Below, in pieces: positions 1 to 32,201 of a stretch of DNA of 32,201 nt. The stretch is from positions 1 through 32,201 of the IMG/VR virus record IMGVR_UViG_3300022188_000005, one strand, 5' to 3'. The position numbers and the translations under genes are program-made. The notes below the pieces were generated by a model. That model searched no databases and was not told where the DNA came from. It worked only from the letters and a program-made list of their open reading frames with translations. The stretch's first letter is position 1, and each line of letters starts with the position of its first letter. Origin of the DNA: a virus.

Positions 1-127
1 GGAACAAATACAAGCTAAATGGCCAAATGCAGAATTAACAGCAGAATTAAAGGATACTTTAAGAGATAACCCTGATACTATCGTTGATTTAACTGAGGGT
101 GTATTATACCAAGAACAAACTATGGAC
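1..127. repeat. Terminal direct repeat, left copy (assembly overlap)
   Basis: Bases 1-127 are identical to 32075-32201. The length is exactly 127, a common largest k-mer in short-read assemblers, so this is most simply the overlap of a circular contig, not a biological terminal repeat. The portal reading frame continues in phase across the join, which supports joining the ends. Confidence 0.95.
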
Positions 128-997
128 TATAACTTCGTATTGTTTGAAAAAGGTAATGAGGGTAACTCACAAGAGAAATCGTTCTTAATCGACACCGTTA
201 TTGAAGAATCTCCGTTCATTGTATTCAGAGAGAATGTAACTCCTGGGGAAACTTATGGTAGAGGTAGATTAATGTCAGTTTATGGTGATATTAGAAGTGC
301 TAATAAGATTATGGAATTAACTTTAAGTGCTGCAGCAATGTCAATAGCAGGTGTGTATACAGCTGTATCAGACGGTGTATTCAATGTTAATACAGCAAGG
401 TTCAAACCAGGTTCAGTTATACCAGTATCAAGTAATGGTGCTAACCCTACTTTAGCTCCTTTAAGTAATGCTTCTGACATTAATGTTGCTAACTTTGAGC
501 TTACAGCTTTGAGAAGCAATATCAATACAGTATTACTAACAATGCCTTTAGGTGATGTTAATGAAGTAAAAGGTAGAACAGCAACTGAAATGAGTATTAG
601 ACAGAACGACTTCTTAGAAACTTCTATGAGTGGATTTAATAGACTACAAACAGAGTTATTAAATAAGATTATTACCAAGGTTATGTTTATCTTAAAGAAA
701 TCTGGAAAGATTGAAGATATTGAAGCTAATGGTAAAGAAGTTAAAGTTGTTTATATCTCTCCTATTGCTCAAATGGCACAAGACGAACAACTTAATAAAA
801 CAAGAATGTTTATGGAAATGATGGCGGCAATGCCAGAACAAGTATCTAATATGATGGTTAATTACAATGTTATTCCACAAGATATATTAGACCAATTAGA
901 CTTACCTGAGAAATATATCAGAAGTCAAGAAGAAATTGCTCAAATCGGTCAAGCACTTCAAGCTCAAGAAGCTCAACAACAAGCCCCACGACAATAA
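1..997 (+). CDS. Portal (head-tail connector) protein, C-terminal part
   Basis: This is the second part of a gene that starts at 31536 and crosses the ends of the circular contig. The first full codon here is at base 2 and encodes residue 181 of a 511-residue protein. The portal is the dodecameric ring at the capsid vertex through which DNA enters and leaves, and it is the docking site for terminase and tail. The full protein resembles the T7 gp8-type connector family (head-to-tail connecting protein) in length, in its position directly before a Bbp19-like gene, scaffold and capsid genes, and in its general sequence. The C-terminus is rich in Gln and Ala (residues near 490-511), as in many podovirus portals. 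No frameshift is seen across the join. Confidence 0.88.
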   Translation, partial: EQIQAKWPNAELTAELKDTLRDNPDTIVDLTEGVLYQEQTMDYNFVLFEKGNEGNSQEKSFLIDTVIEESPFIVFRENVTPGETYGRGRLMSVYGDIRSANKIMELTLSAAAMSIAGVYTAVSDGVFNVNTARFKPGSVIPVSSNGANPTLAPLSNASDINVANFELTALRSNINTVLLTMPLGDVNEVKGRTATEMSIRQNDFLETSMSGFNRLQTELLNKIITKVMFILKKSGKIEDIEANGKEVKVVYISPIAQMAQDEQLNKTRMFMEMMAAMPEQVSNMMVNYNVIPQDILDQLDLPEKYIRSQEEIAQIGQALQAQEAQQQAPRQ

Positions 998-1019
998 TCC
1001 CAAATAAATAAGTTTAAGG

Positions 1020-1027
1020 TATAAATA
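1020..1027 (+). promoter_or_regulatory. TATAAATA box upstream of Bbp19-like/scaffold genes
   Basis: An exact TATAAATA begins 39 bp before the 1059 start codon in a 61-bp gap. It belongs to the recurrent set found before most transcription units here. It resembles the T4 late promoter octamer, but function is inferred only from position. Confidence 0.5.
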
Positions 1028-1058
1028 AATATATCTTAAACAACAAGGAGAACTCAAT

Positions 1059-1286
1059 ATGAGCCCTAACTACACGACACAAGACGACTACTACAAGTTA
1101 ATCAACTACATTTTTGCTGAAACGGACGAGGGTAAGAAATTACTCGAAATATGGATAGACCAATTTATGTTCAGAAAAACAGCACAAGACGGTGATGACT
1201 TATTAACAATCGGACTTAAACAAGGCGAACAAGGCTTTGTCTTATCAATACATAACTTATTAAATTCAATGAAGGAAACAAAATAA
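1059..1286 (+). CDS. Bbp19-like small virion-morphogenesis protein
   Basis: A 75-residue acidic soluble protein lying between the portal and scaffold genes. T7-like podoviruses usually carry a Bbp19-type protein in this slot. The spacing of YIFAETDEGKKLLE, a central FR.T segment and the C-terminal VLSIHNLL helix fits that family as I remember it. Its role is not well established; it is thought to be a head or tail-assembly accessory. AAGGAG lies about 10 bases before the ATG. The stop codon overlaps the scaffold start as TAATG, so the two are probably translationally coupled. The family call is from pattern memory. Confidence 0.6.
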   Translation: MSPNYTTQDDYYKLINYIFAETDEGKKLLEIWIDQFMFRKTAQDGDDLLTIGLKQGEQGFVLSIHNLLNSMKETK

Positions 1287-2095
1287 TGGAAAATACAACA
1301 GAATCAGCAGAAACAGCAGAATCAGTAGATACAAGCACGGAAACGAGCGAAGCGAGTTCAACAGAGACAACAGAAGAACCATATGATGCGGGATATGCTG
1401 ATGATTATTCAGTTCCAACGGAGAATACCGCAGAAGAACAAGCAGAAGCTAACATTCCAGAGTTATCTGATGAAGATATGGCAGATAATATGATGACATA
1501 CCTTAAAGAAAACTATGAAATGCCTGATAAGTTCAAGGATGTCGGTGCTTTAATCAACTCTTATAAACATTTAGAGGGTAAAATGGGGAATATGAAAGGT
1601 GCTCCTGAAGTATATCAAATTGATGAGAAAATCTTTGATAGTTACTCACAAGATATGCTTGGTTCATTAACTGATACTGCAAGAGAAATGGGATTAGATA
1701 ATGATGGTATGAATAAAATGTTAGCGGCTGCTAACAAGCAATCTACATTAGAAGCTGATGCCAAATGGGAAATGGAGAAACATAAGTTAGGTCAGTATGC
1801 AGATGAAGAATTATCTGATGCTTCAGCATACTTAAATGCTAACTTTACACCTGAAATGTCTGAAACACTTATGGGTATGGTAACTACTGCGGAACAGTTC
1901 AAAGCACTTAAAACTGCTGTAATGTCTGCTAATAAACCAGCACAACCAGCAAGTAATCAAGCTTCTAATACAGAGAGTTCAGATGCAGATATTCAGAAGA
2001 TGTTATTTGCTACTGATGATTTCGGTAATCTTAAAATGGAAACTGATGGTGCTTACCAAAAGAAAGTAAATGCTATGATGAAATCTAATTGGTAA
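1286..2095 (+). CDS. Capsid assembly scaffolding protein
   Basis: A 269-residue, very acidic protein. Residues 1-60 are low-complexity Glu/Thr/Ser and likely disordered. Residues about 70-110 carry the pattern of T7-like capsid assembly proteins (MPDKFKDVGALINSYKHLE followed by GAPEVY). The C-terminus is basic and helical, the usual capsid-binding end of scaffolds. Scaffolds direct procapsid formation and leave before or during DNA packaging. It sits between the portal block and the capsid gene, as in T7 gp9, although an HNH gene intervenes before the capsid gene. The start overlaps the previous stop (TAATG), with AAGGAA upstream. Confidence 0.82.
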   Translation: MENTTESAETAESVDTSTETSEASSTETTEEPYDAGYADDYSVPTENTAEEQAEANIPELSDEDMADNMMTYLKENYEMPDKFKDVGALINSYKHLEGKMGNMKGAPEVYQIDEKIFDSYSQDMLGSLTDTAREMGLDNDGMNKMLAAANKQSTLEADAKWEMEKHKLGQYADEELSDASAYLNANFTPEMSETLMGMVTTAEQFKALKTAVMSANKPAQPASNQASNTESSDADIQKMLFATDDFGNLKMETDGAYQKKVNAMMKSNW

Positions 2096-2099
2096 CAAT

Positions 2100-2789
2100 A
2101 TGAATTACAATAAAATATACTTTGATTTAATTTTGGATGCGAGATTATATCCAGCAGAAGCATCGTATAAAGAGAACCACCATATACACCCCAAAGCTAT
2201 GGGTGGTTCTAATAACAAAGAGAATATGGTCAAACTATCAGCTAAACAACATTATATTGCTCACTTCTTATTATATAAAATTTATAATAATAGAAGCATG
2301 GCTGAAGCATGGCGAATGATGACCTATGGTAAAAAAAGATATTGTAGTAGGACTTTTGCGTTAGCAAGAGAAACAGCATATAAGAAAAGAGTGGGTATTA
2401 AAAGGTCAGATGAAACTAAAAGAAAAATAGGGCTTAAAAGTAAAGGAAGAATACCAAATGATGAAACTAAAAGAAAAATAGGTGAAGCTTCAAAAAAACT
2501 AATTAGAAATGTAGAGCACTGTAAGAAAATAAGCGATAGTCTTAAAGCTAAAGATTGGAAGCCAATAAAAAAAGTATGTGTAGAATCTAATACTAACAAG
2601 TCTATCGAACAATATACCAAAGATGGAGTATTTCTTAAAAAATGGATTAGTCAAACTGAGGCTGCATCTGAATTAAAGGTATCAAAGTCAGGTATTTCAG
2701 CTTGTTGTAAAGGTAATCAGAAGTCATCACATGGTTTTATTTGGATATTTTCTAAAAACAATATAAATAAAACCACAAAGACCCAGTAA
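2100..2789 (+). CDS. HNH homing endonuclease with NUMOD3 and NUMOD1-type DNA-binding repeats
   Basis: A 229-residue free-standing homing endonuclease. The HNH core is visible as H27-H28, then N42, H51 and H55, in a context of HHIHPKAMGGSNNKEN. Residues about 100-135 hold two NUMOD3-like repeats (SDETKRKIG and NDETKRKIG). Residues about 165-225 form a NUMOD1/IENR1-like segment (QYTKDGVFLKKW, TEAASELKVS). Such enzymes nick or cut alleles lacking the insert, so that repair copies the gene. It is wedged 4 bp after the scaffold stop and before the capsid gene. No convincing Shine-Dalgarno precedes its ATG, unlike all its neighbours, so translation may be weak or coupled. A TATAAATA lies near its 3' end. 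Confidence 0.9.
   Translation: MNYNKIYFDLILDARLYPAEASYKENHHIHPKAMGGSNNKENMVKLSAKQHYIAHFLLYKIYNNRSMAEAWRMMTYGKKRYCSRTFALARETAYKKRVGIKRSDETKRKIGLKSKGRIPNDETKRKIGEASKKLIRNVEHCKKISDSLKAKDWKPIKKVCVESNTNKSIEQYTKDGVFLKKWISQTEAASELKVSKSGISACCKGNQKSSHGFIWIFSKNNINKTTKTQ
2762..2769 (+). promoter_or_regulatory. TATAAATA box inside the HNH gene 3' end, possible capsid promoter
   Basis: An exact TATAAATA lies in codons near the HNH C-terminus, about 160 bp before the capsid start. The gap 2790-2924 has no other good copy. It could serve the capsid gene or be chance, since the octamer is pure A/T. Confidence 0.25.
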
Positions 2790-2924
2790 TGGACTAATCT
2801 TTTTAATTAAATAGATTATATTTTGAAAGACCCTTTTGGACACTCTAAATAATATAATAAGATGGAAATCTCAAAATTCAACAAAATTAAATTAGACCCA
2901 AAAAGAGGTCAAAGGAAAAATAAA

Positions 2925-3749
2925 ATGTCAAATACATTAAGTACAGTAGCGGCTAAGTTATATGATTCTGCGGTAAAACAAGCTTATCAGGACAGCCAAA
3001 AATTAAGAAACACGGTATATACAAAAACAACTAAAAATGCTAATGAAATGAAATTCAGAAACATTGGTAAAGGTTTAGCAACAACAAGAGGTGCAGCTTC
3101 TTCAGATGTAGTTCCAATGGATGTAACACATTCTTTAGTAGATTGTCCATTGGCAGATTATGTAGCAGCAGAATATACAGATATTTTCAATGCAGCTGAT
3201 GTAAACTTTTCAGAAACTAATGAGTTAGGTCAAATTATCGCATCTGCTTTAGGTAGAAGAAGTGATCAAATGATTTTAGATGCTTTAGCAGCAACTACAA
3301 CTACAGCAGTTGGTTCAACTGGAACAGCTTTAACAGTAGATACTATTTTAGCAGCAAAAAGAGTTATGGATGCTAATGGTGTTCCTTCTGAAGATAGATG
3401 TTTCGTAATCGAATCTAAAGGTATGGAAGATTTACTTAAAACTACTCAAGTTACTTCAACTGATTATAATACAGTTAAAGCATTAGTTAATGGTGATGTT
3501 AATACATTCGTTGGTTTCAAAATCATTCAAATCGCTGACAGAGTTGAAGGTGGTATCGCTGACGATGCAACTGACTTCACAGCATTCGCATACCACAAAA
3601 GAGCAATTGGTTTTGCATTAAACATGGATATTTCAACTAAAGTTGACTGGGTTCCTCAGAAACTTTCTCACTTATCAACTGGTACTCTTAAAGCTGGTTC
3701 AGTTTTAATTGACAATGATGGTGTTGTTCCTGTTATTTACGGTGTATAA
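2925..3749 (+). CDS. Major capsid protein
   Basis: A 274-residue protein with the look of HK97-fold podovirus capsid proteins: an N-terminal helix (STVAAKLYDSAVKQAYQDSQKLRNTV), a conserved-looking P-domain centre (SALGRRSDQMILDALAA, TILAAKRVMDANGVPSEDRCFVI), and a C-terminus with DWVPQKLSHLSTGTLKAGSVLID. The frame is open back to an ATG at 2862. I prefer 2925 because AAAGGA lies about 10 bases upstream of it and because the extra 21 residues are Lys-rich and unlike a capsid start. Codons become more C-rich toward the 3' end, as expected of a highly expressed gene. A terminator-like hairpin follows at 3767. Confidence 0.9.
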   Translation: MSNTLSTVAAKLYDSAVKQAYQDSQKLRNTVYTKTTKNANEMKFRNIGKGLATTRGAASSDVVPMDVTHSLVDCPLADYVAAEYTDIFNAADVNFSETNELGQIIASALGRRSDQMILDALAATTTTAVGSTGTALTVDTILAAKRVMDANGVPSEDRCFVIESKGMEDLLKTTQVTSTDYNTVKALVNGDVNTFVGFKIIQIADRVEGGIADDATDFTAFAYHKRAIGFALNMDISTKVDWVPQKLSHLSTGTLKAGSVLIDNDGVVPVIYGV

Positions 3750-3766
3750 TCACTAAATAACCAAAA

Positions 3767-3800
3767 GTAGTCCTTAATTGGGCTACACCCCCTTTCATTC
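3767..3800 (+). terminator. Terminator candidate after the capsid gene
   Basis: GTAGTCC (3767-3773), loop TTAATT, then GGGCTAC (3780-3786) form a 7-bp stem with one G-U pair, followed by a C-run and a pyrimidine/T-rich stretch. It lies 18 bp after the capsid stop and before the next promoter box. Confidence 0.55.
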
Positions 3801-3820
3801 TCTCCATTTCTTTTTATTAG

Positions 3821-3828
3821 TATAAATA
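3821..3828 (+). promoter_or_regulatory. TATAAATA box upstream of tail tube A
   Basis: An exact TATAAATA lies 36 bp before the 3857 start, immediately after the capsid terminator candidate. This is the arrangement expected of a new transcription unit. Confidence 0.5.
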
Positions 3829-3856
3829 GTTATATAAAATACTAAAAGGAATTACT

Positions 3857-4411
3857 ATGACAAAAAAAGTAGAAATATGTTCAACATCATTAATGTTATT
3901 AGGACATAAACCAATATCTTCTTTAGATGAACCAGGTTCAGGAGCATTACTTGCCAAGAACTTATATGATACGACTTATTTAAGTTTCTTATCATCTAAC
4001 AACTGGAACTTCGCTCAAAAATATATCAATTTGAGTAGACTATCAGAAGAACCAAAACACCCAGATTACAAATATCAATTTCAATTACCTTCAGATTATG
4101 TAAGATTAAATACAGTTAGACCTATTGCTGATTATAAAGTATTTGAGGATAAAGTGTATTCAAACTCACAATCATTAGGATTAGACTATTTCTATTCAGT
4201 AAGAGAAGAAATGTTACCACCGTATGCTGTAAGATGTATGGAGTATTTAATGGCTTCTGTATTAGCAATACCTTTAACAGTTGATACTAATAAAGCAGAG
4301 TTATATACAAATCTATTTCAACGACAATTAGTTGCTTCAATGAGTATTGATTCACAAGGTGCTCCAGTTGATGGATGGGCTGATTCACCAATCACAAGTG
4401 TAAGATTTTAA
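3857..4411 (+). CDS. Tail tubular protein A (adaptor, T7 gp11-like)
   Basis: A 184-residue protein matching the tail tubular A family in length (T7 gp11 is about 196 residues) and in features: CSTSLMLLGHKPISSLDEP at the N-terminus, SNNWNFA and LPSDYVRLN in the middle, and a Tyr/Phe-containing helical half. It forms the ring joining portal to nozzle. It lies directly before the nozzle gene with a 9-bp gap. AAGGAATT precedes the ATG. Confidence 0.87.
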   Translation: MTKKVEICSTSLMLLGHKPISSLDEPGSGALLAKNLYDTTYLSFLSSNNWNFAQKYINLSRLSEEPKHPDYKYQFQLPSDYVRLNTVRPIADYKVFEDKVYSNSQSLGLDYFYSVREEMLPPYAVRCMEYLMASVLAIPLTVDTNKAELYTNLFQRQLVASMSIDSQGAPVDGWADSPITSVRF

Positions 4412-4420
4412 GGAGTTATT

Positions 4421-6283
4421 ATGGGTAAGACTAAAATAGTACAAAATTCAATGGTTTCAGGTGTTATGTCAGAAACAGCTTTTGGTAGAACAGATATTAG
4501 TAGGTTTTTTAATTCAGTTGCCGAGGGCACAAACGTGTCTGTTCAGACAACTGGTGGATTATTTAAAAGACCAGGATTTGAGTTTATTGATTCTACTGAT
4601 GTATTAGTAGAAAAAGCTGAAAAGTATCCACAAAGTAATAGAATGATTGACTTCGTGTTTAATACTGAACAAAAGTATCTTTTTATATTAAGATATGGTG
4701 CTATAGATATTTATCATGTTCCGGATAGAGCGGATTCTCTTAATCCAGTAGGTAGACCATTTGCGACTGTTGCCACTACTATGAATTCTAATACTCTTAA
4801 AGAGATTTCATTCATTCAAAGAGGTGATACAACAATCTTATTCCATACTGATTGGAATCCAAAGGTTATATTAAGAGCAGGTTATGAAGACTTTATTGTT
4901 GGTGATTTAAATATTATTTCTCCAAAAGATAGTTCTGGTGATGATTATTGGTCTGATATATTAGGTTGGCCTTCATATGGTACTTTCTTTCAAGGTAGAA
5001 TGTATTGTGCAGCATCTAAATCATTCCCATTAACAGTATGGGGTAGTAAATCACAAGATTACTTTGATTTCTATATTGACCCTGCTCAAGCATCTGCTGA
5101 TGGTTCTCCAATATTAGATACCATTGATAGTGATAAGATTAATGCTATTACAGGTATATATAGTGGTAGAAATCTACAAGTATTCACTACTGGTGCTGAA
5201 TTTGTAAATCTTGCTGAGGTTATTACACCTACTAACTCTATTTGGAGAATACAGACAAGATATGGTAGTCACCATAATGCTCCTTTAGAGTCATTAGATG
5301 GTTCTACATTCTTTTGTGATAGAAACTCAGCAGTTAGAGAATTTGTATATGATTATAACCAAGATGCTAATATTTCAAACGATTTAACTACTTTATCGAG
5401 TCAGTTATTTAGCAATCCATTTAGATTGGATGTTGTAAAATCAGCTAAGTCAACACTGGGTAGATATACCTATATTTTAAACGACGATGGGACGATTGCG
5501 GTTCTTAACTTTAATAAGGCAGAGAGTATCATTGCTTGGGTTAAATTTGAACATGCTCAAGGTCCGATTATTGAAATATGTGCTGTTGATAATGAATTAT
5601 ATATATTAGTTAATACAGGTGTTGAAATTACATTAGAAAGATTGGATTTATCTGAGAATATTACATATTTAGATAACCATACATATGAGATTGGGACTAA
5701 GTATTCTGCTGGTTGTGGAGAACTTAATATTACATGTGATGAAACTATCGGTGGTATCTCTGGAACAGCTTATAAGGTTGATGGTATATGGTGTCCTTCT
5801 TGTCCTATATTTAATGATGAAAATCATGCGGTTACAACAACTATTACAGGTTTAGAAAGATTTAATGGTATGGAAGTATCATATCTATTAGATGGTGTTT
5901 ACCAAGGTGAAGTATTAATTACTAATGGTGAATTGACTATTGGTAGAGAGTTTACATTAGTTGAAATAGGTTTAAAATTTAATTCAAAAATGAAAACTAT
6001 GCCTGCTTCTTCTCCTGACTTTGATATGGAATTAGCATACAAAAGAATTATTAAGATAAAGTTTTACTTATATGAATCAAGTGGTTTTTACTTAAATGGT
6101 GATTTTATTCCAAGTACTCACTTTGATATTGATACATATGATACAAGATTACCTACTAAAACAGGAACTTATGAATATTGGGCTTTAGGTTGGGATGAGA
6201 TTATGCAATTTGAAATTACATCAGATGACCCATTGGGCTTTAATGTATTGAAGTTTGAAACAACTTTAGATGTTACTGAATAA
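4421..6283 (+). CDS. Tail tubular protein B (nozzle, T7 gp12-like)
   Basis: A 620-residue beta-rich protein. Its N-terminus (QNSMVSGVMSETAFGRTDISRF followed by TTGGLFKRPGFEFI) is the typical opening of podovirus nozzle proteins. Residues about 200-215 (FFQGRMYCAAS) and the QTRYGSHHNAPLESLDG region also fit. It forms the hexameric nozzle below the adaptor ring, closes the tail before infection, and anchors fibres together with gp11. It is shorter than T7 gp12 (794 residues) but within the range of related phages. AAGGAG lies 6 bases before the ATG. Confidence 0.85.
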   Translation: MGKTKIVQNSMVSGVMSETAFGRTDISRFFNSVAEGTNVSVQTTGGLFKRPGFEFIDSTDVLVEKAEKYPQSNRMIDFVFNTEQKYLFILRYGAIDIYHVPDRADSLNPVGRPFATVATTMNSNTLKEISFIQRGDTTILFHTDWNPKVILRAGYEDFIVGDLNIISPKDSSGDDYWSDILGWPSYGTFFQGRMYCAASKSFPLTVWGSKSQDYFDFYIDPAQASADGSPILDTIDSDKINAITGIYSGRNLQVFTTGAEFVNLAEVITPTNSIWRIQTRYGSHHNAPLESLDGSTFFCDRNSAVREFVYDYNQDANISNDLTTLSSQLFSNPFRLDVVKSAKSTLGRYTYILNDDGTIAVLNFNKAESIIAWVKFEHAQGPIIEICAVDNELYILVNTGVEITLERLDLSENITYLDNHTYEIGTKYSAGCGELNITCDETIGGISGTAYKVDGIWCPSCPIFNDENHAVTTTITGLERFNGMEVSYLLDGVYQGEVLITNGELTIGREFTLVEIGLKFNSKMKTMPASSPDFDMELAYKRIIKIKFYLYESSGFYLNGDFIPSTHFDIDTYDTRLPTKTGTYEYWALGWDEIMQFEITSDDPLGFNVLKFETTLDVTE

Positions 6284-6298
6284 CTTTAACCAAAATAG

Positions 6299-6306
6299 TA
6301 TAAATA
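6299..6306 (+). promoter_or_regulatory. TATAAATA box upstream of internal virion genes
   Basis: An exact TATAAATA followed by AATA lies 34 bp before the 6333 start, in a 49-bp gap. Confidence 0.5.
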
Positions 6307-6332
6307 AATAAAACAAAGATAAGGAATAGATT

Positions 6333-6968
6333 ATGGCAGTATTAATAGCAGCAGTTGTTATTGGAGCAGCAGTAGGGATTATGGGTAATAACTCTGCCGC
6401 TGCCGCTCAACAAGATGCGATAAACAGACAAGCATATGCTGATAGAATAGCAATGATTGATAAGAAAGAAAATATAGAGTTTGCAAGAGAGTTTAATGAT
6501 AAGCTCCAAGAATCAGATGAACTCCAAGCAGATATAAACTTTGCTGATGATTATGCAAGAAGATTAGAGAATTATAACTTAATTTATGATAATCAAAATA
6601 TATCATTAGGTTATCAAGGTAGAACAGTAGAAAGTATTGAAAATGTAAGAGCGGCAGATGAAGCGGCATGGGAATATGATAATAAGTGGGCTCAAATTCA
6701 ATTAGATACTAATAAAGCTATGATGAATGTAACATATGCTCAGAAAACATTAGAAGCAGTTAATAGTATATCATCTATTAATTCTGGTTTATCAGCATTA
6801 GCATCATCTCAAGAAGCAGGTATTCAAGCATCTCAAACAGCCAATATGTGGTCTAATATTGGAACAGTAACAAGTTCAGCTACAATGATGGCAAGTTATA
6901 CTACACCGAGAAGAACTCAACAAACTCAACAAACAAGCTTTATGACAAGCCAAAGTAAGGAAGTATAA
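6333..6968 (+). CDS. Internal virion protein, gp14-like
   Basis: A 211-residue protein. A hydrophobic N-terminal segment (VLIAAVVIGAAVGIMG, residues 3-18) is followed by a long Ala/Gln-rich helix with coiled-coil character (about 25-150) and a polar Gln/Thr tail. This matches the architecture of T7 gp14-type ejection proteins, which leave the capsid first and form a pore in the outer membrane. Position directly after the nozzle gene agrees. Its stop overlaps the next start (TAATG). Confidence 0.7.
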   Translation: MAVLIAAVVIGAAVGIMGNNSAAAAQQDAINRQAYADRIAMIDKKENIEFAREFNDKLQESDELQADINFADDYARRLENYNLIYDNQNISLGYQGRTVESIENVRAADEAAWEYDNKWAQIQLDTNKAMMNVTYAQKTLEAVNSISSINSGLSALASSQEAGIQASQTANMWSNIGTVTSSATMMASYTTPRRTQQTQQTSFMTSQSKEV

Positions 6969-9394
6969 TGAAAATGAATACATATGATAAGTCTATACCT
7001 AAAGCAAAGGTTGTTCAAAACAAAATGCCGTCTGCTGTAACAGGTGAAACCAAGTATGACGGATTAGCTGCAGGATTTCAGAAGCAACAAGCAGCATTTG
7101 AAGCACAAGAAGGTAAAGCTATACAAGCTGGTATGAATAAGATAGGTAATACTATTACACAGATTGCTGGTGAAGAACTTAAAGATAATGCTATTCAAAC
7201 TGGTAAAGAGAATGCTCAATTAGATTTCGCTGAAATTCAAAAGTTAAAGAAAACAAGAGATGAAGCAGTTCAAGGTATGTACCATATTGAAGATAAAGAA
7301 AGCACAGAGTTCGCTTTACTTAAAGACCAAACATTTAAGATAGATACAAGAATGAAACAACTTCTTGAAAAAGGTTCAAGGTTTAATGTATCTGAAAGAG
7401 TAAGAAGTGATGAGTTAAATGAGATTTATGTTAGTCAAGTAAGTTTAGATAGTAAAGCTACTATTAATACATTAGCTAATACATTTAGAAACAATCCGGA
7501 AAACTTTGAAAAAGAAGCTAATAAGTTATTGGCACAAGCTGATGCTGTACCTCAACAATTTAGAGAAACTATTAAGGCTAAAATCACAACTGATATTGCT
7601 AATAACAAAAGTAGAATTACAGAGAATGTTAAGAAGAAACACTTAGAAACATTAGGTGCTACAAGAAATCAATCTTTAACTGTATTAACTAATGAAGTTA
7701 CTCAATTAGCAAGAGATGGTAAAGCAACTGTTGGAACTATTGACGAGATTAATAGTATCATGATGAAGCAACTTAATGATGAGATTATTACACCAGACCA
7801 ATACAATAAGACTATGAACTATATTAATAAGAATGTAGTTAAACAAAAAGTAATGGGTAGAGCTGATAGTATATCTGAAAGCACACTAACTGATACACAA
7901 AAGGTTAAAGCTTTATTGAAGAATGCTTCTGAATTTAACGATGCTTCACAACCTTTAATCAATCAAGATGAAAAGTCTATTATATATAATGATTTAGTTA
8001 GAAGAGCAGGTTTATATGAAACTAAGGTTAAAACTCAAATTGCTTCACAGAATAAGATAGATGCTAAGAAACTTGGTAAGATTGTAGCAAGAGCTAAAAG
8101 TGGTGGAAGTTTAGGTAAAACTGATATTGCAGAAGCTAAATCTATTGCCTTAAAATTAGGTAGAACAGATGAATTAAACGGTGCTTTAGTAATATTAGAT
8201 AATGTAAATAGATTTCAAGCAAGTACTCCTGGTTCTCAAAAGAATTATCTTACTATGTATGCACAAGCTATTGAAGTAGCAGATGCTAATGGTCAGTCTA
8301 CAATGGAAATGAGAGCAGTTTATGATATATTAGAGAAACAAGGTCTAAAGAATGCAGAAGATATTAAAAATGACCCTATTGGTTATACTATGGAAAACCC
8401 ACAAAAATTTGGTGGAACTTCATATCAACCTAAATCATTAGACCAAGCTAATCAGTTAATTGAAACTGATGAAAAAGGAAATGTATCTTATGCTAAATAC
8501 AGTTCAGCAGTTGCTGACGAGTTAAGTTCAAGGTTTGATAATAAAGATAATTTCTTACAACATGTAGGTAACTTCGCAGTATTAAGTCCGACAGAAGTAT
8601 CTAATCTTAATAGAAAATATACAGAGATGTCAGTGGCTGATAAGGGCTTATTCTTAAAGAGTTTGAACGGTGCTATTGGTGCTTCTCAATCTAATGAGGT
8701 ATTCAGTCAAATGTGGGCAGATAAACCAGATAGTTCTTCTATTGCGGGTATGTTCTATAACAAGGGTAGTAAAGGTGCTACTGTTGCTGATGATATTCTA
8801 TTAGGTCAATCGTTAAGATTACAAGGTGAAGTTAAATTAGATGCGACACAAAAGACTGAATTGAAAGATACGATTTATGCTAAGATGGCAGCAAGTACAT
8901 ACCTTATTGACCCTAAGCACTTGAACATGTATTCACAAGCTATTTCAGACCATTACTTAGGTAATAACATTCAAGCTAATACATTAGATACTGGTTCAAT
9001 ACAAGATTCTTTTGAGGAAATTACTAATGGTGTTATTGAATATAATGATAAACCGTTACTTGCTCCTGAAAGAGGTAAAGACGATGGTGATATTAAAGAT
9101 TGGATGAAATATATGGGTTCAAACAATATGGCTTTAGAAACACAATACGGCGATACTCCACCAGAGGGTTATTCATCATGGAGAAGCTTCAAAGAAGATA
9201 TGTCAAATGTAGAAGGTGATGTATGGGGTATGGGTGCTTTTGATGTTAAAACTATTGGTGAAAGTAAATATGTTATGATGAAAGACGGTGGAGTTGTTAA
9301 GCACAATGGTCAACCAATGGTTTTTGATTGGTTCAAAGAAAACAAATTAGATGACAGAGGAAATAAGATTCCTTGGTATCAAGGACAAGAATAA
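6968..9394 (+). CDS. Internal virion protein, gp15-like
   Basis: An 808-residue, largely helical, polar protein without signal peptide or clear membrane segments. Size and position (after gp14-like, before further large internal proteins) match T7 gp15, which forms part of the DNA-ejection conduit across the periplasm. I see no lysozyme or transglycosylase motif. The start has AAGGAAG upstream and overlaps the previous stop; the end overlaps the next start (TAATG at 9392-9396), suggesting coupled translation of an ejection-protein set in fixed ratio. Confidence 0.65.
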   Translation: MKMNTYDKSIPKAKVVQNKMPSAVTGETKYDGLAAGFQKQQAAFEAQEGKAIQAGMNKIGNTITQIAGEELKDNAIQTGKENAQLDFAEIQKLKKTRDEAVQGMYHIEDKESTEFALLKDQTFKIDTRMKQLLEKGSRFNVSERVRSDELNEIYVSQVSLDSKATINTLANTFRNNPENFEKEANKLLAQADAVPQQFRETIKAKITTDIANNKSRITENVKKKHLETLGATRNQSLTVLTNEVTQLARDGKATVGTIDEINSIMMKQLNDEIITPDQYNKTMNYINKNVVKQKVMGRADSISESTLTDTQKVKALLKNASEFNDASQPLINQDEKSIIYNDLVRRAGLYETKVKTQIASQNKIDAKKLGKIVARAKSGGSLGKTDIAEAKSIALKLGRTDELNGALVILDNVNRFQASTPGSQKNYLTMYAQAIEVADANGQSTMEMRAVYDILEKQGLKNAEDIKNDPIGYTMENPQKFGGTSYQPKSLDQANQLIETDEKGNVSYAKYSSAVADELSSRFDNKDNFLQHVGNFAVLSPTEVSNLNRKYTEMSVADKGLFLKSLNGAIGASQSNEVFSQMWADKPDSSSIAGMFYNKGSKGATVADDILLGQSLRLQGEVKLDATQKTELKDTIYAKMAASTYLIDPKHLNMYSQAISDHYLGNNIQANTLDTGSIQDSFEEITNGVIEYNDKPLLAPERGKDDGDIKDWMKYMGSNNMALETQYGDTPPEGYSSWRSFKEDMSNVEGDVWGMGAFDVKTIGESKYVMMKDGGVVKHNGQPMVFDWFKENKLDDRGNKIPWYQGQE

Positions 9395-10824
9395 TGGATT
9401 TCAAACTTAATAATAATGTAAGAATGGGAGTAGCATCCGAACAAATGGATGACTTCTCTTGGAATGAAGTATCAGACCTTAAGAAAAAACAACAGTTACT
9501 AACTGATGTTGGTGAAAGTGAAGAAGACAATTACAATTATGCTATTGAGGGTCTATTGGGTGAAACTAAAGTAAAAGACGAAGAAGGTTTTATTGGGATT
9601 GATTTCAATGGTGGGTTCAAACCTTTTACTAAAGAAAATATCAAATATTATGATAATCTTATCAATACTGGTGAGGTAGCATTTGACGAGAATGGTGTCC
9701 AAACTAAAGGTGTTAAGAATTATAACTTATCCAAGTGGAATGCCCTTAAGAATAAAGGTGTTACACCTGACTCATTACAAGATACGGTTAGAGCACAAAC
9801 ACAAGAAAAATGGATGAGTTATCAGAGTAAAATGACGAAGTATGATAAGGACGAGTCAACACTTGCTTCTGTTTCAGCTAACCTATGGGGTGGTATAAAA
9901 GCATTAGCTCATGACCCAGTAACATACGGTGAAATTATGTTAGAAATGAGAGGGGTTAAAGTAGGTAATACTATTAGTTCAGCTCAGAAGTATAAGAAAA
10001 CATTGATTACTAATATGCCGAAGATACAGAAAATGGCTAAGAAAATTGATGATATGATGAAACACAATCCAACTGGTGCTAAACAGCTAAAAGATAAAAT
10101 GGATAAAATGTTAGATATAACTACTAAAAATATTAAGAAAGCAACTGATAAATTCGGTGTAAGTGCAGTAGAAGAGGTTACCGCTTTCCAGAGAATGTTA
10201 GAGAAAAAGGGCTTAAGTCCTGATGAAGTTATACAGACAATGATTAGAAAGTCAAAGGATAAGAAGAACCCTTTTACTGACGGTAAATCTGCTGATTTAA
10301 TTAGAAATATGACTAAGGGTGATATGGTTAAAGATATGGCTAATCAAGGTGGTATAGCTGGTATGGTTGCTGGATTTAGTGAGTGGATTAGACAAGAACA
10401 AACTTATGACTTCAAACATGATGTATTGCCACAATACGATAAAGCTGAGAGTAATAAAGATATAGCTCTTAATGCTGGTTTTGGTATGTTGGCAGGTATG
10501 GTGTTTGAACCGGCTGCGGCATTATATATGAGATATAAGAATAAAGATTTAACTGGATGGACATTAGGTGATGATGCAGGTGTAGAGGACAATATATTAA
10601 AGAGTAACTCACAGATTTCTTCAAATGAACCAGTTGATTTAGATGGTTCAAGAGTTAAACAACCACCTGAAGAAAAGATTGAAACTAAACCAATTGAAGA
10701 AAGAACAGAAGAAAATATTCAGTATGCTGAGGATAATTTAGATTTTCAACAAGTGACGGATAAATATAATAAACAGCAAAGCGAATTAGAATTAATTCAA
10801 CAATGTATCAATGGAGGTATGTAA
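9394..10824 (+). CDS. Putative internal virion/ejection protein
   Basis: A 476-residue protein; family not recognised. The frame opens earlier at a TTG (9373), but the ATG at 9394 overlaps the preceding stop and has AAGGACAAG upstream, so I use it. Residues about 150-270 are Lys/Met-rich helices. Two Gly/Ala-rich hydrophobic stretches (GGIAGMVAGF and AGFGMLAGMVFEPAAALYMRY, about 315-380) could insert into a membrane. The C-terminal 90 residues are polar. Context between gp15-like and small structural-looking genes suggests a particle component. The last codons (NGGM) also encode the GGAGG ribosome site of the next gene. Confidence 0.5.
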   Translation: MDFKLNNNVRMGVASEQMDDFSWNEVSDLKKKQQLLTDVGESEEDNYNYAIEGLLGETKVKDEEGFIGIDFNGGFKPFTKENIKYYDNLINTGEVAFDENGVQTKGVKNYNLSKWNALKNKGVTPDSLQDTVRAQTQEKWMSYQSKMTKYDKDESTLASVSANLWGGIKALAHDPVTYGEIMLEMRGVKVGNTISSAQKYKKTLITNMPKIQKMAKKIDDMMKHNPTGAKQLKDKMDKMLDITTKNIKKATDKFGVSAVEEVTAFQRMLEKKGLSPDEVIQTMIRKSKDKKNPFTDGKSADLIRNMTKGDMVKDMANQGGIAGMVAGFSEWIRQEQTYDFKHDVLPQYDKAESNKDIALNAGFGMLAGMVFEPAAALYMRYKNKDLTGWTLGDDAGVEDNILKSNSQISSNEPVDLDGSRVKQPPEEKIETKPIEERTEENIQYAEDNLDFQQVTDKYNKQQSELELIQQCINGGM

Positions 10825-10994
10825 TGGAAGAGTTAGGTCAACCAAATCAATTAGCACAAGTGTTACCTGATGAAGAAGTAGCGAATACTTTAAGTGAAAA
10901 ACTTAAGAAGTATAAGAAAGACAGACTTATGAAAGAGTTCAAAAGAAAAAACCCAACAAAGCAGACGGCTACTAAACCGTTAATGCAATTATAA
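10824..10994 (+). CDS. Small Lys-rich hypothetical protein
   Basis: A 56-residue protein (MEELGQPNQLAQVLPDEE followed by a basic helix, ending KPLMQL). Function unknown. The frame is open to an ATG at 10803, but the ATG at 10824 overlaps the previous stop and lies 6 bases after GGAGG, so it is the better start. The acidic N-terminus and basic C-terminus suggest a small adaptor or DNA-contacting particle protein, but nothing specific can be claimed. Confidence 0.6.
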   Translation: MEELGQPNQLAQVLPDEEVANTLSEKLKKYKKDRLMKEFKRKNPTKQTATKPLMQL

Positions 10995-11004
10995 GGATAT
11001 TAAA

Positions 11005-11226
11005 ATGGAAGAAAACGAAGAAAACGGTATGGAAGAATGCCCAAGTAAAGGTAAAGGTGCTTCTAATATGTTAGAAATGATGAAAATGATGATGGCTGCT
11101 CAAGGTGAATCACCAGAAGAAGCTATGGAAGAAGAATTTGAAGAGGGCGACCAAGGGGAGCCGAAGATGGATGAAAAAGCATTACATCAATTAGCTAAAA
11201 TGCTTAAACTTAAATCTAAAAACTAA
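11005..11226 (+). CDS. Small acidic hypothetical protein
   Basis: A 73-residue, very acidic, Met-rich protein (NMLEMMKMMMAAQGE in the middle, EEAMEEEFEEGD after it) ending in a basic KLKSKN tail. Function unknown. AAGGAT lies upstream. It is the last gene of the plus-strand virion block. Its stop codon overlaps that of the converging minus-strand gene (11223) and no terminator lies between them, so transcripts would run into each other. Similar acidic proteins near ejection genes can be assembly chaperones, but this is a guess. Confidence 0.6.
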   Translation: MEENEENGMEECPSKGKGASNMLEMMKMMMAAQGESPEEAMEEEFEEGDQGEPKMDEKALHQLAKMLKLKSKN

Positions 11227-11486
11227 ACTTTTAACAGATACGCAAGTAAGAAATCTTCTCTTTCTTGTTCTGTTACTAAACCATATTCTATGGCACAGTC
11301 AATATATTCTTCAATATTCCAAGACCAGATGCATGAATTATCTTTATCAAAAACAAACGACTCCATTAACTTATTAAACATTATTTCATTATCAAACAAA
11401 TCGTCCGAGAAACCATATAACTGTAATTGTTCTTCAATCTCATTTATTCCCCTTATTATTATATCCTTTAGTGGGTGTTGTATCAT
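11223..11486 (-). CDS. Hypothetical early protein (87 residues)
   Basis: An 87-residue acidic helical protein (two Trp near residues 53-56, an EEYIDCAIEYGLVTEQEREDFLLAYL C-terminal helix pair). No family recognised. AAGGA lies 7 bases before the ATG. It is the last gene of the minus-strand small-gene cluster (36, 80, 66 and 87 residues), which probably forms one transcript from the box at 12075. Such clusters between replication genes often encode host-takeover proteins, but nothing specific is seen. Confidence 0.6.
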   Translation of the reverse strand: MIQHPLKDIIIRGINEIEEQLQLYGFSDDLFDNEIMFNKLMESFVFDKDNSCIWSWNIEEYIDCAIEYGLVTEQEREDFLLAYLLKV

Positions 11487-11497
11487 TGTGTAAATCC

Positions 11498-11698
11498 TTA
11501 TCTTAATTGTGGGTTAATAGATACGATAGCATTATAAACAACTACTTCGGTATTCTTAATTATGTATTTGTTTGAATTCGTGACAATGGACACCGAGGCA
11601 TCGCCGAGGTGTTGTATTCGTCCGTTTAAAAGGGTGTGGTTGTAAGAGAATAGAACATAATCTCTAAGGTGGATTGTTTGACCAAATTTGTCGGTCAT
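11498..11698 (-). CDS. Hypothetical early protein (66 residues)
   Basis: A 66-residue, beta-looking protein (GQTIHLRDYVLFSYNH, GRIQHLGDASVSIVTN, YIIKNTEVVVYN). The alternation resembles a small beta-barrel (SH3/KOW-like) fold, though no family is recognised. The start follows closely on the upstream 80-residue gene (4-bp gap). It contains an unusually GC-rich hairpin (11590-11612). Confidence 0.6.
   Translation of the reverse strand: MTDKFGQTIHLRDYVLFSYNHTLLNGRIQHLGDASVSIVTNSNKYIIKNTEVVVYNAIVSINPQLR
11590..11612. other. GC-rich hairpin with tandem G-A step inside a coding region
   Basis: ACACC and GGTGT pair around GGC/GCC with loop ATC. Read on the plus strand, the two GA/GA steps between the stems could form sheared tandem G-A pairs. 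The element stands out by base composition from the surrounding AT-rich DNA. Confidence 0.35.
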
Positions 11699-11702
11699 GG
11701 GT

Positions 11703-11945
11703 TTATGCTACTCTAATAAATTCTTCTGGGAACATATCAGCTAACCAATCATTATGCTTCTCATGTTTTAACATCATTCTAATAGCTCTTTTTCTACCAT
11801 CATCTAATGTCATTTCTAATACGAACTTGTTCCAATAATCTGCTGGGTCTAAATATCTACACTTACTACTCGCTTGTAATAGTAGCTTCATATCAGCCAT
11901 CTTGTTTGGTGTTCTGTGTGCTTTAATAAATGAAGTCTTATACAT
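11703..11945 (-). CDS. Hypothetical early protein (80 residues)
   Basis: An 80-residue basic/aromatic protein (KMADMKLLLQASSKCRYLDPADYWNKF, then DDGRKRAIRMMLKHEKHNDWLADMFPEEF). No family recognised. The frame opens at GTG (11954), but the ATG at 11945 follows a near-perfect AGAGGTGA site by 5 bases and overlaps the stop of the upstream 36-residue gene by 8 bases (ATGTATAA), so I place the start there. Likely co-transcribed with its neighbours. Confidence 0.65.
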   Translation of the reverse strand: MYKTSFIKAHRTPNKMADMKLLLQASSKCRYLDPADYWNKFVLEMTLDDGRKRAIRMMLKHEKHNDWLADMFPEEFIRVA

Positions 11946-12048
11946 TTGAATCACCTCTTAACATAAATGTTATGATAGTTACTGTTACTAAACTCTGGAT
12001 GGCTGTTGCTAATACGATTATTGCTAATGCTGATAATATAAGTGTCAT
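11938..12048 (-). CDS. Very small membrane protein (36 residues)
   Basis: A 36-residue ORF. Residues 2-30 are almost wholly hydrophobic (LILSALAIIVLATA, then VTVTIITFML), ending RGDSNV, so it would be a single-pass inner-membrane peptide. Support: AAAGGA about 8 bases before the ATG, a TATAAATA box 34 bases upstream, and an 8-bp stop/start overlap with the next gene. Function unknown. A role in membrane depolarisation, superinfection exclusion or lysis regulation would fit but is not shown. Confidence 0.55.
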   Translation of the reverse strand: MTLILSALAIIVLATAIQSLVTVTIITFMLRGDSNV

Positions 12049-12074
12049 TTTGTTTTCCTTTTGTTTCTTACTTT

Positions 12075-12082
12075 TATTTATA
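12075..12082 (-). promoter_or_regulatory. TATAAATA box (minus strand) for the small-gene cluster
   Basis: The plus strand reads TATTTATA. On the minus strand the box is preceded by AATAATTAAG and lies 34 bases before the 12048 start codon. Confidence 0.5.
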
Positions 12083-12115
12083 CTTAATTATTCTTTTTCT
12101 GTATTAATAGAATAA

Positions 12116-12292
12116 TTAAGCTGTTGCTTCAAAGTTTCCCAGTAAAGGGTATAAAGCTCTTTGAAAAAAGTTGATTGTTGATTTAACAACAAATGGAATG
12201 CTTTGGACTGCTTTACTTTCTAATACTGGAACTACCCAGAAAGGCAAACTCATTAAAAATACTATATAACCTACTATTGTTAGTGCGAACAT
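12116..12292 (-). CDS. Small membrane protein (58 residues)
   Basis: A 58-residue ORF. The N-terminal half (FALTIVGYIVFLMSLPFWVV, residues 2-21) is a clear membrane segment. The rest is amphipathic (SIPFVVKSTINFFQRALYPLLG) and may lie on or re-enter the membrane. AAGGAG is 6 bases before the ATG. It has its own promoter module, nearly identical over about 58 bp to the one before the helicase operon, so the phage appears to express it with the replication genes. Function unknown. It could be a replication membrane anchor, superinfection exclusion factor or holin-like protein; the sequence does not decide. Confidence 0.65.
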   Translation of the reverse strand: MFALTIVGYIVFLMSLPFWVVPVLESKAVQSIPFVVKSTINFFQRALYPLLGNFEATA

Positions 12293-12299
12293 GATAAAC

Positions 12300-12362
12300 T
12301 CCTTGTTTCTTTATTTTATTTATACCTATTATACAAAATGTTATTGTTTTTGGAATAATTAA
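12300..12362 (-). promoter_or_regulatory. Early promoter module, copy B
   Basis: Minus strand: TTAATTATTC, an A-rich stretch, TTTTGTATAAT, 2 bases, then GTATAAATAAAATAAAGAAA. TATAAT (plus 12328-12333) and TATAAATA (plus 12317-12324) are adjacent. About 50 of 58 positions match copy A at 15305-15364, allowing a 1-bp gap. Confidence 0.6.
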
Positions 12363-12598
12363 ACACCAGAGTTCTTCTTTAATAGTATTTGTCGTTCCGC
12401 TCGTGTCATTGTAGTGAGTAAAGGTCGTTCATTTCTTCGCATTGACATAAAGTAGTGGAAAGCATTCTTCTCCAACCACTCATGAAACTCGTCATTGATA
12501 TAGGCTTCATTACCCAACTGTATTAAGAAATCTTCACTCTCATACTCTAACTCTATTAACTGTTTATATAACTCTACTTTTGTTTCTTCTGTTTTCAT
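12359..12598 (-). CDS. Hypothetical protein at the end of the helicase-primase operon
   Basis: A 79-residue charged helical protein (ELYKQLIELEYESEDFLIQLGNEAYINDEFHEW, then FMSMRRNERPLL..RAERQILLKK). No family recognised. Its ATG overlaps the primase stop (TAATG), so it is translationally coupled to the primase and may belong to the same replication complex. Its stop lies directly beside the downstream promoter module B. Confidence 0.6.
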   Translation of the reverse strand: MKTEETKVELYKQLIELEYESEDFLIQLGNEAYINDEFHEWLEKNAFHYFMSMRRNERPLLTTMTRAERQILLKKNSGV

Positions 12599-13461
12599 TA
12601 TTTCAATCCTTGATATTTGTTTTCTAAATCGTCTTTATCACTATATTCACCGTCTAAATTAAGATACATTACACTGTCTGCAGCTTCACTTGCTGTTTGA
12701 CCTTTCCATTTACAGTATCCTAATAGTTTATACACAGCGGAATAGTTCTCACCTGTTCCACAGTCAGAAGCTAACTCTCTAAACTTTCTATCAGACTGTA
12801 TTTGAGCCGAAGTAGGCACTTTAATGTTATGTTTTCTTCTATAAGCTTTTGTTTCTTCATCAGCTTTCTCTTGTCTCCATTTAGCCTTTTGTAACTTATG
12901 TTTAACTTTCATTATGAACTTATCGTAGAATGGTGCTAAATCTAACCAATCTGTTGCTTCTGATATGAATGCTTCTCTACCTTTAACAGCGATATAACCT
13001 CTCCCAGCTTCCATTGTGTTCTCATCTGCTTCTAACTCAAATTGTTCATTAAGTATCTTATAGAACTCTCTGTAATGACTTGCTTTCTCAAACGAAATAG
13101 GGTTCTTCAAAGGTATAAACACTCTGAATTTCTCTAACTCTGGTGTCCAAGAAGCAGTCTTTAAGCACATAATCTCGTATTGTTGACCCAATGGGCTGTC
13201 TAATACTTCATCAATAGTTTTACCATCATCAATATCAAACATTAATAGGTCAATAGTTAATAAGGCATTTTCTTTCTTTCTGTAATTGTCTTCCCAATAT
13301 ATAGGAGCATATACTACATTACTATACAGTTTAGCATACAGTTCGTCAAGAGTATTTACTTCTTGTCTTTTGAAGTTTGAACAACAGTCAAACATTGCTT
13401 GTGTTTTGTTTAACTTACCGTCTTTTTTTGTTGGTCTGTATTTGTGTGTGCTGATAATCAT
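12598..13461 (-). CDS. Primase of the archaeo-eukaryotic (AEP) type, putative
   Basis: A 287-residue protein. Residues 73-80 (LMFDIDDG) give the metal-binding DxD of AEP primases as D76 and D78. Residues 104-118 (SWTPELEKFRVFIPL) match the following block of phage and plasmid primases, in which a serine-his-thr usually precedes the Arg-hydrophobic-Pro-Leu strand; here the His position appears to be Trp105. TMEAGRGY near residue 150 and a Lys-rich helix (about 180-210) follow. The enzyme would lay primers, or short copies, for replication starting at the phage origin. Stop and start codons overlap the helicase upstream and the 79-residue gene downstream, so the three form a tight operon. No DNA polymerase accompanies it, so elongation presumably uses the host enzyme. 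Confidence 0.65.
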   Translation of the reverse strand: MIISTHKYRPTKKDGKLNKTQAMFDCCSNFKRQEVNTLDELYAKLYSNVVYAPIYWEDNYRKKENALLTIDLLMFDIDDGKTIDEVLDSPLGQQYEIMCLKTASWTPELEKFRVFIPLKNPISFEKASHYREFYKILNEQFELEADENTMEAGRGYIAVKGREAFISEATDWLDLAPFYDKFIMKVKHKLQKAKWRQEKADEETKAYRRKHNIKVPTSAQIQSDRKFRELASDCGTGENYSAVYKLLGYCKWKGQTASEAADSVMYLNLDGEYSDKDDLENKYQGLK

Positions 13462-15164
13462 TATTCCATACCGTCCATTTCTGCTTCGTCTGGTATGTAG
13501 TTGTTTCTCATGTCGTCTTTTGTTTTAGAGCTACTTAATATATTAGCTTTACTTACATATTTCTCAAAGTCTTTAATTTCTAAATAAGTTGTTCTTCCTT
13601 CTTTTGTTTCAAATAACTTCTTACCATTCTCTGAACAGTAATCTATTAATTCATCTATAAAGTTTTCTTTTTGTTTCTTATTAAATCTTGGTTTCTTAAT
13701 ACTGTACTTAAAGAAGTCAGTTTGTGTAACTTTATTATCAAGAAGTGCTTCAAACCCTTCCTGCACTTCACTTCCAAATAGTTTAGTTTCGTATTTAGTT
13801 TTATCAAGGTGATACATTGTGAATATTCTATAAGCTGTCTTAACAGTTTCAAGATTAATCTCTTTGCCGTTTGATTCTATTAAGTGTAAGTTTAATGCTA
13901 ACTTAACTACTTGTTCCAATACAACAATGAATGTTTCATCATTAGTTTCTTGTAATTTCTTTAAGAATACATTAGTTAATGTTATTAAGAACACTTGTGC
14001 TTCTTCTGTAAAGTCAACAACTCTTGTAAATTGTTGAGGTGTAAAGATAGAAGTAGTATAATCAATCTTATCTGCCATTTTAGTGTAGTAGTATTGGTGT
14101 TGAGAAGCAACATGGTTAAGAATAGTTTGTATTTCACCTAATTCTTCCGTATAATCAACATTTGTTTCAAAAGATACTTCCTGGTATCTGTATTCTGTGC
14201 TCATTGATATTAATAATCTTCTTCCAAGACCATTCTTAGCGAAATCAATAACTCTTTCTTTGTTGAAATCGTTCAGTTCCATAGCCGAGTGGAACGAGGC
14301 ACATATACCAGCAGATGAAGTTGTTGGACTTCTAAATTCTTTTGATTTAATAGTCTTTGAAATCTCCGCTCCGTGATAATATGTATCTTTAATTCGTTCA
14401 ATAAGCTCACCACTTGATTTACTATTGATAATTGTATCAAAAAACTCACCACTTCTAACAGTCATTGCTCCAAAATTAACTACATTCATATCTAAGTGTG
14501 TAGAGTGGAATCCCTCTGCTGTTGAAGAAGCCATATTGAATGATTCAGTAGGCATTGATGGTATGTAATGTTGGTATTCTTCTTCACCATCTTCAAGTGC
14601 TGTTGCTAATTTAACTCTTTCGTCAAATGATTTGTATATCTCTTTTGTGAATATATCATTGGATATAGTAGCTTTACCGAAACAGTCGTCTATAACATTC
14701 TTACTCATATCTTTACCATACCCACTTTTTAATATAACAAGTGAGAATAGATTAGGAGTGATAACCTTATTCTGATAGTTAACACCAATTCTAAACTTTG
14801 AGTTGAATTGGCTATATTTGCTTATAATATTCATAAGGATAGAAGAAGTAGGTATTAAAGAAGTATTATTCTCTGTATATGCTACTAATTGCTCTGTAAT
14901 TGGAAGTTTAGCTACTATATCAGTAAGACTTGCTTCTGTATCTGTTACTGTATCAATGTATGTAGCATAAGTCTTACTTAATGCTTTCTTCTCATCTAAT
15001 GTTAATACTGATGTGGGCTTATGTTTAGCAACTTCTGGTGTTTTAACTTCTTTCTTTAATAGATCTTTACCATTAAGTCTTGTGTTCTTTGCTGGTGCAA
15101 ATGCTTCGTTTGTTTTGTCTGCTTTGTGAGGGCTTCTGTTACCCATTAAATTGATTCTTGCCAT
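13461..15164 (-). CDS. DUF3987-like replicative helicase/ATPase, putative
   Basis: A 567-residue protein. Residues 1-60 are basic and probably disordered. The ATPase core begins near residue 130: LVILKSGYGKD is a P-loop-like sequence with Gly-Tyr-Gly-Lys but Asp where Ser/Thr is usual. It is followed by a STAEGF block, VRSGEFFDTIINS, and FAKNGLGRRLLISM, which has the order of DUF3987-type proteins (a Glu-containing Walker B-like strand, then an Arg-finger-like ARF/GRR segment). These proteins pair with primases in many phages and plasmids and are regarded as helicases. It is the first gene of the operon, behind a 150-base structured leader. No Shine-Dalgarno better than AAG is seen before its ATG. 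Confidence 0.6.
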   Translation of the reverse strand: MARINLMGNRSPHKADKTNEAFAPAKNTRLNGKDLLKKEVKTPEVAKHKPTSVLTLDEKKALSKTYATYIDTVTDTEASLTDIVAKLPITEQLVAYTENNTSLIPTSSILMNIISKYSQFNSKFRIGVNYQNKVITPNLFSLVILKSGYGKDMSKNVIDDCFGKATISNDIFTKEIYKSFDERVKLATALEDGEEEYQHYIPSMPTESFNMASSTAEGFHSTHLDMNVVNFGAMTVRSGEFFDTIINSKSSGELIERIKDTYYHGAEISKTIKSKEFRSPTTSSAGICASFHSAMELNDFNKERVIDFAKNGLGRRLLISMSTEYRYQEVSFETNVDYTEELGEIQTILNHVASQHQYYYTKMADKIDYTTSIFTPQQFTRVVDFTEEAQVFLITLTNVFLKKLQETNDETFIVVLEQVVKLALNLHLIESNGKEINLETVKTAYRIFTMYHLDKTKYETKLFGSEVQEGFEALLDNKVTQTDFFKYSIKKPRFNKKQKENFIDELIDYCSENGKKLFETKEGRTTYLEIKDFEKYVSKANILSSSKTKDDMRNNYIPDEAEMDGME

Positions 15165-15205
15165 AATTTATCTTGGTTTGTTAATTTTAAGTATTAGAGG
15201 GGTTG

Positions 15206-15299
15206 GCTACCAAACTCAGCCTCTCTGTTTATTAAACACTTAATGAGTTACCAGATTGCTCTGATAACCGTAGTTGAGTTTGGTAGCTCATTAAATGTT
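15206..15299 (-). promoter_or_regulatory. Structured RNA leader with mutually exclusive pairings, helicase operon
   Basis: On the minus-strand transcript, segment A1 (plus 15288-15299) and A2 (15275-15287) lie first, then a 9-bp hairpin with a GCAA (GNRA) tetraloop (15247-15268), then B (15235-15246) and C (15206-15218). A2 pairs with C over 13 perfect base pairs. A1 pairs with B over 12 bp with one G-U. An extended A1/A2 pairing with B reaches 19 positions (17 Watson-Crick) but breaks the hairpin and the A2-C helix. These helices cross or compete, so the leader can switch between folds or form a pseudoknot. It begins about 15 bases after the TATAAATA of module A and ends about 40 bases before the helicase start. 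Control of replication gene expression is an inference. Confidence 0.6.
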
Positions 15300-15304
15300 C
15301 GTCT

Positions 15305-15364
15305 TTCTTTATTTTATTTATACACATTATACAAAAAGTTATCATTTTTAAGAATAATTAATGA
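15305..15364 (-). promoter_or_regulatory. Early promoter module, copy A (helicase-primase operon)
   Basis: Minus strand: TTAATTATTC, A-rich stretch, TTTTTGTATAAT, 2 bases, GTATAAATAAAATAAAGAAA. TATAAT is at plus 15326-15331 and TATAAATA at 15315-15322. It is nearly the same as module B at 12300-12362, while the DNA outside the module differs. TATAAT would fit a host sigma-70 -10 element. Confidence 0.6.
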
Positions 15365-15432
15365 AGAAAAGAGAAAGACTTTCGTAATTTGTATTTCATT
15401 TGCCTACTAATGGGGTTAAATCTCTTTTCTTC
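15363..15432 (-). ncRNA. Possible small RNA closed by a 12-bp stem
   Basis: GAAGAAAAGAGA (15363-15374) and TCTCTTTTCTTC (15421-15432) are perfect inverted repeats separated by 46 bases. On the minus strand a TATAAATA box (15439-15446) sits only about 7 bases before the stem, so a transcript from it would begin at the stem and form a closed RNA of about 70 bases. On the plus strand the same stem is followed by TATTTTTATT and could act as a terminator, although no plus-strand gene precedes it closely. No known RNA family is recognised. Confidence 0.35.
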
Positions 15433-15438
15433 TATTTT

Positions 15439-15446
15439 TATTTATA
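15439..15446 (-). promoter_or_regulatory. TATAAATA box (minus) before the possible small RNA
   Basis: The plus strand reads TATTTATA. There is no protein gene directly downstream on the minus strand; the 12-bp stem begins at once. Confidence 0.4.
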
Positions 15447-15492
15447 TCATTTATTCATTTTATTATATTAATAAGAATAATTAAGTTAATAG

Positions 15493-15500
15493 TATAAATA
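15493..15500 (+). promoter_or_regulatory. TATAAATA box upstream of the methyltransferase operon
   Basis: An exact TATAAATA lies 26 bp before the 15519 start codon; AAGGAG lies between them. Confidence 0.5.
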
Positions 15501-15518
15501 ATATAATAAGGAGAATAC

Positions 15519-16304
15519 ATGAGAACAACAGACGACAATATTGATAGAACGGTTAAAAGGATTAAAAGCACTGGTGAAGTATTCACACCCAATTGGTTAA
15601 TAGAAGAAATGTTGGATACATTAGAAATAGATTGGACTAACCCACCACAAGATAAGACATTCCTTGACCCTACGTGTGGGAACGGTAACTTCCTCGTAGC
15701 GTTAGCGGAGAGAGGAATACCATTACATAACATATATGGTGTTGATTTAATGGAAGATAATGTAGCACTAACCAAACAGCGGTTAAAAGGGGGTAATATA
15801 TTGTGTAGAGATGCTATTACTTATGATTACAGCTTCGGTTGTACTAATGTATTAGATATAAGCATTGGAATGAAGTTTGATTTCGTAGTTTGTAACCCAC
15901 CATACCAAATGCCAATAGGTGATGGTAAAAAGACCAAGAGTATATGGGCAGGGCTTATAGCGAAGTTTTATACATTAGTTAAGGATAAAGGAATAATGAG
16001 TAGTATTCACCCTGGTGGTTGGAGATTTGTTGTGCCAAGGTCAAAGAAAGATATTAAAGCGGTAAGAGATATTTACAACAATAACAAGATATTATATATG
16101 GAGTTAAACTCATATAAAAAGGGTAAAGGTACATTTGGTGCTGAAACAGACTACGATGTAATAACCCTTATTAAAGAGGCATCTAATGGCGATTGTTTGG
16201 TTAAAATGGAAATAGACGGAATACAGCCCATGAACATAAAAGAAATGAATATGATTCCTACTGATATGTTGAGTATGTTTGAGAAGTTGAAATGGAGAAA
16301 ATAG
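15519..16304 (+). CDS. Adenine-N6 DNA methyltransferase, catalytic part
   Basis: A 261-residue S-adenosylmethionine-dependent DNA methylase. Motif X-like TGEVFTPNW is at residues 18-26, the cofactor-binding motif I DPTCGNGNF at 50-58, motif II YGVDL near 73-77, and the catalytic NPPY at 126-129. The order X, I, IV is that of gamma-class N6-adenine methylases. Later strands (SIHPGGWRFVVPRS, YDVITLIKEA) also fit. It ends where related single-chain phage enzymes continue into a target-recognition half; here that half appears as separate overlapping genes. It probably marks phage DNA against host restriction. No matching endonuclease is present. AAGGAG is 7 bases before the ATG. Confidence 0.88.
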   Translation: MRTTDDNIDRTVKRIKSTGEVFTPNWLIEEMLDTLEIDWTNPPQDKTFLDPTCGNGNFLVALAERGIPLHNIYGVDLMEDNVALTKQRLKGGNILCRDAITYDYSFGCTNVLDISIGMKFDFVVCNPPYQMPIGDGKKTKSIWAGLIAKFYTLVKDKGIMSSIHPGGWRFVVPRSKKDIKAVRDIYNNNKILYMELNSYKKGKGTFGAETDYDVITLIKEASNGDCLVKMEIDGIQPMNIKEMNMIPTDMLSMFEKLKWRK

Positions 16305-16729
16305 AGATAATGTATAGTAGAAGTGATTATGAAACAAGAGGTAATCACATGTCAATAGATAAAGATAATGAGTTTAAGTATCCAGTTGTATATGGTATGC
16401 CACTTAAAGGTGTTAAATTTGTGTATTCCACAAGAGATAATGGTATGTTCGGTGTTCCTAAACTCATTATAGCAAATGGTTCGTCGTATTCTTTACTGGA
16501 TTTAGATGGTGAATATGGGATGACACAATATAGTTTTGCTGTTGTCGACACACCAGAGAATCTAATACAAATACAAAAGGTTATAGAATCACCTTGGTTT
16601 AGAACATTAAAAAGTAACTTCTGTGGGTTAGGTGATTCTATCAATAAGAATGCTATTATTGATGCTCAAGGTAAAATGAGGAAGTTCATGAGTGAGTTCA
16701 GAAAGGACTTTTGGAAGGAGTTTATATGA
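16292..16729 (+). CDS. Detached methyltransferase C-terminal (specificity-like) protein, copy 1
   Basis: A 145-residue protein in the -1 frame relative to the methylase, overlapping it by 13 bp. The blocks YPVVYGMPLKGVKFVYSTRDN, FGVPKLIIANG, LDGEYGMTQYSFAV, NLIQIQKVIESPWFRTL and the end EFRKDFWKEF look like the C-terminal target-recognition half of site-specific DNA methylases, here a separate polypeptide. It is paralogous to the next gene. It probably works with the catalytic subunit. An AAAA run just before the methylase stop would also allow a -1 slip into this frame, so a fused minor product cannot be excluded. The assignment rests on recalled family pattern plus position. Confidence 0.6.
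   Translation: MEKIEIMYSRSDYETRGNHMSIDKDNEFKYPVVYGMPLKGVKFVYSTRDNGMFGVPKLIIANGSSYSLLDLDGEYGMTQYSFAVVDTPENLIQIQKVIESPWFRTLKSNFCGLGDSINKNAIIDAQGKMRKFMSEFRKDFWKEFI
16694..16722 (+). repeat. 29-bp identical block, copy 1
   Basis: Identical to 17131-17159 in the paralogous next gene. It encodes EFRKDFWKE and contains the AAGGAG ribosome site used by the next gene. Confidence 0.85.
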
Positions 16730-17244
16730 AGATAGAATGTATTGGAATTAATACACGATTGTATGATATAAGGTCTAAATATTGTAGTGAAGTGAAAGAC
16801 AGTAGCTTTATATACCCTTTTATAAAATCAATGTCCATAAAAGACGGAATTAATTTACAGTATTGTAGTAAAAATACAAGAGGGCATTATGGTGTTAAGA
16901 AGATAATTATAATGAGATGTTCTTCTAAGGTTATTATTGATAGCGAGGGCTTATACGGTATAGGCAATTATGGTATAGGATTGGTAGACACAGTAGATAA
17001 CCTTATACAAATGAAAAAGGTATTAGAAAGTGACGAGTTCAAAGAATTAACAACTAAATGGGTTGGTGGTAATGATGTAAGTAACAAGCATATATTAGAT
17101 GGATTGAACTTTACTTCAAAGATTATGTCTGAGTTCAGAAAGGACTTTTGGAAGGAGTTCTATACCGATGAGATGGAACAAGAATTAATCGCAGAAGGGG
17201 TTTTTGTAGAAAAAGGCGAGCTAATATACGCTAATATACGCTAA
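16726..17244 (+). CDS. Detached methyltransferase C-terminal (specificity-like) protein, copy 2
   Basis: A 172-residue paralogue of the preceding 145-residue protein. Shared blocks are HYGVKKIIIMRCSS, DSEGLYGIGNYGIGLVDT, NLIQMKKVLES and EFRKDFWKEF. It has about 25 extra C-terminal residues. The frame opens at a TTG (16711), but the ATG at 16726 is 5 bases after AAGGAG and overlaps the previous stop as ATGA, so it is preferred. Its last codons are the first iterons of the origin-like region, so gene and origin overlap. A possible reading is that two interchangeable recognition subunits give the methylase two target sites. Divergence outside the 29-bp block suggests an old duplication. Confidence 0.6.
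   Translation: MKIECIGINTRLYDIRSKYCSEVKDSSFIYPFIKSMSIKDGINLQYCSKNTRGHYGVKKIIIMRCSSKVIIDSEGLYGIGNYGIGLVDTVDNLIQMKKVLESDEFKELTTKWVGGNDVSNKHILDGLNFTSKIMSEFRKDFWKEFYTDEMEQELIAEGVFVEKGELIYANIR
17131..17159 (+). repeat. 29-bp identical block, copy 2
   Basis: Identical to 16694-16722. In this copy the embedded AAGGAG is followed only by an out-of-frame ATG (17168) with no usable gene, so the ribosome-site role is not retained. Confidence 0.85.
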
Positions 17245-17265
17245 TACACAAGCGCGTGTATTAGC
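17220..17265. repeat. Left iteron cluster
   Basis: GCTAATATAC occurs at 17220-17229 and 17230-17239, followed by the variant GCTAATACAC at 17240-17249. After the 6-base spacer AAGCGC comes its exact reverse complement GTGTATTAGC (17256-17265), making a 10-bp-arm palindrome. The unit length is 10 bp, one helical turn, as in protein-binding iterons. Confidence 0.85.
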
Positions 17266-17291
17266 TATCGCCTTATTAATAAGGAAAAAAG

Positions 17292-17411
17292 GGAGCTAAT
17301 ACACTAATACACATAATACACACCTCTCTATATATATTAACTGAATAAGATAATAATAGTATACTATATAATAATATATATATATAATATGTATATTAGT
17401 GTATTAGCTCC
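17292..17411. repeat. Central inverted repeat around an AT-rich core
   Basis: Arms 17292-17315 and 17388-17411 match in 23 of 24 positions as inverted repeats and each contains tandem CTAATACAC-type units (GCTAATACAC at 17295, overlapping degenerate units at 17304 and 17313; mirrored at 17391 and 17399). The 72-base spacer is nearly all A/T, with a 12-bp palindrome ATAGTATACTAT at 17356-17367. The core would melt easily, as expected of a DNA unwinding element. Confidence 0.85.
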
Positions 17412-17475
17412 TATTATTTTTTCAGAAGTCCCTATTCATGGTAGTTTGAAGTATGTTTGCTAAAACACAAGGTCC

Positions 17476-17515
17476 GTATATTAGCGTATATTAGCGTATA
17501 TTAGCGATTATTAGC
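17476..17515. repeat. Right iteron cluster
   Basis: GTATATTAGC occurs three times without gaps (17476, 17486, 17496), followed by the variant GATTATTAGC (17506-17515). These are the exact reverse complement of the left GCTAATATAC units, so the two arrays face each other across the AT-rich core. Confidence 0.88.
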
Positions 17516-17581
17516 GACCGTAGGGAGCATTGATAATAAGTTGTCAATTATTGTATTAATTTGGAATAAAACAATTATTGT

Positions 17582-17589
17582 CATAAATA
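17582..17589 (+). promoter_or_regulatory. CATAAATA box in the origin-like region
   Basis: CATAAATA lies 126 bp before the 17708 start, an unusually long leader for this genome. It is followed by two DnaA-box-like sequences. It could drive the small gene at 17708 or an origin-activating transcript. Confidence 0.35.
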
Positions 17590-17596
17590 AAAATGT

Positions 17597-17628
17597 GTGG
17601 ATATGTTTACTGTCATTTTCGTATCCAC
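17597..17628. other. DnaA-box-like inverted pair
   Basis: TGTGGATAT (17596-17604) differs at one position from a reverse-oriented DnaA box (TTATCCACA). TATCCAC at 17622-17628 faces it, forming a 7-bp inverted repeat with an 18-base spacer. Possible host DnaA contacts; low certainty in such short motifs. Confidence 0.35.
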
Positions 17629-17657
17629 TTATTCTCTCCGGAATATTTTTTTTACAT

Positions 17658-17675
17658 AGCTCACTTCGGTGAGCT
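17658..17675 (+). other. Stable UUCG hairpin in the leader of the 17708 gene
   Basis: AGCTCAC, loop TTCG, GTGAGCT give a perfect 7-bp stem with the extra-stable cUUCGg loop. No T-run follows on the plus strand (it precedes), so it is more likely a leader or RNA-stabilising structure than an intrinsic terminator. Confidence 0.5.
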
Positions 17676-17707
17676 TCAATAAGAAAACATCAATCAAAGG
17701 AATTAAC

Positions 17708-17887
17708 ATGAAAGTTAAAGTTATAGACACAGAAGGTAAAGAGATCATTTATGATAAAACAAAAGATATGGTAAGTGCATTAGATGTATTACCTCAAAAT
17801 GTGAGCAAATATGTTATATCAACAGAATTACATGGAGCTTGTAGAAGAGGAAGATATAGAGGTTATAAGTTCATTAAAATAGCTTAA
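17708..17887 (+). CDS. Small basic hypothetical protein
   Basis: A 59-residue protein (MKVKVIDTEGKEIIYDKTKD..., ending CRRGRYRGYKFIKIA). No family recognised. The basic, aromatic C-terminus could bind nucleic acid. The frame is open to 17669, but the ATG at 17708 follows AAAGGA by 7 bases and is the natural start. Being the first gene beyond the origin-like region, it could be an origin-associated regulator, but this is only context. A palindromic CCTATATTAATATAGG follows its stop by 7 bases. Confidence 0.6.
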   Translation: MKVKVIDTEGKEIIYDKTKDMVSALDVLPQNVSKYVISTELHGACRRGRYRGYKFIKIA

Positions 17888-17894
17888 ATCTTAT

Positions 17895-17910
17895 CCTATA
17901 TTAATATAGG
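17895..17910. other. Perfect 16-bp palindrome after the 17708 gene
   Basis: CCTATATTAATATAGG lies 7 bp after the stop codon. With the next bases it shares 17 of 18 positions with 27571-27588, which also follows a stop codon by a few bases. A 3'-end hairpin or operator is possible; there is no T-run. Confidence 0.4.
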
Positions 17911-17974
17911 GTTACAGAGGCACTGAACAGCATTTGTGTAAAAGTGCTCAAAACAACATTCAAGGGGAAGTAAA

Positions 17975-18562
17975 ATGACAAAATATATAGCAACCTACAA
18001 CAAGATTATATTCAAAGCAAAACTATCAAATAGATTCAAATCAACAGAACATTATTATGAAGCACATCATATATTACCAACAAGTTTAGGTGGATCAGAT
18101 GAGAAATTCAATAAGGTATTGTTAACAGCACGAGAACATTTCATTTGTCACATGTTATTATATTTCCATTACAGAAGTATTAACAATGTTGAAGCTACTC
18201 TATCAATGGCTCATGCTTTTCAAATGATGTCTAATAGAATGACAACAAACTCAAACACTTATGCTATTGCGAAGAAAGCTGCAAGTAAAGCAATGACTGG
18301 CACTAAACACAAGCAATCAACAAAGGATAAAATATCACAAGCACTTATGGGTACAGTATGTTCAGATTCAAAGAAAAAAGCCATTGGTGAGAAGAATTCC
18401 AAAACAGTTATTCAATACACAAAAAGTGGTATATTTATAAGGGAGTTTAATAGTGCTAATGAAGTGTCTAAATTACTTGGATTTAATAGAAGTAATATAT
18501 CACAAGTTTGTTTAGGATATAGAAAAACATCTAACGGTTATGTGTGGAAGTTTAAGATTTAA
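17975..18562 (+). CDS. HNH homing endonuclease, second copy type
   Basis: A 195-residue homing endonuclease related in architecture to that at 2100. HNH residues are visible as H31-H32, N46, H55 and H59 (context YEAHHILPTSLGGSDEK). A single NUMOD3-like segment (KHKQSTKDKISQALMG, near 108-123) is followed by a NUMOD1-like tail (VIQYTKSGIFIREFNSANEVSKLLGFNRSNISQVCLG) expected to hold the DNA target. It lies between the small gene at 17708 and the probable small terminase, next to the origin-like region. Unlike the first HNH gene it has a good ribosome site (AGGGGAAG). Confidence 0.88.
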   Translation: MTKYIATYNKIIFKAKLSNRFKSTEHYYEAHHILPTSLGGSDEKFNKVLLTAREHFICHMLLYFHYRSINNVEATLSMAHAFQMMSNRMTTNSNTYAIAKKAASKAMTGTKHKQSTKDKISQALMGTVCSDSKKKAIGEKNSKTVIQYTKSGIFIREFNSANEVSKLLGFNRSNISQVCLGYRKTSNGYVWKFKI

Positions 18563-18563
18563 G

Positions 18564-18571
18564 TATAAATA
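18564..18571 (+). promoter_or_regulatory. TATAAATA box upstream of the small terminase gene
   Basis: An exact TATAAATA starts 2 bp after the HNH stop, 47 bp before the GTG at 18611. A second CATAAATA lies at 18582-18589. Confidence 0.5.
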
Positions 18572-18610
18572 ATACCATAAACATAAATACATAAATTAAA
18601 GGAGCACACA

Positions 18611-19015
18611 GTGTCCAACAAACTTATAAACTGGATAGACTTCGAAAGTATAAGAAAAACTTATACCAAAACTCTTCCACAAGCATTAGAGCCGGATGAC
18701 TTCATTCAAGAATTTAAGTTCTATCTTTCCACAAATAAAAAATACAATATTTACGGTTTAGCAACTCATCTTGGAATGTCCAAACAAAGATTTACTTCTC
18801 AATATCTTAACTCAAAAGATGAAATAGTTAAATACCTTGCTCAATGGTCCGTGGATACAATCACAAATCATGCAATGTCCAACGAAGAAGATTATTCCAA
18901 AACTCTTAGATATATTATAGCACAGTCGGAAACCGGAAAAGCATTCATTGAACTGGATGACAAACTTATTGAAGCGAATGCTAACAAAGTAATTATCTTA
19001 CCTCCTAAAGATTAA
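18611..19015 (+). CDS. Probable terminase small subunit
   Basis: A 134-residue protein starting at GTG 7 bases after AAAGGAG. Residues about 45-70 (KYNIYGLATHLGMSKQRFTSQYL) form a helix-turn-helix of the kind seen in small terminase subunits, with a helical oligomerisation region after it and a short C-terminal tail (VIILPPKD) that could contact the large subunit. The small subunit recognises phage DNA and regulates cutting by the large subunit. The large subunit is 9 kb away on the other strand, which is unusual. Codon choice (several TCC, GGA and CTT codons) differs somewhat from the capsid region. It could instead be a transcription regulator. Confidence 0.5.
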   Translation: MSNKLINWIDFESIRKTYTKTLPQALEPDDFIQEFKFYLSTNKKYNIYGLATHLGMSKQRFTSQYLNSKDEIVKYLAQWSVDTITNHAMSNEEDYSKTLRYIIAQSETGKAFIELDDKLIEANANKVIILPPKD

Positions 19016-19021
19016 CACAAT

Positions 19022-19038
19022 GGCGGAGCAAGTCCGCC
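19022..19038 (+). terminator. Terminator candidate after the small terminase gene
   Basis: GGCGGA, loop GCAAG, TCCGCC make a strong GC stem 6 bases after the stop codon, followed by CCCTTTCC. The T-run is poor, so efficiency is uncertain. Confidence 0.5.
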
Positions 19039-19061
19039 CCCTTTCCAAACATTTCCAACTA

Positions 19062-19076
19062 TGATAACCATTATCA
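19062..19076. promoter_or_regulatory. Palindromic operator-like site before the cupin gene
   Basis: TGATAACCATTATCA is a perfect 6-bp-arm palindrome with a CCA centre. A second palindrome, AATAATTCAATTATT, lies just downstream, before the CATAAATA box. Possible protein-binding sites. Confidence 0.3.
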
Positions 19077-19107
19077 ACTGTTATAATACAATAATTCAAT
19101 TATTCCA

Positions 19108-19115
19108 CATAAATA
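19108..19115 (+). promoter_or_regulatory. CATAAATA box upstream of the cupin gene
   Basis: CATAAATA followed by AATA, 33 bp before the 19141 start; the first base differs from the TATAAATA form. Confidence 0.45.
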
Positions 19116-19140
19116 AATATACTAAAACAAGGAGAATATC

Positions 19141-19548
19141 ATGCACGATATGAATATAACAATAAAAAATGAAGTAGCTTTTACTAAGCTTGGAATGGGT
19201 GATGTATTTGAGGATGGTGGAGTAATCTATCAAGTGGTTGAACCGGTAATGAACAGACACCTGGAAAACGGTATTTACACTTTGGAGATTATCATACCTG
19301 AGAATGGTTTCGTTAAACAACACAGTCATCAATATGCTCACACTTCTATTCTTGCTAAGGGAACAGTTGAAATTATAGCAGACGGTGAGGTAATGATTAG
19401 AACAGCACCAACGGTAATGACACTTGGAGAGAATGTAATGCATGAAATCAAAGCTTTGGACGGCGAAGCCGTCTGGTATTGTATCCACACAACGGATGAA
19501 ACAGATATGGATAAAGTAGAAGACTCATTAACTAATACGGAAGCATAA
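19141..19548 (+). CDS. Cupin-fold protein
   Basis: A 135-residue single-domain cupin. The metal-binding pattern is seen as H61-x-H63 with H67 where Glu or His is usual, and H101 in the second motif (ENVMHEIKALDG). The strand pattern (YTLEIIIPENGFV, TSILAKGTVEIIADGEV, VWYCIHTTDETD) fits a small beta-barrel. Small cupins act as metal-dependent enzymes, sugar or amino-acid binding proteins, or simple structural barrels; the substrate cannot be read here. Its own promoter box and ribosome site (AAGGAG) and its position between packaging and ejection genes suggest late expression, possibly a virion or fibre accessory. Confidence 0.75.
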   Translation: MHDMNITIKNEVAFTKLGMGDVFEDGGVIYQVVEPVMNRHLENGIYTLEIIIPENGFVKQHSHQYAHTSILAKGTVEIIADGEVMIRTAPTVMTLGENVMHEIKALDGEAVWYCIHTTDETDMDKVEDSLTNTEA

Positions 19549-19551
19549 ATA
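19544..19551 (+). promoter_or_regulatory. CATAAATA box upstream of the large internal virion protein
   Basis: CATAAATA overlaps the cupin stop codon and lies 35 bp before the 19579 start. Confidence 0.45.
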
Positions 19552-19578
19552 ATACAACGAACCTTAAAGGAGGCTTAA

Positions 19579-21822
19579 ATGGGTATAGGATGTCTATTAA
19601 AACTAAAGGTCGCTGGTAAAATAACACCAGAGGCTTATGCTAAAGCAGCAACAGATATAAAGAATAATGTTCCAATTGACGAAATCAACAAGAAGCTTGA
19701 TAAACAAATGAATACTAACAGAAAATCTTACGAGAGTGAGGCTAATTCATTCAAGGTTGATGATAACAATAAAGCATGGGTAAATGGTGAGGCACAAAGT
19801 GCTAAACCTAAAGACCAAAACGATGCTGCAGCTTCATCAATTGGTGATTTAATCACTAAAACTAAAGGTGGAACAAGAGAAGCTCCAGCTAATGTGGAAT
19901 ACACTGCTAAAGAGTTAAGTGGTAGAGCAAAAGTTCCATTAGCTAAACACTTTGATGACTTAATGAGTAAGTTTGGTGGATGGGTTCAACCTGGAAAGAT
20001 GATGGATAGTATATCTTATAAGATTAATAACCCTGGAGCAAAAGCTGACCCAAAGGTGGAAAGTATAGTTAAATCTATGGATGAATCGTTAGAAATTGTT
20101 AATGAAGCGTTGATAAATGTTGGAATAACTCCAAATGTTAACTCATTAAAGCAATTAGCTGGTCTTAATACAAGAATACAGAACATGCCTTTCTCACAGT
20201 TCAAAGAAATAGTTCAACCGTTAGTAAAAGATGGAGATGATAAGTTACTTGAAGCGTGGAAAGCGGCCAGAGATGGTGAAGAAGTATTTAGTTTCAATTT
20301 TATTGATGATGCTGCCCAATCTACTTACAGTAAATCAATTGGTGGAGATCATTATTCCAATCTTATGGCATATATTGATAAGCAATCAGCACAATCAGCA
20401 GCTACACAAGTATTTGGAACAAATCCAAAGGCTAAGATGAATGCTTTAATTGATGATCAGGTTGCTAAAGGTGTTAAAATCTCTACTAAACAGAGAGAAA
20501 TACTTAATAACATGTATGAAAGTGCTACTGGAACATTGTCACAGTCTATGGATCCTTCTAAAGCAGCTCAAACCGTTTCTAACTTAAGAGGAGTGGCAAC
20601 CGGTTCTATGCTTGGTGGATCTCCTGTAATGTCACTAATGGATGTTCCATTCTCAATGACTACATTATCTGAAAACGGTTTAGGATTCGCTAAATTCTTC
20701 CAAGCAGTGATAAAAGGATTAGTTTCCAAAGGTGATAGAATAAGTTTAGCAAGACTTGGACACCAAATTGATGGTATTGAAACGGCATTAAACCTTACTT
20801 CGAAGTTTAATCCACATGCTTCAACTTCCAACTTAGTTAATAAGTTTGCTACAAGCACATTAAGACTTGGAGGGCTTATAGCCTTCGGTGATGTCTTAAA
20901 GAATGCTGTTAAATCAACTTTCTACTATTCTTTAAGGGACTTCAAAGGTTCAACATTCGCAGGGTTAAGAAAGGCTAATCCAAAGTTCCACAAAAAGATG
21001 GTTCAATACGGTGTTAATGAAGATGATTGGAATACTATTAGAAAGAGTATGTCTGACGATGATATGATGTTTAATCCGTTAAATGTTCATGATGATGTAG
21101 GCTCAAAAATATTCAGAATGGTTAATGAAGAGGGTGATTACGCTGTTGTAACCCCTGGAGCAAGAAGTAATTATGTTACATCACTTGGATTCGATAAAGG
21201 AACACTGGCTGGAGAGGGTCTTAAGGCTTTTACCCAGTTCAAATCAACAATTGTGGAACAAGTTATAACGCATTTATACCGAGCCGCACAACAAACAGGT
21301 GTTAAAAACAAATTAGGATACAGTGCTCAAATGTTAGTTGGAACATCAGTGGTTGGAGCTATGGTTATGGAAATTAAAGAGGTTACAGCTGGTAGAACGC
21401 CTATTAACCCTTTAACACAGCCTAAGAAATTCATATCCGGAACAGTTGAGAAGGCTGGATTGGTTCCAGGTATATCAGATATGCTTGTTCCACGGTTATT
21501 AGACCCTAAATTCACGGATGGTAATATTTGGACAGAGATGATTACTCCAGCAGCTATGTCATTACCAACGAATGCTACATACCATTTGTATCAGTTACTA
21601 ACGGCTGCCAATAAAGAGAAAGACTTAAAGGCTAAAGCGGCATTATACAGAGACGTTGCGAGAATATTCCCTAACTTTTGGTATACTAATATGTTTTACA
21701 AGGAATTTGTTGTTAATTATGGTTCAACTCTTATAGACCCTGCTGGACAAAAGAAGAGAATGAGAGCACAAGACAAAAGATTAAAGAAAGATGACCAAAA
21801 ATACTTTATGGATTTTAAGTAA
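19579..21822 (+). CDS. Large internal virion (ejection) protein
   Basis: A 747-residue protein. Residues 1-140 are polar. Residues about 330-470 contain long amphipathic and Gly/Ala-rich hydrophobic stretches (GSMLGGSPVMSLMDVPFS, LRLGGLIAFGDVL). Residues about 575-720 contain a membrane-like segment (MLVGTSVVGAMVMEI) and a Pro/Gly-rich part like the C-terminus of T7-type large internal proteins, ending in a very basic tail (KKRMRAQDKRLKKDDQ). This suggests the inner-membrane part of the ejection channel (gp16-like). No N-terminal transglycosylase domain is seen. It is separated from the other ejection genes by 9 kb and lies just before the fibres. AAAGGAGG precedes the ATG. Confidence 0.6.
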   Translation: MGIGCLLKLKVAGKITPEAYAKAATDIKNNVPIDEINKKLDKQMNTNRKSYESEANSFKVDDNNKAWVNGEAQSAKPKDQNDAAASSIGDLITKTKGGTREAPANVEYTAKELSGRAKVPLAKHFDDLMSKFGGWVQPGKMMDSISYKINNPGAKADPKVESIVKSMDESLEIVNEALINVGITPNVNSLKQLAGLNTRIQNMPFSQFKEIVQPLVKDGDDKLLEAWKAARDGEEVFSFNFIDDAAQSTYSKSIGGDHYSNLMAYIDKQSAQSAATQVFGTNPKAKMNALIDDQVAKGVKISTKQREILNNMYESATGTLSQSMDPSKAAQTVSNLRGVATGSMLGGSPVMSLMDVPFSMTTLSENGLGFAKFFQAVIKGLVSKGDRISLARLGHQIDGIETALNLTSKFNPHASTSNLVNKFATSTLRLGGLIAFGDVLKNAVKSTFYYSLRDFKGSTFAGLRKANPKFHKKMVQYGVNEDDWNTIRKSMSDDDMMFNPLNVHDDVGSKIFRMVNEEGDYAVVTPGARSNYVTSLGFDKGTLAGEGLKAFTQFKSTIVEQVITHLYRAAQQTGVKNKLGYSAQMLVGTSVVGAMVMEIKEVTAGRTPINPLTQPKKFISGTVEKAGLVPGISDMLVPRLLDPKFTDGNIWTEMITPAAMSLPTNATYHLYQLLTAANKEKDLKAKAALYRDVARIFPNFWYTNMFYKEFVVNYGSTLIDPAGQKKRMRAQDKRLKKDDQKYFMDFK

Positions 21823-21826
21823 CAAC

Positions 21827-21834
21827 CATAAATA
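21827..21834 (+). promoter_or_regulatory. CATAAATA box upstream of the tail fibre gene
   Basis: CATAAATA lies 37 bp before the 21864 start in a 41-bp gap. Confidence 0.45.
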
Positions 21835-21863
21835 AAGTAAATTAAACAAATTAAGGAAATAAT

Positions 21864-24368
21864 ATGGCTTTGAATACAAATTATGGTAAGGTGAGTTACA
21901 CGATTACCAATACATCGAAAGAATATACTTTCAACTTCAAAATATATGAAGAGAGTGATGTAAGAGTATATGTAAGAACACAAGGAGAAATTCCAAATGA
22001 TAATGCAGATATTCTTCAAACAAACGAATACACCGTTACAATTGATGGAGATAACGGTGGATTAATTGTTCTAAACGATGTTCCACCATTAAATGGTAAT
22101 ATAGTAATGTTAAGAGATTTACCACTTGATAGAGAGTTCAACTATACTCCAAACGGTGGAATATATTCACATGCTTTGAATGAAGACCAAGACTATCAAA
22201 CATATTTAGTACAAGACCAAAGAGTTTTTAGACATTCTTCATTATCTTTCGCTAAATCAGCATGGGGTGGAGACTTTGACCCAAAAGTTGATGAAGTTGT
22301 ACCAAATGGTTACTTAAAGATTAATGCGGATGGTTCAGGTATTTCAATGGACACAACTGTTAGTGAAAATGCTGCAATAGTTGCTGATAACATTGATAGT
22401 GTTAATACAGTTGCTGATGATATTAATAATGTTAATACAACTGCTACAAACATCTCAGATGTTAATAAAGTTGGTGGAGACATTGGAAATGTTAATACAG
22501 TTGCTGATAACATTGATAGTGTTAATACATGTGATAATAGTATAATTAAAATTAATACATGTTCTTTATATATTGATAATATTAATACAAATGCTAACAA
22601 TATTATTTCAATCAATTCAAATGCTAACAATATGGCTGATATTATTGATGTAAGTGATAATGAAGTAAACATTACAGCAGTTGCCAATAATAATACAGAT
22701 ATTACAACGATTGCTTCTATTGAAGATGATATTACTACAACAGCATCAATGGAAGTAGCAATTACAACAGTTAATGATAATGAAACAAATATTAATATAG
22801 TTTCAACTGATATTGATAATGTAAATCAAGTAGGAAACAATATTGATAATGTAATCGCTGCTGGTGATAATGAAACAAATATCAATACGGTTTCTACTAA
22901 TATTGTAGAAGTTGTTCATGTTTCTGATAATATGGCAACTGTTTCTGAAACTATGAATGGTATTGATGACTTTAATGGAACATATTACAGAAGTTTATCA
23001 CAAGCACCAACGATTGGAAGCCACCCAACTCTAACAGTAGGTGATATGTATTTCAATAACATTGATGATATGATGAAGGTTTATACAACTGATAGTGTAT
23101 GGCAAGATGTTTCTCCAACTGTTTCTAATATTGAGGGTGTTGGAACACCATATGAAATTGTTGTATTACCTTATGTTGCTACTGCTGGTCAAACAGTTTT
23201 TACTGCTCCTTCAACAGCAACAGATTTAGTAATCGTTAATATTAATGGTAAAACTTTATCAGAATCAGATTATACTTCTGATGGTTCAGATATTACATTA
23301 AATGTAGGTGCAACTTTAGATGATGATGTAATAGTACAGGTTATAACAACCACAACTGTTTACCATGAGATAATTTCAACAGATAGTCAAACAGTTTATA
23401 GTATTACATTCTCACCAACAGCATTTGTTAATATATTCCTTAATGGTAGATTATTAACTACTGATAATTATGTGCTTACAACTAATACAGTTACACTAAA
23501 TAGTGGAGCATCAATTGGTGATGTTTTAACCCTTACAGAAGTAGAGGTTTCAGACGATTCAAATAAAACTGAATATATTGCGACAGCGGCTCAAACTTCT
23601 TTTGAAGTAATATATACTATTGGAACGGATTTAGATGATGTTTTAAATGTTTACTTAGGTGGTAGATTATTACCAATTACTGATTATACAGCTACAAATG
23701 GAACAGAAATTGTTTTAACTGTTGGTGCTACATTAAATGATAATGTTGTAATTACTAAAATGGTTCCTGTTCCAGCACCAACAATTACTACATATGGAGT
23801 TTATAGTAAACCACAAGTAGATGAAATGTTAGAATTGAAAGCTGATAAAGCTGATACTTATATTAAATCAGAAGTATATAACAAAACTGAGATTGATTCT
23901 CAACCTATTAAAGGTATAGTTCAAATTGATAATGTATTATATGACACATACCAATTAAATACGATTACACCAACAACAAATGTAGGTATCATTGGTATGA
24001 ATTTATCAATTACACCAACTTATACAACAAGTAAATTTAAAATATATGTTAGGTTATCAGCTTTAGTATTAGAAGATACATCATATAACTTTGTATTAAA
24101 TATTACAAGAGATGGAGTAAGAGTTAATAATACTGGAACTGATGATAAAGGTTTAGCTTCATTTGGTGATGATACTAATGGTGCTCATACTATGACTACT
24201 GTTGAATTTACAACTCTTGATACACAAACAAATGTAGTTGGAACACCAATCATATATCAATTAACAATGAGAAGTAATGATGATGAAACAATTGATAGAA
24301 GTGTTTTCACAAATCAAGGTAATGGTTTAACAGGTGTTTCTGAAATTATTATAGAAGAAATCAAATAA
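21864..24368 (+). CDS. Tail fibre protein with T7 gp17-like N-terminus
   Basis: An 834-residue trimeric-looking fibre. Residues 1-150 match the T7 fibre N-terminal domain that docks to the tail (YTITNTSKEYTFNFKIYEE, MLRDLPLDREFNY, HALNEDQDYQTYLVQDQ). Residues about 170-365 are Asn/Ile/Val heptad-like repeats (VADNIDSVNTVADDINNVNT), a shaft. Near 375-415 is a short domain with PTLTVGDMYFNN. Residues about 435-640 hold three copies of a 55-65-residue beta unit (ATAGQTVF, NINGKTLSESDYT, ITLNVGATLDDDVIV). A coiled-coil KADKADTY segment precedes a C-terminal beta domain that probably binds receptor. The ATG follows AAGGAAAT. A terminator-like hairpin follows the gene. Confidence 0.85.
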   Translation: MALNTNYGKVSYTITNTSKEYTFNFKIYEESDVRVYVRTQGEIPNDNADILQTNEYTVTIDGDNGGLIVLNDVPPLNGNIVMLRDLPLDREFNYTPNGGIYSHALNEDQDYQTYLVQDQRVFRHSSLSFAKSAWGGDFDPKVDEVVPNGYLKINADGSGISMDTTVSENAAIVADNIDSVNTVADDINNVNTTATNISDVNKVGGDIGNVNTVADNIDSVNTCDNSIIKINTCSLYIDNINTNANNIISINSNANNMADIIDVSDNEVNITAVANNNTDITTIASIEDDITTTASMEVAITTVNDNETNINIVSTDIDNVNQVGNNIDNVIAAGDNETNINTVSTNIVEVVHVSDNMATVSETMNGIDDFNGTYYRSLSQAPTIGSHPTLTVGDMYFNNIDDMMKVYTTDSVWQDVSPTVSNIEGVGTPYEIVVLPYVATAGQTVFTAPSTATDLVIVNINGKTLSESDYTSDGSDITLNVGATLDDDVIVQVITTTTVYHEIISTDSQTVYSITFSPTAFVNIFLNGRLLTTDNYVLTTNTVTLNSGASIGDVLTLTEVEVSDDSNKTEYIATAAQTSFEVIYTIGTDLDDVLNVYLGGRLLPITDYTATNGTEIVLTVGATLNDNVVITKMVPVPAPTITTYGVYSKPQVDEMLELKADKADTYIKSEVYNKTEIDSQPIKGIVQIDNVLYDTYQLNTITPTTNVGIIGMNLSITPTYTTSKFKIYVRLSALVLEDTSYNFVLNITRDGVRVNNTGTDDKGLASFGDDTNGAHTMTTVEFTTLDTQTNVVGTPIIYQLTMRSNDDETIDRSVFTNQGNGLTGVSEIIIEEIK
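22379..22529 (+). repeat. Repeats in the fibre shaft coding region
   Basis: A 31-bp sequence is identical at 22379-22409 and 22499-22529, exactly 120 bp (40 codons) apart, inside a series of similar Asn-Thr-Val repeat units. Such repeats allow slippage or recombination that changes fibre length. Confidence 0.8.
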
Positions 24369-24390
24369 GGAGATTTATTCTCCCTATTTT
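24369..24390 (+). terminator. Terminator candidate after the tail fibre gene
   Basis: GGAGA (24369-24373), loop TTTAT, TCTCC (24379-24383), followed by CTATTTTAT directly after the stop codon. The stem is short (5 bp). Confidence 0.45.
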
Positions 24391-24401
24391 ATACAGTCAA
24401 A

Positions 24402-24409
24402 CATAAATA
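24402..24409 (+). promoter_or_regulatory. CATAAATA box upstream of the S74 fibre gene
   Basis: CATAAATA lies 49 bp before the 24451 start and after the terminator candidate. Confidence 0.4.
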
Positions 24410-24450
24410 GATATAGAAAATAAAATAAACAAGACTTTAAGGAGTTTATA

Positions 24451-25704
24451 ATGAGTAAGACAAGAGAAATAGTAGATGGTAACATTTATCAAAAAGGAAC
24501 AAATGTTGGAACTAATAATAAGTTTCAAGATGGTTTAACTTCTAAAAACGGTGTAGTTATTGGAGCAGAATCAGGTAAATCATTAACAGATGGTGACGAA
24601 AATGTATTAATTGGATATGATAATGGAACACTTATCACAGAAGGTGGATATAATACATTTATTGGAACATATAATGGTTCATCTTCAGCTCAAATAGGTA
24701 ATAATATTGGTATTGGTGCTGCTAACATGACTTCAGCTACTGATGATTGTTTCTATAACATTTCAGTTGGACAAAATAACTTACAATCGTGCTCAACAGG
24801 AACAAGTAATATTACTATGGGTTATAATGCTGGTAAAAATATTACAACTGGTAGCTTAAATATATTAATTGGTGAAGCTTGTGGAGATGCATTTACAACA
24901 GGTGAGAAAAATGTTGGTATTGGTGCTGCTTTTAATCAAGTAAGTGGTGGTAATTCAAATGTAGCTATCGGTGATGGAACACATGGTGGATATAGCTCAT
25001 ATTCATCATATAATGTTTCAGTTGGTAAATCAGCAGCAGCAAACTTAAAGGGTGATAGTAATACAGCAATTGGTTGTTATGCTTTATTCTCTTTAGGTGA
25101 TTATGACCACAATACAGCAGTTGGTAGAGATGCTCTTAAATTGATGGTTGATGGTTCATCAAATGATGCTTCTACAAATGCAACAGGTATAGGTTATGAT
25201 GCTAGAGTTTCTGGTGATAATCAAGTTCAATTAGGTAATACAGCAACAACTACATATGTTTATGGAACTGTTCAAGATAGGTCAGATAATAGAGATAAAG
25301 CTGAAGTAAGAGATATTACATTAGGTTTAGATTTTATTAACTCTTTAAGACCTGTTGATTATAAATGGGATTTCAGAAGTGATTACCAAACATCAGAAGA
25401 AGTTCTTGTATCAGAAGCTTATGAAGAACAGGATAAAGGTGGAAAACTTATTAAACATGAGGCTGAATATAAAACAGTTATAAGTGCTAATGAGAAAGAT
25501 GGTTCTAAAGTTAGAAGTAGATTTCACCATGGTTTTATTGCTCAAGAAATTGGTGAAAACCCTGCTGAATTTGGTGGATACCAAGACCATGCCTTAAATG
25601 GTGGTTCTGAGATTCAATCTTTAGGTTATAATGAGTTTATTGCTCCTTTAGTTAAAGCTGTTCAAGAATTAACTGCAAGAGTTAAAGAATTAGAAGGAAA
25701 ATAG
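24451..25704 (+). CDS. Second tail fibre/spike with S74 intramolecular chaperone
   Basis: A 417-residue protein. Residues about 40-265 are short Gly/Asn/Ile repeats (NVLIGYDNG, NTFIGTYNG, NIGIGAANM, NVGIGAA, NVAIGDG) expected to wind into a trimeric beta-helix. From S278 the sequence SDNRDK begins a peptidase_S74 chaperone, with GLDFINSLRPVDYKWDF, HHGFIAQEIGEN and a C-terminal coiled coil (LVKAVQELTARVKELEG). In this family the chaperone drives trimer folding and then cuts itself off just before that serine, which would release about 140 residues. No tail-docking N-terminal domain is obvious, so it may bind the first fibre. AAGGAG precedes the ATG. Confidence 0.88.
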   Translation: MSKTREIVDGNIYQKGTNVGTNNKFQDGLTSKNGVVIGAESGKSLTDGDENVLIGYDNGTLITEGGYNTFIGTYNGSSSAQIGNNIGIGAANMTSATDDCFYNISVGQNNLQSCSTGTSNITMGYNAGKNITTGSLNILIGEACGDAFTTGEKNVGIGAAFNQVSGGNSNVAIGDGTHGGYSSYSSYNVSVGKSAAANLKGDSNTAIGCYALFSLGDYDHNTAVGRDALKLMVDGSSNDASTNATGIGYDARVSGDNQVQLGNTATTTYVYGTVQDRSDNRDKAEVRDITLGLDFINSLRPVDYKWDFRSDYQTSEEVLVSEAYEEQDKGGKLIKHEAEYKTVISANEKDGSKVRSRFHHGFIAQEIGENPAEFGGYQDHALNGGSEIQSLGYNEFIAPLVKAVQELTARVKELEGK

Positions 25705-25705
25705 T

Positions 25706-25927
25706 ATGTGGACAACAATTAGTAAGGTATTATTACAATTACTTATATCAATCATAAGCGATAAGGTTATGGTTGAGGGTGCTAAGAAATTAATAACAAA
25801 AGCTGTTAATTCTGGTGTAAAAGGTGTCGGTATTGATAATACTGATGCTATAAGTATAATAACCACTATAACCACTTCTACTCTTAACACTTTAGAAGAT
25901 ACTTTGTTGGATAATGTAGGTAAATAA
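25706..25927 (+). CDS. Small hydrophobic protein, possible holin component
   Basis: A 73-residue protein. Residues 4-20 (TISKVLLQLLISIISDK) form a hydrophobic helix. The rest is amphipathic, Thr/Ile-rich (ISIITTITTSTLNTLEDTLL). It starts 1 bp after the S74 fibre stop, with AGGAAAA upstream, and its stop overlaps the next start (TAATG). The tight pair with a one-pass membrane coiled-coil protein, after the fibre genes, is a usual place for lysis genes, but no holin family match is recognised. Confidence 0.45.
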   Translation: MWTTISKVLLQLLISIISDKVMVEGAKKLITKAVNSGVKGVGIDNTDAISIITTITTSTLNTLEDTLLDNVGK

Positions 25928-26370
25928 TGGAAACTCAAGAATTTCACACAACTTGCCCACAGATTCCACAGATTAAACAGGATTTAATGGAATTAATGTT
26001 CTCAGAGAAGACTCAAGAGGTTTCTATCAAGTCATTACACAAAAGACAAGACAAGGCGGATGAAATGAGAGAAGAGTTATCTTCAAAGATGAGTGATTTA
26101 GTTATAATCGTTCATGATTTAGATATTAACTTTAAAAACCATATGGAGTGGGAAGAACAGATAACAGCTATGAATGAAGAAAACAAAAGAAAAAATAATG
26201 CTTTCATTAGATGGGTTGCGGGTTTTGTAATCTTAGGATTACTTTCTTTCACAGGGTATTCTCTTGGTATATTAGCCGATACAGAAAAGTTAGCAATCTC
26301 AAATGCTCAACAACTTGAAAATGTTGATGAAACATTGAAAGAAATAAAACAATTAATAATAAAACAATAA
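25927..26370 (+). CDS. Coiled-coil protein with one membrane segment, possible lysis or virion-membrane protein
   Basis: A 147-residue protein. Residues about 20-90 are charged helical coiled coil (KSLHKRQDKADEMREELSSK). Residues about 97-117 (WVAGFVILGLLSFTGYSLGIL) are a membrane helix. A second charged helix (QQLENVDETLKEIKQLIIKQ) follows. The layout recalls XhlA-like or spanin-like lysis proteins, and also membrane-anchored tail proteins. It is coupled to the preceding small hydrophobic gene. No endolysin lies nearby or is recognised anywhere in the genome, so a lysis role remains a guess. Confidence 0.5.
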   Translation: METQEFHTTCPQIPQIKQDLMELMFSEKTQEVSIKSLHKRQDKADEMREELSSKMSDLVIIVHDLDINFKNHMEWEEQITAMNEENKRKNNAFIRWVAGFVILGLLSFTGYSLGILADTEKLAISNAQQLENVDETLKEIKQLIIKQ

Positions 26371-26380
26371 GGATTTAATT

Positions 26381-27010
26381 ATGGCACTAATACATATTAA
26401 AACAGACGGAACAGAGAACGGTCAAACAGCCGCAGATAAGATTAACTTAGGATTTGACCAAACAGATTTAAATGCTGCTGATTTAGACATACACTCAGGG
26501 TATATTAACACAAATATTACTAATATTAATACTCATGATAACGAAATCACATCATTACAGTCAGATGTAGCCACTCTACAAAATACAGCAGTGCCTTCAT
26601 TAGTAAGTATAATGTCTCCTTCAAAGGGTTCACAATTACTTGAACCAGGAGTAGCTGAAAAGTTAGTTTGGGGTGATAATGAAGTAGTTAATCACGGTGT
26701 AGATATTGGATGGTCAGAAGGTGGTCAAGAGTTTACTATTTTTACAGATGGAATCTATAAAGTTTTTGGTGTTATTACACTTGATGCTGGTATTAATGAT
26801 ATTATAGATATTGAACTGTATGTAGATAATTTACCAACAGGTTTTATAACATCAGCAATAGGTAGAGGAAATAATTCAAAGGTTTCTTACCCTTCAACAT
26901 TTTTAACACACTTTAATGCCAATGATGAAATAGCTTTATATATAACATCAACAGGTGAATCAATCAGACTATCTTCAGCTTCAATGACTGTTGAAAAAAC
27001 ACAATACTAA
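26381..27010 (+). CDS. Fibre-associated protein with C1q-like beta domain, putative
   Basis: A 209-residue protein. Residues 1-70 carry a trimerising-looking Asn/Ile/Thr coiled coil (INTNITNINTHDNEITSLQSDVATL). Residues about 75-209 are a beta sandwich with FTIFTDGIYKVFGVITLDAG, DIELYVDNLPTGF, FNANDEIALYITSTG and SSASMTVEKTQY, a pattern of C1q/TNF-like head domains in phage receptor-binding or decoration proteins. AAGGAT precedes the ATG. Likely a virion surface protein of the same late unit as the fibres. Similar phrasing also occurs in the C-terminus of the 834-residue fibre. Confidence 0.6.
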   Translation: MALIHIKTDGTENGQTAADKINLGFDQTDLNAADLDIHSGYINTNITNINTHDNEITSLQSDVATLQNTAVPSLVSIMSPSKGSQLLEPGVAEKLVWGDNEVVNHGVDIGWSEGGQEFTIFTDGIYKVFGVITLDAGINDIIDIELYVDNLPTGFITSAIGRGNNSKVSYPSTFLTHFNANDEIALYITSTGESIRLSSASMTVEKTQY

Positions 27011-27020
27011 GGAATAAAAT

Positions 27021-27566
27021 ATGAATTTATATAATGAAGAAGGTTGGGCAGATAATACAGCGATGTTTAGTTCGGCTCAAGGAAATGGAACAACTGAACC
27101 AAATTGGGAAAATATAGGTAATGGTATGTATGCTTACAGATTTACTAATGGTGAAGAAATCTTTACATACTACCACATTAATCATGATATTAAACCAGGC
27201 GGAAAAACATATCCACATATACATTGGATGCCAAAAGTAGATATGGTAGCAGGAGAGGATATTACATGGGAATTAACTATTTCTATTGCTAAAGGTCACC
27301 ACCAAGGTGAGGTTTTAAATGGTTCTACTGTTCAAATGAATCTTTTATATACAGCAGATGGAACAGAATTAGCAGGAGAACACATGATTCTTGAATGTAG
27401 TGATACACAATATATTATAACACCAGAAGTAGATAGTATTATTATGATGAGATGTAAGTATTATGATGGTTCATATGGAGAAGCTGTTCATGGTCTAATG
27501 GCGGATTTACATTATGAAGTAGATAGAAATTCTACACCAAATAAAGCTCCAGACTTCTACAACTAA
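27021..27566 (+). CDS. Conserved phage beta-sandwich protein of unknown function
   Basis: A 181-residue protein with YYHINHDIKPGGKTYPHIHWMP in the middle and ITWELTISIAKGHHQGE after it; the HIHW and W-x-L spacing is one I associate with hypothetical proteins found next to fibre genes in marine podoviruses. No enzyme motif is certain, although the cluster of His residues could bind metal. AAGGAAT precedes the ATG. It is the last plus-strand gene before the converging large terminase; a hairpin lies between them. Confidence 0.55.
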   Translation: MNLYNEEGWADNTAMFSSAQGNGTTEPNWENIGNGMYAYRFTNGEEIFTYYHINHDIKPGGKTYPHIHWMPKVDMVAGEDITWELTISIAKGHHQGEVLNGSTVQMNLLYTADGTELAGEHMILECSDTQYIITPEVDSIIMMRCKYYDGSYGEAVHGLMADLHYEVDRNSTPNKAPDFYN

Positions 27567-27570
27567 GACT

Positions 27571-27603
27571 CTATATTAATATGGGGTTTCTACCCCATTA
27601 ATT
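27571..27603. terminator. Bidirectional terminator candidate between converging genes
   Basis: ATGGGG (27581-27586), loop TTTCTA, CCCCAT (27593-27598), flanked by AT-rich arms (CTATATTAAT before, TAATTAA after). It separates the plus-strand 27021 gene from the minus-strand large terminase. T-runs are weak on both sides. Confidence 0.5.
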
Positions 27604-27627
27604 AACCTTTCTGAATAATCACTTTTA

Positions 27628-28977
27628 CTAAAATTCTAACTGCATTTGTCCATTAGTATTTTCAAAATCATTCACTCTATTTCTCATATTTAAACAAGCA
27701 TATCTAAAAGCATCAGCACCATTTGACTCAGGTCCGTGGAATGGAGTGTTAGTAAAGTTTTGAGTAGCCTCACTAAATTGTTTTCTATACACTTTCAAAT
27801 GTTGAATTAATGATGTCTTACCGTCATGTTTAGAAATACAGTTTGTTTTATGGAAGTAGCATTTTGGAATAGCTTGTCTTACAGCATTTATACCTTCTTG
27901 AACACTTTCATTAGGTGTTAAAGCCATGTGTAATCCCATTTTTCCAAATGTTTGTCTTCTACTCACACCAGTACTAAGCTCTCTTACTTCAATATCATGT
28001 GGTCCGAAGTGCATACCATAATTAATCTTATACCTATCTCTGAAATCGTGTAATACACTGATATAATGTTCCACACCTTCATTATTGTTCTCGTAGTAGT
28101 TGATGATTCTTATTTCATTACCAAAGTGTTGCCAAAAGACAATAGACCAACTATCATTAATACCAATATCATGAGCAGTATAAACCGGTAAAGAGGGGTC
28201 AATGTAGAAGTCTAAAACTCTATCCTCTTTCTCAGCATCTAACATCCATTGGTGATAGTATTGTGATTTATCAGCAGTGAAGATAAACTCCCCTAAATAC
28301 CATTGTTTATATAGGGTTGGATTGGACTTCTCGTAAGACTTTAATAACTTAACATAATTGGGGTCATTCTCCATAATATATGGGTTATCCAATACACCAC
28401 TTTTAATAGCATGTCTTGAAGTATCTTCATCTGTATTCCAAGTAATATTATACTTTTCTTCGTTACCAATATCCCATCTATCATAAACCCATCTTGCACC
28501 TACACCATCTGGATTGGTAGTAGCTATCATCTGTGGTTTAATCTCTGGATTAGCTGACCTTAATGTTGCCAATAGTTTCTCGTATAGTTCTTCACTTGGA
28601 AGCTGTGTTAGCTCTTCAAATATTATTAACTGTAAGTTCTTACCTTTTTGTTTCTCTAATGAACCAGCATCTTTCATATACGACACGAATAGTGTCGCTC
28701 CACTTGGAAATACTATCTTAGGTGTTCCACCAAATGTTACTTTAGCTCCCAACGGTTCATAAAATGTCTTTGCACTCTTTAAGTAATCATTAAGGTCGGT
28801 GAATGATGTTCTCAATATAAGTCCAGTGAAGTCTGAATGTTGAATGTGGTATAAAGGGGCGAAGTATGTAGCATATGATTTACCACCTGCTCTACTTCCA
28901 TACCATAATACTTCACTTGCTGAACTCGCTAACATTGTCTGTTGTATGTCCGTGGGTTTGATTTCTTCTTTTTCCAT
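27628..28977 (-). CDS. terL: Terminase large subunit
   Basis: A 449-residue packaging motor. The ATPase half shows Walker A GSRAGGKS (residues 27-34), Walker B-like LIIFEE (117-122) and the coupling motif ATTNP near 150. The nuclease half shows an early acidic residue in TAHDIGINDSW and a second in HFGPHDIEVRE, as in RNase H-fold terminase nucleases. It pumps DNA into the procapsid through the portal and cuts concatemers. It stands alone on the minus strand between plus-strand virion genes, far from the probable small subunit (18611). AAGGAG lies 6 bases before the ATG, and a TAATAAATA-like box precedes it. Confidence 0.93.
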   Translation of the reverse strand: MEKEEIKPTDIQQTMLASSASEVLWYGSRAGGKSYATYFAPLYHIQHSDFTGLILRTSFTDLNDYLKSAKTFYEPLGAKVTFGGTPKIVFPSGATLFVSYMKDAGSLEKQKGKNLQLIIFEELTQLPSEELYEKLLATLRSANPEIKPQMIATTNPDGVGARWVYDRWDIGNEEKYNITWNTDEDTSRHAIKSGVLDNPYIMENDPNYVKLLKSYEKSNPTLYKQWYLGEFIFTADKSQYYHQWMLDAEKEDRVLDFYIDPSLPVYTAHDIGINDSWSIVFWQHFGNEIRIINYYENNNEGVEHYISVLHDFRDRYKINYGMHFGPHDIEVRELSTGVSRRQTFGKMGLHMALTPNESVQEGINAVRQAIPKCYFHKTNCISKHDGKTSLIQHLKVYRKQFSEATQNFTNTPFHGPESNGADAFRYACLNMRNRVNDFENTNGQMQLEF

Positions 28978-29014
28978 TAACTACTCCTTATTTATTATTA
29001 TTTATTACAGCTAC

Positions 29015-29022
29015 TATAAATA
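29015..29022 (+). promoter_or_regulatory. TATAAATA box upstream of the acetyltransferase gene
   Basis: An exact TATAAATA followed by AATATA, 33 bp before the 29048 start. On the opposite strand, AATAAATAATAATAAATAAGGAG leads into the terminase gene without an exact box. Confidence 0.5.
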
Positions 29023-29047
29023 AATATATTAAACACAAGGAAAAAAT

Positions 29048-29512
29048 ATGAGTAAGTTAAGAGTAAGACCAGTAGATGCAGATGATGTACCTGAATTGGT
29101 AGAAATGTATATGGATTTAGTAAGTTTCGCTTATCCAACAAGAATGAGAGCACCTAAGATAGTATTTTATGAGATAGTGCTTGAATGGTTTACAAGAAAA
29201 GATAGAATTCGAATCGTTGAGAACGGTGAGGAAAGTGTTGGTTTCTCTTTAGTAACAAGACATAATGCTGGTGGAGCAGTTGAAACTTATTTAGATGCAG
29301 AAGTAACATATATTAAAGAGAAGTATAGAAAAGGTAGAGGGGCATATTTAATATATAATGATGTATTTGAATTCGCTAAGAAAATGGGTATGGGTATTAT
29401 GAGTACATCAACACCTGACTCTTCACCTATTGTTAATAAACGATTTGGAGCAGAACATGCCTTCAACCATTATGAAGTTCCAAAAGAATTTATACTAAAT
29501 TTAGATAAATAG
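29048..29512 (+). CDS. GNAT-family N-acetyltransferase
   Basis: A 154-residue protein. An N-terminal VRPVDADDVPELVEMYMDL start, a central EVTYIKEKYRKGRGAYLIYNDVFEFAKKMG (the acetyl-CoA pyrophosphate-binding loop, here R-K-G-R-G-A) and the final INKRFGAE-like VNKRFGAEHAFNHYEV mark the GNAT fold. Such small acetyltransferases occur in the late regions of several podoviruses; possible substrates are a virion protein, host protein or small molecule. AAGGAAA precedes the ATG. It leads the operon of MGGK-type proteins, the zinc-ribbon-like peptide and the portal. Confidence 0.8.
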   Translation: MSKLRVRPVDADDVPELVEMYMDLVSFAYPTRMRAPKIVFYEIVLEWFTRKDRIRIVENGEESVGFSLVTRHNAGGAVETYLDAEVTYIKEKYRKGRGAYLIYNDVFEFAKKMGMGIMSTSTPDSSPIVNKRFGAEHAFNHYEVPKEFILNLDK

Positions 29513-29520
29513 TATAAATA
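29513..29520 (+). promoter_or_regulatory. TATAAATA box upstream of the MGGK gene triplet
   Basis: An exact TATAAATA directly after the acetyltransferase stop, 38 bp before the 29551 start. Confidence 0.5.
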
Positions 29521-29550
29521 AACTTAAATAAGTTACAAGGAGTTATAATT

Positions 29551-29877
29551 ATGGGTGGAAAATCAAACTATTCAGGACCATCTGCAGCAGAAGTTACAGA
29601 TAGAAACACTGGTTTAGAAGATAAGTGGACTGAACAGAGAAATGTTGAAGAAGCACAAGCTGAAGCTTTTGATAAACAATTGGAACAAGAGTTTCTTTTG
29701 TTAGCTGAAGGTGATAAAGCAAGAGAAGTTCAAGATGAGTTATCTGAAAGAGAAGGTGCCGCTGGTGTATTAGCTAATGGTCAAGTAGGTTTCAAAAGAG
29801 ATGGTAAACCATCTAAAGAAGAATTAGTGTCATTATTGGCAGAAGAAGACGAAGACAATATACTGGGAGGTATGTAA
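29551..29877 (+). CDS. MGGK-type protein 1 (shared N-terminal motif)
   Basis: A 108-residue acidic helical protein. The N-terminus MGGKSNYSGPSAAEV is shared with the next two genes; the rest (EDKWTEQRNVEEAQAEAFDKQLEQEFLL, then an EELVSLLAEEDEDN tail) is unrelated or strongly diverged. Function unknown. Proteins starting MGGK/MGGG with a Ser/Pro stretch are common near podovirus portals, and I infer a virion or assembly role. The terminal LGGM codons double as the GGAGG ribosome site for the next gene. Confidence 0.65.
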   Translation: MGGKSNYSGPSAAEVTDRNTGLEDKWTEQRNVEEAQAEAFDKQLEQEFLLLAEGDKAREVQDELSEREGAAGVLANGQVGFKRDGKPSKEELVSLLAEEDEDNILGGM

Positions 29878-29879
29878 TT

Positions 29880-30440
29880 ATGGGTGGAAAATCAGGCGGG
29901 TCTTCAGGACCAAGTGCAGCAGAAATTGCAGCAAATGATGCGAGATTAAGAGAACAATGGGATGCAGATAGAGCAATCTATGATGAAAAGAGAGCAGCAG
30001 AAGAAACTGAAAAGAGAGAAGTTGCTGAACAAGGTAGAAGAGATGACCTATGGGCAACTGCTTCAAGCGATTATGATAAAGTATATGATATGTATAAGAA
30101 AAACTTTGATGTAGATGCTGAATTAGCTTCAAGACAAGGTACATATGGTACAACAGGTGCAAATGTATTGAAATCAAACAATAAAGACCAAAACAAATTA
30201 GCACAAGCTGAAGCGAAAGGTACATGGGATTATACAGGTAAACAAGAAGAAATTGATGGTCTTAACAAAGAAATGGATAGATTACAAGCTATTGAATTTG
30301 ATACTGGTGGTAAAGTAGGTTCACAACTTAAAGGTGAAACTATGTCAAGATTTGAAAAGAAACCAAAAGGTACACAAACATCAGGATTAACTGAAGATGA
30401 TGAAGAATTTAAATTTGCTAAGGCATTAGGAGGAATCTAA
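29880..30440 (+). CDS. MGGK-type protein 2
   Basis: A 186-residue acidic protein. MGGKSGGSSGPSAAEIA is followed by a charged helix (NDARLREQWDADRAIYDEKRAAEETEKRE), a middle part with YDKVYDMYKKNFDVDAELASRQGTYGTTGANVLKS, and a C-terminal EEFKFAKALGGI that again encodes the ribosome site (GGAGG) of the following gene. The motif ELASRQG resembles ELESRSG in protein 3, so the two share more than the N-terminus. Function unknown; probable virion component. Confidence 0.65.
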   Translation: MGGKSGGSSGPSAAEIAANDARLREQWDADRAIYDEKRAAEETEKREVAEQGRRDDLWATASSDYDKVYDMYKKNFDVDAELASRQGTYGTTGANVLKSNNKDQNKLAQAEAKGTWDYTGKQEEIDGLNKEMDRLQAIEFDTGGKVGSQLKGETMSRFEKKPKGTQTSGLTEDDEEFKFAKALGGI

Positions 30441-31357
30441 TGGGTGGAGGTAAAGGAGGAGGGTCTTCAAGACCTTCGGCAGCAAAAGTAGCACAACAAA
30501 GCTGGAGAGATAAAGAACTTAGACAGCAATGGGAAGTCAACCAAAATCAAAAAGATGCTAATACTATGGCTGATAAAGAAAGAAAGACTCAAGCAGCCAT
30601 TCATAAGCAGTATCAAAAAGAAGTAGCAGATTTTAATTCTCAATCTAAAGATTTAGTAGGTGCTTCAAGAAAAGCATACGAAATACAAGCAGAGTTAGAA
30701 AGTAGAAGTGGAATGGATGTCTTTGAGAGTAAAAACTTATTCAAAGGTGGAACGAGAAAATCTTATACAGGACCTGATGGTAATAAATATACTAAAGCTA
30801 ATGCAAACAACAATGTAGATAGCACTTATGCTGATTGGAAAGCTGCGATGATTGATAGAGACCCTGATATATTTAGGAGAGAAACTTTTGATAAGGGAAA
30901 TGCAACTTTTGACAGTGCAGATTATACATATGACCAAGTTCATGGTACAAACTTTGACAATGTTAGAAGTAATAGTGAAGCACTGTACCAGGTAAATAAA
31001 CAAAATGGTTCAAGGAGCGCAGGATTTGATAAATGGATAGATACCTCTGAAAGATATTACAAAGATGCAACAAAAGTATGGGAAGCTAATACAGCAACAC
31101 AAAGAGGACAATTAGGTGAAGCAACAGAATTAACTCAAGATTGGAAAGATGCTGCTAAAGGTTATAAAACTGATACTGTTGGTGAAGTAGGTAAAAACCT
31201 TACATTTGCAAGTAGAGGTGGAGCGGAATCATCACAAACATCTAAAAATATTACAAAAACAAATAAAGATACAGCAGTTGGTAAGAAAGGTGCTAATTTA
31301 GGTTTCAGTAAATCTAAAACATTAGGTGACGAAGAAGAAACTTCAACACTTGGATAA
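30440..31357 (+). CDS. MGGK-type protein 3
   Basis: A 305-residue protein. MGGGKGGGSSRPSAAKVA is followed by a charged helix (DKELRQQWEVNQNQ), then KAYEIQAELESRSGMDVFESKNLF, a central Asp/Asn/Tyr-rich region (NVDSTYADWKAAMIDRDPDIFRRE, YTYDQVHGTNFDNVRS), and a polar C-terminus ending ETSTLG. It is the largest of the tandem family. The stop/start codons overlap protein 2 (TAATG). Function unknown. It stands directly before the portal block, so a head, connector or internal role is likely. Confidence 0.65.
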   Translation: MGGGKGGGSSRPSAAKVAQQSWRDKELRQQWEVNQNQKDANTMADKERKTQAAIHKQYQKEVADFNSQSKDLVGASRKAYEIQAELESRSGMDVFESKNLFKGGTRKSYTGPDGNKYTKANANNNVDSTYADWKAAMIDRDPDIFRRETFDKGNATFDSADYTYDQVHGTNFDNVRSNSEALYQVNKQNGSRSAGFDKWIDTSERYYKDATKVWEANTATQRGQLGEATELTQDWKDAAKGYKTDTVGEVGKNLTFASRGGAESSQTSKNITKTNKDTAVGKKGANLGFSKSKTLGDEEETSTLG

Positions 31358-31360
31358 ATA
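31353..31360 (+). promoter_or_regulatory. GATAAATA box upstream of the zinc-ribbon-like and portal genes
   Basis: GATAAATA overlaps the previous stop and lies 26 bp before the 31379 start. It departs from the consensus at the first base. Confidence 0.35.
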
Positions 31361-31378
31361 AATAAAAAAGGATATACT

Positions 31379-31546
31379 ATGTACACACTATTCACATTTG
31401 TAACAATGAAATGCAATACATGTAATAAACCAACTTCATTTGAACCAGGGCTTTATGATAAACCCTTGGAATGTAGTTGTAACTGTAATACACCCGTAAA
31501 GAAAACAAGAAAACCAAGAACAAAGAAGGTTAAAGATGAAGAATAA
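31379..31546 (+). CDS. Small zinc-ribbon-like protein
   Basis: A 55-residue protein. C12-x-x-C15 (KCNTCNK) and a second cluster C32-x-C34-x-C36 could bind one zinc ion. The C-terminus (VKKTRKPRTKKVKDEE) is strongly basic and could contact DNA. AAAGGA lies 6 bases before the ATG. Its 3' end overlaps the portal start by 11 bases in another frame, so expression is linked to the portal. Function unknown. Confidence 0.65.
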   Translation: MYTLFTFVTMKCNTCNKPTSFEPGLYDKPLECSCNCNTPVKKTRKPRTKKVKDEE

Positions 31547-32201
31547 ACATGAACAACTATCTAAAAGAGTTGAAAAGTTAAGAACATTATCACAACAATG
31601 GAACAGCTATTTAGGAGATATATATGAGTACTCTATGCCTAATAGAAATACTTTCACTAACTTTACTCCTGGTCAGAAGAAAGATAACCAAATCTTTGAT
31701 AGCACGGCTGTAATAGCTGTAAATAACTATGTTTCAAGAATACAATCACTATTAGTTAAGCCTTGGACACCATGGTTTGCTTTACAAGCTGGAACAGATA
31801 TTCCAGATGAAGCAAGAAAAGACATTAATACAGAGTTAGATTTAGTTTCTAAAACAATATTTAACGAATTAAATTATTCAAACTTTTCTGAACAAATATC
31901 AAGCTCATTCTTTGATTTAGCTGCTTCAACGGGTATTCTAATGATTAGAGAAGATACAAGACCAGGTTCTCCAAGTAATTTAGTATTTGAGAGTATTCCA
32001 CTCGCTTCTGTTATGTTAGATACAGCTTCTGACGGTGATGTTAAGACTATATTTAGAGATATTAAAGTTCCAGTGGAACAAATACAAGCTAAATGGCCAA
32101 ATGCAGAATTAACAGCAGAATTAAAGGATACTTTAAGAGATAACCCTGATACTATCGTTGATTTAACTGAGGGTGTATTATACCAAGAACAAACTATGGA
32201 C
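31536..32201 (+). CDS. Portal (head-tail connector) protein, N-terminal part
   Basis: Residues 1-222 of the 511-residue portal; the gene continues at base 128 after closing the circle (and at base 2 through the duplicated 127 bp). The N-terminus (RVEKLRTLSQQWNSYLGDIYEYSMPNRN), FDSTAVIAVNNYVSRIQSLLVKPWTPWFAL and the FDLAASTGILMIRED strand are typical of the T7 gp8-like connector family. The ATG is 6 bases after AAGAAGG, itself in the codons of the overlapping zinc-ribbon-like gene. Confidence 0.88.
   Translation, partial: MKNKHEQLSKRVEKLRTLSQQWNSYLGDIYEYSMPNRNTFTNFTPGQKKDNQIFDSTAVIAVNNYVSRIQSLLVKPWTPWFALQAGTDIPDEARKDINTELDLVSKTIFNELNYSNFSEQISSSFFDLAASTGILMIREDTRPGSPSNLVFESIPLASVMLDTASDGDVKTIFRDIKVPVEQIQAKWPNAELTAELKDTLRDNPDTIVDLTEGVLYQEQTMD
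32075..32201. repeat. Terminal direct repeat, right copy (assembly overlap)
   Basis: Identical to bases 1-127. Removing one copy gives a circular molecule of 32,074 bp with an intact portal gene. Confidence 0.95.

Follow-up and report, generated by a model that had tools for sequence, protein, structure and literature searches.

In archaeal origins, ORB and mini-ORB elements of opposite polarity flank a DNA unwinding element (DUE) (PMC6742236). The herpes simplex virus origins OriS and OriL place 10-bp UL9 sites (Box I and Box II) on the flanks of an AT-rich core, and the protein that binds these sites is a helicase (PMC13137030). In SaPI and SCCmec elements, a self-loading helicase (Rep or Cch2), paired with a primase, binds iterons, and binding as two hexamers has been proposed (PMC7581432). 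The lambda origin and the origins of iteron plasmids carry one-sided arrays (PMC5043065). Here, we compare these systems with a repeat locus in a small phage that had not been described before.

The window, meaning the whole stretch of DNA analyzed (32,201 nucleotides; IMG/VR record IMGVR_UViG_3300022188_000005), is a metagenomic contig that appears to be a complete circular phage genome of 32,074 unique bases. The 127 bases that are identical at its start and end resemble an assembly overlap (the assembly k-mer). By its structural genes, the phage belongs to a broad group of small, podovirus-like marine phages, its capsid protein being ~40 to 50% identical to those of Methylophilales phage MEP301, 32-kb Vibrio phages, and numerous uncultured contigs. 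Among the fetched relatives, the closest (L098), with 73% identity in the capsid and 76% in the terminase, is a 12-kb structural fragment only. With the helicase, primase, terminase, and capsid as queries, the replication genes were absent from all fetched relatives, and the helicase was not found in 50 whole records searched (an empty result without a positive control). The gene set is of a virulent type, and no integrase was seen. The window also encodes what looks by inspection like a homing endonuclease (ORF 2100 to 2789), a second one besides that near the array, a large tail-fibre-like gene (21864 to 24368) with 30-bp (10-residue) repeats at 22379 to 22644, and a protein (24451 to 25704) with a terminal Peptidase_S74 intramolecular chaperone domain (E 4e-8), which is typical of phage tail spikes and fibres.

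Nine exact copies of the decamer GCTAATAYAC lie within 17220 to 17505, accompanied by several near copies. The units run head-to-tail at the left and as reverse complements at the right, with an AT-rich core between them. The features of the locus are as follows.

17220, 17230, 17240, and 17295, plus strand: exact decamers (GCTAATAYAC)
17256, 17399, 17476, 17486, and 17496, minus strand: exact decamers (GCTAATAYAC)
17303, 17312, and 17459, plus strand, and 17391 and 17506, minus strand: near-copy decamers
17220 to 17249, plus strand: left outer array, decamers GCTAATATAC, GCTAATATAC, and GCTAATACAC arranged head-to-tail at 10-bp steps
17240 to 17265, unstranded: opposed decamer pair, perfect palindrome GCTAATACAC-AAGCGC-GTGTATTAGC with a 6-nt spacer
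17292 to 17317, plus strand: left inner arm, decamers at 17295 and 17303 and a degenerate unit at 17312, at 8- to 9-bp steps
17328 to 17399, unstranded: AT-rich core, candidate DNA unwinding element, 72 bp, ~90% A/T
17356 to 17367, unstranded: 12-bp palindrome ATAGTATACTAT, centered at 17361.5, on the outer dyad
17386 to 17411, minus strand: right inner arm, decamers at 17391 and 17399
17476 to 17515, minus strand: right outer array, four reversed units at 10-bp steps: GCTAATATAC in three exact copies, plus the variant GCTAATAATC
17245 to 17707, unstranded: 463-bp intergenic gap, the largest in the genome

The outer arms (17220 to 17249 and 17476 to 17505) are 97% complementary over 30 nt, and the inner arms (17292 to 17317 and 17386 to 17411) match at 24 of 26 positions. 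The symmetry of the array is nevertheless approximate, because the outer dyad (17362.5) and the inner dyad (17351.5) are 11 bp apart, or about one helical turn. No mirrored tandem of a 9-mer arose in 200 order-3 Markov simulations of the window, and none of an 8-mer was present in 181 fetched loci (1.89 Mb). Mirrored decamer arrays had been reported in a preliminary description of this DNA, and these results bear that out. The same is true of the decamer palindrome with its 6-base spacer and of the overlap with the 3' end of a coding gene, as the left array reaches into the ORF at 16726 to 17244. The 10-bp stacking claimed there holds for the outer units, which are spaced by exactly 10 bp, but not for the inner units, which follow each other at 8 to 9 bp. 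Outside the array, the genome has two exact decamers, against 0.2 to 0.5 expected per genome; both (26267 to 26276 and 29765 to 29774) are on the minus strand within coding genes and are probably due to chance.

The core is the least stable duplex in the genome at window sizes of 50, 72, 100, and 150 bp. It contains the longest uninterrupted A/T run of the genome (26 nt) and sits inside the largest intergenic gap. The 72-bp length and the central 12-bp palindrome agree with the preliminary description, whereas the wording "AT-only" was overstated for a sequence with 90% A/T.

The layout had been called new. Sites of opposite polarity that flank a DUE are, however, known from archaea (PMC6742236), as are 10-bp UL9 boxes in herpesviruses (PMC13137030), and the arrangement is unusual and rare for a phage rather than new in kind. 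Like archaeal origins, the array has sites of opposite polarity on the two sides of an AT-rich, candidate unwinding element, but the phage has 10-bp tandem arrays and no recognizable ORB, and no Orc1/Cdc6-like initiator appeared among the Pfam, NCBIfam, and PHROG matches of the replication-region proteins. It shares with OriS and OriL the 10-bp sites that flank an AT-rich center; it differs in its multiple tandem copies per side and has no known UL9-like protein, and the viruses are unrelated. Lambda and iteron plasmids likewise have repeated initiator sites that adjoin an AT-rich stretch, but the phage array is two-sided, with opposite polarity, and has no DnaA-box cluster. The resemblance to archaeal origins is one of layout and not of membership, and we do not assign the array to any of the other families either.

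Searches for the decamer elsewhere returned no second mirrored array. An exact decamer dimer was not found in IMG/VR, and a looser pattern gave 19 matches, none of them a mirrored array, which is near a rough chance estimate. Bacterial genomes yielded nine one-sided matches, most of which belong to a dispersed repeat of a single Brocadiaceae assembly, and BLASTN of the array against phages and plasmids produced low-complexity AT matches only. The GTATATTAGC/GCTAATACAC tandems in the fetched loci L184 (3040 to 3079), L176, L177, L178, L181, and L182 are all one-sided; they come from a Bdellovibrionales contig and from the repeat dispersed in the Brocadiaceae assembly, and none is mirrored. A further locus (L160) has several TATTAG/AATTAG-type repeats at 5020 to 5175, directly downstream of a 917-aa primase-like gene (5174 to 7927, minus strand), an arrangement like that of a SaPI-style origin.

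We then considered which proteins of the phage could act at the array. The operon immediately upstream (15519 to 17244) encodes an N6-adenine methyltransferase (15519 to 16304) and two paralogues. These genes beside the array, of 145 and 172 aa, are 43% identical to each other, and the first is similar to the C-terminal half of an NPPY-motif methyltransferase from a phage. The paralogues look like target-recognition pieces, and the methyltransferase seems to be divided between one catalytic part and two such pieces in tandem. We had considered the 145- and 172-aa genes as initiators and dropped them on account of this mutual paralogy and the resemblance of the first to the C-terminal part of NPPY-type methyltransferases; the genes nearest the array are therefore no longer obvious initiator candidates. 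On the other side, the leader of a 59-aa ORF contains a UUCG-loop hairpin (GCUCAC-UUCG-GUGAGC, 17657 to 17676, z -5.0), and a homing endonuclease gene (17975 to 18562; PHROG 655, E 3e-33) lies between the array and a possible small terminase. Three more genes bear on the function of the array.

12598 to 13461, minus strand: AEP-type primase, 287 aa, N4 gp43-like C-terminal module
13461 to 15164, minus strand: ATPase/helicase, 567 aa, N4 gp43-like N-terminal module, weak DUF3987 match
18611 to 19015, plus strand: possible small terminase, 134 aa, sub-threshold Pfam match to packaging protein gp3 (E 0.046)

For the 287-aa protein, the match is to primases of the N4 gp43 type (PHROG 2135, E 4e-14). 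The 567-aa protein has a sub-threshold Pfam match to DUF3987 (E 6e-4) and matches the N-terminal half of gp43-like proteins, with E 2e-5 for Alteromonas phage AD45-P1 and a weaker match for Vibrio phage PG11. In a joint alignment, the helicase and then the primase fall in order along the fused gp43-like proteins of these two phages, and the P-loop-like KSGYGKDMS of the window helicase aligns with GSGAGKDSS and ESGAGKGYS. Both AD45-P1 gp081 and the PG11 protein have a helicase-like N-terminal and an AEP C-terminal module, but as a single fused protein of 726 to 753 aa and not as two genes. On the basis of these alignments, 12598 to 15164 is an N4 gp43-like primase-helicase split into two overlapping genes. 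In mobile elements, DUF3987 ATPases that occur together with primases have been predicted to be helicases (PMC5862659). No DNA polymerase was recognized among the window proteins scanned (a subset of the window ORFs), whereas in PG11 a phage DNA polymerase gene adjoins that of the gp43-like primase. For lack of homologues, the AlphaFold model of the helicase (pLDDT 33) was too poor to reveal a DNA-binding domain. The stretch upstream of this operon (15165 to 15305, minus strand) is structured and leader-like, with a 13-bp perfect inverted repeat (15206 to 15218/15275 to 15287) and nested hairpins (RNA z of ~-4.5 on both strands). It had no Rfam match at the gathering score and could control the expression of the replication proteins.

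To our knowledge, no N4-type gp43 has been described as an iteron-binding initiator. The absence of a Rep-type initiator, noted in the preliminary description, is correct by name, but the phage encodes the split gp43-like pair, and in SaPIs and SCCmec this class of enzyme pair binds the iterons itself (PMC7581432). Like those elements, the phage has its own primase-helicase pair and an iteron region. Its helicase, however, is N4 gp43/DUF3987-like, without a match to DUF927 or to the D5/Primase_Cterm Rep family, and the array lies 2 kb from the primase-helicase operon instead of directly downstream of the helicase gene, whose start is at 15164 and whose transcription heads away from the array (17220). 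Among the phage proteins, the 567-aa helicase is the best candidate for the initiator.

Taken together, the array is probably the replication origin of the phage, a reading that we hold with moderate confidence. This reading is favored by the position of the phased tandem sites, on either side of the least stable duplex and within the largest intergenic gap, and by a phage-encoded primase and helicase in the absence of a recognized DNA polymerase. It is also favored by the mirrored phasing, which chance does not account for, by the distance of 2 kb to the primase-helicase operon, and by the archaeal, herpesvirus, and SaPI/SCCmec precedents. Two features of iteron origins are present, namely, phased, near-identical short repeats and an adjacent AT-rich unwinding element (the stability minimum at 17328 to 17399). 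Other indicators give no support. A minimum of GC skew had been suggested as a check on the origin, but the detrended cumulative minimum falls at 29,038, the skew tracks gene orientation, and flipping the minus-strand genes moves the minimum to 5,485. The 14 one-mismatch DnaA boxes in the genome, one of them near the array, are at about chance level and form no cluster. The probable origin in the preliminary description remains plausible and the best reading, without support from GC skew. The hairpins formed by the decamers count against an origin, and the fetched relatives, which lack the replication genes, are uninformative about conservation.

If the array is the origin, the opposed decamer arrays would be bound by a protein of the phage, for which the split N4 gp43-type helicase (13461 to 15164) or a partner of it is the likeliest choice, and two facing complexes would form. 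These complexes would melt the AT-rich core and load the helicase outward on both sides. Primers would come from the separately encoded AEP primase (12598 to 13461), and a host polymerase would presumably extend them. The most specific version, in which the split primase-helicase binds the arrays directly and loads two outward-facing helicases across the palindromic unwinding element for bidirectional replication, is a tentative proposal that we regard as doubtful.

Because the repeats oppose each other, the array also builds hairpins.

17213 to 17274, unstranded: left-array hairpin with flanking AAGGCGA/TCGCCTT, A-rich on the 5' side and T-rich on the 3' side, terminator-like
17284 to 17422, unstranded: long inner stem with A-tract and T-tract ends (A6 ... 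T6), on both strands

The first has a free energy of -28 kcal/mol and an RNA z of -6.1; the second has an RNA z of -7.4 on the plus strand and -7.1 on the minus strand. The region had no Rfam match at the gathering score. These hairpins may fit a terminator or insulator role, possibly alongside an origin. The locus could be a bidirectional structured terminator or insulator that ends the methyltransferase operon (15519 to 17244) and insulates the operon that follows; the repeats would then be either a side effect of hairpin formation or sites for a regulator. Consistent with this, the upstream ORF terminates within the first array, and pairing in the two A-/T-tract hairpins continues past the decamers (AAGGCGA/TCGCCTT and AAAAAAGGGA/TCC..TTTTTT, an A6/T6 pair). 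The stems are stable, but their loops are much longer than those of intrinsic terminators, and the terminator scan made no call there. The right outer array contributes no local hairpin (z -0.7), and a terminator needs neither tandem 10-bp phasing nor a 72-bp core that is the weakest in the genome. We consider this explanation unlikely; it could coexist with an origin.

Packaging offers another explanation, in which the array would be the initiation (pac) site for the small terminase encoded ~1.1 kb downstream. Some pac regions, such as that of SPP1, do carry opposed repeat sites. The 134-aa ORF has the sub-threshold gp3 match, and packaging is thought to be headful in a phage from the capsid-related Vibrio group (PMC10803314). 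The small-terminase call is weak, however: beyond gp3, the protein had no phage or structural match, and its AlphaFold model was too poor for use. Moreover, to have the least stable duplex of the genome at the center of the dyad is a trait of replication rather than of packaging, and we judge a pac site to be quite improbable.

Cooperative regulators and centromere-binding proteins also use unspaced 8- to 10-bp repeats in both orientations, but an array of operators or enhancers at which a repressor or activator of the phage acts, or a centromere of a partition-like kind, is just as improbable, given that no ParA/ParM-like ATPase or repressor was recognized in the replication-region scans, that the gene set is of a virulent type with no integrase seen, and that promoter-like sites occur at chance level.

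The split of the primase-helicase shows that an N4 gp43 protein can exist as two separate genes. If the array is the origin, it would provide a testable case of how replication starts in small phages that have an N4-type primase-helicase and no recognized DNA polymerase of their own. It would also be a phage example of an opposed-site architecture otherwise known in archaea and herpesviruses. Should direct loading by the gp43-type enzyme prove true, the array would be the first phage counterpart of the archaeal and herpesvirus opposed-site origins, and the enzyme would represent a new class of self-loading initiator.
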